Origin: Sphingopyxis chilensis
GTDB taxonomy: Bacteria; Pseudomonadota; Alphaproteobacteria; Sphingomonadales; Sphingomonadaceae
Length of the DNA: 64,000 nt
Assembly (NCBI RefSeq): GCF_035930445.1
Contig: NZ_CP142394.1
Span: forward strand, 2,513,501 to 2,577,500
Direction: 5' to 3'
Below, in pieces: positions 1-64,000 of this stretch (position 1 is its first letter; the number at the start of each line of letters is the position of its first letter). Under the pieces are notes generated by a model that was given only the letters and a program-made list of their open reading frames with translations, searched no databases and had not been told where the DNA came from. The translations under genes were made by a program, and so were the position numbers.

Positions 1-618
1 AACGACAAGTCCCGTCCGGTGACTGAGATGGGTAAGCAGGATCAGGCGGACGCGGGGATTGGCCTTGAGCCCCGCTTCGTAACTGTCGATCAGCCCCTGA
101 TGCGTCGCGGGCTCGGGGAGCGCGATGCGCACCACATCGACGCCGCGGCTCGTCTTGAGCGAGTCGCAGCACGCCTGCATGCTGTCGTAGTCGAGATCCG
201 TATAGAGTACGGCGTCACCGGGGCGCAGCCGGTTATAGCCGCCGATCAGCGCCTTGAGTGCCTCGGTCGCGTTGCGGGTGAAGGCGATTTCCTCGGGCGC
301 CACACCCAGCTTTGCCGCGACGCGCGCGCGAACCGCGATGAGGTCGGGAACGAGCCCGCGGCGCGCATAATAGCTCGTCGCGCGGTTCACCCGCCGGACG
401 GCGGCTTCATATTGCTCGAGCACGGGCCGCGCCATCATGCCCCAATTGCCATTCTCGAGCTGGATGATGTCCTCGATCACATCGTACTGCGCCGCGACCT
501 TTGCCCAATAGGCCTCGTCTTCGGGCGCGGCGCCCGCCGGCAGCGGCGCGGCTTCGAGCCGCCCCACCACCGGCGCCGCCGCGGCGGCCATCAGCATCTG
601 CCTCCGATTCAGCTCCAC
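1..618 (-). CDS. Class V PLP-dependent aminotransferase with Tat signal (C-terminal part outside window)
   Basis: Read on the minus strand from a GTG at 618, the frame is open to the window edge, giving about 206 residues. The N-terminus has a twin-arginine-like NRRQML followed by a run of alanines, which suggests Tat export. The body matches the class V aminotransferase / isopenicillin-N-epimerase-like fold: QLENGNWG, RNATEALKALIGG and a conserved YTDLDYDSM stretch. The PLP-binding lysine lies beyond the window, so activity cannot be judged. It starts 17 bases after the stop of the TonB-dependent receptor on the same strand, so the two are probably co-transcribed. Substrate unknown; cysteine desulfurase-like or epimerase-like activities are possible. 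Confidence 0.8.
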   Translation of the reverse strand, partial: MELNRRQMLMAAAAAPVVGRLEAAPLPAGAAPEDEAYWAKVAAQYDVIEDIIQLENGNWGMMARPVLEQYEAAVRRVNRATSYYARRGLVPDLIAVRARVAAKLGVAPEEIAFTRNATEALKALIGGYNRLRPGDAVLYTDLDYDSMQACCDSLKTSRGVDVVRIALPEPATHQGLIDSYEAGLKANPRVRLILLTHLSHRTGLVV

Positions 619-634
619 GCCCGTTCCCTTTGCG

Positions 635-3010
635 TCAGAAGGTGATCCCGAGGCGAACATAATATTGGCCGCCGTCGGTGTCATAGGGGGCATTGCGCGA
701 ATAGATGAGCCCACGCACCGCCTGGTTGGTCGCTTCGTCGGGATAGGTGTCGAAGATATTCTCAGCCCCGGCGCGGATCGACAGATGATCGTTCAGTTGC
801 AGGCTCGCCGACAGATCGAACATCACCATCGATCCGAAGCGCTGGAAGACCTCGCCCGTCGCGTTGCCGCTGACGTCGGTCCACGCGCCATAATAGCGCG
901 CGCGGCCCTGCAATCCGAAACGGCCGATCGTATAGCCGAGCGAAGCGGTGCCATTATGCTTGGGCAGGCGGTCTTCGAACAGCACCCGCTGCGTTTCATT
1001 CCCGATCGACGCGCCCGTGCCGCTCGTCACCCGTGTCTGGTTATAGTTGTAGGCCAGGCTGATGTCGGCCTTGCCCGGCCCGACGTCGCGCGCATAGGCA
1101 AGCACGACATCGACGCCGCGCGTGCGCGTGTCGAAGTCATTGGTGAAATAGGTGACCGCCGTGAAACGCTGCGGATTCGGCAGGTCCGCCGGCACCGCAA
1201 AGGTCCTCGACTGGCCAAAACGGTCGCGCAGCTTGATCTGATAGACGTCGATGCTGCCCGTCAGCCCGAAATCCGACTGAAAAGTCAGGCCCGCGGTCAG
1301 CGTGCGCGATTTTTCGGGGGTCAGCGGCTTGGCGCCGAGCGCAATCGCGATCGGGTCGCTCGGCGACAGCCGCCCGGTGTTGAAAATCTGCAACGTTGTC
1401 GTGTCGAGCCCCTGGCTGGTGGTGAGCGCGTTGAGCTGCGCCGGGGTAGGCGCGCGGAAACCGGTCGAATAGGTCGCGCGCAGCGCCACGCCGGTCACGG
1501 GTTCGAGGCGCGCCGACAGCTTGTAGTTGAACGTGTCGCCAAAGGCCGAGAAATCCTCGTAACGCCCCGCCGCGCCGAGCGTCAGCATCTCGACCGGCCG
1601 AACCTCGACATCGACATAGCCGGCATAGCTGGTCTGCGACCATTCGCCCGCGCTGAGCGGGCTGAAGCCCGGAAAGCCGTTGCTGTTCGGGGCGAGCCCC
1701 GTCGCCGCGCCGGGACCGATCGCATAGGATGCGGGATCGCCGGGCCGGATGGCGTAGGTTTCCTTGCGCCGTTCTGCACCGAAAGCGATATTCGCCGGCT
1801 CGGCCATGCCAAGCGGCAGGCGATAGACGAAATCGGCGTTCAGGTTGAACTCGCGCTGCATCAACCGCCCGAGATAGAAGCTGGTCGGGCTGTCGGGTCC
1901 GAGTGAGGCGTTGAGCGATTCGCTCATATTATAATTGATGCGGCTGCGCCCCAGCGCCGCGCTGAGGTCATAGGTGAACGCATCGCCAGCCGCGCCGCGC
2001 ACGCCGCCGGCGGTCTGGAAATCGTCATATTTCGTGCCGAAACGCTGCGTAAAGCCCGCCGGATACAGGCTGTTGAAACTGAAACCGGGGAATGCCGTAC
2101 TCGGGTTGTACACGTTTCCGGTACCCACGGGGTTGCGCCAGTTGAAATCGGTAACCCCCTCCCCGCTCCCGACGGTGCCAAAGGCATAGACGGTCGCGCC
2201 ATCGACAATCTCGTAATCAGCGTTCACCGCGCCGCGCACCGAGCGGAGATCGGGCTGGCCCCAACGCTGCACCGGGTTCGGCACGTCGAGGTCCGGGTTC
2301 GCGGCCTGGAACGCTTCGGCGTCGGGGCGCTGCCGCGTGCGCGATGTCGCATCGGACTTTGAAAATTCGCCGGTGAAGACCAAAGTGCCGCGATCGCCAA
2401 GCGCGACGCCGCCCTGCCCGCCGGTCTGGTAGCTTTGACCGTCGCCTTCATAATAGCTCGAATATTGGCCGAACGCAGTCATGCCGGGCTGGTCGTCGAG
2501 GATGATGTTGATAACGCCCGCGATCGCGTCGGACCCATATTGCGCCGATGCGCCGTCGCGCAGCACTTCGATCCGCTTGATCGCGAGGTTCGGGATGGTG
2601 GCGAGGTCGGCGGCCTGCGCGCCGCGCGTGCCGAGCAAGGCCGAGCGATGATAACGCTTGCCGTTGACGAGGACGAGCGTCTGGTCGGGCGAGAGGCCGC
2701 GGAGCGTCGCGGGGCGGACGAACGCCTGCCCGTCAGCCGCCGGCAGGCGCTGGACGTTGAACGAAGGGAGGAGCTGGGCGAGCGTGTCCGACAGATCGTT
2801 CGACACGCTGTTGTCGATCGCCTTGCCCGACAGGACGTCGATCGGGGCCAGCGTGTCGAACTGGGTCCGCCGCGCGTCGCGCGTGCCGGTGACGATGATC
2901 ATGTCGCCCTCGACGCCTTCGGAGCCGGCCGGAGTCATCTCTTGGGCCGCGGCCACCGCGGGCGCAGCAAATTGCAGCGCGACAAGCGCGCAGGCGGTAA
3001 GGCTGTTCAT
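635..3010 (-). CDS. TonB-dependent outer membrane receptor
   Basis: A 791-residue outer membrane receptor. It has a cleavable signal peptide (residues 1 to about 22, AVAAAQ cleavage site), then VTGTR, which typically precedes the plug domain in sphingomonad receptors. The plug follows at about 45-175, with LRGLSPDQTLVLVNGKR and RIEVLRDGASAQYGSDAIAGVINI. The remainder is the beta barrel, ending in phenylalanine as expected for BAM-dependent insertion. The start is fixed by AAGGAG seven bases upstream. It would import a TonB-dependent substrate that the sequence does not identify. The downstream Tat-exported aminotransferase suggests an amino-acid-like or peptide ligand, but that is inference. 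Confidence 0.93.
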   Translation of the reverse strand: MNSLTACALVALQFAAPAVAAAQEMTPAGSEGVEGDMIIVTGTRDARRTQFDTLAPIDVLSGKAIDNSVSNDLSDTLAQLLPSFNVQRLPAADGQAFVRPATLRGLSPDQTLVLVNGKRYHRSALLGTRGAQAADLATIPNLAIKRIEVLRDGASAQYGSDAIAGVINIILDDQPGMTAFGQYSSYYEGDGQSYQTGGQGGVALGDRGTLVFTGEFSKSDATSRTRQRPDAEAFQAANPDLDVPNPVQRWGQPDLRSVRGAVNADYEIVDGATVYAFGTVGSGEGVTDFNWRNPVGTGNVYNPSTAFPGFSFNSLYPAGFTQRFGTKYDDFQTAGGVRGAAGDAFTYDLSAALGRSRINYNMSESLNASLGPDSPTSFYLGRLMQREFNLNADFVYRLPLGMAEPANIAFGAERRKETYAIRPGDPASYAIGPGAATGLAPNSNGFPGFSPLSAGEWSQTSYAGYVDVEVRPVEMLTLGAAGRYEDFSAFGDTFNYKLSARLEPVTGVALRATYSTGFRAPTPAQLNALTTSQGLDTTTLQIFNTGRLSPSDPIAIALGAKPLTPEKSRTLTAGLTFQSDFGLTGSIDVYQIKLRDRFGQSRTFAVPADLPNPQRFTAVTYFTNDFDTRTRGVDVVLAYARDVGPGKADISLAYNYNQTRVTSGTGASIGNETQRVLFEDRLPKHNGTASLGYTIGRFGLQGRARYYGAWTDVSGNATGEVFQRFGSMVMFDLSASLQLNDHLSIRAGAENIFDTYPDEATNQAVRGLIYSRNAPYDTDGGQYYVRLGITF

Positions 3011-3528
3011 GGATGCTCCTTGGATCTCGACGGGGAGAGTTATGTTCTGGTTGCGGTCGCGCCCTAGGAATTCATTGTGACAAACAGGTGTCGATCGATG
3101 GGTTAGTTTGGATGAGGGGCACCTGCGGACCGCTCATCCTAGCGAGAGGCAGCAAAGCATATTCGGAAAGACCGCGCGATTTGAGGGTCTGCTTTAAAGC
3201 ATCCGGAGACGAGCCCGTTTGACCGGTTTCAGGCACATAGCAGCCTTCTAGTGCGGCCAACGATACGCCCGGAGGGAAGGGTTGGACCGCGATTCACGGG
3301 CTTCTGGCCGGATATGCGTTCGGAATATCAACGAGTTACCTAGGCGAGCCTACAAGCGTGGCGGCCGCTCTGTGAATAGAAAATCCCATTATTTCAATAT
3401 TTTATATGACTTGGTAGCGGAGGAGCGACTTGGCCATAAGCGGGGTTTGGCCCGAATCGCGATCTAACGGCCGAAATGGGGTGGGAAGCGGACGTTGCGA
3501 AATCGCTCGAGTAATGCGACCTTAGCCT
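3011..3528. other. Intergenic stretch, 518 bases, less GC-rich
   Basis: No convincing gene. The stretch separates the minus-strand receptor from the plus-strand lipoprotein-like gene, so it should hold both promoters. An AT-rich island lies at about 3380-3415. A fragment of a dispersed repeat occurs at 3466-3500. Short open frames here (for example 3282-3467) lack a ribosome binding site and have no recognisable composition. Confidence 0.5.
3466..3500. repeat. Dispersed repeat fragment (sphingomonad intergenic family)
   Basis: The segment contains GGCCGAAATGGGGTGGGA followed by AGCGGACGTTGCG. Closely similar words recur as the reverse complement at 4578-4682 (GGGGTGGGAGGCGGA) and at about 5086-5107 (GGCCGGAATGGGGTGG). 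I take these as decayed copies of one dispersed element; the extent is approximate. Confidence 0.5.
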
Positions 3529-4086
3529 ATGTCTCGCGCATCTCTCGCAATGCTGTTAGCGATATTCTCCCTGCACGGATGCAGGCCGTTAGACGATCAA
3601 CGCGCGCAACTTGATGACGCATGCGCCGTCGCGATCGTACATGCTACTAACTTCAAGCGCGACGAAGTTCGGCCAGTGGCTGTCCGGACCCGGGCTCCCC
3701 CCGTCGGACCGACAATAGAAGAGCTTGACGCGATCCTGCTGGAGACGCCGCAGGTCCGTAAAGATCCTGTTCTGCCACTATTGCGGAAAGCGGCGGAAAC
3801 ACGGAATGTTAGCGTCGTTGACCGATGCCCTTCCCTGAAAACTTGGCTTTCCAAGAATGCCGTGATTCATAGCGACCCGGAAATAGACAGGCTCGTTCGG
3901 AAAGAGCCTTGGCCGGTCTCCGTTCTTACAATGTCGTTGCCGGCAATCTCGGACGATGGTTCGACAGCGATGCTTTATGCCAGCGAGTATTGGGGAGGCC
4001 TTGGCGGCGGGACCGATCTGGTAATCTATCGCAAGGAATCGGGGGTGTGGGAATTGCAGCGGCGGGACCAACTGGCAATCAGTTGA
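3529..4086 (+). CDS. Putative small lipoprotein, unrecognised
   Basis: A 185-residue protein not recognised as any family. The N-terminus has a short hydrophobic stretch (LAMLLAIFSLHGC) that ends in a plausible lipobox cysteine at residue 18, so it is probably a periplasmic lipoprotein. The C-terminus carries YASEYWGGLGGGTDLVIYRK and VWELQRR, a pattern like proteins that return a formatted status or an enzyme-like beta sheet, but no function can be named. Codon use is less GC-biased than in the flanking core genes, which fits acquired DNA. No strong ribosome binding site is visible. Confidence 0.55.
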   Translation: MSRASLAMLLAIFSLHGCRPLDDQRAQLDDACAVAIVHATNFKRDEVRPVAVRTRAPPVGPTIEELDAILLETPQVRKDPVLPLLRKAAETRNVSVVDRCPSLKTWLSKNAVIHSDPEIDRLVRKEPWPVSVLTMSLPAISDDGSTAMLYASEYWGGLGGGTDLVIYRKESGVWELQRRDQLAIS

Positions 4087-4088
4087 TC

Positions 4089-4154
4089 GTCCGCAATCGG
4101 TCGTTTTCTGCCATTCGTGCCGATCTGGATCGAATGACCGGAATCGACCGATTG
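4089..4154. repeat. Repeat copy forming a stem-loop
   Basis: The 10-base word CAATCGGTCG at 4094-4103 is exactly complementary to CGACCGATTG at 4145-4154, giving a hairpin with a 41-base loop. The same core, GTCCGCAATCGGTCGTTT (18 bases), is found inverted at about 4659-4676. The repeat sits across the start region of the next open frame, so that frame's true start is unclear. Confidence 0.6.
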
Positions 4155-4577
4155 ACGTCGCTCGCGATCGGTTTCAGGATCGCCGAAACCGGACATTGGG
4201 GGAATGCCAGAGTGCTTGAAAGGAATGATGTCGAGCACCCCGTTCCGCTGGAATGGCGCATTGTGTTTCACGACATCGCTGATGCGTTTGCTTCTGGGGA
4301 CTTTACCCTGCGAACCCACGTGATCGACCGGGCTTCTCCTATCGACCTATCAACAGCGGCATTAATTGCGGACAGTATATCAACCTACGGCGATCCCATA
4401 GCTCCTTTGCGACCAGCGACGTGGGATAGAGCGGTCTATCGCTGGATGGATGGCTACTGGCAGTTTCTTGTGGATCTAACGACCGAGAGCGAAGATGTCA
4501 GCGACCTTACGCTCCACGCGACCTTGCAAGACGAAGACAATGCACGAATTGAAGTTCGGTCGGTGCATGTCCCCTAA
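4134..4577 (+). CDS. Hypothetical protein, start uncertain
   Basis: An open frame that follows the lipoprotein-like gene directly; from ATG at 4134 it is 147 residues. A TTG at 4083 would extend it through the repeat core. No family recognised. It is a soluble-looking protein with WRIVFHDIADAF and WMDGYWQFLVDLTTESEDV stretches and no signal peptide. Between repeat copies and with weak start signals, it could also be a remnant of a longer gene. Confidence 0.35.
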   Translation: MTGIDRLTSLAIGFRIAETGHWGNARVLERNDVEHPVPLEWRIVFHDIADAFASGDFTLRTHVIDRASPIDLSTAALIADSISTYGDPIAPLRPATWDRAVYRWMDGYWQFLVDLTTESEDVSDLTLHATLQDEDNARIEVRSVHVP

Positions 4578-4682
4578 CGGAAAAGCGGGGCCTGGAAGCC
4601 GAAATTCCGCCTCCCACCCCGTTTCTGTCGTTCGTCGCCGATCCGGATGCAATGTCGGGAAACGACCGATTGCGGACATAGC
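4578..4682. repeat. Dispersed repeat copy
   Basis: A 105-base gap filled by repeat-family words: GCGGGGCCTGGAAGCCGAAA, the reverse complement of the GGGGTGGGA word at 3483, and AAACGACCGATTGCGGAC, which is the exact 18-base reverse complement of the core at 4089-4106. The two cores therefore form inverted copies that bracket the 4134-4577 open frame. Confidence 0.6.
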
Positions 4683-4703
4683 GTTCGATGATAAGCTTTC
4701 GCC

Positions 4704-5084
4704 ATGAACAGTGCACCTCAGGACGCCGATTTGATAATCGACAAGATCGATGCTGGCGAGCTTGCTCCTAGCACTTTGCCGATCGTTCGCGCGTTTCACG
4801 AACACATCACCCTCAAACACCCCCTGCAAAGGGAAGCGTTAGAGGCATTCGACCAAAAAGCTGTACCCGCTGTTTTATCGGCAATACAGTCGCGGATATG
4901 GCAAGAGATAGATCGACTGGGCCCGTCGAATGACAGTGGACTACGCCTTTCCAACTGCCTTGTGCGCCCAGATGAACCAGTTGATTGGCACTTGGCTGAG
5001 TATCTGATCGATTGGGCACGACAGCAAGGATTGTCAGAACAGCAAATCATCGGGGCTTTCGCGGCTGCGAAGAACGGCAGCTAA
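4704..5084 (+). CDS. Hypothetical protein, 126 residues
   Basis: Not recognised. A small, acidic, predominantly helical protein (AFHEHITLKHPLQREALEAF, SAIQSRIWQEIDRL, EYLIDWARQQGLSEQQIIGAF). No signal peptide or membrane segment. The next feature on the same side is a repeat word followed by the tRNA. It lies in the less GC-rich patch together with the two preceding genes and may have been acquired with them. Confidence 0.5.
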   Translation: MNSAPQDADLIIDKIDAGELAPSTLPIVRAFHEHITLKHPLQREALEAFDQKAVPAVLSAIQSRIWQEIDRLGPSNDSGLRLSNCLVRPDEPVDWHLAEYLIDWARQQGLSEQQIIGAFAAAKNGS

Positions 5085-5182
5085 CCACCCCATTCCGGCC
5101 ATTCAGCGGCGCGCGGGAGCAGCGGGCAAGAAACTTCGGGGGTTCGTTTCACTGAAAACGGCAGAAAACGTAGGTTTTCCGG

Positions 5183-5256
5183 TAGCGGAGGAGGGACTCG
5201 AACCCCCGACACGCGGATTATGATTCCGCTGCTCTAACCTGCTGAGCTACTCCGCC
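5183..5256 (-). tRNA. tRNA-Met (anticodon CAU, elongator type)
   Basis: Read on the minus strand the sequence folds as a full cloverleaf of 74 bases: acceptor GGCGGAG/CTCCGCT, D-stem GCTC/GAGC, anticodon stem GCGGA/TCCGC with loop ATCATAA (anticodon CAT), a five-base variable loop, T arm with GGGGG TTCGAGT CCCTC, and A73. The first pair is G-U rather than the mismatch expected of an initiator, and the D arm lacks initiator features, so it is the elongator tRNA. The 3' CCA is not encoded (CCG follows). Confidence 0.95.
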
Positions 5257-5317
5257 CCGAAAGGCCGCCGCATCGGGCGAGCCGCGCCTATAGGCAGGCT
5301 CGCGGCGCCGGTCAATA

Positions 5318-5947
5318 TCATCTGCGCCGCCCCCGGAAACTGCGTGCAAAAGCCGGCTCCCATGGGCCACCGCGATAATGATGCGCGGCGAGTCCGGTGA
5401 TCGCGATCGGGCGCGGGTGGAAATCGGACGTCAATTCGGCGAGCAGCGCCCGCGCCTCGGCCGCCGCGACCTTGTTCTGCACGGTGATGTGCAGCCGCGG
5501 CACGCCCTGATCCTGCGCGGTCAGCATTCCGGCCAACCGCTCGGCGATGCGCGCCCGAATCGCGAGCAAATCGGGGCTTTCGATACGGAAAGCGACGCCC
5601 TGCCCCAGCGAATAGATTTCGCGCAGCATTGCCGCGGGCGGCGGCGTATCAGCCGCGATCGCGCGGATCAGACGTTCCAGCTCGTCGAGGCCCGACGGCG
5701 GCAACTGATGAAAGAGCGTGATATGCGCCGCGAGATGATTGCGTTCGGGCGGGAAATGCGCGCGACGCAGCGCGTCGAAAAAGCGCTGGTCCGCCGCACC
5801 CATCGTCGCGGTTGCGATGATGGGCACGGCGCCAGTGGTCCGGTAGGGAGGGGGGAAGCCCGGGCCATCTGCTTCGGAAGGGGATGGCCGAGGCAATTTC
5901 GGGGGAGATTTGCCATCGTCCACAGGACGCCCTTTCTCGAGATCCAT
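5318..5947 (-). CDS. 2'-5' RNA ligase family (2H phosphoesterase)
   Basis: Two H-x-T/V motifs, HITLF and HITVQ, about 90 residues apart, are the paired catalytic histidines of the 2H phosphoesterase superfamily (LigT/ThpR-like), which act on cyclic or 2'-5' phosphodiester bonds of RNA. The N-terminal 40 residues are proline-rich and not part of the domain, so the true start may lie downstream; the ATG at 5947 lacks good ribosome-binding-site spacing and a GTG near the GAVPIIATA stretch is an alternative. Lies next to the tRNA gene on the same strand, which need not be functional. Confidence 0.8.
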   Translation of the reverse strand: MDLEKGRPVDDGKSPPKLPRPSPSEADGPGFPPPYRTTGAVPIIATATMGAADQRFFDALRRAHFPPERNHLAAHITLFHQLPPSGLDELERLIRAIAADTPPPAAMLREIYSLGQGVAFRIESPDLLAIRARIAERLAGMLTAQDQGVPRLHITVQNKVAAAEARALLAELTSDFHPRPIAITGLAAHHYRGGPWEPAFARSFRGRRR

Positions 5948-6033
5948 TCCTTGCGCCAGATCGGCTGTGCGCTCCAATCGATTTATTCCGTCACAATAAT
6001 CGTTCAAATCGATGAAATAAAATTATCCGGCCT

Positions 6034-6783
6034 TTACAAGCCGTTCCAGAAAGCATGGAGCGCTGCGGCGACCTCGGCGGGGCGCTCGGCGATCGCCCAA
6101 TGCCCCGCCCCTTCGATCACCGTCAGCGGTGTGCCGGTGTTCGCGGCGTAGCGGCGCGCGACCGACAGCTCGACATAGGGGTCGCCCTCGCCCCAGATCA
6201 GCGCGCCATTCGCGGGCAGCTTCGGAATGTCCAGCGCCCAGTCATGCTCGAAGCTGAGCCCCTTGGCCGAGCGATAGAGTTTGAGGATCGCGCGGCGCTT
6301 GTCCCTGTTCTTCCATTGCTCGGCCTCCTCGCGCGCGATGTCAGCGGGCATGCCCTGCGCCGCGAGCCCGTCGGCGAGCTTGTCGGCCCTGCTGAGCGCC
6401 ATAAAGATTTCGCCGAGCACGGGGGTGTTCCAGATGCGCGCGATGCGATGCCCGCGATAGTCGGGATCGATCACGGCATTCGAGATCGTCCAACTGCGGA
6501 GCAGATCGGGGCGCAGCATCGCGACGCGCTGCGCGATCAGCGCACCCCAGTCATGGCCGACAATGTCTATCGGGCCGCGCGCGGCGTGCAGCGCCTCGAC
6601 CTGCGCGGCCGCCCAGTCGGCATAGGCCTCCTTGGTCGGGGCAAAGCCGGCGGGGAGCGGCGCAGTGAAGCCGGGAAGTGCCGGGACCGCTACCGGCGTA
6701 TCGCCGAGGTCGAGCGCGGCGATCAAAGGCCGCCAGATCGCGGGGCTATCGGGAACCCCATGAATGAAGAGCTTTGCGGTCAT
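6034..6783 (-). CDS. Alpha/beta fold hydrolase (epoxide hydrolase / dehalogenase type)
   Basis: A 249-residue cytoplasmic hydrolase. HGVPDSP forms the oxyanion loop, VGHDWGA carries the nucleophilic aspartate of the epoxide hydrolase/haloalkane dehalogenase group, and GAGHWAI supplies the catalytic histidine. GGAGGG six bases before the ATG at 6783 fixes the start. The substrate cannot be read from sequence. It is just downstream of mltG with a 28-base gap, so co-transcription is likely. Confidence 0.85.
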   Translation of the reverse strand: MTAKLFIHGVPDSPAIWRPLIAALDLGDTPVAVPALPGFTAPLPAGFAPTKEAYADWAAAQVEALHAARGPIDIVGHDWGALIAQRVAMLRPDLLRSWTISNAVIDPDYRGHRIARIWNTPVLGEIFMALSRADKLADGLAAQGMPADIAREEAEQWKNRDKRRAILKLYRSAKGLSFEHDWALDIPKLPANGALIWGEGDPYVELSVARRYAANTGTPLTVIEGAGHWAIAERPAEVAAALHAFWNGL

Positions 6784-6811
6784 CGGTCCCTCCGCTTCGG
6801 AATGGGCGTAG

Positions 6812-7753
6812 CTATTCCATTTCCCCGCGTTCGCGGCGGAGCGCATACCATTTCTGGACATTGGCGTTGTGCTCGGCGAGCGTTCGGGAAAAAACATGGC
6901 TGCCGTCGCCTTTCGCGACGAAGAAAAGATAATCATTCGCCTCGGGGTCGAGTACGGCCGCGATCGACGCCTTGCCCGGATTCGCGATCGGCCCATTGGG
7001 CAGGCCGGCCATGCTATATGTATTGTAGCCGTTCACCGCCTGGATTTCGGAGCGCAGGATGCGGCGGCCAAGCGGCTTGCCCTTGGTGATCGGATAGATG
7101 ATCGTCGGATCGGCCTGCAGCCGCATGCCCACACCAAGCCGGTTGGTATAGACGCCGGCGACGGTGCGGCGTTCGGCCGCGACCGCGGTTTCCTTTTCGA
7201 CGATCGACGCCAGCGTCATCGCCTCGTTGCGGTTCTTTACCGCGGTGCGCGGGCTGCGCTTCGCCCAGAGTTCGGCAAAGGCCTTGTCCATCGCCGCCTG
7301 CATCCGATTGACCACCGCGGCGCGGGTTTCGCCGGTGGTAAAGGCATAGCTGTCAGGAAGGATGCTGCCCTCGGGGGGCACCGGGATGTCGCCCTTCAGC
7401 CGCTTTTCGGCCTTCAGCCGTTCCCATACCATGATCGAGGGCATGCCTTCGGGGATCATGACGAGGCGCTGGATCGTCTTGCCCGACTGGAACAGCGCGA
7501 GGATGTCGCCCGCGTCCATCCCCTTTTCGATCTTGTACTCGCCGGGCTTGATCGGCTCGTCCGACCCGAAGAAGCGCGCTTGGTTGCGAAAGCTCGATGC
7601 CGAGACGAGGCCCGCGTCCTCGAGAATTTCGCCCGCCTTCGCGATGCTCGCACCCGGCGGGACGACGATCTCCGCATCCTTCGGCGCGCCGCCCGAACAG
7701 GCGGCGAGAGACAATGCCAAGATCGCAATCGTCAGCCAGCGGAACGGATGCAC
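6812..7753 (-). CDS. mltG: Endolytic transglycosylase MltG
   Basis: Membrane-attached lytic transglycosylase that cuts nascent glycan strands and so terminates peptidoglycan elongation. From the GTG at 7753, with GAGGAG upstream, it is 313 residues, the family's usual size in alphaproteobacteria; the frame is open further upstream but that extension has no support. Hydrophobic N-terminus with LSLAACSG, then a LysM-like region and the YceG domain with the catalytic glutamate in ASIVEKET and the conserved QADPTIIYP and NTY...GLPNGPIANPG blocks. Downstream of fabF on the same strand, as is usual in this group. Confidence 0.93.
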   Translation of the reverse strand: MHPFRWLTIAILALSLAACSGGAPKDAEIVVPPGASIAKAGEILEDAGLVSASSFRNQARFFGSDEPIKPGEYKIEKGMDAGDILALFQSGKTIQRLVMIPEGMPSIMVWERLKAEKRLKGDIPVPPEGSILPDSYAFTTGETRAAVVNRMQAAMDKAFAELWAKRSPRTAVKNRNEAMTLASIVEKETAVAAERRTVAGVYTNRLGVGMRLQADPTIIYPITKGKPLGRRILRSEIQAVNGYNTYSMAGLPNGPIANPGKASIAAVLDPEANDYLFFVAKGDGSHVFSRTLAEHNANVQKWYALRRERGEME

Positions 7754-7896
7754 CCTAAACTCCTCAATGCGCTTCTTGAAGGAGACAAAAGATACGGATG
7801 CGCATGGCCGAACTGTCTCCTTTGTCGCTTTAAGCCGGGGCCTGGCGACAGGGTGATAGAGCATGGCAAGACAATGTAGGAAAGAGGGTTTTCATC

Positions 7897-8030
7897 CTCC
7901 CTGTGGACGAAGGCCATGGGGAGGTGGCAGCCGCCTAGCGGCTGACGGAGGGGCAATGGCGCGACGTCGCGGCCCCTCCACCACTCGCTACGCGAGCGGT
8001 CCCCCTCCCCATCGCTTCGCGACAGGGAGG
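7897..8030. repeat. Palindromic intergenic repeat, family A
   Basis: Outer arms CCTCCCTGT and ACAGGGAGG and inner arms CATGGGGAGG and CCTCCCCAT form a long imperfect palindrome between mltG and fabF. The same family is found in opposite orientation at 17938-18065. Both have a conserved middle with GGCAGCC, GCTGACGGAGGGG or their complements. Confidence 0.85.
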
Positions 8031-8039
8031 GTTCTAAAA

Positions 8040-9302
8040 TCAGTCTTCGACCGCCTTGACGATCAAGCTGGCGTTGGTGCCGCCGAAGCCGAAGCTGTTG
8101 TTCAGCGCGGCCTTCACCTTGCGCTTCTTCGCGACCTTCGGGACCAGGTCGGCGCCTTCGGTGCCCTCGTCGGGATTGTCGAGGTTGAGCGTCGGGGGCA
8201 CGATCTGGTCGCGGATCGCGAGGATGCAGAAGATCGTCTCAACCGCGCCCGCCCCGCCGAGCAGATGGCCGATCGCCGATTTGGTCGAGCTCATCGAGAC
8301 ATTGGCCATCGCGTCGCCGAACAGGCGCTTCACCGCGCCGAGTTCGATCGTGTCGGCCATCGTCGAGGTGCCGTGGGCGTTGATATAGTCGATGTCGGCG
8401 GGGGTCATTCCCGCCTTCTTGAGCGCCGCCTGCATCGAGCGGAAAGCGCCGTCCATCTGCGGATCGGGCGCGGTGACGTGATAGGCGTCGCCCGACAGGC
8501 CGTAACCGACGACCTCGGCATAGATCTTGGCGCCGCGCGCCTTGGCATGCTCATATTCCTCGAGCACGACGACGCCTGCGCCCTCGCCCATCACGAAGCC
8601 GTCGCGATCCTTGTCATAGGGGCGGCTCGCCTGTTCGGGACGGTCGTTATAGCTCATGTTGAGCGCGCGCGCCTGCGCAAAGCCCGCGATGCCGATCGGG
8701 CAGATCGTCGCCTCGGCGCCGCCCGCGAGCATGATGTCGGCATCGTCGTCCTTGATCATCCGCGCCGCGTCGCCGATCGAATGTGCGCCGGTCGAACAGG
8801 CGGTGACGACCGCATGGTTCGGGCCCTTCAGGCCATATTTGATGCTGACCTGGCCCGAGATCAGGTTGATCAGGCGGCCGTGGACGAAGTGCGGCGACAC
8901 GCGGCCCGGCCCCTTTTCGGCGAGCAGCAGGCTTTCGCTCTCGATACCCGGCAGGCCGCCGATGCCCGACCCGATCGAGCAGCCGGCGCGCACCTTCTGC
9001 TCCTCGGTGAGTTCGGTGAGGCCCGCGTCTTCGAGCGCCTGGCCTGCGGCGTCGATGCCGAAGATGATGAAGGGATCGACCTGGCGCTGAACCTTGTGAT
9101 CGACGCGCTTGCCGGGGTCGAAGCCATATTCATGATCCGGCCCCTTCACCTCGCACGCGATCGTGCATTTCTGGTCCGACGCATCGAAATGGGTGATCGT
9201 GCCGGCGCCCGATTTGCCCGCGATCAGATTTCTCCAGCTGGTTTCGACATCCCCGCCCAGCGGCGTCACCAAACCCAAACCCGTCACCACAACCCGGCGC
9301 AT
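8040..9302 (-). CDS. fabF: Beta-ketoacyl-ACP synthase II
   Basis: Condensing enzyme of type II fatty acid elongation: adds malonyl-ACP to acyl-ACP. From ATG at 9302 it is 420 residues. AAAGGA stands six bases ahead of that ATG; earlier in-frame ATGs at 9308 and 9317 would add two to five residues. Catalytic cysteine in TACSTGAHS, histidines in NAHGTSTMAD and KSAIGHLLGGAG, and a glycine-rich C-terminal GFGGTNAS. Follows acpP with a terminator hairpin between them. Confidence 0.96.
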   Translation of the reverse strand: MRRVVVTGLGLVTPLGGDVETSWRNLIAGKSGAGTITHFDASDQKCTIACEVKGPDHEYGFDPGKRVDHKVQRQVDPFIIFGIDAAGQALEDAGLTELTEEQKVRAGCSIGSGIGGLPGIESESLLLAEKGPGRVSPHFVHGRLINLISGQVSIKYGLKGPNHAVVTACSTGAHSIGDAARMIKDDDADIMLAGGAEATICPIGIAGFAQARALNMSYNDRPEQASRPYDKDRDGFVMGEGAGVVVLEEYEHAKARGAKIYAEVVGYGLSGDAYHVTAPDPQMDGAFRSMQAALKKAGMTPADIDYINAHGTSTMADTIELGAVKRLFGDAMANVSMSSTKSAIGHLLGGAGAVETIFCILAIRDQIVPPTLNLDNPDEGTEGADLVPKVAKKRKVKAALNNSFGFGGTNASLIVKAVED

Positions 9303-9383
9303 AGTCATTCCTTTCATCGGCCCCTGCCCCCGCAGGGTGCCGCGTCATTACCGTCGGCGCGCTTCTAGAGGAGCCGCGCGCAT

Positions 9384-9431
9384 AAAAAAAGCTCCCCGGT
9401 CGCTGCGCACGAGCGCTCGAGACCGGGGAGC
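9384..9431 (-). terminator. Rho-independent terminator after acpP
   Basis: On the minus strand an 11-base perfect stem (GCTCCCCGGTC with its complement, 9391-9401 and 9421-9431) is followed by seven Ts (9384-9390). It lies between acpP and fabF, so it should stop or attenuate transcription before fabF. Confidence 0.85.
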
Positions 9432-9486
9432 CGGAAATGCGTGGACGGCGTCGCCGCCGCATCCGGCAACGCCGGATCGCAGGGCT

Positions 9487-9723
9487 TTAGCCCTTGTTCG
9501 CTTCGATATAGTCGATCGCGTCCTTGACGGTGGCGATCTTTTCCGCCGCATCGTCGGGGATTTCGACGCCGAATTCTTCCTCGAACGCCATCACCAGTTC
9601 GACGATGTCGAGGCTGTCGGCACCCAGATCGTCGATGAAGCTCGCTTCCTCGGTGACCTTGTCGGCTTCGACGCCCAGATGTTCGACGACGATCTTTTTA
9701 ACCTTTTCGGCCGAATCGCTCAT
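9487..9723 (-). CDS. acpP: Acyl carrier protein
   Basis: Small acidic carrier of fatty-acid intermediates, 78 residues. Phosphopantetheine is attached to the serine of [11 protein letters not shown]; the flanking DDLGADSLD is the family signature. The open frame continues upstream as non-coding-looking sequence; the ATG at 9723 with AGGAA upstream is the true start. Directly upstream of fabF on the same strand. Confidence 0.97.
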
Positions 9724-9941
9724 GCACAGTTCCTTTTTTCTGACTATGTCGTGAATGTTGAAAATTGCCCTAGTGCCCGTGGGCGGGACTGGCAAGAGGG
9801 CTGGCGTCAGCCGGCCCTTCTTCCGCAGCGATACAGGCCGAAGATGTCCCCTTTCCGCCCCTCTTGCGCACATGCGTCGGGAAATAGGAGGTGCCATCGC
9901 TCCGTTCAAGGTGGAACGGATCGGTTCGCCGCGTTTCGCCG

Positions 9942-11705
9942 CTAGGATACGGTTTTGGCTGGCACGACCCCTGAATCGCGCAGCGCATCCGACGCGCGCT
10001 GGATCACCGCCGGGGTGATCATGAAGCGGCCGAGCACGGCTTCGGGCGTCGCGTCCGCCGGCTGGCGCGTATAGGCGACCAGGCGCTTCCATTGCGCGCG
10101 GCCCTCGGCGACATCGCCCTGCCGCGCGATCACGATGGCGCGCACCATCATGAATTGCGGCTCCATGTTGCTCGGCGAAGGCATATGGTCGAGAATCCGG
10201 CGCGCTTCCTCCTGCTCGCCGCGCTGCGACAGGACAAAGGCCAGCGTGACCGCGGGCACGCCGGGGTAGGAAGCATCGAGTTGCAGCGACCGGCGGAGCA
10301 ACGTCTCGCCCTCTTCCGCCTGCCCGCACGCCAGCTTGAACAGGCCGAGAAAGCCCGGCATGTCGGCGTCATAGGGGTTGAGCGCAATCGCGGCGTCGCC
10401 CATCGCATTGCCGCCCGCGCAATTGCCCGAGTAGAAATTGGCCCGCGCCATCGCGAACAGGCCCGCCGACGAATTGGGGCTGCTTTCATAGGAGCGCAGG
10501 GCAAGCGCGCGCGCTTCACCGAGCGCTTCGCGGCCCGCCGGGGTCAGGCGCTGTGGTTGCCAGTCCCCATAGCGCACGAGCGACAGCGCGGTCAGCGCGA
10601 CCGGGTCGCGCGGCGTCGCCTCGATCGTCGCGCGCAAGCAAGCGTCGACCCGCTTCGCAGCCGACGCGTTGCGCATCTGGCGCAGCCGGTTGAACTGCGC
10701 GAGGCACGGAAAGCCCGCCGCGAAATTGTCGGGTTGGCGCTGGACCTGATCGCGCACGATCACCCCATAATCGCCGGCAAGCTGGGCGATCAGCGGTTCG
10801 ATGGCGGTGAATTCGGGGGTTTCGTCGCTGGACAGACGCATCTGCTGCGACCAGATCGCGCGCTGGTCGGCGACGCGGTTGAGGACGAGCGTGACATCGG
10901 TGTCGCCTTCGACCGTGCGCACGAGCGAGGTGTCGAGACGATAATCCCCCGTTCGCGCCTCGACACTGCCCGGCGCCTTCGAACTCAACAGGTCGATCAG
11001 ATCGAACCGTCGCAGCCCGTCGCGCAACTTGCCGTCGAGCGCGCGCGCCAGCGCCCGCGACTGCGGCAAATTGCCGGCTGCGGGCGGGCTGACCTCAAGC
11101 AGCGGAACGGGCACCGGATCGCCGACGAAGAGCCGGCCGGAGCCTCCGCGCAGCGTCCACAAGGTAAAAAGCGCGAGCGCGAGGAGGACGAGCACGACGA
11201 TCCAGCGGCCGAAACGGTATCCATGATCGCGGGTGCGCGACGGCCGCCCCGGACTGGGCGAACGGGCGGGCGCGGGCGGCACCGCTGCGGCCTTGACGTC
11301 ATCTTCATCGGCCGGATCGTCGGCCGACCGTCCCGATGGCGGCGCGGAGCGATATTGGACGACGACTTCGTAGCTGCCCTGCGGCACGCGCAGGCGGTGA
11401 ACCCAGGGCGTGTCGGCGTAATAGCGGTCGAGCAGGCTGCGCAGCCGCCCGACCATGACGCGCGGATAGCTGTCGACGGCGGGATCGAAATCGTCGCTGC
11501 GCCCCAATGCCTCGGTCGCGATCGCATAGGCCTTGGGTGAGCTGCGACCGCCGCGCAGGCGGTGTTCGACAAGAAATTGCAGCAGCCGCGACAGCACCGG
11601 CGACCGGGTGAACATCGGGGAATCGAGCAGCCTCTCGAGTTCTTCGGCGATGATCCGGTCGACCTCGCCGGGATCCTGTGTCTCGTTCGCTTTCGCCTGG
11701 TCCAT
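9942..11705 (-). CDS. Membrane-anchored regulator-like protein with C-terminal tetratricopeptide region
   Basis: A 587-residue protein with three parts. Residues about 14-115 ([50 protein letters not shown]) match the winged-helix-like N-terminal domain found in TPR-linked regulators and cyclase-type proteins. A proline-rich linker precedes a single membrane segment at about 168-185. The rest would face the periplasm and ends in helical TPR-type repeats ([44 protein letters not shown]). The topology resembles ToxR/CadC one-component regulators. The ATG at 11705 has GAGGGTAGC before it. DNA binding is inferred, not seen. Confidence 0.6.
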
Positions 11706-11772
11706 GCTACCCTCAAATACCCCCGACGGGCGGTGCGGTAGATACGCCAATCGGCCGGCGCGGCCACCCGTT

Positions 11773-11794
11773 GTTACTTTGACGTAACGGTAAC
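11773..11794. promoter_or_regulatory. Inverted repeat upstream of the TPR regulator
   Basis: GTTAC at 11773-11777 and GTAAC at 11784-11788 are exact complements around a six-base spacer, with another GTAAC at 11790-11794. Position, about 70 bases before the regulator start, would suit an operator, but no binding protein is known. Confidence 0.3.
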
Positions 11795-12048
11795 ACGGCG
11801 GCCTTGAGCCATATCAGAAGAAAAACGTCCCGCCAATCCGCAAGGAAAAACGCGAAATCAGGTTAAGGATTGGTTATCAAACGGCAACATTCCACGATGT
11901 GACCCCTTGTAACTGCCGCATAGCCGAAACTCTGTCATCCTTCCGGGCATCGCGACATCCTTGCGATGACGCGGTGTGAAGCCAAAAGGCGAATGGTGCG
12001 AGCTGGTCCCTGGCACCTTTCGATCCCCCTCAGGCTTCATTCAAGACT

Positions 12049-12092
12049 TTGCCGGGCGGCCCGACAGCCCCACCTGTTCTGTCGCCCGGCAA
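12049..12092. other. Stable stem-loop
   Basis: TTGCCGGGCG and CGCCCGGCAA pair perfectly, with an inner GACAG/CTGTC pair. There is no T-tract on either side, so it is not a simple terminator; it may be a processing site or part of an untranslated RNA. Confidence 0.4.
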
Positions 12093-12148
12093 GTCGATAA
12101 CTCACCGATCCGAATATAGCGCGCGGCCACTCGCACTGCTGGAACCCA

Positions 12149-12182
12149 AAGAAAAGGGGCGCCAGTTTCCGCTGACGCCCCT
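12149..12182 (-). terminator. Rho-independent terminator after the DUF3617 gene
   Basis: On the minus strand the stem AGGGGCG/CGCCCCT (12176-12182 and 12155-12161) is followed by TTTTCTTT. It lies 27 bases past the stop of the lipoprotein gene at 12209. Confidence 0.8.
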
Positions 12183-12208
12183 GTCGTTCGTTGAAACAAC
12201 CGATAAAA

Positions 12209-12724
12209 TCAGGTCGTCGTCGCGGCCTTGCACGGGCCGGTATGCGTGCTCGTCAGCTGCATGACCATTTCCATGTCGCCGCCGGTGGGCACCTTGCCCT
12301 TGGTCGTGACGGTGACGTCGGTCTTTTTCGCCGCCATCGTGCCGGTCATCGCCATGTCGACCGTCTGACCGTTCTGCGTGCAGGTGCCCGCAACGTCGAT
12401 CTTGCCGCCCGCGACCTCCTTTTTCGACCAGGTGCATTCGCCGCCGCCGTTCGGCCCCTTGGCGAGTTCGGACGTGATGTCTTCCTTGTCGACCTGCTCC
12501 TGCGTGAAGCACTGGTCCAGGCCGCTGGCGCCTTCCATCATCTTCGTCATGCCATCCTTCATTTCGGGCGGCATGCCGGGGACCTCGAATTTCACGAGCT
12601 TGACGTCGGTTTTCCAGTTTCCGGCCTCGCGCTTCACCGTGCCGCCGGCATTTTCGGCCTTGTCGCTGCAACCCGCCACCGCGACCAGCGCGCCGATGGC
12701 GGCGACCGTCAGAAATTTCTTCAT
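12209..12724 (-). CDS. DUF3617 domain lipoprotein
   Basis: A 171-residue envelope lipoprotein. The N-terminus MKKFLTVAAIGALVAVAGC gives a clear lipobox. The mature part has a DUF3617-like layout: the conserved CFTQEQ cysteine region, CTWSKKEVAGGKIDV and paired cysteines near the C-terminus, plus GTMAAKKTDVTV. Function is unknown for the family. Start at 12724 is supported by AGGAGACAGGGTT. Divergent from uvrB. Confidence 0.85.
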   Translation of the reverse strand: MKKFLTVAAIGALVAVAGCSDKAENAGGTVKREAGNWKTDVKLVKFEVPGMPPEMKDGMTKMMEGASGLDQCFTQEQVDKEDITSELAKGPNGGGECTWSKKEVAGGKIDVAGTCTQNGQTVDMAMTGTMAAKKTDVTVTTKGKVPTGGDMEMVMQLTSTHTGPCKAATTT

Positions 12725-12813
12725 AACCCTGTCTCCTGTGATGAACCGTTTAGGGGGCGTTGTTCTGTTCATTGCGATTGTGGACCCGCCCCATCGATAC
12801 CATATTACCGGCG

Positions 12814-15000
12814 ATGGCAATCCAGATTCGCACCTCGCTCGACGAAATCGAAACCGCCGAAGGCTATGTTCCCCATCGCCCCGCGCGCCCCGAAAAGGTC
12901 GAAGGCGGCAAGCGATTTGAACTGGTTAGCGACTATGAGCCGGCGGGCGATCAACCGACCGCGATCCGGGAACTCGTATCGACCGCGCTCGACGGCGAGC
13001 GTGACCAGGTGCTGCTCGGCGTCACCGGATCGGGCAAGACCTTCACGATGGCGAAGGTGATCGACGAGCTGCAGCGGCCCGCGCTGATCCTCGCGCCGAA
13101 CAAGATCCTCGCGGCGCAGCTTTATGGTGAGTTCAAGAGCTTCTTCCCGAACAACGCGGTCGAATATTTCGTCAGCTATTACGATTATTACCAGCCCGAG
13201 GCCTATGTCCCGCGGTCGGACACCTATATCGAGAAGGAAAGCTCGGTAAACGAAGCGATCGACCGGATGCGCCACTCGGCGACGCGCGCGCTGCTCGAAC
13301 GCGACGACGTGATCATCGTCGCATCGGTGAGCTGCCTCTATGGCATCGGGTCGGTCGAGACCTATTCGGCGATGATCTTCGACTTGAAAAAGGGCCAGGT
13401 CGCCGACAGCCGCGAAATCATCCGCAAGCTCGTCGCGCTGCAGTACAAGCGCAACGATCAGGCGTTCGCGCGCGGCAATTTCCGCGTCCGCGGCGACAGC
13501 CTCGAAATCTTCCCGTCGCACTATGAGGATATGGCCTGGCGCGTCAGTTTCTTCGGTGACGAGATTGAGGAGATTACCGAGTTCGACCCGCTGACGGGCA
13601 AGAAGATCGCAAGCCTCAACTACGTGCGCGTCTTTGCGAACAGCCACTATGTCACGCCGGGTCCGACGCTCAAGCAGGCAAGCGAGGCGATCCGCCACGA
13701 ACTCGCCGAGCGATTGAAGGAACTGGAGGCCGAAGGCCGCCTGCTCGAAGCGCAGCGGCTCGAGCAGCGCACCAATTTCGACCTCGAGATGATCGCCGCC
13801 ACCGGCAGCTGCGCGGGGATCGAGAATTACAGCCGCTTCCTCACCGGCCGCCTGCCCGGCGAGCCGCCGCCGACCCTTTTCGAATATCTGCCCGACAACG
13901 CGCTGCTGTTCGTCGACGAGAGCCACCAGACGATCCCGCAGATCGGCGCGATGTCGAAGGGCGACCATCGCCGCAAGATCACACTGGCCGAATATGGCTT
14001 CCGCCTGCCGAGTTGCATCGACAACCGGCCGCTGCGCTTTGCCGAATGGGACATGATGCGCCCGCAGACGGTCAGCGTGTCGGCCACCCCCGGAACGTGG
14101 GAAATGGAGCGCACGCAGGGCGTCTTCGCCGAACAGGTGATCCGCCCGACCGGCCTGATCGACCCTCCGGTCGAGATCAAGCCCGTCGAGGAGCAGGTCG
14201 ACGATCTGATCGCCGAGGCGAAGAAGACCGCCGCGGCGGGATACCGCACGCTCGTCACCACGCTGACCAAGCGCATGGCCGAAGACCTCACCGAATTCCT
14301 CCACGAGGCGGGCCTCAAGGTCCGCTACATGCACTCGGACGTCGAGACATTGGAGCGCATCGAGATCATCCGCGATCTTCGCTTGGGCGTGTTCGACGTG
14401 CTCGTCGGCATCAACCTGCTGCGCGAAGGACTAGACATTCCCGAATGCGGGCTGGTCGCGATCCTCGACGCCGACAAGGAGGGCTTCCTGCGCAGCGAAA
14501 CCAGCCTCGTCCAGACGATCGGCCGCGCCGCGCGCAACGTCGACGGTCGCGTCATCCTCTATGCCGACCGCATAACGGGCAGCATGGAACGCGCGATGCG
14601 CGAGACCGACCGCCGCCGCGAAAAGCAGGAGGCGTATAACGCCGAACACGGCATCACCCCGACGACGATCAAGCGCAACATCGGCGACATCATCGCGCAT
14701 GTCGCGTCGAAGGATCAGGTGACGATCGACATCGGCGACGACAAGCCCGCGCACATGGTTGGGCATAATTTGCGCGCGTACATCCAGGATCTCGAAAAGA
14801 AGATGCGCGACGCCGCCGCCGACCTCGAGTTCGAGGAGGCCGGCCGCCTCCGCGACGAAATCCGCAAGCTGGAAGCCGACGAACTGGGGCTCCCCGCGGG
14901 CGAACAGGTGGCACCGCGCGTCGGACGCTCGAACGAAGGCAAGCCGGGCACGCGCAAGGGACGGTTCGGAAAGCAGAGCAAGACGAAGTGGGGGCGGTAG
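12814..15000 (+). CDS. uvrB: Excinuclease ABC subunit B
   Basis: Damage-binding helicase-like subunit of the UvrABC nucleotide excision repair complex; 728 residues. Walker A is in GVTGSGKT, the beta-hairpin region in [12 protein letters not shown], and the helicase motifs include VDESHQT and GRAARN. A C-terminal UVR motif ([18 protein letters not shown]) binds UvrC. A short basic tail follows. The ATG at 12814 was chosen because homologues begin just before the conserved region; the open frame extends 18 codons further upstream without support. Confidence 0.97.
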
Positions 15001-15025
15001 CCTCGAACTTGGCTCAACATAGCTA

Positions 15026-15054
15026 TTGACTAAGCCTCAATATACCAGCATAGG
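15026..15054 (+). promoter_or_regulatory. Candidate promoter for the 15076 gene
   Basis: TTGACT (15026-15031) is 17 bases from CATAGG (15049-15054). The -35 is close to consensus and the -10 matches at only three positions. A start around 15061 would fit the ATG at 15076. Confidence 0.3.
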
Positions 15055-15075
15055 CCTTCCCAACTGGAGGGCGCT

Positions 15076-15531
15076 ATGCGAATAACGATAAACGGATTCG
15101 AGGTTGAAGGCACTCCGGACGAGATTGCGGCGCTGATCCGAGCGCAAGGACAGGCTCCGACGGCGGAAGCTTCACCGAAATCGCTGCTTATTGAAAGCAA
15201 CGACGACGATGATGAGCGCTTCGCGAGCGAAAAGATCGCTTATCGCGCTCTTCGCCGTCGGCCACTATCCGTTGCACAGCGCTCCTTATTCAGATCGCTA
15301 CTTGATGCCTATCCAGAGTGGGTTTCTGCTTCAGACCTTCAAACTGCTACAAGCTACAATCCAAACCAGCTTGGTGGGCTGCTCGGTGCCATTGGTAGGC
15401 GCCTCTCACAGACGGAAGGGCATGCACTCGGTAGTTCCCTGATAGAGTGGGTGTGGAATGCGGATGAAGGCGAATATGCATATCGGCTGCCTCCTTCGGT
15501 CTGCGCCGCGGTTCGGCGGATCGATCCATGA
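15076..15531 (+). CDS. Hypothetical protein, 151 residues
   Basis: Not recognised. Start supported by GGAGGGCGCT directly before the ATG. An N-terminal small motif, INGFEVEGTPDEIAALIRAQG, precedes a low-complexity acidic link and then a C-terminal region (LFRSLLDAYPEWVSASDL, LGGLLGAIGRRL, WNADEGEYAYRLPP) that reads like a winged-helix segment. Base composition is lower in GC than the flanking genes. It is 51 bases upstream of hicA on the same strand and could be co-transcribed with it. Confidence 0.55.
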   Translation: MRITINGFEVEGTPDEIAALIRAQGQAPTAEASPKSLLIESNDDDDERFASEKIAYRALRRRPLSVAQRSLFRSLLDAYPEWVSASDLQTATSYNPNQLGGLLGAIGRRLSQTEGHALGSSLIEWVWNADEGEYAYRLPPSVCAAVRRIDP

Positions 15532-15582
15532 TTTTCGACATCGCCGCTGCCTCAAATTGCGCCAGCCCAAAGGAGGCAGAAC

Positions 15583-15837
15583 GTGGTTAGGCCTCACAAA
15601 CTCTACGCGCAGCTGCTTCAATCAGCCAATCGCTCAATCAGCTTCCGCGATTTTGAAGCCCTGCTCGCCGCTTTCGGGTTCGAACATGTCCGCACCACCG
15701 GCAGTCACCGCCAATATGTCCACCCCGCTATCTCGCGTCCCTTCCCTGTGCAACCCGACGGCAAGGATGCCAAGCGCTACCAGGTCCGCGAACTGCTTGA
15801 ACTTGTCGAGCAATATGGGCTAAAACTCGGCGAGTGA
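15583..15837 (+). CDS. hicA: HicA family toxin
   Basis: An 84-residue protein of the HicA (YcfA-like) mRNA-interferase family, a double-stranded-RNA-binding fold that cleaves mRNA when not bound by HicB. The catalytic histidine is in TTGSHRQYVHP; the C-terminus VRELLELVEQYGL is typical. GTG start with AGGAGG upstream. Its stop overlaps the GTG start of the partner antitoxin, and toxin-first order is usual for this pair. Confidence 0.9.
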   Translation: MVRPHKLYAQLLQSANRSISFRDFEALLAAFGFEHVRTTGSHRQYVHPAISRPFPVQPDGKDAKRYQVRELLELVEQYGLKLGE

Positions 15838-16058
15838 ACGAACCGCACTATCATATCAATCTCTTCTGGTCGGCAGAGGATGGCTGCTGGATTGCAGACG
15901 TTCCTGATCTGCGCCCTTGCTCCGCGCACGGCGACACGCGCGAAGCGGCTATTGCCAACGTGCAGGATGCTATTGACGGCTGGCTGGAAGTGGCGCGCGA
16001 AAAAGGCTTCGATATCCCGCCGCCCCGCTATCGCCCGGCGATCTACGCGGCGGCCTGA
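15834..16058 (+). CDS. hicB: HicB family antitoxin, short form
   Basis: A 74-residue partner of hicA. The N-terminal HicB fold is clear (INLFWSAEDGCWIADVPDLRPCSAHGDTREAAIANVQDAI), but there is no C-terminal ribbon-helix-helix or helix-turn-helix, so this form may bind the toxin without repressing DNA. Start at a GTG whose first bases overlap the hicA stop (GTGA). Translational coupling is expected. Confidence 0.88.
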   Translation: MNEPHYHINLFWSAEDGCWIADVPDLRPCSAHGDTREAAIANVQDAIDGWLEVAREKGFDIPPPRYRPAIYAAA

Positions 16059-16067
16059 GTACGTGCC

Positions 16068-16304
16068 ATGTCTCGCTCTCGCCGAAAAACGCCCATAACC
16101 GGAACTACTGCAGCAAAATCCGACGCTGAGTGGAAGGCAAAGGCGGCGCGTGCATTGCGCCACAGCGCCAAACGGACGCTTGAGGCAAACCCAGACGAGA
16201 TGACTTTTTCCGGCAAACGCGGGGAAGCGATCAATCCATGGTCGGCGCCAAAGGACGGAAAATTCTGGTTCGGCAAAGCCAACCCGCGCCTGCTTCGGAA
16301 ATAG
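16068..16304 (+). CDS. Small basic hypothetical protein
   Basis: A 78-residue, strongly basic protein beginning MSRSRRKTPITGTT. This N-terminus recurs in small uncharacterised bacterial proteins. Residues 60-78 (GKFWFGKANPRLLRK) are basic and aromatic. It starts nine bases after hicB and may belong to the same transcript. No function known. Confidence 0.6.
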   Translation: MSRSRRKTPITGTTAAKSDAEWKAKAARALRHSAKRTLEANPDEMTFSGKRGEAINPWSAPKDGKFWFGKANPRLLRK

Positions 16305-16411
16305 GCGCACCGTCTCCTCCTTCGACGAAACCCCGCTTGTAACCGACAAGTAACCTTGCCGCCTCTGCGCCCGCTGCATAGGGTCGCCCCGCAATCGGGG
16401 AGACAATATCT

Positions 16412-17914
16412 ATGAAATCGGGTCTGTCGCTTATCGCGCTGGCGCTTGTTGCTGCCGCACCGTCTGTCGTCCAAGCACAGGAAGCCGCCGACAAGACGAA
16501 GGCCGAAAAGCCCGCCGATATCGAACCGCAAATCCGCACCACCAAGCTCAGCGGCACCTTCGGCGGGCAGCGGATCAGCTATGCCGCGACGATCGGCGAG
16601 ACGATCATCAAGAACAAGGATGGCGTGCCCGAGGTGGCGGTCGTCACCACTTCCTACATCAAGGAGCCGCGCGACCCCGGCCGGCCGATCACCTTCCTGT
16701 TCAACGGCGGCCCGGGGTCGGGCACCGTCTGGCTGATGATGGGGGCGTTCGGGCCGAAGCGCGTCGCGATCCCCGGCACCGGCGTCGATGACGGCGCCCC
16801 GCCCTATCCGATCGTCGACAATCCCGATGCGCTGCTCGACGTCACCGATGTCGTTTTCATCGATCCGCCGGGCACCGGATTCTCGCACCTGATCGGCAAG
16901 GCCGACCCCAAGGATTATTACGGGGTGACGCAGGATGCCAAGCTGGTCGCCGAGGTGATCCGTCGCTGGCTGAACGACAATGGCCGCTGGAACAGCCCCA
17001 AGTTCCTCGGCGGCGAAAGCTATGGCACGACACGTTCGGCCGCGGTCGCCAACCAGCTGATGAACGAGACGTACAATGACGTCGCATTGAACGGCATCAT
17101 CCTGATCTCGACCGTGCTCGATTTCGCCGCGGGCGCCGACACGCCGGGCAACGAGTTGTCGCCGATCACCAACCTGCCCTCGATGGCCGCGACCGCACTC
17201 TATCATGGCAAGGCGAGTGCGCCCTCGGTCGAAGCCTTCGTCGAGGAAGCACGGCAATGGGCGATCGGTCCCTATGCTTCGGCGCTGCTCAAGGGTCAGA
17301 AATTGCAGGGCGAGGAGCGCGCCGCGATCCGCCGCGAGCTGTCGCGCTTCACCGGCCTCTCCGAAACCTATCTCGAACAGGCCGATCTGCGCGTCACGCC
17401 GCAGCGCTTTTACAAGGAACTGCTCCGCGACCGCGGCCTCACCGTCGGGCGCCTGGACAGCCGCTATACCGGCAAGGATTATGACAGCGCGGGCGAAGGC
17501 CCCGACAACGACCCCAGCTTTTACGGCATCGATGCGAGCTATACCGCCGCGATCAACAGCTGGAGCCGCGACGGGCTGGGGTTCAAGACCGATCGCGAAT
17601 ATCAGTCAATCGGCCGGATCGGCGGCCAGTGGGATTGGCGGATCGGCGACCGCGACACCAACTCCTATCTGAACGTCGCGCCCTATATCGGGCAGGCGCT
17701 GCGCGAAAATTCGGGGCTGAAAGTCCTTGTCGCGCAGGGCTATTATGATTTCGCGACGCCGTTTTTCGCCGCCGAATATGCGCTGTCGCGTACCGGCATC
17801 CCGCAGGATCGCATCAGCTACACCTATTATGGCGCCGGCCACATGATGTATATCCGCGACGAGGACCGGCATAAATTGTCCGAAGACGTGCGGGCCTTTA
17901 TCCGCGCGCGCTGA
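16412..17914 (+). CDS. Secreted serine carboxypeptidase (peptidase S10 family)
   Basis: A 500-residue secreted peptidase with signal peptide (cleavage near VVQAQE). The S10 triad is complete: serine in GGESYGTT, aspartate in YYDFATPFFA and histidine in GAGHMMY. FNGGPGSG supplies the oxyanion region. It removes C-terminal residues from peptides in the periplasm or outside. Stands alone between the HicAB patch and a palindromic repeat. Confidence 0.92.
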   Translation: MKSGLSLIALALVAAAPSVVQAQEAADKTKAEKPADIEPQIRTTKLSGTFGGQRISYAATIGETIIKNKDGVPEVAVVTTSYIKEPRDPGRPITFLFNGGPGSGTVWLMMGAFGPKRVAIPGTGVDDGAPPYPIVDNPDALLDVTDVVFIDPPGTGFSHLIGKADPKDYYGVTQDAKLVAEVIRRWLNDNGRWNSPKFLGGESYGTTRSAAVANQLMNETYNDVALNGIILISTVLDFAAGADTPGNELSPITNLPSMAATALYHGKASAPSVEAFVEEARQWAIGPYASALLKGQKLQGEERAAIRRELSRFTGLSETYLEQADLRVTPQRFYKELLRDRGLTVGRLDSRYTGKDYDSAGEGPDNDPSFYGIDASYTAAINSWSRDGLGFKTDREYQSIGRIGGQWDWRIGDRDTNSYLNVAPYIGQALRENSGLKVLVAQGYYDFATPFFAAEYALSRTGIPQDRISYTYYGAGHMMYIRDEDRHKLSEDVRAFIRAR

Positions 17915-17937
17915 GGCGCGGCGGGTTGCCACAAGCT

Positions 17938-18065
17938 CCTCCCTGTCGCGTAGCGATGGGGAGGCGTGGTGGAGGGGCCGCGAGGCGTCAGCGCGCGCTT
18001 GCGCGCCTGGCCCCTCCGTCAGCCTTGGGGGGCTGCCACCTCCCCATCGCTACGCGACAAGGAGG
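17938..18065. repeat. Palindromic intergenic repeat, family A, opposite orientation
   Basis: Near-perfect 27-base arms, beginning CCTCCCTGTCGCGTAGCGAT at 17938 and pairing with CGCTACGCGACAAGGAGG to 18065. The middle carries CCCCTCCGTCAGCC, the reverse complement of the middle of the 7897-8030 copy. Confidence 0.9.
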
Positions 18066-18079
18066 ATAGTCTCCTCACC

Positions 18080-18105
18080 GTCATCCCGGCGCAGGCCGGG
18101 ATGAC
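18080..18105. repeat. Short palindromic repeat, family B
   Basis: GTCATCCCGGC-GCAG-GCCGGGATGAC, a perfect palindrome with a four-base loop. Larger relatives are at 28412-28456 and 34075-34145. Confidence 0.75.
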
Positions 18106-18146
18106 GAATAACGGAAGGTCGGGGATACGCCCCAAGGCGGGTATCT

Positions 18147-18584
18147 TCAGCGCAGCACACCCATTGCCGCCTGCGCGCGCGCATAAAGGAACAGCGCGAT
18201 CACGATGACCCAGATCACCGCGGTGAAGATCATCGGGAAAGTCCCGAACATCCGCTCCAGGTCGCCATAGTGCATCCCGAACTGATAGACGCTGCTGATC
18301 GCAAGGCCGACGAGCGAGAGCAGGAAGGCGGTCACCGCGTGGCGGCTGCGCGCGAGCAGCAGGATCGAGCCCAGCACCGATCCCCACACGCCCAGCGCCC
18401 AGCCGAGATTCGCCCACAGCGGGAAGCTGTAGAAATAGGCCTGCTGTTCGGGGGTGAAAGCCGCCATATATTCGGGGTTCTTGAGTTTGGTCATCACATA
18501 GTCGAATGCACCGAATGCGTTCCACAGCAGCGATATGATGCCGACGGCCCACAGGTGCCACGGCGTTTTCACGGCTTCGTTCAT
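18147..18584 (-). CDS. Four-helix membrane protein, unrecognised
   Basis: A 145-residue inner-membrane protein with four hydrophobic segments (about 10-32, 58-77, 84-103 and 114-136). No motif I recognise. It starts 23 bases after the TetR gene and shares its strand, so it is probably the last gene of the TetR operon. Confidence 0.7.
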   Translation of the reverse strand: MNEAVKTPWHLWAVGIISLLWNAFGAFDYVMTKLKNPEYMAAFTPEQQAYFYSFPLWANLGWALGVWGSVLGSILLLARSRHAVTAFLLSLVGLAISSVYQFGMHYGDLERMFGTFPMIFTAVIWVIVIALFLYARAQAAMGVLR

Positions 18585-18607
18585 ATTCGTCTCCCCCTCC
18601 AGAAAGA

Positions 18608-19216
18608 TCAGGCGAAGCTATCACGCTTTGCCGCCGCCATCAATGTGGTGATATAGTCACGCAATACAGCGATGTTACGATCGAAATAGCCGATGTCGCG
18701 ATAGGTGCGCGCCTGCATCACCGCACCTTCCATCACCGTCAGCACGAATTCGCCGAGCGCCTTGCGATCGGAGTCCTTCGGCAGGCGATCGGCCGCGGCA
18801 TCGAAACAGCCCGCAATCGCCGCCGACCAGTTCGAAAAATTCGCCGCCATCAGATCGCGCACCACCGGGTCGGGCTCGTGGATTTCGAGCGCAAGGCTAC
18901 CGATCGGGCAGCCGTAGGTGCAATCGGTCACGATCAGGTGCGTGCGATAGCCGGCCAGCAGCGCAAAGATGCGCTCGATCGGATCGTCGACTCCCTCCCA
19001 GTTCGGCGCGAGCAGCATCTCGTCGATCCCGTCGCGATAGAGTTCGAGCACGCCGACGAGAACATCCTGCTTGCCGGGGAAGAAATGATAGAGGCTGCCG
19101 CTGTGCACCTGGCTCCGCGAGAGGATGTCGGACACCGACGTCGAGAGATAGCCCTTCTCCCAGAACAGCTCCATCGCGGTCATCAGGATGCGGTTGCGCG
19201 TGTCGGTGGCGTTCAC
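18608..19216 (-). CDS. TetR/AcrR family transcriptional regulator
   Basis: A 202-residue one-component repressor-like protein. The N-terminal helix-turn-helix is clear: MELFWEKGYLSTSVSDILSRS then SGSLYHFFPGKQDVLVGVL. The C-terminal ligand domain (residues 70-200) has two cysteines in VTDCTYGCPIGSLALE. Lies between a DUF4287 gene and a membrane protein, all minus strand with gaps of 12 and 23 bases. The 20-base palindrome at 19809 is the best candidate operator. Confidence 0.92.
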   Translation of the reverse strand: MNATDTRNRILMTAMELFWEKGYLSTSVSDILSRSQVHSGSLYHFFPGKQDVLVGVLELYRDGIDEMLLAPNWEGVDDPIERIFALLAGYRTHLIVTDCTYGCPIGSLALEIHEPDPVVRDLMAANFSNWSAAIAGCFDAAADRLPKDSDRKALGEFVLTVMEGAVMQARTYRDIGYFDRNIAVLRDYITTLMAAAKRDSFA

Positions 19217-19228
19217 GGCGCCCCCCCC

Positions 19229-19783
19229 CTAGCCCGCACGATCATAGGCGGCGCGGAGCCAGCCCGCGACATCATCGCCCGCCTCTTCGCCCGCGGCGAC
19301 GCGCATGCGGTGCGAGACCATCGCGTTCCAGCTACCCGCAAGTTCGAGCCTGCCGGCAGGCTCCTCGCCTTTGAGCGCGAGGCCGATATCGAAACGATCC
19401 TTGGTCGACGGCTGGAGCAGCGCGAACTGCTTCTTGCGGCGCAGGCTGACATAGCCCTTCTTGGGAGCAAGTTCGACGTCGCCGCCGAAGGCCTGCACTT
19501 GCGCGATCAGCCGGTCGTAAAGCGGCCGCCAATGCGCCCTCGCCCCTTCGAATGCCGCATCGACCAGCACGTCATCATCCTGCGACAGCGCGGAGGACTT
19601 ATTGGCGGCATGGACGATCATATTGGCATAGCCGTGGCCGAGGCCATGTTCGCTTTTCAGGTGATTGACCAACGCCATATGGCCGGCGATGCCGGCGGCG
19701 CGCGCGGCGGCGACCCATTCGTCGAGCCCCTTGCCGGTCTTCGCTTTGAGGCTTTCGCCCATCTTCTCGAATTCGTCGGCCAT
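19229..19783 (-). CDS. DUF4287/DUF5655 domain protein
   Basis: A 184-residue soluble protein with an N-terminal DUF4287-like helical domain (TGKGLDEWVAAARAAGIAGH, HGLGHGYANMIVHAA) followed by a DUF5655-like region (VQAFGGDVELAPKKGYVSLRRKKQFALLQ, RFDIGLALKG). The family is uncharacterised. First gene of the TetR operon. Confidence 0.85.
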   Translation of the reverse strand: MADEFEKMGESLKAKTGKGLDEWVAAARAAGIAGHMALVNHLKSEHGLGHGYANMIVHAANKSSALSQDDDVLVDAAFEGARAHWRPLYDRLIAQVQAFGGDVELAPKKGYVSLRRKKQFALLQPSTKDRFDIGLALKGEEPAGRLELAGSWNAMVSHRMRVAAGEEAGDDVAGWLRAAYDRAG

Positions 19784-19808
19784 CGCCGTCCTCCCTCGTC
19801 AAGATGAG

Positions 19809-19828
19809 TTGATTGAACATTCAACCAA
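19809..19828. promoter_or_regulatory. Candidate TetR operator
   Basis: TTGATTGAACATTCAACCAA is an imperfect 20-base palindrome, matching at nine of ten positions apart from the centre, 26 bases before the ATG of the DUF4287 gene. Size and symmetry are those of a TetR-family site, and the TetR gene is in the same operon. Confidence 0.55.
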
Positions 19829-19880
19829 GCATTTTGTCAAGAGGCTTGGCAAGCGGACGGTCAGCCCCGATATGCGCAGC

Positions 19881-20579
19881 ATGTGCGTCGTCGCCCTCGC
19901 CCATCGCGCCCATCCCGATTGGCCGCTCATCCTTGTCGGCAACCGCGACGAGTTCCACGCGCGGCCCGCTGCGCCGCTCCACATCTGGGACGGGGACAGC
20001 GGCATCGTCGCCGGGCGCGACCTGCAGGCGGGCGGGACCTGGCTTGGCGTTCACCGCCCGAGCGGCCGCACCGTCGTCGTCACCAACGTCCGCGGCGCGA
20101 TGCCCGATCCGGCGAAGGAATCGCGCGGCGCACTCGTGTCCGACCTGCTGCGCGGCGAAGGGCGTTTCGCAGCGCCGGACGCCCAAGATTTGCCGCGCTT
20201 CAACGCGTTCAACCTGTTCGCGGTCGATGCCGGTGCGGCCCGGCTGCTCACCAACCGGCCGGTTCCCCTGATCATGCCCCTCGAACCCGGCGTCCACGCG
20301 CTCGCCAACGAGCCGGTCGATACCCCCTGCCCGCGCGCCGAGCGGCTGCGCCGCGCGCTCGAAACGAGTGTCGCAGCTGGCGGCGATCCCGAGAGACTGC
20401 TCGATTCGCTGATGGCCGAGGACGACCCCGCACTCTTCCTGCGCGGCGATATCTATGGCACGCGCGCCTCGACGCTCGTGCTCGTGTCGGCTGACGGCGC
20501 GGCCCGAATGATCGAGCGCCGACACGAAGCGGGCGGCCGCCCCGCTGGAGCGACCGCCCTCGAATTTCATACCGGCTGA
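19881..20579 (+). CDS. NRDE family protein (TANGO2-like)
   Basis: A 232-residue protein starting MCVVALAHRAHPDWPLILVGNRDEF, with the NRDE motif and Cys2 as the probable nucleophile of the Ntn-hydrolase-like fold. TWLGVHRPSGRTVVVTNVR and YGTRASTLVLV are further conserved blocks. An ATG at 19872 would put the cysteine at position 5; the 19881 start keeps it at 2, which is the family norm. Role unknown. Confidence 0.88.
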   Translation: MCVVALAHRAHPDWPLILVGNRDEFHARPAAPLHIWDGDSGIVAGRDLQAGGTWLGVHRPSGRTVVVTNVRGAMPDPAKESRGALVSDLLRGEGRFAAPDAQDLPRFNAFNLFAVDAGAARLLTNRPVPLIMPLEPGVHALANEPVDTPCPRAERLRRALETSVAAGGDPERLLDSLMAEDDPALFLRGDIYGTRASTLVLVSADGAARMIERRHEAGGRPAGATALEFHTG

Positions 20580-20589
20580 GCCGGCGAAA

Positions 20590-21126
20590 TTATTTCGGCG
20601 CGATCACCATGAGCATCTGGCGGCCTTCGGTGCGCGGATGCGCCTCGACCTTCGCGATTTCCGACGTCAGTTCGGCGACGCGCTGGAGCACGTTGAGGCC
20701 CAGCTGGGTGTGGCTCATCTCGCGGCCGCGGAAGCGCATGGTCATCTTGACCTTGTCGCCTTCCTCTAGGAAGTCGAAGACCTTCTTCATCTTCACGTCG
20801 AAATCATGATCGTCGATATTCGGACGCATCTTGATCTCTTTGATTTCCTGGGTCTTCTGGCTCTTGCGCGCGAGGTTCGCCTTTTTCTGCGCCTCGTACT
20901 TGAACTTGCCGACGTCGAGGAATTTGCACACCGGCGGATCGGCGTTGGGAGATACTTCCACCAGGTCGAGCCCGACCTCGGCCGCCTGCTCAATCGCTTC
21001 GGCCGTCAGCATCACGCCCAGATTTTCGCCTTCCTCGTCGATCACGCGGACTTTGGGGGAGGCGATAAATTCATTGTAACGCGGACCGTTTTTAGGCGGC
21101 ATCGGTGCCATCGGGCGACGGGTCAT
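20590..21126 (-). CDS. infC: Translation initiation factor IF-3
   Basis: Ribosomal factor that keeps the subunits apart and checks the start codon; 178 residues from ATG at 21126. N-domain [24 protein letters not shown], linker rich in lysine, C-domain [15 protein letters not shown]. The Shine-Dalgarno AGGAG (21151-21147) is 20 bases from that ATG, too far, but eight bases from an in-frame AUA at 21138, so the true start may be AUA (four more residues). E. coli infC also uses a rare codon, which serves autoregulation. Confidence 0.93.
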
Positions 21127-21297
21127 GGGCGGTGGTATAGCTGTATCTCCTGAAACATTGTAAACAGGCGTGCGGAATCGACGCCGGAACACGCGCGATT
21201 GTCATATAGTGATCGCCGCGTCGGCGTAAAGACCGCCGCGCTTTTCCGATACCGGTTTTCGGCCAACTGTGGCCGGCCTGCCACTGTCAATCGCAGT

Positions 21298-22512
21298 TCA
21301 CCATTTGGTCGGCGCCGGATCGATCACGCGGAAGCCGCCGGCCCCGATTTCGCTGACCTCGAGCGCGCGCTCGGCGATGCCGCGGTTGCTGAAGCGGAAG
21401 ATGCCGTCGATCCCGCCGAAGCCGTCGGCGGCAAGCAGGCGGCTCGTCGGGAAATTGCTGCCCGGTTTCCAGTCGCGCGCGATGCGCACCGTCAGCAGAA
21501 CCGAATCATAGCCGAGGCTGGCGAGACGGTAGGGCGTTCGGCCGAAACGGCTGCGATATTTGGTCGCAAGCTGGCGATAGAGGCCGTCGGAGACGCTGGC
21601 GAACCATGCCCCGCGCATCGCGGCATTGCTGCCCAGCGCCGCATCGGTGTTCCAGAGTTCGGTGCCGAGGATCTGCTTGCTGCCCGCTCCCTTGATCACG
21701 GGGACGGCGCGGATCGCATTGCCGCCACTGTCGGCGATCAGCACCGCATCCATCGCGCCGGCATTGGCGAGCCGCCGCGCCGCACCCGACAGCGCAGTCG
21801 CGCTGCGGTCATAGCTTTCGACGGCAACCAGTGTCCCGCCCGCCTCGGCGACCGCGGCGCGGAACGCCGCTGCCGAACGGTCACCATAGACATTCTTGGG
21901 CACGAGCGCGCCGAAGCGCTGATGCCCCTTGGCGCGCGAAAAGGCGACGACGCGCTCGACCGACTGGCCGGGGACGAAGCCCATGATGAAGACGCCGTTG
22001 CCCGCGACGCTGCTGTCGTTCGAGAAACTCAGCACCGGAACCTTCGCCCCGCGTGCGATCGGCGCCACCGCCGAGACATCCTCGCTGAGCAGCGGCCCGA
22101 GGATCAGCTTGTTGCCATCGGCGACCGCCTGCCGCGCCGCCGCGGCGGCGCCGAGCGCGGTGTCATAGGTTGTGATGCGCACGCGTTCGGTGCGCGTATC
22201 GAGCAGCGCCAGCGTTGTCGCATTGGCGATCGCGGTGCCGACGTCGGCGTTGGGTCCGGTCTGCGGAACGAGCAGCGCGACACGGTGGCGGTCGGTGTCG
22301 GTCGGCAGGCCGGGGCCGACATTGTCGTCGGGGTTGGTCGGCGGCGGCGGGGTGGCAGGGCCGCCGGTTTTCGGAACCACCTGGCACGCCGCGAGCAGCC
22401 CCGCCATCGCCATCACGCCGAACCCGCGCAGCATCTGGCGACGCGGCGGTGCTTTGTTTTGGCGCTGGTCGGCAGTTTCTGCCATTTTCGGCGTCATGCC
22501 AGATTCGAACAT
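21298..22512 (-). CDS. Penicillin-binding protein activator, LpoA-like lipoprotein
   Basis: A 404-residue lipoprotein with hydrophobic LRGFGVMAMAGLLAAC (lipobox) followed by a proline-rich stretch, then a periplasmic-binding-protein fold with LLVPQTGPNADVGTAIANA, KLILGPLLSEDVSAVAPIA and FGALVPKNVYGDRS. It matches the LpoA C-terminal domain, which activates PBP1A. AGGGAG eight bases ahead supports the ATG at 22512, although this overlaps the divergent rsmI start. An ATG at 22485 is the alternative. Confidence 0.82.
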   Translation of the reverse strand: MFESGMTPKMAETADQRQNKAPPRRQMLRGFGVMAMAGLLAACQVVPKTGGPATPPPPTNPDDNVGPGLPTDTDRHRVALLVPQTGPNADVGTAIANATTLALLDTRTERVRITTYDTALGAAAAARQAVADGNKLILGPLLSEDVSAVAPIARGAKVPVLSFSNDSSVAGNGVFIMGFVPGQSVERVVAFSRAKGHQRFGALVPKNVYGDRSAAAFRAAVAEAGGTLVAVESYDRSATALSGAARRLANAGAMDAVLIADSGGNAIRAVPVIKGAGSKQILGTELWNTDAALGSNAAMRGAWFASVSDGLYRQLATKYRSRFGRTPYRLASLGYDSVLLTVRIARDWKPGSNFPTSRLLAADGFGGIDGIFRFSNRGIAERALEVSEIGAGGFRVIDPAPTKW

Positions 22513-23356
22513 CTCAGATTCTCCCTTGCCCGGTCTCTATATCGTCGCGACGCCCATCGGCAACCTTGGCGACATCGGCGCGCGCGCGGCCAAAACGCTC
22601 GCCGCCGCCGACGTGGTCGCCGCGGAGGATACGCGCGTGACCGCGAAACTGCTGTCGCATCTGGGTTTGCGTGTGCCGATGACCCCCTATCATGATCATA
22701 GCGACGAACGCACCCGCGCCGCGCTGGTTGCGCGTATGGAGAGCGAAGTTGTCGTTTTGGTGTCGGACGCCGGCACCCCCCTGATTTCGGACCCGGGATA
22801 CAAGCTGGTGCGCGATGCCCGTGCGGCGGGACGCCATGTCACCACCCTGCCCGGCCCTTGCGCCGCGATCGCCGCGATCACGTTGTCGGGCCTGCCGAGC
22901 GACCGCTTCCTGTTTGCGGGTTTCCTGCCGAACAAGGCCAAGGCGCGCGCCGACACGCTCGCAGAATTCGCCGGATTGCGTGCGACGCTGGTGTTTTACG
23001 AAAGCGGGCCGCGGCTTGCAGCATCGCTGGCAGCAATGGCCGAAGGGCTCGGCGACCGCGAGGCGGCGGTCGCGCGCGAGATCAGCAAGATGTTCGAGGA
23101 ATGCGTCACCGGCACGCTGAGCGAGCTTGCCGCGCGTTACGCCGAGGCGCCGCCGAAGGGAGAGATCGTGGTCATCGTTGGCCCGCCCGGCGAAGCGCTG
23201 GCCGAGGAAGCCGACGACGACACCCTGGACGCCGCATTGCGCGAAGCGATGGCGGACAAGCCCGTCGCGCAGGCAGCGAAAGCGGTCGCCAAACGCTTCG
23301 GGCTCGATCGGCACGCGGTTTATGCGCGTGCGCTGACGCTGAAAGAGCAGGCTTGA
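22496..23356 (+). CDS. rsmI: 16S rRNA 2'-O-ribose C1402 methyltransferase
   Basis: Methylates C1402 of 16S rRNA in the ribosomal P site using S-adenosylmethionine; 286 residues. LYIVATPIGNLGDIGARAAK is the family N-terminal block, VSDAGTPLISDPGY and YESGPRL follow, then the C-terminal GEIVVIVGPP. No Shine-Dalgarno for the ATG at 22496. Its 5' end overlaps the divergent LpoA-like gene by 17 bases. Followed by yraN with a four-base overlap. The lpoA/rsmI/yraN grouping is conserved with E. coli. Confidence 0.93.
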   Translation: MPDSNISDSPLPGLYIVATPIGNLGDIGARAAKTLAAADVVAAEDTRVTAKLLSHLGLRVPMTPYHDHSDERTRAALVARMESEVVVLVSDAGTPLISDPGYKLVRDARAAGRHVTTLPGPCAAIAAITLSGLPSDRFLFAGFLPNKAKARADTLAEFAGLRATLVFYESGPRLAASLAAMAEGLGDREAAVAREISKMFEECVTGTLSELAARYAEAPPKGEIVVIVGPPGEALAEEADDDTLDAALREAMADKPVAQAAKAVAKRFGLDRHAVYARALTLKEQA

Positions 23357-23703
23357 ACCGCGCCGCCGCCGAGGCGCGCGGGCGCAAGGCCGAGCGCCGC
23401 GCCGCCTGGTGGCTGCGCCTCCACGGCTGGCGCATCCTGGGCGAACGGCTGCGCGTTCCGGTCGGCGAAGTCGATCTCGTCGCGCGGCGTGGGCGAACGG
23501 TCGCCTTCATCGAAGTCAAATGGCGCGACCGCGCCGCCGACCTCGACCTGGCGATCGACCAATACCGGCTGCGCCGCGTCGCTGCGGCGGCCGAAATGCT
23601 CGCTCCGCGCTTCGCCGGCCCGCGCGACGACATTCGCATCGACGTGATGCTCCTTGCACCACGGCGCCTGCCACGCCATCTGGTCCACGTCTGGCAACCC
23701 TGA
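23353..23703 (+). CDS. YraN family endonuclease-like protein (UPF0102)
   Basis: 116 residues; TTG start overlapping the rsmI stop. Restriction-endonuclease-like fold: RGRKAERRAAWWLRLHGW, GEVDLVARRGRTVAFIEVK and the aspartate/glutamate-lysine core. Function in cells is uncertain (linked to recombination or DNA uptake in other families). Sits between rsmI and gshB. Confidence 0.88.
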   Translation: MNRAAAEARGRKAERRAAWWLRLHGWRILGERLRVPVGEVDLVARRGRTVAFIEVKWRDRAADLDLAIDQYRLRRVAAAAEMLAPRFAGPRDDIRIDVMLLAPRRLPRHLVHVWQP

Positions 23704-23713
23704 GGAAGATCGA

Positions 23714-24664
23714 ATGACCCTGCGCGCCGCGGTACAAATGGACCCGATGGATGGCATCAACATCGGGGGCGACAGCAGCTTCCATCTGATATTGAAGGCG
23801 CTCGACCGCGGCTACGAGCTTTATCATTACGATGTTCGCGGCCTGACGTGGGAGGCCGGGCGGCTGACGACGAAGGCGCACCGTATCATCGAAGCGCAGC
23901 GCGAAGACGGCGCGCATTACAAGTTCGGCGACGAAGTGCTGATCGACCTCGGCCGTGATGTCGATGTCGTGCTGATGCGGCAGGATCCGCCCTTCGACCT
24001 CGGCTATCTCACCGGCACCTGGCTGCTCGAACGGATCGCGGGCGAGACGCTGATCGTCAACGACCCCGTCTCGGTCCGCAACGCCCCCGAAAAAGTGTTC
24101 GTGCTCGACTTTCCCGAGTTCATGCCGCCGACGATGGTCACACGCGACCTCGACGCGGTGAAGGATTTCCAGGCGCGGTACGGCGCGGTCGTGATCAAGC
24201 CGCTCCACGGCAACGGCGGCAAGGCGGTATTCCGCGTCGACGCCGACGGCGGCAACCTCGGCGCGCTCGTCGAGCTGTTCGGACAGGTGTGGCCCGAACC
24301 CTTCATGGTCCAGCAATTCCTGCCGAGCGTCAGCCAGGGCGACAAGCGTATCGTGCTCGTCGACGGCGAAGTCGCGGGCGCGATCAACCGCAAGCCCGGC
24401 GAAGGCGAATTCCGATCGAACCTCGCGGTCGGGGGCTATGCCGAGGCGGCCGAGCTCACTCCGCGCGAACAGGAAATCTGCGATGTGCTAGGGCCGCAGC
24501 TGCGCGAGCGGGGACTGGTTTTCGTCGGGATCGACGTGATCGGCGGCGAGTGGCTGACCGAAATCAACGTCACCTCACCCACCGGGATCGTCGCGATCGA
24601 CCGTTTCAACAACAGCGATACGGCGGGAATGATCTGGGACGCGATCAAGCGACGCATCGGCTGA
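23714..24664 (+). CDS. gshB: Glutathione synthase
   Basis: Joins glycine to gamma-glutamylcysteine with ATP; 316 residues. N-terminal VQMDPMDGINIGGDSSF, ATP-grasp regions RYGAVVIKPLHGNGGKAVFR and QQFLPSVSQGDKRIVLV, and GIDVIGGEWLTEINVTSPTG for Mg binding. GAGGAAGATCGA precedes the ATG. Ten bases after yraN. Confidence 0.96.
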   Translation: MTLRAAVQMDPMDGINIGGDSSFHLILKALDRGYELYHYDVRGLTWEAGRLTTKAHRIIEAQREDGAHYKFGDEVLIDLGRDVDVVLMRQDPPFDLGYLTGTWLLERIAGETLIVNDPVSVRNAPEKVFVLDFPEFMPPTMVTRDLDAVKDFQARYGAVVIKPLHGNGGKAVFRVDADGGNLGALVELFGQVWPEPFMVQQFLPSVSQGDKRIVLVDGEVAGAINRKPGEGEFRSNLAVGGYAEAAELTPREQEICDVLGPQLRERGLVFVGIDVIGGEWLTEINVTSPTGIVAIDRFNNSDTAGMIWDAIKRRIG

Positions 24665-24686
24665 CCGCGCGAAGCGTTGCTCCCCC

Positions 24687-25295
24687 ATGACCGATTTCAT
24701 CCTGAACCTGATCCAGAGCTGGGGCTATGCGGGGATTTTCATCCTCATGTTCATCGAGAATGTGTTTCCGCCGATCCCGTCCGAAGTGATCATGGGACTC
24801 GGCGGGATCGCCGTCGCGCAGGGCCGCTTCGATTTCTGGACGCTCGTCGCCGTCGCGGTCGCGGGCACGACGGCGGGCAACTGGATCTGGTACGCGATCG
24901 GCCGCTGGATCGGTTACGAACGGCTGAAACCCTTTATCGACCGCCACGGGCGCTGGCTGACACTCGACTGGGACGAGGTCGAACGGATGCACAATTTCTT
25001 CCTGAAATATGGCCCCGCCATCGTGTTCATCGCGCGTTTCATGCCCGTCGCGCGAACGATGGTGTCGCTGCCCGCGGGCATGGTGCGGATGAATCAGCTG
25101 AAATTCCTGATCTGGACCGCCGCCGGCTCGACGATCTGGATCGCCGCGCTCGCCGGCGCGGGCAATTGGTTCGGCAAGCAGTTCGCGAACCTCGACGCCT
25201 TCGTCGGTCCGCTCGCACTCGTCGCGATCGGGTCGCTGATCGCCCTCTATATCTACCGCGTTATCACCTGGAAGCCGAAGCCGCGCCGCGATTAG
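24687..25295 (+). CDS. DedA family membrane protein
   Basis: A 202-residue inner membrane protein of the DedA/SNARE-associated family (lipid transport, undecaprenyl phosphate recycling in other members). Features: MFIENVFPPIPSEVIMGLGG at the N-terminus, and KYGPAIVFIARFMPVARTMVSLPAGM containing the F..RF.P..R motif of DedA proteins. Follows gshB by 22 bases. Its stop overlaps that of xerC by four bases (convergent). Confidence 0.93.
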   Translation: MTDFILNLIQSWGYAGIFILMFIENVFPPIPSEVIMGLGGIAVAQGRFDFWTLVAVAVAGTTAGNWIWYAIGRWIGYERLKPFIDRHGRWLTLDWDEVERMHNFFLKYGPAIVFIARFMPVARTMVSLPAGMVRMNQLKFLIWTAAGSTIWIAALAGAGNWFGKQFANLDAFVGPLALVAIGSLIALYIYRVITWKPKPRRD

Positions 25296-26182
25296 GCGCG
25301 CGGGTGCGCCGACCGGTAAATATCGAGCAGGTGCGCCGCGTCGACCGCGGTATAGACTTGCGTCGAGGCAAGGCTCGCGTGGCCGAGCAATTCCTGCAAA
25401 CTTCGAAGATCGGCCCCGCCCGCGAGCAGGTGCGTGGCAAAGCTGTGGCGTAACGCGTGCGGCGTCGTGCGTTCGGGCAGGCCGAGTGCGAGCCGCGCCG
25501 AACGCACATTGGCGCGCACGACGCCGGGCGCCAGCGGCCCGCCCCGCGCGCCGAGAAACAGCGGCGTGTCCTTCCCGATCGGCCAGGGGCAGGCCTCGAC
25601 ATAGCGCGACACCGCACCCGCAACCGCGGGCAGGATCGGCACAATCCGCGTCTTGCTGCGCTTGCCGGTGACGCGCAGCGTATCGCCGAGCGGCAGGACT
25701 GCACCGGTGAGCGAGAGCGCCTCGCCGATGCGCAGCCCCGCGCCATACAGCAGGAGCAGCAGCGCGAAATCGCGCGCGCCGACCCAGCCCTCGCGGGCAT
25801 TATCCTCGACATCATGCGCGAGGCGGAGCACCTCGGCGGGAGCGACGGGCCGCGGCAGCCCCTTCTTGACCCGGGGCCCGCGCATCTGCGGCACGCTGGC
25901 GTTCGATCCGCCCACGAAGCGCAGAAAGCTGCGCAGCGCCGAAAGCTCGCGCGCGGCCGACGCATTGCCGAGCCCCTCAGCACGGCGCTCGGCGAGATAG
26001 GCGCGCAAATCGTTCGGGGTCAGCGCCTTGATAATGCGCGCATCGACCGCGCCGCCGCGATGTCGCGACAGGAAGGCGCAAAAACGCTCCGCCGTCGCGA
26101 TATAGGCACGGCGTGTATGTTCCGACCGGCGCTTTTCATGCGCCAGATGGGCGTCCCAGTCGCGGATCAAATCTTGCGCCAA
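25292..26182 (-). CDS. xerC: Tyrosine recombinase XerC
   Basis: Site-specific recombinase that, with XerD, resolves chromosome dimers at dif; 296 residues. Catalytic residues: arginine in GAGLRIGEALS, HALRHSFATHLLAGG, LGHASLASTQ and the tyrosine in TQVYTAV. The TTG at 26182 with GGGGA six bases upstream gives the family size; the frame runs further upstream but there it reads through a repeat (26208-26271). Not part of an integron or phage. Confidence 0.93.
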   Translation of the reverse strand: MAQDLIRDWDAHLAHEKRRSEHTRRAYIATAERFCAFLSRHRGGAVDARIIKALTPNDLRAYLAERRAEGLGNASAARELSALRSFLRFVGGSNASVPQMRGPRVKKGLPRPVAPAEVLRLAHDVEDNAREGWVGARDFALLLLLYGAGLRIGEALSLTGAVLPLGDTLRVTGKRSKTRIVPILPAVAGAVSRYVEACPWPIGKDTPLFLGARGGPLAPGVVRANVRSARLALGLPERTTPHALRHSFATHLLAGGADLRSLQELLGHASLASTQVYTAVDAAHLLDIYRSAHPRA

Positions 26183-26207
26183 ACCATGTCCCCATTCCCG
26201 CTCGCAT

Positions 26208-26271
26208 CGAGCGAAGTCGAGATGCCCTTCGGCGAAGCGTAAGATCGAGGGATGTCTCGACTTCGCTCGAC
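26208..26271. repeat. Inverted repeat, family C
   Basis: TCGAGCGAAGTCGAG near 26208 and CTCGACTTCGCTCGA ending at 26271 pair over 15 bases. This is the widespread CTTCGCTCGA-type extragenic palindrome. It lies between hemW and xerC. Confidence 0.8.
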
Positions 26272-26291
26272 ACGAACGGATCTGGGGCAAG

Positions 26292-27437
26292 CTAGTGGGT
26301 TTTGACCACCTCGGAAAGGATCGAGTCGAGCAGCAAGATGCCGTCGTCGGTTACCGCCAGCCGTGCGCCGTCGGATCGCATCAGTCCCTGTTTTTCCAGC
26401 CGCGCGACGGCTTCGCCATCGACGAATGCGTCGCGGGGCAGCCCGCTGCGCGCTTCGATCCGCGCCAGGTCGATGCCCTCGGTCAGCCGCAGCCCCATCA
26501 GCATCGCCTCGGTTGCGCGCTCCTGCGCCGGCAGGTCGGCTTCGACCTTCAGACCGTGGCCGTTGCGTGTCACAGCCGCGATGAAATTCTCGGGCTTCTT
26601 GTGCCGTTCGGTCGCTTGCCCAAGGCGTCGACCATGCGCCCCCGGCCCGACGCCCGCATAATCGGCGTAGCGCCAATAGGCGAGATTGTGGCGGCTTTCC
26701 TGCCCGATAAGCGCATGGTTCGACACTTCGTAACGCGGCAGGCCGGCCGAACGCGTCATCGCCTGCGTCGCGTCGAACAGGTCGGCGGCGGTATCGCCAT
26801 CGGGGATCGTGAGGTCGCCTTTCGCGGCGAGCGTCGCAAAGCGCGTGCCGGGCTCGATGGTGAGTTGGTAAAGCGAAAGATGATCGGTGCCAAAGGCCAG
26901 CGCGCCCGCAAGTTCGCTTTCCCACGCCGCCATCGTCTGACCGGGCCGGGCATAGATCAGGTCGAAGCTGACGCGCGCAAAATGCTCCTGCGCGGTTGCG
27001 ATGGCGCGGCGCGCCTCATCTTCACTGTGCGCGCGGCCAAGAAATTCAAGCACTTCGGCATCGAAGCTCTGAACACCTATCGAAACCCGATTGACCCCGG
27101 CGGCGGCGAGGTCGGCAAAATTGGCGACTTCGACCGAATTGGGGTTCGCCTCGAGCGTGATCTCGACATCGTCCGCGAGACCCCACAGCGCCTCCGCCTC
27201 GGCAATCACCCTCGCGACCGTCGCGGGCGGCATCAGGCTCGGCGTGCCGCCGCCGAAGAAGATCGACCCGACACGGCGATCCGGCAGCAGCGCAGCCTCG
27301 TGGCGCAAATCCGCAAGCAGCGCGCCACGCCAAACGGTCTGATCAACGCTCTCGCGCACATGGCTGTTGAAATCGCAATAGGGGCATTTGGACACGCAAA
27401 ACGGCCAATGGACATAAAGGGCGAGCGGTTCGGCCAT
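26292..27437 (-). CDS. hemW: Heme chaperone HemW (radical SAM)
   Basis: Radical-SAM family protein that delivers heme; related to but distinct from the oxygen-independent coproporphyrinogen oxidase HemN. 381 residues. CVSKCPYCDF holds the iron-sulfur cluster, followed by FGGGTPSLM, NRVSIGVQSFD and a C-terminal HemN-like domain. The ATG at 27437 gives MAEPLALYVHWPFC; a GTG at 27455 is an alternative. Confidence 0.93.
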   Translation of the reverse strand: MAEPLALYVHWPFCVSKCPYCDFNSHVRESVDQTVWRGALLADLRHEAALLPDRRVGSIFFGGGTPSLMPPATVARVIAEAEALWGLADDVEITLEANPNSVEVANFADLAAAGVNRVSIGVQSFDAEVLEFLGRAHSEDEARRAIATAQEHFARVSFDLIYARPGQTMAAWESELAGALAFGTDHLSLYQLTIEPGTRFATLAAKGDLTIPDGDTAADLFDATQAMTRSAGLPRYEVSNHALIGQESRHNLAYWRYADYAGVGPGAHGRRLGQATERHKKPENFIAAVTRNGHGLKVEADLPAQERATEAMLMGLRLTEGIDLARIEARSGLPRDAFVDGEAVARLEKQGLMRSDGARLAVTDDGILLLDSILSEVVKTH

Positions 27438-27514
27438 GCGGGGCGATATAGTCACTTTTCCGTGATTGTCTGCATGGGTAGGTTGATCTCCGGAACGCGA
27501 TGCCGGAGGGACTT

Positions 27515-27751
27515 ATGGATATTGGCAATCGGGATTTCGTCGAGCTCGTCAAACGGACCCGCGAGAAATTTGGCGTGAGCATCGACGGCGCCCACGATTT
27601 GATCTTTGCCGACGAAGAAATGCGCAGGCTCGTCGCCCGTCGTATCAACCATGATCCCGAATGCCGCAAACAGGCGCTGTGGGATATGCAGGAGAAAGGC
27701 AACCGGTCGCGCTTCATCGAGGTTGAAGGCAAGATCAGGTTTCGCACCTGA
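27515..27751 (+). CDS. Small hypothetical protein, 78 residues
   Basis: Not recognised. GGAGGGACTT precedes the ATG at 27515. The Shine-Dalgarno lies in the 3' arm of CTCCGG-N9-CCGGAG (27488-27508), so translation could be controlled by that hairpin. The protein is charged and helical (FVELVKRTREKF, EEMRRLVARRIN). Divergent to hemW and tail-to-tail with rdgB, 13 bases apart. Confidence 0.6.
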   Translation: MDIGNRDFVELVKRTREKFGVSIDGAHDLIFADEEMRRLVARRINHDPECRKQALWDMQEKGNRSRFIEVEGKIRFRT

Positions 27752-27764
27752 TGTCGCCGCGGCT

Positions 27765-28394
27765 TTAAAACACCCCCGCGACCAGTTTGGCAAATGCATC
27801 GGCCCTGTGGCTGATCGCATGTTTTTCCGCCGGATCGATCTCCGCATAAGTCAGGGACTTGCCGACCGGAACGAACACCGGATCATAACCGAACCCCAGT
27901 TTGCCGCGCGGCGGCCAGGTCAGGCTGCCTTGCGCCCGGCCCTCGAAAACCTCGGCATGGCCGTCGGGCCATGCGAGCGCGAGGGTGCAGACGAAACAAG
28001 CGCTGCGGTCGACATCGGGCCCCTGTTCGGCGAGCAGGCCTTCGACCTTGCCCATTGCCATGTACCAGTCGCGACCGGGCGGACCTTCGAAGACCTGCCG
28101 CTCGGCCCAGTCGGCGGTGTAGACGCCCGGCCGCCTGCCAAGCGCCGCGACCTCCAGCCCGCTGTCGTCGGCCAGCGCGGGCAAGCCTGCGGCCGACGCG
28201 CTCGCGTGCGCCTTCAGCAGCGCATTCTCGCGGAATGTCGTCCCCGTCTCCTCGGGCTCGGGCAGGCCAAGGTCGCCCGCCGACACAGGCTCGATTCCAA
28301 AGGGCTCGAGCAGCGCGCGGATTTCGCGTACCTTGCCCGCATTGTGGCTGGCGATGACCAGCTTTCCGGGTTGCAGTTTGCGATGAGCCATCAT
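27765..28394 (-). CDS. rdgB: Non-canonical purine NTP pyrophosphatase
   Basis: Ham1/RdgB family: hydrolyses inosine and xanthosine triphosphate so they are not built into DNA. 209 residues. [38 protein letters not shown] and SHRADAF blocks are all present. Second gene of rph-rdgB, minus strand, separated from rph by a repeat. Confidence 0.95.
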
Positions 28395-28411
28395 CGAACC
28401 TCTCGAAATTC

Positions 28412-28456
28412 GTCATGCCGGACTTGATCCGGCATCTATTTCTTTGCCGGGGGTGA
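28412..28456. repeat. Inverted repeat, family B
   Basis: CGTCATGCCGGACTTGATCC followed by GGCATC and GCCGGGGGTGACG, a degenerate palindromic copy of the GTCATCCCGG family, in the gap between rdgB and rph. Confidence 0.65.
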
Positions 28457-28467
28457 CGAAAGGAGGT

Positions 28468-29184
28468 TTACCGCCCCGTCGCCTTGTCCTGCGCCGCGAA
28501 AATTTCTCCGCAGCCGATGCGTGCGAGGCGGAGAAGGCGAAGCAGGCCTTCTTCGTCATAGGTCGCCCCCTCGGCGCTCGCCTGCACTTCGACGATCTGG
28601 CCCTTGCCGGTCAACACGAAATTGCCGTCGGCCTCGGCAACCGAATCCTCGTCATAGTCGAGGTCGAGAACGGGCGTGCCCTTGTAGATGCCGCAAGAGA
28701 TCGCGCCGACCTTGTCCTCGATCGGATCCTCGGCGAGCAATTTCGCCGCAAGCAGCTTGTCGACCGCGAGGCGCAGCGCGACCCACGCGCCCGAGATCGA
28801 CGCGGTGCGCGTGCCGCCGTCGGCCTGGATCACGTCGCAATCAATGATGATCTGGCGCTCGCCGAGCTTCTTCATATCGACGACCGCGCGCAAGCTGCGG
28901 CCGATAAGCCGCTGGATTTCCTGAGTCCGTCCCGACTGCTTGCCCTTCGCCGCTTCGCGGCTGCCGCGCGTGTGCGTCGCGCGGGGCAGCATGCCATATT
29001 CGGCGGTGACCCAGCCCGCGCCCTTGCCGCGCATCCACGACGGCACCTTTTCATCGACGCTGGCGGTCACCAGCACCCTGGTGTTGCCGAAGCTGACGAG
29101 CACGCTGCCCTCGGCATGGATGGTGAATTCGGTCTCGATCGCGATGGGGCGCATCTGGTCGGGCGCACGGCCGGAAGGGCGCAT
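28468..29184 (-). CDS. rph: Ribonuclease PH
   Basis: Phosphorolytic 3' exonuclease of tRNA precursors; 238 residues. Conserved [35 protein letters not shown] (start and end of the active-site face), [17 protein letters not shown] and [15 protein letters not shown]. Confidence 0.96.
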
Positions 29185-29232
29185 GGGATATCCTTTCGAT
29201 TGGTGATTGCGGTGGCCCTTAGGCCGCCGGCC

Positions 29233-30033
29233 TCATTGGCTCAACCGCATCTTGAAGAAATCGAGGATTTCGTCGCGCGCCTGCACGGTCGGCTGGCCCG
29301 CTTCGTCGATCAGGTGGATGGTGACGACGCTGTGCGGGTTCTTCATCGGGCTGTCGGGGTTTGCGGCGCTGTCGGGCAGCACCTTCCCGATGAAACGGTC
29401 GCCGAGCGCATCCCGATAGGCCGCGAAGCGCGCGGCCTTGCAATATTTGTCGCCCTCGAAACGATAGGCGAGCACGGTCAGGTCCTCGGCCGCCATCCGC
29501 GCCTTAACCGCCGCCAGTTCGTCGGGGGCGATGTGCATCCCCGCCGGATCATTGAGCGGCAGCGACGGCTGCGCCAGCACCGGCGCGAGCACGGCGGGTT
29601 CGAGCATCATCGACAATGCGAAATTGCCGGTGAAGCACATGCCGATCGCGCCGACGCCCTTCCCGCCACACTCCGTATGCGCCTGCGCCGCGAGCGCGCG
29701 CAGCCATAAGGTCGCGGGCGAGCTTTCGTTCGCCTGGAAGGCGCGGAACTGGCGGCTGATGCAGCCACCGATCATCGTGAACAACATGCGAGGCGCCCGC
29801 GGCACAGCGCCGTCCCTCCCGAAGATATGCGGCATATAGACGGTGAAGCCGGCGCCGCGGACCCAGCGCGCGAAGCGCGCGACATGCGGGCTGATCCCCG
29901 GCATTTCGGTCATCACGATGACGGCAGGGCCGCCGCCCGTCACATAGACGCGGTGTTTACGGCCGAGCAGCGTGATGTCGCGATGGTCGAAATCGTCGAG
30001 CGGGTCGTCGCGGTTTAGCGGTGGCGTCGTCAT
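29233..30033 (-). CDS. Dienelactone hydrolase family protein
   Basis: A 266-residue alpha/beta hydrolase. GMCFTGN carries the nucleophilic cysteine of the dienelactone hydrolase family. Ends with IHLIDEAGQPTVQARDEILDFF, in place of the family's usual histidine region, so the complete triad cannot be confirmed. Inserted between rph and hrcA, which are usual neighbours in related bacteria. Substrate not known. Confidence 0.82.
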   Translation of the reverse strand: MTTPPLNRDDPLDDFDHRDITLLGRKHRVYVTGGGPAVIVMTEMPGISPHVARFARWVRGAGFTVYMPHIFGRDGAVPRAPRMLFTMIGGCISRQFRAFQANESSPATLWLRALAAQAHTECGGKGVGAIGMCFTGNFALSMMLEPAVLAPVLAQPSLPLNDPAGMHIAPDELAAVKARMAAEDLTVLAYRFEGDKYCKAARFAAYRDALGDRFIGKVLPDSAANPDSPMKNPHSVVTIHLIDEAGQPTVQARDEILDFFKMRLSQ

Positions 30034-30121
30034 GATTTTCTCCCCCGAAGCGGAAGGCTATGCAGAAGGCCCGCCAATTGCACCTTCTTTTCTTCGGGCA
30101 ACGGTGTGGAGCGGCGTTGCG

Positions 30122-30150
30122 CTTGCCCCACCCCCTCGCCGTCCCTAAAT
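30122..30150 (+). promoter_or_regulatory. Candidate heat-shock-type promoter for hrcA-grpE
   Basis: CTTGCC (30122-30127), 17 bases, CTAAAT (30145-30150). This fits the alphaproteobacterial RpoH-type CTTG / CCTAxAT form. The predicted start of transcription falls at or next to the hrcA ATG (30158), which would make the mRNA leaderless. Confidence 0.4.
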
Positions 30151-30157
30151 CCCCTCT

Positions 30158-31201
30158 ATGACCACCGCACCGATCACCGAACTCACCACGCGCGCCCGCG
30201 ACGTGTTCCGGCTGGTCGTCGATGCGTACCTCGAAACGGGGCAGCCGGTCGGATCGCGCACGCTGTCGAAGCTCGCGACGCTCAACCTCTCCCCCGCGTC
30301 GATCCGCAACGTGATGCAGGACCTCGAGGAATATGGGCTGCTCGCGAGCCCGCACACCAGCGCCGGGCGCCTGCCGACCGAGCAGGGGTTACGCCTCTTC
30401 GTCGACGGCATGATGCAGGTCGCCGAACCCAGCGCCGAGGACCGTGCGCAGATCGAGGCGAGCCTGTCCGAGGGCGGTCCGATCGAAAGCGCGCTTGCGC
30501 AGGCGACCTCGGCGCTGTCGGGGCTCTCGGCCTGCGCCGGGCTTGTCCTCGTGCCCAAGCATGAACGCGTGCTCAAACAGCTCGCCTTCGTCCCGCTCTC
30601 GGCGAACCAGTCGCTCGTCGTGCTCGTCGCGGGCGACGGGACGGTGGAGAACCGCGTCATCGACATTCCGGCTGGGCTCAACCCGTCGGCGCTCGTCGAG
30701 GCGGGCAATTATATCTCATCGATGCTCGGCGGGCTGACGCTGAGCGAGGCGATGGCGCGGGTACGCCGCGAGATCGAGGCCGAGCGGATCGCGATCGACC
30801 GCGCGGCGCAGGACCTGGTATCACGCGGGCTCGCCATCTGGTCGTCCGACGGTGCCGACCGACCGGTGCTGATCGTGCGCGGTCAGGCGAACCTTCTCGA
30901 CGACAGCGCGGTCGGCGACCTCGACCGCGTCCGGCAGTTGCTCGACGAACTCGAGACGAAGCAGGATATCGCGCAATTGCTCGACAGCGCGCGCGAAGGT
31001 GCCGCGACCCGAATTTTCATCGGCTCGGAGAATAAATTATTCTCGCTTTCGGGCTCGTCCGTGATAGCGGCGCCGTATCGCGGATCGGACGGGCGCGTGG
31101 TCGGCGTGGTGGGCGTGATCGGCCCGACGCGCTTGAACTATGCCCGCATCGTTCCCATGGTGGATTTCACCGCACAATCGCTCTCCAGACTGATACGATA
31201 G
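30158..31201 (+). CDS. hrcA: Heat-inducible transcription repressor
   Basis: Represses heat-shock genes by binding CIRCE; needs GroEL to stay active. 347 residues: N-terminal winged helix (LSPASIRNVMQDLEEYGLLASPHTSAGRLPT), then dimer domain and GVVGVIGPTRLNYARIVPMVDF at the C-terminus. No Shine-Dalgarno before the ATG. No CIRCE element is seen in this window. Confidence 0.96.
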   Translation: MTTAPITELTTRARDVFRLVVDAYLETGQPVGSRTLSKLATLNLSPASIRNVMQDLEEYGLLASPHTSAGRLPTEQGLRLFVDGMMQVAEPSAEDRAQIEASLSEGGPIESALAQATSALSGLSACAGLVLVPKHERVLKQLAFVPLSANQSLVVLVAGDGTVENRVIDIPAGLNPSALVEAGNYISSMLGGLTLSEAMARVRREIEAERIAIDRAAQDLVSRGLAIWSSDGADRPVLIVRGQANLLDDSAVGDLDRVRQLLDELETKQDIAQLLDSAREGAATRIFIGSENKLFSLSGSSVIAAPYRGSDGRVVGVVGVIGPTRLNYARIVPMVDFTAQSLSRLIR

Positions 31202-31205
31202 GTTT

Positions 31206-31766
31206 ATGACGAACATCGAAAACGACACCCCCGTCGACGACGGCCAAGCTTCCGAAACCAACGGCACCGAAACCGCCGAAACGGCGGCGCCCGAAAGCGC
31301 GAACGACGAAGTCGCGCAGCTCGCCGAACAGGTTGCCGCGCTCCAGCAGGACCTGCTCTATGCGCGCGCCGAGACGCAGAATGTCACGCGCCGCAAGGAC
31401 AAGGAAATCGCCGACGCGCACGCCTATGCCGCGACCAAATTCGCGCGCGACATCCTGTCGGTCGCCGACAATCTCGGCCGCGCGCTCGCGGCGCTCAGCG
31501 ACGAGCAGCGCGCCGACGAGGCGATCAAGCCGCTGATCACCGGGCTCGAAGCCACCGAGCGCGAATTGCTCAGCGTCTTCGAACGCAACGGCATCACGCG
31601 CATCGCGGCGATCGGCCTGCCGCTCGACCCGAACCAGCATCAGGCGATGCTCGAAATCCCGAGCGACAAGGAACCCGGCACGATCGTGCAGGAAATGCAG
31701 GCGGGCTACATGCTGAAGGATCGCCTGCTTCGCCCCGCGATGGTAGGCGTGGCGAAGGCGGGGTAA
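31206..31766 (+). CDS. grpE: Nucleotide exchange factor GrpE
   Basis: Exchange factor for DnaK; 186 residues. N-terminal acidic, disordered region (residues 1-35), long coiled coil (VAQLAEQVAALQQDLLYARAETQNVTRRKDKEI), then the C-terminal beta domain (HQAMLEIPSDKEPGTIVQEMQAGYMLKDRLLRPAMV). Starts five bases after hrcA and is followed by a strong hairpin. Confidence 0.96.
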   Translation: MTNIENDTPVDDGQASETNGTETAETAAPESANDEVAQLAEQVAALQQDLLYARAETQNVTRRKDKEIADAHAYAATKFARDILSVADNLGRALAALSDEQRADEAIKPLITGLEATERELLSVFERNGITRIAAIGLPLDPNQHQAMLEIPSDKEPGTIVQEMQAGYMLKDRLLRPAMVGVAKAG

Positions 31767-31773
31767 TGACAAA

Positions 31774-31797
31774 CCCTCTCCCCCAAGGGGGAGAGGG
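31774..31797. terminator. Stem-loop between grpE and def
   Basis: CCCTCTCCCCCAAGGGGGAGAGGG is a perfect 11-base stem with a two-base loop. A weak ATTTAA tract follows on the plus side. It lies between convergent genes and could end transcription in both directions. Confidence 0.6.
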
Positions 31798-31803
31798 ATT
31801 TAA

Positions 31804-32337
31804 TCAGGCCGCCTTGCGCAGCTTCGCCAGCTTCTTCAGAACCATCTCGCGCTTCAACCGCGACAGATGATCGATGAAGAGAATGCCTTCCAGATGGTCG
31901 TGCTCGTGCTGGATGCAGGTCGCCATCAGCCCGGTCATGCGTTCCTGGTGATGCTTGCCGTCTTCGTCCTGCCAGTCGACGGTGACTTCGGCGGGCCGCG
32001 TCACTTCGGCATATTGTTCGGGGACCGACAGGCAGCCTTCCGAATAGACGCTATGCTCTTCGCTCTCGTCCGAAAAGACGGGATTGATGAAGACGCGCGG
32101 GTCGCGGATCACCTTCTTGCCCTCTTCATCGTCGGGATCGGGTTCCTGCAAGTCGATGACCAGGATGCGCTTCGGCACCCCGACCTGAATCGCCGCCAGC
32201 CCGATGCCGGGGGCGTCGTACATCGTCTCGAACATGTCGGCGACAAGCTGTTTCAGCTCGGCGTCGAAACTCTCGACGGGCTTCGAAATGACGCGCAGCC
32301 GGGGATCCGGGGTCTCTATGATGGGTAGGATGGCCAT
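31804..32337 (-). CDS. def: Peptide deformylase
   Basis: Removes the formyl group from nascent proteins; 177 residues. Metal-binding motifs: GIGLAAIQVG, EGCLSVPEQ and QHEHDHLEG. Follows recR with a 32-base gap on the same strand. Confidence 0.96.
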   Translation of the reverse strand: MAILPIIETPDPRLRVISKPVESFDAELKQLVADMFETMYDAPGIGLAAIQVGVPKRILVIDLQEPDPDDEEGKKVIRDPRVFINPVFSDESEEHSVYSEGCLSVPEQYAEVTRPAEVTVDWQDEDGKHHQERMTGLMATCIQHEHDHLEGILFIDHLSRLKREMVLKKLAKLRKAA

Positions 32338-32369
32338 GGGGGCTCAGGTATGAACTCGAAAGCCTGACG

Positions 32370-32966
32370 TCAACCCACCGGTCGTCGCGCCCGTAGCGCC
32401 TGCGCCAGCGTCCCCTCATCGAGATAATCCAGCTCGCCCCCCACCGGCAAACCATGCGCGAGCTGGGTCAGCCGCACCGGATAACCCTCCAGCCGCTCGG
32501 CCAGATAATGTGCGGTCGTCTGTCCCTCCAAGGTCGCATTCATCGCGAGCACCACTTCGTCGATGCCGCCTGCCGCGACACGCGCGACCAGCGCGTCGAT
32601 CGCCAGATCCTGCGGGCGGATGCCCTCCAGCGCCGACAGCCGCCCGCCCAGCACATGATATTTGCCGGGGAACAGCCGCGACTTGTCGAGCGCCCAGAGG
32701 TCCGACACTTCCTCGACGACGCACAGCGACCGCGCGTCGCGGCGCGGGTCGGCGCAGATCGCGCAGGGGTCGTGCGTGTCGACATTGCCGCAGATGGTGC
32801 AGGTGACGAGCCGCTCGGACACGGTTTGCAGAGCTGCGAGCAACGGTGCAAACGCGCTCTCGCGCTTCTTCATCAGGTGCAGCACCGCACGCCGCGCCGA
32901 TCGCGGGCCGAGCCCTGGCAGGCGGGCCAGTTGCTGGACGAGGGCTTCGATTTCGGTGGATGCCAT
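32370..32966 (-). CDS. recR: Recombination protein RecR
   Basis: Part of RecFOR loading of RecA; 198 residues. Helix-hairpin-helix at the N-terminus ([16 protein letters not shown]), four-cysteine zinc finger ([16 protein letters not shown]), Toprim domain with [14 protein letters not shown] and [18 protein letters not shown]. Upstream of def and divergent from fmt. Confidence 0.96.
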
Positions 32967-33008
32967 GGGGTGGTGTTTGGCTTAGCACACAAAGTCGCGC
33001 AAGGGCCA

Positions 33009-33092
33009 TGGCTGGAGATTGCCGCGTCGCTACGCTCCTCGCAATGACATCCAATTTCGTCATTGCGAGCGCAGCGAAGCAATCTCCAGCCA
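33009..33092. repeat. Inverted repeat, family D
   Basis: GGCTGGAGATTGC...CTCCTCGCAATGAC (33010-33048) pairs with GTCATTGCGAGCGCAGCGAA...CTCCAGCC (33059-33091). Same family at 50930-51023 and a half copy at 34912-34943. Lies in the recR/fmt divergent gap, so it may hold or influence both promoters. Confidence 0.9.
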
Positions 33093-33135
33093 TCGATCTT
33101 GCACATCGGCCCGCCGTCCGCCAAAGCCCGGACCC

Positions 33136-34056
33136 ATGCGTATCGCCTTCATGGGAACGCCGCCCTTTGCGGTGCCGACGCTCGCCGCGCTTCACGCGGC
33201 GGGGCACGATATCGTGGCGGTCTATAGCCAGCCCCCCCGCCCCGCGCAGCGCGGCAAGAAATTGCAGAAAAGCCCGGTGCAGGTCTGGGCCGAGGAACAC
33301 GGCCTCCCCGTCCGCACGCCGCGAAGCCTGAAGAATGAAGAAGCGCAGGCCGAATTCGCCGCACTCGACCTCGATGTCGCGGTCGTCGCGGCGTATGGCC
33401 TGATCCTGCCGCAGGCGGTGCTCGATGCGCCGCGCGAGGGGTGCCTGAACGTCCACGGATCGATCCTGCCGCGCTGGCGCGGTGCGGCGCCGGTGCAGCG
33501 CGCGATTCTCGCGGGCGATGCCGAAACGGGCGTGACGATCATGCAGATGGACGCGGGGCTCGACACCGGCGCGATGCGGCTCATTGAAACCACGCCGGTC
33601 GCGCGCAAGAGCGCGGGCCTATTGACGCACGAACTCGCCGAGATGGGCGCTCTGATGATGCGACGCGTGCTGAGCGAACTCCACGCCTTTCCGCCGGTCC
33701 CCCAACCCGACGAGGGCGTGACCTACGCGGCAAAGATCGACAAGAGCGAGGCGCGGCTCGATTTCCTGACGAGCGCGGTGCAGGTCGAACGGCAGGTGCG
33801 CGCGTTCAATCCCGTGCCGGGCGCCTTCTTTGAACTCGAGGGCGAACGCTACAAGATCCTCGCCGCCGACGTCATCCATCCGGCGGAGACCGCCCCCGGC
33901 GCCGCTCCCGGCGTCACGCTCGACGATGGACTGACCATCGCCTGCAACCCCGGCGCGATCCGCGCGACGCGGGTGCAGCGCGCGGGCAAGCCGGCGATGG
34001 AGGCAAGCGAATTGCTGCGCGGGCGGCCGATTACTGCGGGGACGCGGCTCGCATGA
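33136..34056 (+). CDS. fmt: Methionyl-tRNA formyltransferase
   Basis: Puts the formyl group on initiator Met-tRNA; 306 residues. [16 protein letters not shown] opens the Rossmann part, the catalytic core is [20 protein letters not shown] and [11 protein letters not shown]. The C-terminal OB-like domain ends with [12 protein letters not shown]. No clear Shine-Dalgarno for the ATG at 33136; the open frame extends back to 33019 through the repeat. Confidence 0.96.
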
Positions 34057-34074
34057 ACACCCAGCTACTCCATC

Positions 34075-34145
34075 GTCACCCCGGACTTGATCGGGGGTCC
34101 ATTCCAGCGCCGAAGTCATGGGCCCCGGATCACGTCCGGGGTGAC
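34075..34145. repeat. Inverted repeat, family B
   Basis: GTCACCCCGGACTTGATCGG at the left and CCGGATCACGTCCGGGGTGAC at the right are near complements; a large copy of the GTCATCCCGG-type palindrome between fmt and truA. Confidence 0.8.
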
Positions 34146-34168
34146 GAAAAGGGGGAATAAGGCCGCCC

Positions 34169-34909
34169 ATGACCCGATTTGCCCTCACCATCGAATATGA
34201 CGGCCGCCCCTATATGGGCTGGCAGCGGCAGGCGCATGGCCCCAGCGTCCAGCAGGCGATCGAGGAAGCGATCCACCGCTTCACCGCCGAGGATGTGCAG
34301 GTGTTCAGCGCGGGGCGCACCGACGCCGGCGTCCATGCGATTGCCATGCGCGCGCATGTCGACATCGAAAAGCCGCTGACCCCCTTCAAGCTGACCGAGG
34401 CGCTCAATGCCCAGCTCCGCCCCGCGCCGATCGCGATCGTCGGATGCGAGGTGGTGCCCGACGACTGGCACGCGCGTTTCGCCTGCATCGGGCGGTCCTA
34501 TGAATATCGCATCGTCAACCGCCGCGCGCCGCTGACCTGGGACAAGGGATTGTCGTGGCAGGTCGCGCGCCCGCTCGACGCCGATGCGATGCACGCCGCG
34601 GCGCAGCAGCTGATCGGCCTCCACGATTTCACCACCTTCCGCTCAGCGCATTGCCAATCGCAAAGCCCGGTGAAGACGCTCGACAAGCTGACCGTCAGCC
34701 GCCACGGCGACGAGCTGATTATCGAGGCCGCCGCGCGCAGCTTCCTTCATCATCAGGTGCGCTCGATGGTCGGCAGCCTGACGCTGGTCGGCCATGGAAA
34801 ATGGTCGGCGCGCGATCTGAAAGCGGCGCTCGACGCGGCGGATCGGCAGGCGCTGGGGCTCAATGCGCCGCCCGACGGGTTGTATTTCGTGGGGGCGGTT
34901 TATCCCTAG
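34169..34909 (+). CDS. truA: tRNA pseudouridine synthase A
   Basis: Makes pseudouridine at tRNA positions 38-40; 246 residues. Catalytic aspartate in [31 protein letters not shown] and [14 protein letters not shown] are family blocks. Closely downstream of fmt. Confidence 0.96.
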
Positions 34910-34911
34910 TC

Positions 34912-34943
34912 CTCATTGCGAGGAGCGCAGCGACGAAGCAATG
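34912..34943. repeat. Half copy of repeat family D
   Basis: CTCATTGCGAGGAGCGCAGCG followed by ACGAAGCAATGAC, a short degenerate palindrome of the GTCATTGCGAG type, just after truA and before its terminator. Confidence 0.65.
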
Positions 34944-34951
34944 ACGCAACG

Positions 34952-34983
34952 AAAAAGGGCGGCCCCGCAGGACCGCCCTTTTG
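34952..34983. terminator. Bidirectional terminator between truA and carD
   Basis: AAAAGGGCGG (34953-34962) and CCGCCCTTTT (34973-34982) are exact complements around ten bases. With A and T runs on either side it can end both truA and carD transcripts. Confidence 0.9.
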
Positions 34984-35002
34984 TCATTCGCGATGCGCGC
35001 CG

Positions 35003-35530
35003 TTACACCTTTTCGGCGTAATAAAGCGGCGCATGCTCGTTGAGGATCTGGAGGATCTTCGCCTGCGCCGTCTTTTCGTCGCTCTCTTCCATCGCGGCGA
35101 GTTCGCGCGCGAGGCGGCTCGACGCCGCTTCGAAAATCTGACGCTCCGAATAGCTCTGTTCGGGCTGGTCGTCGGCGCGGAACAGGTCGCGGGTCACTTC
35201 GGCGATCGACACGAGGTCGCCCGAATTGATCTTCGCTTCATATTCCTGCGCGCGGCGCGACCACATGGTGCGCTTCACCTTCGGCTTCGTCGTCAGAACC
35301 TGAAGCGCTTCCTTCAGCGTCTTGTCCGACGAGAGTTTGCGCATACCGACGCCTTCGGCCTTGTTGGTCGGCACGCGAAGGGTCATTTTTTCCTTTTCGA
35401 AGCGGAGAACATAAAGTTCCAGCTGCATGCCGGCGATTTCGGATTTCTGCAGCTCGATGACGCGCCCCACGCCATGCTTCGGGTAAACAACATAATCACC
35501 GACTTCGAAAACGGGAGTACTTGCGGACAT
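35003..35530 (-). CDS. CarD family transcriptional regulator
   Basis: RNA polymerase-binding regulator that stabilises the promoter open complex, 175 residues. N-terminal Tudor-like domain FEVGDYVVYPKHGVGRVIEL (RNAP interaction), basic helical C-terminal part with WSRRAQEYEAKINSGDLVSIAEVTRDLFR. Typical of alphaproteobacteria. Confidence 0.94.
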   Translation of the reverse strand: MSASTPVFEVGDYVVYPKHGVGRVIELQKSEIAGMQLELYVLRFEKEKMTLRVPTNKAEGVGMRKLSSDKTLKEALQVLTTKPKVKRTMWSRRAQEYEAKINSGDLVSIAEVTRDLFRADDQPEQSYSERQIFEAASSRLARELAAMEESDEKTAQAKILQILNEHAPLYYAEKV

Positions 35531-35845
35531 TCAAGTTCCTTTCAGTGGCCTTGCCGGGGGACGGGGAAGCGCGTGAACAACTCTGTATCCGGCCCTCTAT
35601 CGGAGGGGGATCGGGCTGGTAGGGCGGCGCTCGCCAGTCAGAGTGACAAGGGATGTGGCTCCATCGGAAACGCCAAGCATGCCCCAGCCCGGCGGCGGGA
35701 AGAGGCACAATGTCGGCGTGTTGATATTTATTATAACAGATTCGCAACAAAATTGCCACCCCTCCGCGGAAATGCGCGGGTCGGCACCTTGACGGCTCTT
35801 CAACCCCGTTTCAGGCTGCAACGAAATCAGAGATAGGGAGCGGCT
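35531..35845. other. Intergenic stretch, 315 bases, with carD upstream region
   Basis: Divergent between carD and an SDR gene. A perfect TATAAT on the minus strand (forward 35730-35735) lies in an AT-rich patch and could be the carD -10, leaving a leader of about 190 bases. No good -35 is seen. SD GATAGGGAG precedes the SDR start. Confidence 0.4.
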
Positions 35846-36664
35846 ATGCAGGATCAAGTTTGGTGGGTCACGGGGGCCTCGTCGGGCATCGGTTCGGCAC
35901 TTGCCAAGGCACTGGCGGCGCGCGGCGCGAAGCTGATCCTGTCGGGGCGCAACGTCGCGGCACTCGATGCGGTGGCCGCCGACTGCGGCGGCGAGGCTCT
36001 GGTGCTGCCTTTCGAGGCGACCGACTATGCCGCCCTCCCCGCGGTCGCCGATCGGGCATGGGCGTGGCAGGGCCGGATCGACGGCCTCGTCAACAATGCC
36101 GGCATCTCGCAGCGCAGCCTCGCGATCGAGACCGACTTTTCGGTCTATCAGCAGATCATCGCGGTCGACCTGCTCGCGCCCATCGCCCTCACCCAGCAAC
36201 TGCTTCCGCGCATGGTCGGCGCGGGCGGCGGCCAGATCGTCGCCATATCGAGCGTCGCGGGGATTGCGGGCGTGCCGCTGCGCAGCGCCTATTCGGCGGC
36301 CAAGCACGGCATCATCGGATATCACGACGCGATACGCGCCGAGAATGCGCATCTGGGGCTGAAAGTGCTCGTCGTCGCGCCGGGGTCGGTGCGCACCAAC
36401 GTCAGCCGCAATGCGCTTAACGCCGATGGCAGCGTGCGCGGGACGAGCGACGCCGCGATCGAGAACGGCCTGTCGCCCGACGATGCTGCGGCTCAGATGC
36501 TGGCGGCGGTCGACGCCGGCACGCGCGAACTGGTCGTTGCCGAAGGCGCCGAAGCTGCGATCGCAGCCTTGCGCCGCGACGACCCCGACGCGTTGTTCGA
36601 CCGGATGAGCGAGATGGTCCAGGCGGGCTATGCGCAGCAGATGAGCGCCGACCGCGGGCAATAG
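35846..36664 (+). CDS. Short-chain dehydrogenase/reductase
   Basis: A 272-residue classical SDR. TGASSGIG at the N-terminus binds the cofactor, NNAGISQ and the catalytic YSAAKHG are present. No motif tells NAD from NADP or the substrate. Divergent from carD and convergent with an S9 peptidase. Confidence 0.88.
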   Translation: MQDQVWWVTGASSGIGSALAKALAARGAKLILSGRNVAALDAVAADCGGEALVLPFEATDYAALPAVADRAWAWQGRIDGLVNNAGISQRSLAIETDFSVYQQIIAVDLLAPIALTQQLLPRMVGAGGGQIVAISSVAGIAGVPLRSAYSAAKHGIIGYHDAIRAENAHLGLKVLVVAPGSVRTNVSRNALNADGSVRGTSDAAIENGLSPDDAAAQMLAAVDAGTRELVVAEGAEAAIAALRRDDPDALFDRMSEMVQAGYAQQMSADRGQ

Positions 36665-36682
36665 CGCCCGGCGGCCGGGCTT

Positions 36683-38755
36683 TCAGCGCGCGAACTTGAA
36701 ATTGGCGATCACCGGCTCGGGGTCCGGCTTCGTCGCATAGTCGGCATCCGACAAAATATAGGCCGGGTTGAAACGGGCAAGCCAGTTTGCCGCACCGCCA
36801 AGCCATTCGATCCGTTCCTCCTTCGTGAAATAGATGCCATGGTGGCCGTTCTTCGGCTGTTCGATATATTCGAAATCCTTGCCTTGCTGCTTGCCGCTAC
36901 CCTTCAGCCGCGACACCAGCGTCCGCGCCTGTGCGATCGGCACGCGCGGGTCGCGAACGCCGTGGACGATCAGGATGGGCGCCCATTTGCCGTCGGAGTT
37001 GCGCGCCGGCGATACGTCGGCCAGAGATGATGCGCCTTTGGCAAGATAATTGGCACCGAACGAGCCGAGATAGCCTTGGTCGTAATCGCGCATCATCGGC
37101 AGGTCGTAGACACCCGCCCCGGCAATCGCGCAACGCCAGCGCGCCGCATCGCGCTGCGCCGCGCGCGCCGCCGCATAGCCCCCATAAGACCAACCCATCA
37201 CGCACGCACGCCCGGCATCGACCACCCCCCGCGCCGCCAGATGATCGACGACGTCGTTGAGATCGTCCTGCATCCGCATACCGAAGCCGTCCGAGCGCCC
37301 GGCCTTGACGAATGCATTTCCGTATCCGCCCGAACCGCGGTAATTGGGCTGGACGACGACATAGCCCTGTTCGGCGATCGTCTGCGCCCACTGGTCGTAG
37401 GACGCATAGTCGCGAACGCCATAGGGGCCGCCGTGAGCCAAGACCACGACGGGCAGATTCTTCTGCCCCACGCGCAGGCGCGGGGTCGTCAGGGCCGCTT
37501 CGATCTCCAATCCGTCGCTTGCCTGGTAGCGGATCATCTTCACGGGGTTCAGTTTCCCATCGCCCAGCACTTCGCTGGCGTGCCCGATCAGCGCAAATTT
37601 CCCGCTTTCGACGTCGTACAGATAATAGCTACCGATCTGCTCGGGACTAGCCATCGATACGATCAGGCGCTTGTCGCCGTCATCGCTGCTGACGATGACC
37701 GCGTTGCCCTCGCCAAAGTCCTCGGCCAGAAATTTCTGAACGGTGGCAAGGCGTTCGTCGGTGAATTTGCGCCGAGCACGATCAGTCGCATAGGCATAGC
37801 CGACGATGCCGTCGCGATCCTCATTGGGAATCGCGGTTGCGACGTCATATCCGGGAATCGAGAACAGCTTTTTCTCGATCTCCATCGTCGCCAGATTCGC
37901 CTTGTAAATCGCGGAATAGCCCTCGTGATTGCTGGACACGATCGCCATGTCGGGCTCATCGAGAAAAACGAGCGGCCGGATGCCGGCGCCGGTGAAATTC
38001 TTGTCGATGACCTTCTGCACCGTCCGGAAATTTTCGCCGTCTTTGCTTCGGTAGAGATATCGTTGTTCGCCGCTATCGCGATCGGAGCCGAAACCCATGC
38101 GTACCACTCCGTTGCCGTCAGCGGCCCATCCGTCCACGATCGGATTGGTCCTCTGGACATTTTCTATCACCTTGCCCGTCGCGACATCAACCCAATCGAC
38201 CTGATAACTGAACATCCTCTCGGTATTGCCGTCGTCGATCTGACGGCCGAGCAGGATGCGTTTCTTTTCCTTGTCAATATGCAGGATGTTCGAGGCATCG
38301 GCCGTGGCCTGGTCCCATGCGAGAGGGTGGGTCTCGCCGGTTTCCGTATCATAAGCTGCGAGACGCTGAATATCGACGCGCTGGCCGAAGGCCGTGACAA
38401 ATTCGCGCGACGCCAGTTCTAGTATCAAATAGCGGTCGTCGACCCAGCGATAGCTGGTCACGTCGCGCTGTCCCGCATCCTTGAAGGTCGATGCGCGAGC
38501 GAAAATCTGGGGCTTTGAGCCCGGTTTCGACAAGTCGATGATAGCATAGCCGAATTCATTACCGGCGCCGAGCGTCGTCGCGATCTTCGTTCCGCCGGGC
38601 GACATCTGCAAATCGCTCATCAGCGGCAGCGACGCGAGCGTGTCGAGGCTTACCTTTTCTGCCACCAGCTTTCCCGGCGTCGTTTGGGCGATGACTCCCG
38701 CCGGCAGCGCTGCGGCCGATAGGAGCAGCGCAGCGACAAGCATCTTCTTGGACAT
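36683..38755 (-). CDS. Prolyl oligopeptidase family serine peptidase (S9)
   Basis: A 690-residue secreted peptidase with signal peptide (LLLSAAALPAGVIAQ). N-terminal propeller region with weak blades, then the catalytic domain from about residue 420: nucleophile in GWSYGGYAAA, aspartate in HGVRDPRVPI and histidine in NGHHGIY. Likely cleaves short peptides in the periplasm. Confidence 0.9.
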   Translation of the reverse strand: MSKKMLVAALLLSAAALPAGVIAQTTPGKLVAEKVSLDTLASLPLMSDLQMSPGGTKIATTLGAGNEFGYAIIDLSKPGSKPQIFARASTFKDAGQRDVTSYRWVDDRYLILELASREFVTAFGQRVDIQRLAAYDTETGETHPLAWDQATADASNILHIDKEKKRILLGRQIDDGNTERMFSYQVDWVDVATGKVIENVQRTNPIVDGWAADGNGVVRMGFGSDRDSGEQRYLYRSKDGENFRTVQKVIDKNFTGAGIRPLVFLDEPDMAIVSSNHEGYSAIYKANLATMEIEKKLFSIPGYDVATAIPNEDRDGIVGYAYATDRARRKFTDERLATVQKFLAEDFGEGNAVIVSSDDGDKRLIVSMASPEQIGSYYLYDVESGKFALIGHASEVLGDGKLNPVKMIRYQASDGLEIEAALTTPRLRVGQKNLPVVVLAHGGPYGVRDYASYDQWAQTIAEQGYVVVQPNYRGSGGYGNAFVKAGRSDGFGMRMQDDLNDVVDHLAARGVVDAGRACVMGWSYGGYAAARAAQRDAARWRCAIAGAGVYDLPMMRDYDQGYLGSFGANYLAKGASSLADVSPARNSDGKWAPILIVHGVRDPRVPIAQARTLVSRLKGSGKQQGKDFEYIEQPKNGHHGIYFTKEERIEWLGGAANWLARFNPAYILSDADYATKPDPEPVIANFKFAR

Positions 38756-38884
38756 ATTCCCTCCGTCTTGCGGCGCCGAAGCGCGCAGCCCTCTGGCTTT
38801 CCGACCGATTGCGAAAGCCTTCCGTCGAAGCCGAGCCTAAAAAAGCAGTCTAGGGTTGGCAACAAACGAAGTTGAAATCGAAAC

Positions 38885-38918
38885 CAAAAAAGCCCCGCCG
38901 GATCGCTCCGACGGGGCC
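38885..38918 (-). terminator. Rho-independent terminator after hppA
   Basis: On the minus strand GCCCCG-TCGGAGCGATCCG-CGGGGC, about 10 paired bases, followed by TTTTTT (38885-38890). It ends the hppA transcript 31 bases past the stop. Confidence 0.85.
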
Positions 38919-38948
38919 ATTCTTTTGCCCGCGATAGGCCGACGCAGC

Positions 38949-41066
38949 TTACGCCGCGCCGTGCGCCAGCGCCGCGAGGAGCAGGATCGCCACGATGTTG
39001 GTGATCTTGATCATCGGATTGACCGCCGGGCCCGCGGTATCCTTGTACGGATCGCCGACGGTGTCGCCCGTGACAGCCGCCTTGTGCGCTTCGCTGCCCT
39101 TGCCCCCGTGGTTGCCGTCCTCGATATATTTCTTGGCATTATCCCACGCGCCGCCGCCCGAGGTCATCGAGATCGCGACGAACAGCCCGCCGACGATCAC
39201 GCCCAGCAGCAGCGCGCCGAGCGCCTCGAGCGCCGCTGCCGGACCCGCGACCGCCCGGATCACGAAATAAACGACGATGGGCGCCAGCACCGGGAGCAGC
39301 GACGGAATGATCATTTCCTTGATCGCCGCCTTGGTGACGAGATCGACCGTGCGCGCATAGTCGGGCTTGCTCTCATAGGTCATGATGCCCGGGTTGTTCT
39401 TGAACTGGTCGCGAACATCCTTGACCACCTCGCCCGCCGCACGGCCGACCGCGGTCATGCCCATCGCACCGAACAGATACGGCAGCAGCGCGCCGAGCAG
39501 CAGCCCGACGATGACATAGGGCGACGACAGCGAGAAGGTCAGCGGCTCGGTCAGGCCCAGCTTCGCCGAATATTCGGTGATGTCGGCCGTGTAAGTACCG
39601 AACAGCACCAGCGCCGCGAGACCCGCAGACCCGATGGCATAGCCCTTGGTCACCGCCTTGGTCGTATTGCCCACGGCGTCAAGCAGGTCGGTCTTTTCGC
39701 GAACCGAATCGTCGAGCCCTGCCATTTCGGCAATGCCGCCGGCGTTGTCGGTGACCGGACCATAAGCGTCGAGCGCGACGACCATGCCGGCGAGCGCGAG
39801 CATCGCCGTCGCGGCAAAGGCGATGCCGACGATGCCTGCGGTCTGGAATGCGACGACGATGCCGATGCAGATCACGAGCGTCGGCAGCGCGGTCGATTCA
39901 AGGCTGATAGCGAGGCCCTGGATCACGTTGGTGCCATGGCCCGTTTCCGAAGCCTTGGCGATCGAGCGCACCGGGCGATAGTTGGTGCCGGTGTAATATT
40001 CGGTGATCCAGATGATCAGCCCGGTGATGACGAGGCCGAGCAGCGAGCAATAGAAAAGGTCGCTGCCGTTGAACGTGGTCCCCGTGATGTCGGTCGACAT
40101 GTCGCCCTTCAGCACATAGCTGGTAGAGAACCAGATCGCCGGGATCGACAGCACCGCGGTGACGAGGAAGCCCTTGTACATCGCGCCCATGACGTTCGTC
40201 CCGTTGCCGAGACGCACGAAATAGGTACCAATGATCGAGGTGATGATACACACGCCGCCCATCAGCAGCGGCAACGTCATCAGCGGCAGCAGCATGTCGC
40301 CCGCGCCCTTCAGCAGCAGCGCGATCAGCACCATCGTGGCGCCGACGGTAACGACATAGGTTTCGAACAGGTCGGCGGCCATGCCGGCGCAGTCGCCGAC
40401 ATTGTCGCCGACGTTGTCGGCGATCACCGCAGGGTTGCGTGGGTCGTCTTCGGGGATGCCCGCCTCGACCTTGCCCACCAGATCGGCGCCGACGTCGGCG
40501 GCCTTGGTAAAGATGCCGCCGCCGAGACGCGCGAAGATCGAGATCAGCGACGCGCCGAATGCCAGCGCGACAAGCGCATCGACGACGGTGCGGTCGTCTC
40601 CGCCGACGGTGAAACCGCCGGGGCCGATCAGATACCAGAAGAAGACCGAGATCGCGAGCAGGGCAAGGCCCGCCACGAGCATGCCGGTGATCGCGCCGGC
40701 GCGGAACGCCATGGTCAGGCCCGCCTGCAGCCCGGTCTGCGCCGCCGCCGCGGTGCGGACGTTCGCCTTGACCGATATGTTCATGCCGACGAAGCCGGCT
40801 ACCCCTGACAGGACCGCGCCGATAACAAAACCGGTTGCCGAGATCGGGCCGAGGAACAGCCCGACCAGAATGGCGACGACGACGCCGACGATGGCGATGG
40901 TGCGATATTGGCGGCCCAGATAGGCCTTGGCGCCTTCCTGGATGGCGCCGGCGATTTCCTGCATCTTCTCATTCCCCGCCGATGCGCTGAGCACCTGCCG
41001 CGAGGTAATGAACCCATAGAGCACGGCCAACAGGCCGCACGCTATCGCGATCAAAACCGGATTCAT
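38949..41066 (-). CDS. hppA: Membrane-bound proton-translocating pyrophosphatase
   Basis: Hydrolyses pyrophosphate and pumps protons; 705 residues with about 16 membrane helices. Pyrophosphate site in [19 protein letters not shown]. The [13 protein letters not shown] stretch carries the lysine typical of potassium-independent enzymes, where potassium-dependent ones have alanine. It would let the cell recover energy from the pyrophosphate of synthesis reactions. Last gene of hisG-hisD-nusB-thiL-hppA. Confidence 0.95.
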
Positions 41067-41247
41067 GCGTGTTGCTTCCTTCCCTTGAGAAGGGCGACGC
41101 AGAAGATAGCAGTCGAGCACGGCCGACTTATTGATGCCGGTTCGCGCTCTCCCCTGATGCGACCGCCCCAAATTTGGACGCCGAGTTATGGGAAGAAAGA
41201 AAGCAGCGCGCAACCCCGGTTGTTCGGCGCTTTTCCGCGCTTTGGCG

Positions 41248-42180
41248 TCAGTGCATGAAACCGAGGTGTTCGGGCGGCGCGATGCGCCGGGCCCGGTGCG
41301 TGAGCATGATTCCCTCGCCCACCCCCGCGTGCCCGAGCGGGGTCGCCGCTACATTCAGCCCGGCCGCAATGTCCCTTATCGTTTCCGCCACGCCGGGATC
41401 GGCCGCAAACAGGAGCTGGTAATCGTCGCCCGCGGTCGCGGCGGCGAGCCGCGTGTCGAGCACGTCGGGCCGCACCGCGAGCAGCGCCGCCGACAAGGGG
41501 ATCGATTCGAGCATGATCCCGATTTCGCACCCGCTCGCTTCCGCCATCCGCTGCGCATCGATGAGCAGGCCGTCGGACACATCCATCATCGCATGGACAT
41601 GCGGCGCAATGGCTTGCCCGAACACCAGTTGCGGCTCGGGACGGCAATAGGCGGCAAGGCAGGTTTCGTTCGGATCGACCTGTCCCAGCCGCATCGCGAG
41701 GCCGAGGCCGGCGTTGCCGAACGTGCCGGTGGTCCATATCTGGTCGCCCGGCTTGACGCCGCTTCGCGAAGGCGCGCCGATCCCCGGCGCTCTGCCGATG
41801 GCGGTCAGGCCGAATGTCCGGGGGGCGCCGGCGGGGATGCCGACCGTGTCGCCTCCGAGCAGCGGAACGTCGTACCGGCGCAGCACTTCGCCGAGACCGC
41901 GAACGAAGGCCGCGTCCCAAAATTCGTCACCGGTCAGGCTGTAGCCGACGAGCACGCCGAGCGGCGTCGCCCCCTTGGCGGCCAGATCGGAGAGGTTCAC
42001 CGCAACGAGCTTCCACGCGACATCCTGCGGCCGCTCGTCGGGGAGGAAATGGACGCCCTCGACGATCATGTCGTGGGTAAGGACAAGGTCGCCGAGCACC
42101 GCCGCATCGTCGGCGAGCCCGCGCGCGGCGGGATTGGTCGCGATGGCGCGCAGGCGGGCGATGAAATCGGCTTCGCTCAA
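41248..42180 (-). CDS. thiL: Thiamine-monophosphate kinase
   Basis: Makes thiamine diphosphate from the monophosphate; 310 residues. [25 protein letters not shown] (N-terminal ATP/Mg site), LGGDTVG and [17 protein letters not shown]. On the same strand as nusB, separated by a repeat. Confidence 0.95.
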
Positions 42181-42193
42181 ACCCTGTCCTCTT

Positions 42194-42282
42194 CCGTTTG
42201 CCCTGAGCTTGTCGAAGGGCGGTTATGCCCTTTTGACCTATATCAGAAAAGGACAGTCCTTCGACAAGCTCAGGACGAACGG
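42194..42282. repeat. Inverted repeat, family E
   Basis: CCGTTTGCCCTGAGCTTGTC...GAAGGG at 42194-42219 and TCCTTCGACAAGCTCAGGAC...CGG to 42282 pair over about 24 bases. It is the common CCTGAGCTTGTCGAAGG-type extragenic palindrome. Confidence 0.9.
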
Positions 42283-42295
42283 CACTCTGAAAGCG

Positions 42296-42748
42296 TCAGT
42301 TGGAAGCCCGCGCATCCTTGCCGATCGCGTCGAGCAGGCCATTCGCGAACCCCGCCTCGCGCGCGTCGAAGAATGCCTTTGCGACATCGACATATTCGCT
42401 GACCACCGCGCCGATCGGCACGTCGCCGCGCGCGATCAGCTCGTAGGTGCCGGCGCGCAGGATCGCCTTCATGGTGCGGTCGAGCCGCTCCATCGACCAG
42501 CCGCTCGCGAGCCGCGCGACGATCGCCGCGTCGATCTCGTCCGACCGTGCCAGCGTGCCCTTGACGATATCGTCGAAGAAGGCCGTGTCGGCATCGGCAT
42601 ATTCGGCGTCTTCGATGGTCGCGCCGATGCGGTGTTGGTGGAATTCGTGGATCAGCTGCGCGACCGGGGTCGCCTCCATCTCGTGCTGATAGAGCGCCTG
42701 GACGGCGGCAAGGCGGGCGGCGGAGCGGGATTGGGCGCGTTTGTTCAT
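42296..42748 (-). CDS. nusB: Transcription antitermination factor NusB
   Basis: Binds boxA RNA with NusE during rRNA transcription; 150 residues. SRSAARLAAVQALYQHEM and TMKAILRAGTYELI, RGDVPIGAVVSEYVDVAKAFFD are family blocks. Follows hisD by eight bases. Confidence 0.95.
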   Translation of the reverse strand: MNKRAQSRSAARLAAVQALYQHEMEATPVAQLIHEFHQHRIGATIEDAEYADADTAFFDDIVKGTLARSDEIDAAIVARLASGWSMERLDRTMKAILRAGTYELIARGDVPIGAVVSEYVDVAKAFFDAREAGFANGLLDAIGKDARASN

Positions 42749-42755
42749 GGTTTTT

Positions 42756-44048
42756 CTACTTTAAACGGTTCTGGACGCTGAGCGCATGGGCGGGAAGCCC
42801 TTCGGCACCGGCGAGCGCGACCGCGGCCGGACCGATCGCGGCAAGGCTCGCCTCGTCGAGCGCGAGGAAGCTCGTGCGCTTCATGAAGTCGGTGACCGAC
42901 AGCCCGCTCGAAAAGCGCGCGCGGCGTCCGGTGGGGAGGACATGGTTCGGACCCGCGACATAATCGCCGATGGCTTCGGGAGTCTGGCGGCCGAGGAAGA
43001 CCGAGCCGGCATGGCGCACCGTGCGAAAAAGCGCATCGGCCTCGGCGGGGTCGACCGCGAGTTCGAGATGCTCGGGCGCCAGCCGGTCGCAGAGCGGGAT
43101 CGCGTCGGCCAAGGCCGGCACGACGATGACCGCGCCGTTGTCGGCCCAGCTTGCCTGCATCGTCGGCGCGGTCGACAGCATCGGGATGACGTGCGCGACC
43201 GCCGCGGCGACCGCATCGGCGAAGTCGCCATCGTCGGTGAACAGGATCGACTGGCTGGTCGGGTCATGCTCGGCCTGGCTCAAGAGGTCGGCGGCGATGA
43301 CATGCGGCTCGTTCTTTGCGTCGGCGACGACGACGATCTCGCTCGGCCCCGCGACCATGTCGATACCGACGACGCCGTAGAGCTGGCGCTTCGCCTCGGC
43401 CACCCAGGCGTTGCCGGGGCCGGTGACGACATCGACCGGCGCGATTTTTTCCGTTCCATAGGCGAGCGCCGCGATGGCCTGCGCCCCGCCGAGGCGCCAG
43501 ATTTCGTCGACTCCGCCAATATGCGCCGCAGCCATCACGGCCGGATTGGTCGCGCCATCCGGCGTCGGCGTCACCATCACGATGCGCTCGACCCCGGCAA
43601 CCTTGGCGGGGAGGATGTTCATCAGCACCGACGAGGGGTAAGCCGCCCGCCCGCCAGGCACATAGACCCCCGCCGCATCGACACCGCGCCAGCGTGCACC
43701 AAGGCGGGCGCCAGTGCTGTCACGATAGTCGCGATCCTCGGGAAGCTGCGCGGCGTGATAGGCGCGGATGCGGTCGGCAGCGAGGTTCAATGCGTCGCGA
43801 AGCTCGGGCGCCAGCGCTTCATAAGCGGCAGCGCATTCTTCCTTCGAAATGCTCCAACCGCTCGCATCGAGATCGAAGCGATCGAATTTCGCGGTATAGT
43901 CGGCGAGCGCCGCGTCGCCCTCGGCCTTTACCCGCGCGATGATCGCCGCAACGTCGCTGGACACATCGGAATCGCTCTCGCGCCGATCGTTGACCAGCGC
44001 GTCGAACTCGGCCGCGAAGCCGGGCGCGGACGCATCAAGCCGCCGCAT
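42756..44048 (-). CDS. hisD: Histidinol dehydrogenase
   Basis: Last two oxidations of histidine synthesis; 430 residues. [36 protein letters not shown] and [30 protein letters not shown] are present, with the catalytic EHL of LAPEHLEL. Overlaps the hisG stop by 14 bases. Confidence 0.96.
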
Positions 44049-44691
44049 CGCCCACCGCCTGACGGAATTTCTCGACCAGCGCCGGCACTTCGGCCGAGCG
44101 CAGCTTGAACGCGGCGCGGTTGACGATCAGCCGCGCCGACACCTCGCTGATGACCTTCTGCTCGGCGAGCGCATTTTCGACGAGCGTGCGGCCGGTCGAA
44201 ACGAGGTCGACGATGTGCGAGGCGAGCCCCAGCTTCGGCGCGATTTCCATCGCCCCGTTCAATTTGATGCACTCGGCCTGGATTCCCTGCGCCTCGAACC
44301 AGCGGCGCGTCGTCGACGGATATTTGGTCGCGACGCGGATATGGCTTTCACCGAGCCCCGGCGGAGCACTGCCCTCCGGCCCGGCGAGCGACAGGCGGCA
44401 ATGGCCGATGCCGAGGTCGACGGGGGCATAAAGCTCGCTATAATCGAACTCGTCGACGACGTCCGACCCGACGATGCCAAGCTGTGCCGCGCCATGCGCG
44501 ACAAAGGTCGCGACGTCGAACGCGCGCACGCGGATCAGCGAGATATGGGGCTGATTTGTCCCGAATACTAACGCCCTGCTTTTCTTGTCGAAAAACTCGT
44601 CGGAAGGCTCTATCCCGACGCGTGCAAGCAGGGGCAACGCCTCGTCGAGGATGCGCCCCTTCGGGATGGCAAAGATGATCGGTTCGGGCAT
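44035..44691 (-). CDS. hisG: ATP phosphoribosyltransferase, short form
   Basis: First step of histidine synthesis: ATP plus phosphoribosyl pyrophosphate. 218 residues, the short form, without the C-terminal regulatory domain, so it needs HisZ; no hisZ is in this window. [28 protein letters not shown] and [18 protein letters not shown] (PRPP site) are clear. The ATG at 44691 is chosen over an upstream extension that overlaps the divergent gene. Confidence 0.94.
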
Positions 44692-44729
44692 AGCTTGCGC
44701 GCCCATAAGCGGCGAGAGGAAAAAGGGCA

Positions 44730-45812
44730 ATGAGCGAGCGCTACGAGTTCATTGACATGACCGCGACCGGCCCCAAAGCCGTGCGCACCGCCTTTGCCAA
44801 TCAGGTCGCCTATTGCCGTGCCAATGATGCGCGTGTGACTGCGCGCGTGGTCGCGGCGCTGGGGGCCCTGCTCGACAAACCCGCGAGCGAATTCGCGCGC
44901 CGCATCGCAGATTGGCAAGGCGCCCCGCTCGCCGACGCCTTGCCGCTGCGCGCCGCAGGGGGCATCCATGCGCTCCACCTGTCCGAAGCCGCGCACGAAC
45001 TCGCGCCCATCTATGCCGATGCCGAGGATATCAACGACGAAGCCGTCATCGCCGGCGTCGTCCGGCGGCACGACGCCGCGCTGCTTCCGTGGCTCGACGG
45101 CCCGCCGCAGACGAACGAGGCGGGGCGTTCGTCGAACTTCATCGCCGCGATGCTCTGGCTCACGGACCGGGAGCTGCCGCCGCGCTTCGACTGTCTCGAA
45201 ATCGGGTCGAGCGCGGGGATCAACCTGATGATCGACCGCTATCATTACGATCTGGGCGGCGTGCATGTCGGACCGCAACCCGGCGCGATCGCCTTCACCC
45301 CCGAATGGCGCGGCAGCCATCCACCGATGCACACGATCGAGATCGCCAGCCTGAAGGGCTGCGATGTCGCCCCGGTCGACCTGACCGACCCGGCGCAGGC
45401 GCTGCGGCTCAAAGCCTATATCTGGCCCGAGCACGGCATCCGCTTCGCGCGCATCGAGGCCGCGATCGCCGCAGCGCATGAGGCGAAGCCGAATCTCGTC
45501 CGCGCCAACGCCGCCGATTTCGTCGAGGCCGAGCTGGCGAAACCGCAGGCCGCCGGGACGACGCGCGTGCTGATGCATTCGATCGTCTGGCAATATGTCC
45601 CCGCAGACCAGCAGGCGCGCGTCACCGCCGCGATGGAGAAAGCCGGCGCCCGCGCGACCCCCGACCGGCCGCTGGCGTGGATCGCGCTCGAAGCGAACCG
45701 GACGACGCATCATCACGAGCTCGTGCTGCGATATTGGCCGGGCGGTGAAGCAGCGCAGACGATCGCGCACGCTCATGCGCATGGCGCGTGGGTGGAGTGG
45801 CTGGCGCGCTAG
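44730..45812 (+). CDS. DUF2332 family protein
   Basis: A 360-residue protein of the uncharacterised DUF2332 family, which has a methyltransferase-like layout: [19 protein letters not shown] and YYxxx-type core. [23 protein letters not shown] is a typical block. AGAGGAAAAAGGGCA precedes the ATG. Divergent from hisG (38 bases) and overlapping the next gene's stop by four bases. Confidence 0.85.
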
Positions 45813-46255
45813 AGCCGCGCCTCCAGCCGCGCGAGCAACGCCTGCACCGGCGCCACTGGCGGGGCTTTCCATCCCGCCTCCAGCACGGCGATCCGCTCGA
45901 ACAGCCGCTCGCTCGCGGCAATGATCCGGCGAATCGGCGCATCGAACCCGGCGCACAGTTCCCAGTCGGCGGCGACCGGTTCGCCGATGCGCGCCGCGCT
46001 GTCGTTCGGCCCGGCACCGGGGTCGCCCGCGAACATCGCGCGGCGGTGAAGCAGCCAGGCGATGACGTGCATCAATCGCGTCGTCGTCTTCAGCGATTCG
46101 CAGGCGAGTGCGATCTGCGCCGCCGCGTTGCCGCGAACGCTGCCCAGGTTGCGTTGCGCGGCAAAGGCCGCATGCGCCTCGTCCGCGAGCAGCATCGCCT
46201 CGACATAGAGATTTTCGACCTGCGCGCGCTGCACCGGCACATTGATCGCCATCAT
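45809..46255 (-). CDS. DUF1465 protein, RcdA-like
   Basis: About 148 residues of the DUF1465 family, to which Caulobacter RcdA (adaptor for ClpXP-mediated CtrA degradation) belongs. ENLYVEAMLLADEAHAAF and LKTTTRLMHVIAWLLHRRAM are matching blocks. GGGGACGCGAAC precedes the ATG at 46255; a frame start at 46276 is also possible. Its role in CtrA turnover is an inference from family. Confidence 0.75.
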   Translation of the reverse strand: MMAINVPVQRAQVENLYVEAMLLADEAHAAFAAQRNLGSVRGNAAAQIALACESLKTTTRLMHVIAWLLHRRAMFAGDPGAGPNDSAARIGEPVAADWELCAGFDAPIRRIIAASERLFERIAVLEAGWKAPPVAPVQALLARLEARL

Positions 46256-46366
46256 GTTCGCGTCCCCGCCGACCATGGCCGAAGCGATGCCACGCTTCCG
46301 GGCCGATCCGCAATCGCGGTAACCATCATTTGCCGCGGCTGTGCCGTTTTGATTCAGGCCGCCGGT

Positions 46367-46564
46367 TCAGGCGATGATGTCGGGCAGCAGCTGATCTTCG
46401 CACCAGGCGATCTCGTCGCGCAGCCTGAGTTTGCGCTTCTTGAACCGCGCGAGCTGCAACTGGTCGACCATTGCCCCTTCGCCGAGCGCGATGATCGCGG
46501 CGTCGAGGTCGCGGTGCTCGATACGAAGCAGTTCCAGGCGCTGGGTAATTTCCTCGGGGCTCAC
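46367..46564 (-). CDS. YdcH family protein (DUF465)
   Basis: A 65-residue helical hairpin with LRIEHRDLDAAIIALGE and DQLQLARFKKRKLRLRDEI, the DUF465 consensus. GTG start with GGGAGG upstream. Uncharacterised family. Lies head-to-head with a second YdcH-type gene. Confidence 0.9.
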   Translation of the reverse strand: MSPEEITQRLELLRIEHRDLDAAIIALGEGAMVDQLQLARFKKRKLRLRDEIAWCEDQLLPDIIA

Positions 46565-46687
46565 CCGGCCTCCCTGCCACGTTCACCACTGGTCCGCAAC
46601 GGCAACCGCCCCATCGAATCGTCACGACATCGGGGCGATTTCATGTTTTACTTCGCCCTGCCCATCGAGTCGAAAAGGAGAATGCCA

Positions 46688-46846
46688 ATGAGCACGTCGC
46701 ACCTTTCCACCCTACGGTCCCGTCACGCGGACCTCGATGTGAAAATTGCGAATGAAGAGCGCCGCCCCGCTCCTGATACCGGGACGCTCGCGCAGCTCAA
46801 GAAGCAGAAACTGAAACTCAAGGAAGAGATGCTCGCGATCGGCTGA
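46688..46846 (+). CDS. Second YdcH family protein (DUF465)
   Basis: A 52-residue paralogue of the preceding gene: LRSRHADLDVKIANEERRP and LAQLKKQKLKLKEEM. The ATG at 46688 with AAGGAG seven bases upstream is best; 46682 is too close to it. Divergent from the first, 123 bases apart. Confidence 0.88.
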   Translation: MSTSHLSTLRSRHADLDVKIANEERRPAPDTGTLAQLKKQKLKLKEEMLAIG

Positions 46847-46891
46847 TCGCCAGCGCTATCGCCCCGCTGATGCCACCCTGTTCAAGGGCCA

Positions 46892-47284
46892 TCAGCGCCG
46901 GCGATAGAGGGGGCCCGTCTCGAGCCCCGTGCGCCGCAGATGCGGCGGCAGATCGGACTGCGAAACCACCTGACGACGAACCGCCTGCGGATCGATCGTG
47001 CGATCGAAGGCGATGCCGAATTTGCCTTCGCCGACCCAGATGACGCGCCCCGCGACCCGTCCGACATTGCGCAGGTCGACCTCGACCGCCGCCCCTTGCG
47101 CTACGGCGACCTTGCCCTCGGCAAGCATCCCGCCGGGCGACAGGTTGCGCACGCGTACGGTAGCGGAGGCGCCGCCACTGGCGAGCACGGCCAACTGCGC
47201 CTGCATGAACAGACTGTCGCGATCGGCGGCGCGCGACAGCGCCGCGACTTCCTCGTCCACCGATGTCGGTCTTTGCGAATCCAT
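46892..47284 (-). CDS. PilZ domain protein
   Basis: A 130-residue protein with a PilZ fold: VRVRNLSPGGMLAEG and VAGRVIWVGEGKFGIAF. The conserved RxxxR c-di-GMP binding motif is not clear near the N-terminus, so ligand binding is uncertain. Confidence 0.8.
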   Translation of the reverse strand: MDSQRPTSVDEEVAALSRAADRDSLFMQAQLAVLASGGASATVRVRNLSPGGMLAEGKVAVAQGAAVEVDLRNVGRVAGRVIWVGEGKFGIAFDRTIDPQAVRRQVVSQSDLPPHLRRTGLETGPLYRRR

Positions 47285-47367
47285 TTGCGCCCCGTTTCTC
47301 TTCTATCGAGACGCGGAATCTAGGGGGCAGCGGTTGCCGAAACGTAAATGGGACACCGCCCCACGGA

Positions 47368-47829
47368 TCAATCCTCGCGTGAAATCCGCTCGTTACGCTC
47401 GTGGCGCTCCTGCGCCTCCAGCGTCATCGTCGCGATCGGGCGGGCTTGCAGCCGCGCGAGCGAGATCGGCTCGCCGGTCACCGCGCAATAACCATATTCG
47501 CCCTCTTCGATGCGGCGGATCGCCGAATCGATCTTGGCGATCAACTTGCGCTGGCGATCGCGGGTGCGCAGTTCGATCGCCCAGTCGGTCTCGCTCGACG
47601 CGCGATCGGCCAGGTCGGGCTCGCGCAGCGGGCCATCCTGAAGATGCGCCAGCGTCGATTCCGATTCGGACAGGATCGACTTTTTCCAGGCGAGGAGCAG
47701 GCCGCGAAAATAGTCCTGCTGCCGCTCGTTCATGAACTCTTCGTCGTCGCTGGGGACATAATCCGAATCGAGATTGGACCTGGCTTCACGAAGCGCGTCT
47801 GCGCCAACATCGGCAATCTTGGTCGGCAT
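47368..47829 (-). CDS. dksA: DksA family RNA polymerase-binding protein, one-cysteine form
   Basis: Works with ppGpp at RNA polymerase to control rRNA and amino-acid genes. 153 residues. N-terminal coiled-coil region with the DxxDxA-like DLADRASSETDWA, then RIEEGEYGYCAVTGEPISLARLQARPIATMT. Only one cysteine remains of the four of the E. coli zinc finger, the type common in alphaproteobacteria. Confidence 0.92.
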   Translation of the reverse strand: MPTKIADVGADALREARSNLDSDYVPSDDEEFMNERQQDYFRGLLLAWKKSILSESESTLAHLQDGPLREPDLADRASSETDWAIELRTRDRQRKLIAKIDSAIRRIEEGEYGYCAVTGEPISLARLQARPIATMTLEAQERHERNERISRED

Positions 47830-48269
47830 GAGGGGCTCTCGCGTCCTTTCCTGTCACCCGGCGGGCCGCAGGCAGCCTTTGGGAGTGGCGCGCCTATACC
47901 CAGCCACCGGCAACGATACAAGCGCCGAAGCTGCCGATAGCGACAAGGCGTGAAGCGGCGATGAACCATCCCCGCACCGGCGGCGATTCCGGGGTCCGAT
48001 CCGGTTCGAGGTCGCGTTCGAAAAGAGGCGCGATTTAGGTCCGAAAGTTAACCAACTGCACAGAATTACGGCATATTACGTGCTGTTTTGGGACAGATCA
48101 TGCATTTTTTGTTGATTCCGGGCCCCTTTTCCCGCTCTCGGACAGGCAAACGCGGTTAACAGAATTGCCGCGTTCACAAAGCTTTGGCCTTTTGAGTTAT
48201 AGCGAAGGTGAATGGGGGGGTGTCGGTCGATGGCGCTTCGCACCTGTAACGGGAAAGAAAGAGAAGCCT
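47830..48269. other. Intergenic stretch, 440 bases
   Basis: Divergent gap between dksA and the serine-repeat gene. An AT-rich part lies at about 48048-48116. AACGCGG-N12-CCGCGTT (48149-48174) makes a hairpin. CAGAATT recurs at 48061 and 48160. No gene is supported. Promoters for both neighbours must lie here. Confidence 0.45.
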
Positions 48270-49487
48270 ATGTCTGTCCGAATGGCCCTTGCCAAGCTTT
48301 GCGCCTGCACCTGCGGCGGGGCAATCATCGGTAGCGGCGCGATGCAGATCACGGATGTTCCGAAGGCCCGCGCCCAGGTCCAGTCCTGCTCACCCTGCGT
48401 CGCCAAGAAAAAGATCGTGCGCAAACGCCACGCGGCGCGCAAGCCGGTGAAGCGCGTGCGCCGCGTCGTCACGACGAAGAAAGTGATCCGCACCGCAACC
48501 CCGCAAACGCAGGTGGTGACGCAGACCATTCCCCTGCCCCCGATCCCCTACGCGCCCTTCCCGCAATCGGGATGGGAAGGCGGCGGCGGCAGCGGCGGCG
48601 GCGTGACGGTCATCGGCGGCGGCTTTGGCGGCGGGTTCGGTGGCGGCTTCTTCGGAGGTTTCTTCGGCGGCAGCTCGGGCGGCGGCAGCAGCGGCAGCAT
48701 CGTCGTCACCTCGACCACCACCGGGGGCCTCAGCTCGACCACCAGCACGTCTTCGGGCGTCTCGACCTCGACCGGCGGCGTCTCCACCTCTACCGGCGGC
48801 GTGAGCACGTCTACGGGCGGCGTCTCGACGTCCACCGGCGGCGTGTCGACCTCAACCGGCGGCGTGTCGACTTCGACCTCAACGGGCGGCGTCTCCACAT
48901 CGACCGGCAGCGTCAGCACCTCGACCTCGTCGGGCAATGTATCGACCTCGTCGGGTAACGTCAGCACCTCCTCGTCGAGCAGCAGTTCGTCGTCGAGTTC
49001 GTCGTCATCCTCCTCTTCCTCGTCGTCGAGTTCTTCCTCATCGGGCGGCTCGTCGAAAGGCGGCAGCTCGCACGGCCATGGCAGCTCGGGATGGGGAAGT
49101 TCCTCGCACGGCAGCTCATCGCACGGCAGTTCGTCGCGCGGCGGCAGTTCGACCAGTTCGGGCGGATCGAGCAGCAGCTCTTCGTCATCCTCCTCTTCGT
49201 CGAGCAGCAGCACGTCGAGCGGCGCGACCTCGTCGGGCGCGACCGGCGGCAGCAGCAGCTTCGGTTCGACCGGCGGCACCAGCTCGTCGTCCTCGTCGAG
49301 CAGCAGTTCGTCGTCGAGCTCCTCCTCGTCGAGCTCGGGCGGCAGCAGCAGCCATGGCGGCTCGTCGGGCGATCCGACCCCTGTTCCTGCGCCGCCGATG
49401 ATGCTATTGTTCGGCGCAGCAGCAGCCGCGCTGGTCGCGCGCCGCCGCGCAGCGAACCGCAACGACGACGACGCAAACGCGGCTTGA
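48270..49487 (+). CDS. Serine-repeat secreted protein with sorting-tail-like C-terminus
   Basis: A 405-residue protein. The N-terminus has a hydrophobic region and a cleavage site near ARAQ (about residue 35), then a lysine/arginine-rich part. After a glycine-rich block come repeats of VSTSTGG (six or more), followed by long runs of serine broken by glycine and histidine. The C-terminus PTPVPAPPMMLLFGAAAAAL then VARRR is a PEP-CTERM/VPAxx-like tail: motif, hydrophobic helix, arginines. Presumably exported and anchored or cleaved. The ribosome binding site GAAAGAGAAG is weak. Confidence 0.75.
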   Translation: MSVRMALAKLCACTCGGAIIGSGAMQITDVPKARAQVQSCSPCVAKKKIVRKRHAARKPVKRVRRVVTTKKVIRTATPQTQVVTQTIPLPPIPYAPFPQSGWEGGGGSGGGVTVIGGGFGGGFGGGFFGGFFGGSSGGGSSGSIVVTSTTTGGLSSTTSTSSGVSTSTGGVSTSTGGVSTSTGGVSTSTGGVSTSTGGVSTSTSTGGVSTSTGSVSTSTSSGNVSTSSGNVSTSSSSSSSSSSSSSSSSSSSSSSSSSGGSSKGGSSHGHGSSGWGSSSHGSSSHGSSSRGGSSTSSGGSSSSSSSSSSSSSSSTSSGATSSGATGGSSSFGSTGGTSSSSSSSSSSSSSSSSSSSGGSSSHGGSSGDPTPVPAPPMMLLFGAAAAALVARRRAANRNDDDANAA

Positions 49488-49533
49488 GAAATCCACTGGC
49501 GGTTTGGGGGGCTAACCCGGACCACCGAACTAA

Positions 49534-49562
49534 GGGCTGCCCCATCGGGGCGGCCCTTTTTA
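49534..49562 (+). terminator. Rho-independent terminator after the serine-repeat gene
   Basis: GGGCTGCCCC-AT-CGGGGCGGCCC followed by TTTTTA. Two nested stems of four and four bases; 47 bases after the stop. Confidence 0.75.
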
Positions 49563-49651
49563 TGCGCGGCCCATTCGCATCGACGCCGAGCCATCGGCCG
49601 TGACCCAGCAACAGGCTTGCGCCGCGCGGGCGGCCCCGCCATAGCCCCGCC

Positions 49652-50926
49652 ATGCACGATATCCGCCTGATCCGGGAAAATCCCGCAGCTTTCGACGCCG
49701 GCCTCGCGCGGCGCGGCCTCGAACCCCTGTCCGCCGAGATCCTCGCCGCCGACGCATCGCTGCGCGCGCTGCAGACCGAGATTCAGGGGGCGCTCGCACG
49801 CCGCAACGAAGCCTCGAAGCTGATCGGCCAGGCGATGGCCAGCGGCGACAAGGACCAGGCCGAGGCGCTGAAGTCCGAGGTCGCCGACCTCAAGACATCG
49901 CTTCCCGCAAAGGAAGAGGCCGAGCGCGAGCAGCTCGCGGCGCTGCAGGACAGGCTCGCCGCGCTGCCGAACCTGCCCGCCGACGACGTGCCCGATGGCG
50001 AGGATGAGGAGGGCAATGTCGAAATCGCCCGCTGGGGCACCCCGCGCAGCTTCGATTTCAAGCCCCGCGAACATGCCGATTTTGCCCCCGCGCTCGGGCT
50101 CGATTTCGAGACCGCGGCAAAGATGTCGGGCGCGCGCTTCGCTTTCCTGAAGGGCCAGATGGCGCGGCTCGAACGCGCGATCGGCCAATTCATGATCGAC
50201 AAGCAGACGATCGAGGCGGGCTACACCGAATGCGCGACGCCGCTGATGGTCCGCGACGAGGCCGCGTTCGGGACGACGCAGCTTCCCAAGTTTCGCGAGG
50301 ATCTGTTCCAGACCACCGATGGCCGCTGGCTTATCTCGACCTCCGAAATGAGCCTGACCAACGCGGTGCGCGAGGAAATCCTGCCCGATGCCGAGCTGCC
50401 GATCCGCATGACCGCGCTCACGCCCTGCTTCCGATCCGAAGCCGGGTCGGCGGGGCGCGACACCCGCGGCTATATCCGCCAGCACCAGTTCTGGAAGGTC
50501 GAGCTGGTCTCGATCGTCCGTCCCGAGGATTCGGACGCCGAACTGGAACGCAAGACGCGCGCCGCCGAGACGATCCTCGAGGCGCTCGAACTGCCGTACC
50601 GCAAGATGCTGCTGTGCAGCGGCGACATGGGTTTCGCGGCGCGCAAGACCTATGACCTCGAAGTCTGGTTGCCCGGACAGGACAGCTATCGCGAGATTTC
50701 GAGCTGTTCGAACTGCGGCGATTTCCAGGCGCGGCGCATGAACACGCGCTTTCGCCGCGAAGACGTAAAGGGCAATGAATTCGTACATACGCTGAACGGT
50801 TCGGGCCTCGCCGTGGGGCGCACGCTCGTCGCGATCCTCGAAAATTACCAGCAGGCCGATGGCAGCGTCGATATTCCAAAGGCACTGCTTCCCTACATGG
50901 GCGGAATTACCCGCCTGACGCCCTGA
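49652..50926 (+). CDS. serS: Seryl-tRNA synthetase
   Basis: Charges tRNA-Ser; 424 residues. N-terminal coiled coil (residues 30-105), class II motif 2 [45 protein letters not shown] as motif 3. No Shine-Dalgarno is clear; CTTGCG (49616) and CATAGC (49640) are placed so that transcription could begin at the ATG. Follows the serine-rich gene by 165 bases. Confidence 0.97.
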
Positions 50927-50929
50927 TCC

Positions 50930-51023
50930 GTCATTGCGAGCGCAGCGAAGCACTCTCCAGCCTTCGGCCTCGCGCGACCTTTCCCGCTGGAGATTGCTTC
51001 GTCGCTGCGCTCCTCGCAATGAC
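50930..51023. repeat. Inverted repeat, family D
   Basis: GTCATTGCGAGCGCAGCGAA at 50930 and TTCGTCGCTGCGCTCCTCGC...GAC ending at 51023 pair, with inner CTCTCCAGC and GCTGGAGA. It lies between serS and surE. Confidence 0.9.
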
Positions 51024-51043
51024 GACCGGTATGGATTGAGATC

Positions 51044-51808
51044 ATGCGCATCCTCCTCACCAACGACGACGGTTACCACGCCCCCGGCATGGCGGTGCTC
51101 GAAGCGATTGCGCGCCAGCTCAGCGACGACATCTGGGTCTGCGCTCCCGCCGAGGAGCAATCGGGCGCCGGTCATTCGCTCACCCTGTCGCGCCCCGTGC
51201 GCATCCGCGAGCATGGCGGGCGGCGCTGGTCGTGCAGCGGCACCCCGACCGATTCGGTGATGATGGCGATCGGCAAGCTGATGCCCGAAAAGCCGGACCT
51301 GATCCTGTCGGGCGTCAACCGCGGCGCCAACCTGGGCGACGATGTGACTTACTCGGGCACCGTCTCGGCGGCGATCGAGGGCGCGCTGGCGGGCATCCCG
51401 GCGATCGCGCTCAGCCAAGTCTATGCGCGCGAGGGCATGGGCGACAGCGTGCCGTTCGAGGCGGCCGAAGCCTGGGGCGCGAAGGTGCTGCGCCCGCTGC
51501 TCGACATGGACATGGCGCCGCGCACGCTGATCAACATCAACTTCCCCGCGCTTCCCGCCGCCGAGGTCAAGGGCATCCGCGTTACCCGCCAGGGTTTCCA
51601 CGACTACGGCCGCGGCTCGATCGTCGAGGGCACCGACCCGCGCGGCTATCACTATTACTGGTTCGGCCTCCACGGCATCGAGCATAGCCTGGGGCACGAC
51701 AGCGATCTGGAAGCGATCGACGACCATTATATCTCGGTCACCCCGCTCCAGCTCGACCTGACGCATGATGCGTCACTGGCGGCATTGCGCGGCGCCTACG
51801 GCGGTTGA
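51044..51808 (+). CDS. surE: 5'/3'-nucleotidase SurE
   Basis: Metal-dependent phosphatase for nucleotides, 254 residues. MRILLTNDDGYHAPGM, VCAPAEEQSGAGHSLTL and SGVNRGANLGDDVTYSGTV hold the metal and substrate sites. Usual neighbour of serS in alphaproteobacteria. Confidence 0.96.
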   Translation: MRILLTNDDGYHAPGMAVLEAIARQLSDDIWVCAPAEEQSGAGHSLTLSRPVRIREHGGRRWSCSGTPTDSVMMAIGKLMPEKPDLILSGVNRGANLGDDVTYSGTVSAAIEGALAGIPAIALSQVYAREGMGDSVPFEAAEAWGAKVLRPLLDMDMAPRTLININFPALPAAEVKGIRVTRQGFHDYGRGSIVEGTDPRGYHYYWFGLHGIEHSLGHDSDLEAIDDHYISVTPLQLDLTHDASLAALRGAYGG

Positions 51809-51922
51809 GCGCGACGTCATCGGGCGCGCCGGGACGACCGGGCAGGTGCCGACACCACAACTGCATTTCCAGTTGCACAAAAATCGCATACCCGTCGATC
51901 CGATGAAGCAACTGCCGCCCCG

Positions 51923-52990
51923 ATGAGCAAGCGTCCCGTGTCAAAACTGAAACTGCAACACCGGTTTCAGCCGCTGCGCCGCGCCAGCAAATGGCCGGTG
52001 TGGGCCGACGTAAGCGCGCGGCTCTTGCTGGCCTTTTTCCTGATCGGTATCGTCGTATTGGTCCATTGGATCGATCGCGAGGGATTGATCGACCATCACG
52101 ACGGCCACATCAGCTTCCTCGACGTCGTCTATTTCACGATGATTTCTGTGACGACGACGGGCTTTGGCGACATTGCGCCGATTTCCGATCGCTCGCGCCT
52201 GATCGAGGCGGTGATCGTCACCCCGATCCGCATCATGGTGCTCTTCATTTTCGTCGGCACCGCCTATAATTTCGTCCTCAAACGCACATGGGAAAAATGG
52301 CGCATGGCCCGTATCCAGGCAAAGCTCACCAACCATATCGTCGTGCTCGGCTTCGGCATCAGCGGCAGCGAGGCGGTCCGCGAACTGATCGCGCGCGGCA
52401 CCGACCCGGCGTGTGTCGTGGTCATCGACGAATCGGCGGCGCGGATCGCCGAGGCCGAAGCGATGGGCTGCAACGTGCTGCAGGGCGACGCGTCGAACGA
52501 CGACACGTTGATCGACGTGCATATCTCGCGCGCGCAATCTGTGCTGGTTTCGGCGGGGCGCGATGACACCTCGATCCTGATGGTCCTCACCGTTCGCCAC
52601 CTCGCGCCGCATGTGCCGATCAGCGTCGTCATCCGCGCGCAGGATAACGAGCTGCTCGCGCGGCAGGCGGGCGCGAACAATGTCATCAATCCGGTCAGCT
52701 TCACCGGCCTGCTCCTCGCGGGATCGGCGCAGGGCGCGCATGTCGCTGACTATATGGCGGACCTCGCGAGCATCGGCGGCCGCGTCCAGCTGCGCGAACG
52801 CGCGGTAGGTGCCGAGGAAATCGGCCGCAGCATCGACCAACTCGCAAGCGGCGGCCGCGGGCTGCGCATTTATCGCGGCGGAAAGCCCTATGGCTTTTGG
52901 GAACCCGAATCGCAGCGGCTCGAACAGGGCGACCTGATCGTCGAGGTCGTCCGCTGCGAGGAATGTGAAGCGAGTGTTCCCGGCGGCTAG
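51923..52990 (+). CDS. Potassium channel with RCK/TrkA-N domain
   Basis: A 355-residue channel. Two membrane helices at about 30-50 and 100-120 flank a pore with selectivity filter TTTGFGD. A cytoplasmic RCK domain follows: [17 protein letters not shown], a Rossmann glycine motif, VVVIDE and VLQGDAS; a C-terminal part binds a ligand. Gates on a nucleotide or calcium-like signal in relatives. Starts at an ATG with little Shine-Dalgarno. Confidence 0.9.
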
Positions 52991-53316
52991 CCGCGCCAGT
53001 AGAGCCAGCCCGCCCACAGCCAGCCGATGATCAGCAAGCCGCCGCCGATCGGCGTGACCGCGCCGAGCCAGCGCGGCGCACCGAGCGCCATCATATATAG
53101 GGTAATCGAAAAGATGGCGGCACCGCCGAGCAGCATGATCGCCGGCCCGCGAGCGAAACCCATGATCGCCAGCGCCGCCACCGCGTGGACGAGCTGATAG
53201 ATCCCGCCGGTGCGCAGCCATTCGGCCTCCTGCTGGCCCGCGGCGCCGTGCGCACCGAACGCGCCCGCCGCGACCGCCATCGCCGCCGAAATCGCTGCAA
53301 ACGCACCAATTGCCAT
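52987..53316 (-). CDS. DUF423 membrane protein
   Basis: A 109-residue inner membrane protein with four helices. AAGAFGAHG and [15 protein letters not shown] are DUF423/TMEM256 features. AAAGGA eight bases before the ATG at 53316. Convergent with the channel gene, overlapping by four bases. Confidence 0.88.
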
Positions 53317-53408
53317 CACCGCTATCCTTTCGACCGAACCGCGCGCTCCATGCCCGCGCGCTCCGCGCGTGACAAGGGCCGCAAAATCGACTATGCGCGC
53401 CGCCAATC

Positions 53409-54776
53409 ATGACAGTCAAAACGCTCCCCACCCAGCCGAAGGTCGGCATGGTTTCGCTCGGCTGCCCCAAGGCGCTCGTCGACAGTGAACGGATTCTGAC
53501 CAAGCTGCGCGCCGACGGCTACGGCCTCTCGCCCGACTATGCGGGCGCCGACGTCGTGCTCGTCAACACCTGCGGCTTCCTCGACTCGGCGAAGGAAGAA
53601 AGCCTCGAGGCGATCGGCGAGGCGATGGCCGAGAATGGCCGCGTCATCGTCACCGGCTGCATGGGCAACGAGGCCGAGGTTATTCGCGCGCGTTTTCCCA
53701 ACGTGCTCGCGGTCACCGGCGCGCATCAGTACGAGCAGGTCGTCGACGCGGTCCACGACGCCGCGCCGCCGACCCAAGGGCCGTTCGTCGACCTCGTCCC
53801 CGAGGGCGGGCTGAAACTGACGCCGCGCCACTACAGCTATCTCAAGATCAGCGAAGGCTGCAACCACAGCTGCTCCTTCTGCATCATCCCCGATCTGCGC
53901 GGCAAACTCGTCAGCCGCCGCATCGACGCGGTGCTGCGCGAGGCCGAAAAGCTCGTCACCGCAGGGACCAAGGAGCTGCTGGTCATCAGCCAGGACACCT
54001 CGGCTTACGGCGTCGACATCCGCCACGACCCGCGCCAGTGGAAGGGCCGCGAAGTCCGCGCCCATATGACCGACCTCGCGCGCGAACTCGGCCAATTGAA
54101 GACCAGCGAAGGCAAGGCCCCGTGGGTTCGCCTCCACTATGTCTACCCCTACCCGCACGTCGACGCGGTGATCCCGCTGATGGCCGAGGGGCTGCTCACG
54201 CCTTATCTCGACATCCCCTTCCAGCATGCGAGCCCGAGCGTGCTCAAGCGCATGAGGCGCCCCGCGAACGAAGCGAAGGTGCTCGAACGGCTGAAAAGCT
54301 GGCGCGCCATCGCCCCCGACATCTCGATCCGATCGAGCTTCGTCGTCGGCTTCCCCGGCGAGACCAAAGCCGATTTCCAATATCTGCTCGACTGGCTCGA
54401 CGAAGCCCAGCTCGACCGCGTCGGCGCCTTCCGCTTCGAACCCGTCGCGGGCGCACAGGCGAACGCGCTCGACAATCCGGTGCCCGAGGAGGTCAAGGAA
54501 GAGCGCTACCAGCGCATCATGGCGAAGACCGCCGCGATCAGCGCCGCCAAGCTCGAAGCCAAGATCGGCCGCACCCTGCCCGTCATTATCGACGAGGTCG
54601 GCGACGCGGATGAAGACGGCAGCATCGGCGCCACCGGCCGCTCGCAGGCTGACGCGCCGGAGATCGACGGCCATGTCTATCTGCGCGACGTCGCTGCGAC
54701 GCTGAAGGCCGGCGATATCGTCGATGTCGAAATCGAGGATGCCGACGAGCATGACCTGTTCGGGGTGGTCGTCTAA
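53409..54776 (+). CDS. rimO: Ribosomal protein S12 methylthiotransferase
   Basis: Adds a methylthio group to Asp88 of S12 by radical SAM chemistry; 455 residues. N-terminal MTTase domain with [17 protein letters not shown] and TGCMG cysteines; radical [15 protein letters not shown] domain at the C-terminus. Confidence 0.96.
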
Positions 54777-56335
54777 CCGCCCGATTGCGACGAGGCGGGC
54801 GCCTGCTGCTCCAGCCAGCGTTTGCCGGCGGGCGTGACAAGCGAGGACGGCAGGTCGCGTCCGACCTCGTTATAGACCGCGGCCACGTCGGGGCGCGCCT
54901 TGAGCGGCAGGAAATTATCCTCTCCATCCGTCCGCACGGCCTGCGTCGTGAACTCCTGCCCTTGCAGATTGCGCAGCATGTCTGTGCGCAGCTGGGGATC
55001 GCGGAGCGCCTCGATCACAATCTCCGCGGCTCGATCGCTCCGTCCGGCGCATTGCAACGCCTCGACCGCCGCCGACGGCGAGTCGGTGCGGTTTTTCTCC
55101 ACGGTGGCGAGCAGCGGCAGCGATTCAGCCTCCCGACCGAGTTTCTCCAGCGCGCAGGCGCGGTCCGCGGCGAGAAACTGCCGCACATAGGGGCTGCCAT
55201 ATTGGCTTGCCACAAAGATGGCACGCTCGGATGCCGCCAACGCCTTCTCCCAGTCGCCCATTCTCGCCAGGCGGGCGGCCCGATTCGCGACGAAGTTGAC
55301 CAGCCAACCATTCTTGTTCGCATCGAACGGGATCGCAGCCATCGCGTCGAACAGCGCGTTCGCTTCCGCTTCGCGCCCCAGTCCGTCCAGCGCATTGGCC
55401 CGCGAATCGAGGGCCCAGAAATGATATTCGCCCAGCGTCTCGAACTTCGCCGGATCGGCGAAAGTCTCGGTCAGCGCCAACACCTCGTCATAACGGCCGG
55501 CCTCGTCGAGCGCGGTGACAAGCGCCGACAGCTTCTCGACATCCTCGGGACTCCGGCGCCGGTCGGCCCGCGCCCTTCCGATATTGGTTTCGAACGCGGT
55601 CGCCATGTTCGGCCCCGCGCTGCGTTCAAGCTCGGGCCAGAAAGCGGAATAGCGGCGATCGGCGAGCAGGCGGAAATACCAAATGGGCTCGGTGATGCTG
55701 TCGAGCAGCGGCCTCGCGGCCTCGATATTGCCGGCCTCTACCTCGCGCATGAACACGCTCTCGCGGACATTATCCCGGTCACGGTCAGACAGGGTCCGGA
55801 AGATCGGCGCATTTACGAAGCGGCGGTTCAGGGCCAATGCCAGATCGGGTCGGTCGGCCTCCGCCAGCTTGCGGCCCAGCCAGCGAAAATTGTTGATCGG
55901 GTCAGCCAGTCCGCCCGCGTCGGCAGGCTTCATCGTCCCGGCGATCAGGCGGTCTATAGCCGCATCATATTGCTTCGCTTCCAGCGCAATCATCACCGTG
56001 GCGATCGGCGCCACGACCGGGCCGTTTACCTTTTCGTTCTTGATCAGCAGCGCATAAGCCTCGTCATAACGCTTCTCGTCGATCGCGCATTGCAGGTCGA
56101 ACCGCAGCTTGAACGAGACAAAGCTCGGATCGAAAGATTTCCGCCGCACGATCTCCGTCAGGACCGGGACCATGTCTCGGCACGCGCTCGTCCCTTCCGC
56201 GGCGTAGAGCGCCGTAGCCCGCTTCAGCAGCGCGTCATTATCGAGGCTGGCCGGGTCGACTGCGGGCGTCTCGGTTCCCCGCACCCCGGACGACAAAAAG
56301 GCGAACAGGAGCAAACCAACGGCCCAGAATCTCAA
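54773..56335 (-). CDS. Secreted protein of helical repeats, unrecognised
   Basis: A 520-residue protein with signal peptide ([15 protein letters not shown]) and a long all-helical body reading like TPR or SEL1-type repeats ([40 protein letters not shown]). No family recognised. TTG start at 56335 with GGAGG seven bases upstream. Convergent with rimO, overlap four bases. Confidence 0.65.
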
Positions 56336-56406
56336 ACCACATCCTCCCCGCCTGATCGCAGACGAACATGAAGCGGTTTGGCCCGCCTGTCAAAAGCCGT
56401 CAAAGG

Positions 56407-57420
56407 TCAGAACAGCCGCGTGATCCCATAGAAGGCCGCCGCGACGAGCGCGCTCGCCGGGATGGTGATGAACCACGCCGCGACGACATTGCCCGCAACA
56501 CCCCAGCGCACCGCGCTCGCGCGGCGCGCGACGCCGGCGCCGATGATGCTGCCGGTGATCGTATGCGTCGTTGATACCGGGATGCCGAGCAGGCTGGCGG
56601 TGAACACCATGATCGACCCGCCGGTCGACGCGGCAAAGCCCTGATGATGCGACAGCTTGGTGATCCGCCCGCCCATCGTCTCGATAATCTTCCACCCGCC
56701 GGAGAGCGTACCGATCGCGATGGCGATATAGCAGCTGAACGCAACCCAGTGCGGGACATGGAACTCGCCCGACAGATAGCCGGTCGAATAGAGGAGGACA
56801 GCGATGATCCCCATCGTCTTCTGCGCGTCGTTGAGCCCGTGGCTCAGCGAATAGGCGGCGGACGAAAAGAGGTGGAGGGTGCGGAAGGTGCTCTCCGCGA
56901 ATTTCGCCGTAGCGCGGCGTAGAGCCCAGCTGCTGACCAGCATCACCAGCATCGCGAGCACCATGCCGAGCATTGGCGACAGGAAGATAGCGATGACGGT
57001 CTTGTTGAGCCCGGTCCACTGGATACCCTCGAATCCCGCGTGCGCCACGCCCGCGCCGACGATCCCGCCGACGAGCGCGTGGCTCGACGAGGAGGGAATG
57101 CCCTTGAGCCAGGTGACGACGTTCCAGAACATCGCCCCGACCAGCGCGCCGAACACCACGGCAGGCGTCACCAGATCCTTGTCGATCAGTCCCGCGCCGA
57201 TCGTCTCGGCCACCTTGTGCAGCGCCGGAAAGGCGAGGCTGAGGAAATAGGCGGCGAAGTTGAAGAAGGCGGCGAAGATCACCGCCTGAACCGGCTTCAG
57301 CAGGCGCGTCGCGACCACCGTCGCGATGCTGTTCGCGGCGTCGTGCAGCCCGTTCAGGAAGTCGAACGCCAGCGCGAGGATGACGAGGCCGACGAGGAGC
57401 GGAAAAGCGAGTTCGTGCAT
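56407..57420 (-). CDS. Low-affinity inorganic phosphate transporter (PiT family)
   Basis: Takes up metal-phosphate with protons; 337 residues with about ten helices. Signature FDFLNGLHDAANSIATVV at the N-terminus and a matching copy later (AYSLSHGLNDAQKTMGIIA). GIPSSSSHALVGGIVGAGV and GIPVSTTHTITGSI are the paired pore loops. It follows the Nudix-DUF47 gene by 15 bases and is surely co-transcribed. Confidence 0.95.
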   Translation of the reverse strand: MHELAFPLLVGLVILALAFDFLNGLHDAANSIATVVATRLLKPVQAVIFAAFFNFAAYFLSLAFPALHKVAETIGAGLIDKDLVTPAVVFGALVGAMFWNVVTWLKGIPSSSSHALVGGIVGAGVAHAGFEGIQWTGLNKTVIAIFLSPMLGMVLAMLVMLVSSWALRRATAKFAESTFRTLHLFSSAAYSLSHGLNDAQKTMGIIAVLLYSTGYLSGEFHVPHWVAFSCYIAIAIGTLSGGWKIIETMGGRITKLSHHQGFAASTGGSIMVFTASLLGIPVSTTHTITGSIIGAGVARRASAVRWGVAGNVVAAWFITIPASALVAAAFYGITRLF

Positions 57421-57435
57421 CGGGACGCCCCTCGC

Positions 57436-58560
57436 TTACGCGTGGTCGATGACCAGGCCGTCGATTTCGTTCGCGACGTCCTCGAAACTGTCGGTGACGC
57501 GTTCGAGATGGCGGAAAAGTTCACGCGCGATCAGGAAGCGCGTCGGATTCGCCTCGCCATGCTCGCGGAACAGGCGCTTGAGCCCGGCGGCGTGAATTTC
57601 GTCGGCGTGCCCTTCCATCCGCACCAGCCGCTCGGTGAGTTCGTGAAGGCGCGGACCGTTGGCGCCGATGTTGCGGAGCAGCGGCAGCGCCTCGGCGGTG
57701 AGGCGCGCGGCATCGACGATGATGCCCGCTATATCGCGCATTTCGGGCTCGAATTCGGTAACGTCATAGAGGTCGACCGCGCCCGCGGTCTTCTGCATCT
57801 CGTCGATCGCGTCGTCCATCGAGGCGATCAGGTCGGTAATGGCGCTGCGGTCGAACGGGGTCAGGAAAGTGCGGCGGACGGTCTGCAGCACTTCGCGGGT
57901 GATCGCATCAGCGTCATGCTCGCGCTCGATGATTTCCTGCACATGGTCGGCCATTCCCTCGCCGCCCTGCAGCATGCGCGACAGCGCATTGGCGCCGGCG
58001 ACGAGCGTTGCGGCGTGGCTTTCGAACAATTCAAAGAAATTTCCCTGTCGCGGCAGCAAACGCTGAAACCATGCGAACATCCAGCTAACCCCTGTCTTGT
58101 CGGCTACATTATGGGCGACCCCGCGCGGCTGGGCAACGGCGCGGAAGCCGCTGTCGCCGAACGAGCGGATCAGCGCTTGCAAATCGGGCTCGTCGACCGC
58201 CGACGCGGCGTCACTGAACGAGAACCATTTGCGGTCGCGTTCGTCCATTTCCTTCCAGTCGTCGAGTTCGTTCGTCACCGCGAGAGGGAAGACTTCGACG
58301 TTGTACATGATCGACGCGCCGTTCGCGCGGCGCTTCCTATATTCATAACTGCCGATCGGCGTCGGGCAGACCGCGCCGATCACCCCCGCCTCTTCCTCGG
58401 CTTCGACCGCTGCGGCGGCGTGACGCGTCATACCGTTCAGCGGATTGCCCTTCGGCACCACCCAGCGCCTGGTCTCGCGCGATGTGATCAAAAGAATTTC
58501 GGTCGGACCGTCCTGCTGAGGTCCGCCGAATCGATAGGGTAGGACCGCGATCTGGCGCAT
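57436..58560 (-). CDS. Nudix domain fused to DUF47 (PhoU-like) phosphate transport accessory
   Basis: A 374-residue protein of two parts in one frame. Residues 1-145 are a Nudix hydrolase of the DIPP-type class: TSRETRRWVVPKG and a Nudix box with VEAEEEAG in place of REAxEEAG (metal glutamates kept, arginine lost). Residues 161-374 (MFAWFQRLLPRQGNFFELFE onward) are a full DUF47/PhoU-like protein, which regulates PiT transport. The second ATG (58080) has AGGGG eight bases upstream, so DUF47 may also be made alone. Upstream of the PiT gene. The fusion may be ancestral or a lost stop. Confidence 0.85.
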   Translation of the reverse strand: MRQIAVLPYRFGGPQQDGPTEILLITSRETRRWVVPKGNPLNGMTRHAAAAVEAEEEAGVIGAVCPTPIGSYEYRKRRANGASIMYNVEVFPLAVTNELDDWKEMDERDRKWFSFSDAASAVDEPDLQALIRSFGDSGFRAVAQPRGVAHNVADKTGVSWMFAWFQRLLPRQGNFFELFESHAATLVAGANALSRMLQGGEGMADHVQEIIEREHDADAITREVLQTVRRTFLTPFDRSAITDLIASMDDAIDEMQKTAGAVDLYDVTEFEPEMRDIAGIIVDAARLTAEALPLLRNIGANGPRLHELTERLVRMEGHADEIHAAGLKRLFREHGEANPTRFLIARELFRHLERVTDSFEDVANEIDGLVIDHA

Positions 58561-58699
58561 TTAGATCAATCCTTTCCTATGGTTGGTACGGCGCGATGGC
58601 AGAATGATGACAATCGGGTTTCGCCCCTATGACAATAATGTGACAGCGACAAGGGGAGCGCCGCCGTTTCGGCCCCTACTTTCACGGCTGTCAATTCGA

Positions 58700-58712
58700 T
58701 TGCAAAATGCAA
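58700..58712. promoter_or_regulatory. Inverted repeat upstream of the monooxygenase
   Basis: TTGCAAAATGCAA, five-base arms around three As, 46 bases before the ATG. Could be an operator or part of a promoter; no regulator is linked. Confidence 0.3.
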
Positions 58713-58757
58713 CGCGGTGCGTAAGCTGCCTCCCAAAGACAGATGGGAGACGAAACG

Positions 58758-60296
58758 ATGGCAGGCACGGCGACGATGGAACGCCCCGTGGACGCAAAGG
58801 CTGCACCGGTCGATCAGGACGTGCTGATTGTCGGCGCCGGCATTTCGGGCATCGGCATGGCCGTGCATCTGCAGATGAATTGCCCGGACCGCAGCTTCAC
58901 ACTCGTCGAGCGCCGCGAACAGCTTGGCGGCACCTGGGACCTGTTCCGTTACCCCGGCATCCGTTCGGACAGCGACATGCACACGCTCGGCTTCATCTTC
59001 GAACCGTGGAAACATGAAAAGTCGATCGCCGATGGGCCGGCGATCCTCGACTATCTCAACCGGATCGTCGACGAGCGCCATATTCGCGAGCGCATCCGCT
59101 TCGACCGCAAGGTCGTCGGCGCCGACTGGGACAGCTCAGCCGCGCGCTGGACGGTCACGATGGAAGACGGCAAGGGCGCGACAACGACGACGACCGCGCG
59201 CTGGCTCTATCTCGGTTCGGGCTATTATGATTATGACGAGCCCTTCGACGCGCAGTTCGCGGGGCGTGAGGATTTTCAGGGACAGATCATCCACCCGCAA
59301 TTCTGGCCGAAGGATCTTGATTACAAGGACAAGAAGATCGTCGTGATCGGGTCGGGCGCCACCGCGGTCACCATCGTCCCCTCGATGAAGGAAGCCGCAC
59401 ACGTCACGATGCTCCAGCGCACGCCGACCTGGTATTTCATCCGCCCGGCGAAGGACGGCTTCGCCAATTTCCTGCGCAAATTCCTGCCCGAAAAACTGGC
59501 GTACAGGATCACGCGCTTCAAGAACGTCCGGCTGCAGGACATAGCCTTCCGCCGCGCGCGAGAGAGGCCCGAGAAGGTCAAGGAGTTCCTGACCAAGAAG
59601 CTGAAGGCAAGCCTCGGCGACCATTATGATGCCGAGGCCTTCACCCCGCCCTACAACCCCTGGGAACAGCGGCTGTGCCTCGTCCCCGACGCCGATTTCT
59701 TCGAGGCGATGAAGGCAGGCAGGGCGTCGGTGGTGACCGACCATATCGAGCGGTTCGATGCGGCGGGCATCCAGCTCAAATCGGGCAAGCATCTCGACGC
59801 CGACATCATCATCACAGCGACCGGCCTGAAGCTTGCGGTCGCTGGCAAAATCCCGGTGCGTGTCGATGGCGCGCCCGTCCACTGGAACGAACATTTCTAT
59901 TACAAGGCGTGCATGTTCTCGAACGTTCCGAACTTCTCGGCGGTGTTCGGCTATCTCAATGCGAGCTGGACGCTGCGGGCCGACATCGTGTCCGAATATG
60001 TCTGCCGCGTGCTCAACCATATGCGCGACACGGGAACGACGGTCGCGACGCCGGCGCTCGCCGATCCGTCGAGCCTCGAGGAAGAAAATGTCTTCGACTT
60101 CTCGTCGGGCTATATCCAGCGTTCGCTGCACATCATGCCGAAGAGCACGGCCACCCTGCCCTGGCGGCTCAGCCAGCATTATGTCCAGGACCGGATCGAC
60201 ATGCGCACCGGGGCGATCGCCGATGGCGTGCTGACCTTCACCAATGCGAGGGCGAAGGTCGCGGCGGCTCCAGCGGAACTCGAAGCAGCCGAGTAA
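58758..60296 (+). CDS. Flavin-containing monooxygenase, Baeyer-Villiger type
   Basis: A 512-residue FAD/NADPH enzyme. VLIVGAGISGIGMAVHL binds FAD, VIGSGATAVTIVPS binds NADPH, and FQGQIIHPQFWP matches the FxGxxxHxxxWP signature. GGGAG eight bases before the ATG at 58758 fixes the start; an ATG at 58743 is less likely. Oxidises ketones or related carbonyl compounds; substrate unknown. Confidence 0.92.
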   Translation: MAGTATMERPVDAKAAPVDQDVLIVGAGISGIGMAVHLQMNCPDRSFTLVERREQLGGTWDLFRYPGIRSDSDMHTLGFIFEPWKHEKSIADGPAILDYLNRIVDERHIRERIRFDRKVVGADWDSSAARWTVTMEDGKGATTTTTARWLYLGSGYYDYDEPFDAQFAGREDFQGQIIHPQFWPKDLDYKDKKIVVIGSGATAVTIVPSMKEAAHVTMLQRTPTWYFIRPAKDGFANFLRKFLPEKLAYRITRFKNVRLQDIAFRRARERPEKVKEFLTKKLKASLGDHYDAEAFTPPYNPWEQRLCLVPDADFFEAMKAGRASVVTDHIERFDAAGIQLKSGKHLDADIIITATGLKLAVAGKIPVRVDGAPVHWNEHFYYKACMFSNVPNFSAVFGYLNASWTLRADIVSEYVCRVLNHMRDTGTTVATPALADPSSLEEENVFDFSSGYIQRSLHIMPKSTATLPWRLSQHYVQDRIDMRTGAIADGVLTFTNARAKVAAAPAELEAAE

Positions 60297-60299
60297 GCT

Positions 60300-60482
60300 T
60301 TAGTCGGCGTGCTCGGGCTTGCCCTTGGTCGAGCCCTTGGCGAAATCCTCGAGTTGCTTTTCGGTCATGCTGTCGGCCATCTCTTTCGACGCGCCCTTGA
60401 GCTTCGACTTGGGCGTGTCGCCGCGCTTGGCACTGAGCGCCGCGCCGGCGGCTTTCTGCTGGGCTTTGGATTTGGCTGGCAT
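60300..60482 (-). CDS. DUF3008 small protein
   Basis: A 60-residue basic protein of the DUF3008 family (MPAKSKAQQKAAGAALSAKR, SKLKGASKEMADSM). AAAGGAG precedes the ATG. Function unknown. Convergent with the monooxygenase, three bases apart. Confidence 0.88.
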   Translation of the reverse strand: MPAKSKAQQKAAGAALSAKRGDTPKSKLKGASKEMADSMTEKQLEDFAKGSTKGKPEHAD

Positions 60483-60505
60483 GGTCTTTCTCCTTTGCCG
60501 CCCCG

Positions 60506-61441
60506 CTAACCATTAACGATCGTGCCGCCGTTCGGATGCAGCACCTGACCCGACATATAGCTGCTGTCGTCGCAAGCGAGGAACAGGAAGGCGGGCGCGA
60601 CCTCATTGGGTTCGCCGGGACGCTTCATCGGGGTGCCTTCGCCGAACGTCGCAACCTTCTCCGCCGGCGCGCCGCCGCGCGGGTTGAGCGGAGTCCAGAT
60701 CGGGCCGGGCGCGACGCCGTTCACGCGAATCCCCTTTTCGACCAGGTTTTCGCTGAGCGAGCGGGTGAAGGCGGTGATCGCACCCTTGGTGGCGCTGTAA
60801 TCGAGCAGGCCCTTCGATCCCTGATACATCGTCACGCTGGTGCAATTGATGATCGCCGACCCTTTTTTGAGGTGCGGCAGCGCCGCCTGCACCAGATAGA
60901 ACATGCCGAAAATGTTGGTTGCGAAGGTTCGCTGCAGCTGATCTTCGCTGATATCGCGAATGTCCGCCGCCGGATGCTGCTCGCCGGCATTGTTGACGAG
61001 GATGTCGAGGCGACCGAGTTTCTCGACCGTCTGCGCGACGATTTTCTCGCCCATCCTGGGTTTGCCGACATCGGCCTTGATCGCGATCGCGCGCCGTCCT
61101 TCGGCCTCGACGATCGCGGCAGTCTCGACCGCATCGTCCCGGTTTTCGAGATAGACGAGCGCGACGTCGGCGCCCTCGCGCGCGAACAGCGCGCAGACTG
61201 CGCGGCCGATGCCGCTATCGCCGCCGGTAACGATCGCCACCTTGCCGTCGAGCCGGCCCGACCCCGGATAGCGCGGCTCCCATTTCGGTGCGCGGTCGAG
61301 ATCGGCTTCGCGGTCGGATGGCGGCCTGGCTATCGTCTTGTCGCCCCCCACCTCGCGGCGCAGCTTCGCCGCCGCGCTCCGCTTGCCCTTCTTTTCTTTC
61401 GTGTTTTCGCCGACCTTGCCGGCCTTGGGCTGCTTCGCCAT
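60506..61441 (-). CDS. SDR family oxidoreductase, YghA-like
   Basis: A 311-residue SDR with a basic N-terminal extension of about 65 residues (GKVGENTKEKKGKRSAAAKL). VTGGDSGIGRAVCAL binds the cofactor; NNAGEQHP and YSATKGAI (catalytic tyrosine) are clear. This extended form is found in stress-related YghA-type proteins. Confidence 0.9.
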   Translation of the reverse strand: MAKQPKAGKVGENTKEKKGKRSAAAKLRREVGGDKTIARPPSDREADLDRAPKWEPRYPGSGRLDGKVAIVTGGDSGIGRAVCALFAREGADVALVYLENRDDAVETAAIVEAEGRRAIAIKADVGKPRMGEKIVAQTVEKLGRLDILVNNAGEQHPAADIRDISEDQLQRTFATNIFGMFYLVQAALPHLKKGSAIINCTSVTMYQGSKGLLDYSATKGAITAFTRSLSENLVEKGIRVNGVAPGPIWTPLNPRGGAPAEKVATFGEGTPMKRPGEPNEVAPAFLFLACDDSSYMSGQVLHPNGGTIVNG

Positions 61442-61457
61442 GGGCTTTTCCTTCGGT

Positions 61458-62285
61458 TCAGTTGATGGGGAGGAAATCGCGCGCGAACTCGTCCTTCACG
61501 ACCTTGACGAGCGCGCCGGTCATCGGGAGGTTCACCTTGTAACTTCCCTCGGCATAGGCGCCGATTTCATAGGGCGCGATCGCGACCGTCAGCCGGTCGA
61601 GATACCGCCCGTCCGACGAGCCGAGCCACACCGTCTGCGCCGACGCCGGCGGGCATTTGGCAAAGACGCTGTCGGGCGCCTCCTCGATCCCCTTCGCCGC
61701 CTTCGCGCGTTTGATCCCGGCGCAAAAGGCATCGCGGACTACGGCATCGAAGGCCGCGCTGCTCTGGAAAAGGTCGAGCGGCTTCATCTGCTTGCGCCGG
61801 TTGCGGTCCCAGATCAGCGTGTCGAAGGTCTGCATTCCGTGGGCGCCGCCCGAATAGGTTTCGATCTCCGCCGACAGGCTGAGGAAGCGCGGCGTGCTGG
61901 TGACGCGCTGCCACCTCTGGCGGTGGCTATGTTTGCGGTAAGGGTAGCCATCCTTCTCGGCCGCGTCCTTGTCGCGCCGTGCCGCCGCGATCAACGCTTC
62001 GCGTTTTGCCTCCCGGTCGCCGTCGAGCGCTTTCGCCAGCTCGGGAATCCGCGCCGCCTCCACGGGATAGGCATAGGCGAATTCGACCAGTTCGTCGCTT
62101 TCGCTGACGTTCGATGCCGCCGCATTCTTCGCGGCCTCATCGGCGGCGCCTTGCGGCGGCGCGCCGGGCACCGATGCCGCGGCGACCTTATCCGCCTTCG
62201 TCGGCCGGTCTTCGGAACAGCCCGCCAGCAGCAGCGCGCCGGCCAGGATCGGGATGGCGTTTCGCCAGGATGTGTCGATCGTCAT
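61458..62285 (-). CDS. DUF3298/DUF4163 lipoprotein
   Basis: A 275-residue lipoprotein: ILAGALLLAGC lipobox, a DUF4163-like N-terminal region, and a C-terminal DUF3298 domain with LSLSAEIETYSGGAHGMQTFDTLIWD. The ATG at 62285 fits the signal peptide. The family includes RsiV-type proteins, but no sigma factor lies nearby. Confidence 0.85.
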   Translation of the reverse strand: MTIDTSWRNAIPILAGALLLAGCSEDRPTKADKVAAASVPGAPPQGAADEAAKNAAASNVSESDELVEFAYAYPVEAARIPELAKALDGDREAKREALIAAARRDKDAAEKDGYPYRKHSHRQRWQRVTSTPRFLSLSAEIETYSGGAHGMQTFDTLIWDRNRRKQMKPLDLFQSSAAFDAVVRDAFCAGIKRAKAAKGIEEAPDSVFAKCPPASAQTVWLGSSDGRYLDRLTVAIAPYEIGAYAEGSYKVNLPMTGALVKVVKDEFARDFLPIN

Positions 62286-62340
62286 GCCGACATAACGCCG
62301 GGAATCGACAAAATATCCCGGGCGGCTTAGCACGGCTCTC

Positions 62341-63744
62341 ATGATCGACTATTCCGACCTGATCCAGCCCGACAAGGGACAGGATGCCCGCCCGATCCAT
62401 CTCGTCGACAAAAAGGGCTATGACGAATGGCTGAAGAGCCGCAGTGCGCGCGAACGCGCCCATCTGGCTGCGGTCGGTTTCAAACCCGACGCATTCGTCC
62501 ATGCGATCCTGCCGGGCGACGATCCCGAAAAATGGGCAGTCGTCACCGCCGTCGCGAACGTGGAGAGCCTGTCGGCCTGGTGCCTCGCCAAGCTGGGGCA
62601 AATCCTTCCCGAAGGCCGCTACCGCCTCGAAGGCCAGCAACCCGGCAAGGCGCTGTTCGGCTGGATGAGCGCGCAATATCGTTTCGACACCTATAAATCG
62701 AACGCACCGGCGAAAGGCCCGCGCGCCCTGCTCACAACCGACGTCGGCGCGATCGCGCCGATGTTGGCGGAGATGCGCGCGGTCGCGCTCGTCCGAAACC
62801 TCGTCAACACGCCCGCCGCCGACATGGGTCCCGCCGCGATCGAGAAAGAAGCCGAGCGCATCGCCAAGGCGCATGGCGGCAAGCTCAGCGTCACCAAGGG
62901 CGAGGCGCTCGAACAAGGCTATCCGATGATCCACGCGGTCGGGCGCGCGGCGGCGAAGCATCATGCGCCGCGGCTGATCGAGATCATATGGGGCAAGGAG
63001 GATCACCCGCGCGTCGCGCTGGTCGGCAAGGGGATTAGCTTCGACAGCGGCGGGCTTGACATCAAGCCTGCGGCAGGGATGCGGCTGATGAAAAAGGATA
63101 TGGGCGGCGCGGCGCATGTGCTCGCGCTCGCCGAACTGGTGATGGCGAGCGGGCTGCCGGTGCGGCTTCACTGTCTGGTCGCGGCGGCCGAAAACGCGAT
63201 TTCGGCGGACGCTTTCCGCCCCGGCGATGTGCTCAAGAGTCGCAAGGGTTTGACCGTCGAGATCGGCAATACCGACGCCGAGGGCCGGCTCGTGCTGGGG
63301 GACGCGCTGACGAAGGCCGGCGAAGCCAAGCCCGAGCTGATCGTCGATTTCGCGACGCTGACGGGCGCAGCACGCGTCGCGCTCGGCCCCGACCTGCCGC
63401 CGCTCTTCACGAACGACGACGATCTTGCCGAGGCGATGCTCGCAGGCGGGATCGAACGCGACGATCCCCTGTGGCGGATGCCGCTGTGGGATGGCTATGC
63501 CGACCTGCTCGAAACCGATATCGCCGACCTTGGCAATGCGGGCAGTTCGCCCTTCGCGGGGTCGATCACCGCGGCCTTGTTCCTGAAACGCTTCATCCCC
63601 GACGGGGTGGCTTGGGCGCATCTCGATACCTTCGCATGGCGTCCCTCGGCCAAGCCCGGACGCCCGAAGGGCGGCGCGGCGCTGGGGCTGCGCGCCGCAT
63701 GGGCGATGCTCCAGACGCGCTACGACCGGCGTGCGAAAAGCTGA
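62341..63744 (+). CDS. Leucyl aminopeptidase family (M17)
   Basis: A 467-residue metallopeptidase. VGKGISFDSGGLDIKPAAGM and NTDAEGRLVLGDAL carry the metal ligands of M17; the N-terminal domain is shortened, as in other alphaproteobacterial members. Releases amino acids from peptide N-termini. Upstream of an NlpC/P60 gene. Confidence 0.93.
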   Translation: MIDYSDLIQPDKGQDARPIHLVDKKGYDEWLKSRSARERAHLAAVGFKPDAFVHAILPGDDPEKWAVVTAVANVESLSAWCLAKLGQILPEGRYRLEGQQPGKALFGWMSAQYRFDTYKSNAPAKGPRALLTTDVGAIAPMLAEMRAVALVRNLVNTPAADMGPAAIEKEAERIAKAHGGKLSVTKGEALEQGYPMIHAVGRAAAKHHAPRLIEIIWGKEDHPRVALVGKGISFDSGGLDIKPAAGMRLMKKDMGGAAHVLALAELVMASGLPVRLHCLVAAAENAISADAFRPGDVLKSRKGLTVEIGNTDAEGRLVLGDALTKAGEAKPELIVDFATLTGAARVALGPDLPPLFTNDDDLAEAMLAGGIERDDPLWRMPLWDGYADLLETDIADLGNAGSSPFAGSITAALFLKRFIPDGVAWAHLDTFAWRPSAKPGRPKGGAALGLRAAWAMLQTRYDRRAKS

Positions 63745-63829
63745 ACATTCTTGATAATGGAGGTCCTGCTGGTCTAATGGCCCGCGATTGTCCGCGCTCG
63801 GCGGACCTCGGGTTTCATCGGGACGGCAA

Positions 63830-64000
63830 GTGACAGTAGACAGCGGCGAACATTCAGCGGCAAATCGCGTGCGCATGGGGCGCCCCGGCACGGTGGGTGC
63901 CGGCCGCGACCGGTTCGGCCTGACGGGAACTTCGCAAGCCTTCGATCCGCGCGTCGTGGCGATCCGCCCCGACCTTGCCGACATCGCTATCGCCGGCACG
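63830..64000 (+). CDS. NlpC/P60 family peptidase, N-terminal part (cut by window end)
   Basis: From GTG at 63830 the frame stays open to the window end, 57 residues. The AFDPRVVAIRPDLADIAIAG block is the start seen in sphingomonad C40 peptidases that follow the aminopeptidase gene; SH3-like and catalytic domains would lie beyond the window. Confidence 0.6.
   Translation, partial: MTVDSGEHSAANRVRMGRPGTVGAGRDRFGLTGTSQAFDPRVVAIRPDLADIAIAGT

Follow-up and report, generated by a model that had tools for sequence, protein, structure and literature searches.

A gene in the 64,000-nucleotide stretch of Sphingopyxis chilensis DNA analysed here (the window) joins a Nudix hydrolase domain to a DUF47 domain in one reading frame, immediately ahead of the gene for a PiT phosphate transporter. 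Judged by comparison with relatives, this fusion is real and old. The explanation we prefer, with a probability of about one half, is that the gene encodes a PitR-type regulator of PiT with a tethered Nudix domain, made as two products, which would tie the hydrolysis of polyphosphate or dinucleoside polyphosphate (ApnA) to PiT or to Pho signalling.

The fused gene and its Nudix domain

The gene occupies positions 57436–58560 of the minus strand (stop codon 57436–57438) and was delimited from the ORF, its Pfam matches and its relatives. Translation of the window gives 374 aa with an ATG start, no internal stop and a calculated mass of 41.8 kDa. Pfam places NUDIX at residues 17–126 (PF00293, 31.0 bits against a gathering cut-off of 21.1) and PhoU_div/DUF47 at residues 170–371 (PF01865, 141.4 bits against 24.4). 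The DUF47 domain has the PhoU-like helical fold; its score with NCBIfam TIGR00153 (56.2 bits) lies below the curated cut-off of 104.3 bits, and it is not assigned to that family. Combining Pfam and conservation with a structure model and its PDB fold matches, we place the Nudix hydrolase domain at residues 1–137 (58150–58560, minus strand). It is followed by a linker at residues 138–160 (58081–58149, minus strand), which is without a stop in all 177 fused relatives, a set selected as fused, and which the structure model predicts with low confidence, as for disorder (pLDDT below 50 at residues 138–158). The DUF47/PhoU_div (PitR) domain, residues 161–374 (57439–58080, minus strand), starts at an internal ATG and is predicted to be a separate product of 214 aa and 24.1 kDa as well. 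A Shine-Dalgarno sequence, AGGGG (58089–58093, minus strand), lies 8 nt 5′ of this ATG and is conserved, and the main start at 58560 has the ribosome binding site AGGAAAGGA (58570–58578, minus strand).

The PiT gene (56407–57420, minus strand; 337 aa; Pfam PHO4/PiT, 309.5 bits) begins with an ATG 15 bases beyond the stop codon of the fused gene. The first-pass annotation had described a Nudix domain and DUF47 in one continuous frame, PiT 15 bases on, and AGGGG eight bases before an ATG at 58080, all of which is borne out. This PiT is the only PHO4 match in the genome, which also has seven Nudix matches and a single PhoU gene carrying two PhoU domains. Elsewhere in the window, a 520-aa ORF with no Pfam match (54773–56335, minus strand) stands beside a radical-SAM/TRAM gene (53409–54776), and a small Lys/Ala-rich ORF of 60 aa (60300–60482, minus strand) is found between a monooxygenase-like gene and an SDR gene.

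A full Nudix box reads GX5EX7REUXEEXGU. The box of the fused protein is incomplete: compared with DIPP/NUDT3 and yeast DDP1, it has M44 in place of the first Glu and V52 in place of the Arg (Arg79 in DDP1), and it retains E53, E56, E57, G59 and V60. Among 177 distinct fused ORFs, the glutamates expected to serve catalysis and metal binding are kept, E53 and E57 each in 177/177 and E56 in 175/177 (Asp in the other two). The basic residues R32 (177/177), K37 (175/177, Arg in the other two), K76 and R108 are conserved as well, and from its sequence the domain looks intact. DIPP/NUDT3 and DDP1, which hydrolyse diphosphoinositol polyphosphate, ApnA and polyphosphate, form the comparison group for this domain. 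In fold comparisons of the Nudix model, DIPP, MutT1 and Ap6A/Ap4A hydrolases all fall within about 2 Z units; MutT1 and the ApnA hydrolases score within about 1–2 Z of DIPP and DDP1, so the fold leaves the substrate class broad. Of the DDP1 phosphate clamp (Arg32, Lys63, Arg102 and Arg171), Lys63 has a conserved equivalent in K37, the other three not being settled by pairwise alignment. Inositol pyrophosphates are termed eukaryotic signals in several abstracts.

Distribution of the fusion and of its Nudix partner

The check proposed in the first-pass annotation, a search of close relatives for the same frame, found the frame kept. A full-length, stop-free fusion is present in 34 of 36 genomes of the genus, the window's own included; of the two exceptions, G015 matched by a Nudix alone and G017, a genome 85% complete with 7% contamination, had no match. 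Among 298 genomes of the family, 116 had any match, 91 (counted from the listing) carry the full fusion and 13 carry DUF47 without a fused Nudix. In the loci kept from named records, which come from Sphingopyxis, Novosphingobium, Sphingomonas and relatives, the fused frame is open in 80/80, with matches over at least 372 of the 374 residues. Of 207 fused ORFs, 206 are followed directly by a PiT gene in the same orientation (median gap 15 nt), and the remaining one lies at a contig end. These 207 include species present in two collections and correspond to 177 distinct ORFs; loci L178–L207 were removed as duplicates before the conservation counts, and a set of 118 rows is an earlier subset of the fused ORFs. 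In one genome (G299; L167 1830–2935) the fused gene is broken inside DUF47 into two overlapping pieces, which may be an assembly error or real, and this locus was entered as fused by its longer piece.

Outside the family, few candidates were scored per genome and absence is not firm: at this depth, 24 genomes representing the order's other families gave no match, full-length fusions in the class sample (385 genomes) were limited to the window's own genome and three f46 genomes of one genus, and in the phylum sample (398 genomes) the full-length fusions among the matches listed, in order of E-value, were all from family f1. The f46 genomes (G389, G612 and G516, with loci L137, L138 and L139) are labelled as another order and carry fusions that are 65–69% identical. 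The one f46 sequence placed in the DUF47 tree nests within the family clade, and horizontal transfer is a possible origin of the f46 fusions.

The DUF47 tree combined 57 representatives of the fused genes with 9 unfused loci of the family, 7 other Alphaproteobacteria chosen by hand and 4 + 2 + 1 operon or divergent cases. All family sequences, whether or not they are fused, fall to the same side of a branch with support 100/97. The unfused members are scattered among the fused ones, with supported branches that force at least six changes (the root was not tested), and because of this scatter we read the history as one old fusion followed by several losses of the Nudix half. Ten of the 13 unfused family genomes were fetched. 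Separate Nudix and DUF47 genes with a stop between them, the arrangement that the first-pass annotation had expected in relatives if the fusion were not genuine, were found in one of these loci (G186) and not in the other nine. Upstream of the unfused DUF47 genes we detected no convincing Nudix remnant in nine loci.

The same two partners also occur near each other as separate genes. We examined 80 alphaproteobacterial loci, from neither f1 nor f46, in which DUF47 is unfused; 13 of them have a separate Nudix of the same type in their flanks (up to 4–5 kb, some shortened by contig ends), 7 of 51 in the class sample and 6 of 29 in the phylum sample. Of the 69 DUF47 places in the class sample, 51 were retrieved; 4 others belonged to the window's own genome or to f46, and the last 14 were left out as fragments or as weak or long-frame matches. 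The phylum sample gave 31 close alphaproteobacterial DUF47 hits, 29 fetched and 2 already in the set. The gene order was DUF47-PiT-Nudix in eight loci (L215, L216, L217, L219, L333, L337, L343 and L354) and Nudix-DUF47-PiT, as separate genes, in L224; the Nudix gene was divergent in L223, L352 and L353 and lay 2.7 kb beyond PiT in L208. With so few of these Nudix genes (one to a few in a genome of several Mb), we would expect adjacency by chance at well below 1%. The remaining 67 of the 80 loci had no such Nudix in the fetched flanks, so the link to Nudix is optional. In other classes, where 11 of 21 listed genomes with DUF47 were fetched, no Nudix of the same type was found near DUF47 in the 11 loci.

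These distributions bear on the most serious rival explanation, according to which the fusion is a co-expression device only, a housekeeping Nudix (for example one for ApnA clearance) having been joined to PitR with each domain working independently. We regard this as possible but somewhat unlikely. The two halves can part company: besides the 13 family genomes with DUF47 and no fused Nudix, there are standalone Nudix genes (L262 4651–5055 and L263 4886–5296) that nest in the fused clade of a Nudix tree built with 29 of the 57 fused representatives (every other one), and these have persisted although their genomes (G176 and G211) have no PiT match. The low-confidence linker would suit two independent domains. 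A Nudix of the same type is also present without a PiT match in G015, and its retention in such genomes means that the enzyme can act without PiT. What one accidental fusion does not explain is that other alphaproteobacterial families bring the pair together too, unfused and in several layouts. The L263 Nudix ends in a short stretch resembling the start of DUF47, and G152 and G191 have a same-type Nudix and PiT with no DUF47 match.

The internal start and a probable second product

The gene probably makes two proteins, the fusion and DUF47 (PitR) alone. The first-pass annotation had suggested that DUF47 may be made both ways, and at the level of sequence this gains support from a conserved internal start codon, its Shine-Dalgarno sequence and the start found in unfused relatives. 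Across 57 cluster representatives (80% identity), pairing with the 16S tail at the internal start averages −6.36 kcal/mol. The average at 493 other in-frame Met is −2.90 (p 2.7e-18), and synonymous resampling of the upstream codons weakens pairing at the internal start to −4.48 (p 2.8e-7). Pairing reaches −6 at 30/57 internal-start sites, compared with 44/493 of the other in-frame Met. An ATG start occurs in 46 clusters, 44 of them with it at the aligned position and 2 with it two codons upstream; a further 2 clusters have GTG, and the remaining 9 have neither codon. Among 54 near relatives, the Gly157 codon is GGG in 54/54, whereas 237/1404 (17%) of Gly elsewhere use it, and the Thr156 codon is ACA in 40/48, whereas the figure for Thr elsewhere is 32/1013 (3%). 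Where the family has other linker peptides, the Shine-Dalgarno sequence is retained through different codons. All ten fetched unfused family loci have a start at the equivalent place (ATG in 8 and GTG in 2, the script choosing the start nearest the domain), and in the unfused G316 and G151 the region resembling the fused genes starts a short way 5′ of the Shine-Dalgarno sequence. In the same 54 sequences GC3 is 0.52 over codons 150–160 and 0.81 over the whole gene, which fits a translation start region without being specific to one. ATC or ATT replaces the internal start codon in five loci (L290, L294, L295, L313 and L314), three of which still have Shine-Dalgarno pairing of −7.7 or stronger.

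It is unlikely, in our judgement, that the full-length fusion is the sole product and that the internal Shine-Dalgarno sequence and ATG are leftovers of an ancestral separate DUF47 gene. This would account for the nine cluster representatives with neither ATG nor GTG and for synonymous diversity around the internal start, which is not reduced in the 54 sequences and counts against a second start. It would have to explain why a start codon is nonetheless found in 48 of the 57 clusters, with differing peptides and a Shine-Dalgarno sequence that is strong on average, why near relatives retain two uncommon codons, ACA and GGG, and why unfused loci scattered among the fused ones in the tree have ATG or GTG at the equivalent place in ten cases out of ten.

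Less probable still is the opposite case, that there are in practice two separate proteins, DUF47 being made from its own start (translational, or by way of an internal promoter) and the long product being cleaved or negligible, with a functionless fusion. In its favour, the internal initiation signals are strong and the linker is predicted with low confidence. A sigma-70 scan of 56200–58800 also gave two promoter-like sites against 0.5 expected, and one of them (58108–58136, minus strand), inside the gene and just 5′ of the internal ATG, could instead drive a DUF47-only transcript in this genome. This site is not conserved, however, reaching at least 9 of 12 in 2/54 near relatives and 1/57 clusters (6/1566 and 3/1683 in control windows). 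Two separate proteins also fit poorly with a frame that is open across the 91 family genomes and replaced by a stop-separated form in a single fetched family locus (G186), and the nine clusters without an internal ATG or GTG would need the fusion, which implies that DUF47 function can be supplied by the fused protein. Nothing was found in favour of a sequencing or assembly artefact, or of the lost stop codon that the first-pass annotation had entertained, and their probability is negligible, as the same frame in 34/36 genus genomes, 91/298 family genomes and 80/80 named-record loci rules out the former and an open linker kept through the family excludes a recent loss.

Pho boxes, proposed mechanism and known systems

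Upstream of the main start, a pattern search found a Pho box, CTGTCACATTATTGTCAT (CTGTCAC-ATTA-TTGTCAT; 58629–58646, minus strand), and, 33 bp (3 × 11) from it, a second Pho-box-like site with one mismatch (58596–58613, minus strand). Pho boxes are defined as 7-bp CTGTCAT-type repeats 4 bp apart (PMC3131613), and the first site has two such repeats at this spacing with 12 of 14 consensus bases. It is the sole exact match to YTGTCAYN4YTGTCAY in the 3.95-Mb genome, the reversed pattern having none. With at most one mismatch there are 2 sites in the window against 0.07 expected; allowing up to two, 115 sites occur genome-wide and a control pattern gives 44. Within the 54-member cluster, all but one sequence (53) reach 11 of 14 or better. 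Across the 57 clusters, a box of at least 11 of 14 with a shuffle p of at most 0.05 was found in 18, none being clear in the others; among unfused DUF47 loci a box of at least 11 of 14 occurs in 16/38 from close Alphaproteobacteria, 4/42 from distant ones and 4/11 from other classes. The Nudix-PitR-PiT operon is probably a member of the Pho regulon, under putative control by PhoB that may be of either sign. The tandem boxes, which are absent from the first-pass annotation, lie at 58596–58646 between the operon and a divergent flavin-monooxygenase-like gene at 58743 and could serve either. Elsewhere in the genome, two facing Pho-box-like sites with 2 mismatches each (G000:C1:2178913–2178951), which precede the PhoU domains at 2183771 by about 4.8 kb, may mark a pst promoter.

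In the explanation we prefer, that of a PitR-type regulator with a tethered enzyme, DUF47 would act as an accessory regulator of PiT, with a Nudix hydrolase of its own attached through a flexible linker. Translation from 58560 would yield full-length Nudix-PitR and translation from the internal ATG (58080) would yield PitR alone, and because PitR proteins form dimers (PMC11705898), dimers with two, one or no enzyme heads would probably arise. The Nudix head would most likely cleave a molecule with a polyphosphate chain, either short polyphosphate or ApnA. The level of this molecule would report the phosphate state, and PitR, and through PitR either PiT activity or Pho signalling, would follow its turnover. 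The presence of both products in the cell, the mixed dimers and the Nudix substrate are what we infer; on the basis of gene association, a link between hydrolysis and phosphate import is the most economical reading.

A bolder proposal, which we advance tentatively, is that the tethered Nudix is an enzymatic input to Pit control. The Pho-regulon operon would set the ratio of enzyme-bearing to plain PitR at the transporter by full-length versus internal initiation, and the Nudix, by hydrolysing a polyphosphate or ApnA ligand, would reset PitR; in some other Alphaproteobacteria this enzyme would be the separate third gene of the DUF47-PiT operon. If true, a signal-turnover step would be built into the control of bacterial phosphate import. 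The signal sensed by PitR-type regulators is not settled, and a natural PitR-hydrolase fusion, together with the unfused neighbour pairs in other families, suggests a possible chemistry for it. The gene is moreover a candidate case of one frame encoding enzyme-bearing and plain subunits of the same regulator, for which lineages that have lost either half offer natural controls.

PitR (DUF47, PhoU_div, UPF0111/Yka) is known as an accessory regulator of PitA, from which the gene described here differs in encoding a Nudix enzyme at the N terminus and in having a second start within its frame. In S. aureus, PitR is reported to be paired with PitA and to restrain the phosphate two-component system, and the regulation of phosphate homeostasis by PitR and its cognate Pit has experimental support there (PMC13170248). 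Two-hybrid tests in S. aureus gave no significant PitA interaction (PMC11705898), and according to the 2026 PitR paper import and cellular sufficiency both seem to affect signalling (PMC13170248). The main text of that paper contains neither the word "fusion" nor the word "Alphaproteobacteria". Literature searches returned no paper on a Nudix-DUF47 fusion among the matches listed, and automatic annotation (the JGI name) already names both domains; the architecture appears to be recorded and, as far as these searches reach, unstudied.

We take orfA of S. meliloti to be a DUF47 gene. In the S. meliloti orfA-pit operon a Pho box closely precedes the putative translation start, as here, and the operon is reported to be repressed upon Pi starvation; the comparison with the Nudix-PitR operon is one of box position (PMC3131613). 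Salmonella SpaO and archaeal Cas11b are likewise cases of one frame with two products, the short one arising by internal initiation (PMC13059759, PMC11899642); their short products have been reported, whereas that of Nudix-PitR is predicted from its gene. The NptA transporter, with its C-terminal PhoU domain (PMC13170248), is a further instance of a PhoU-like regulator fused to a part of a phosphate system, the partner of PhoU in NptA being the transporter and the partner of DUF47 here being an enzyme.
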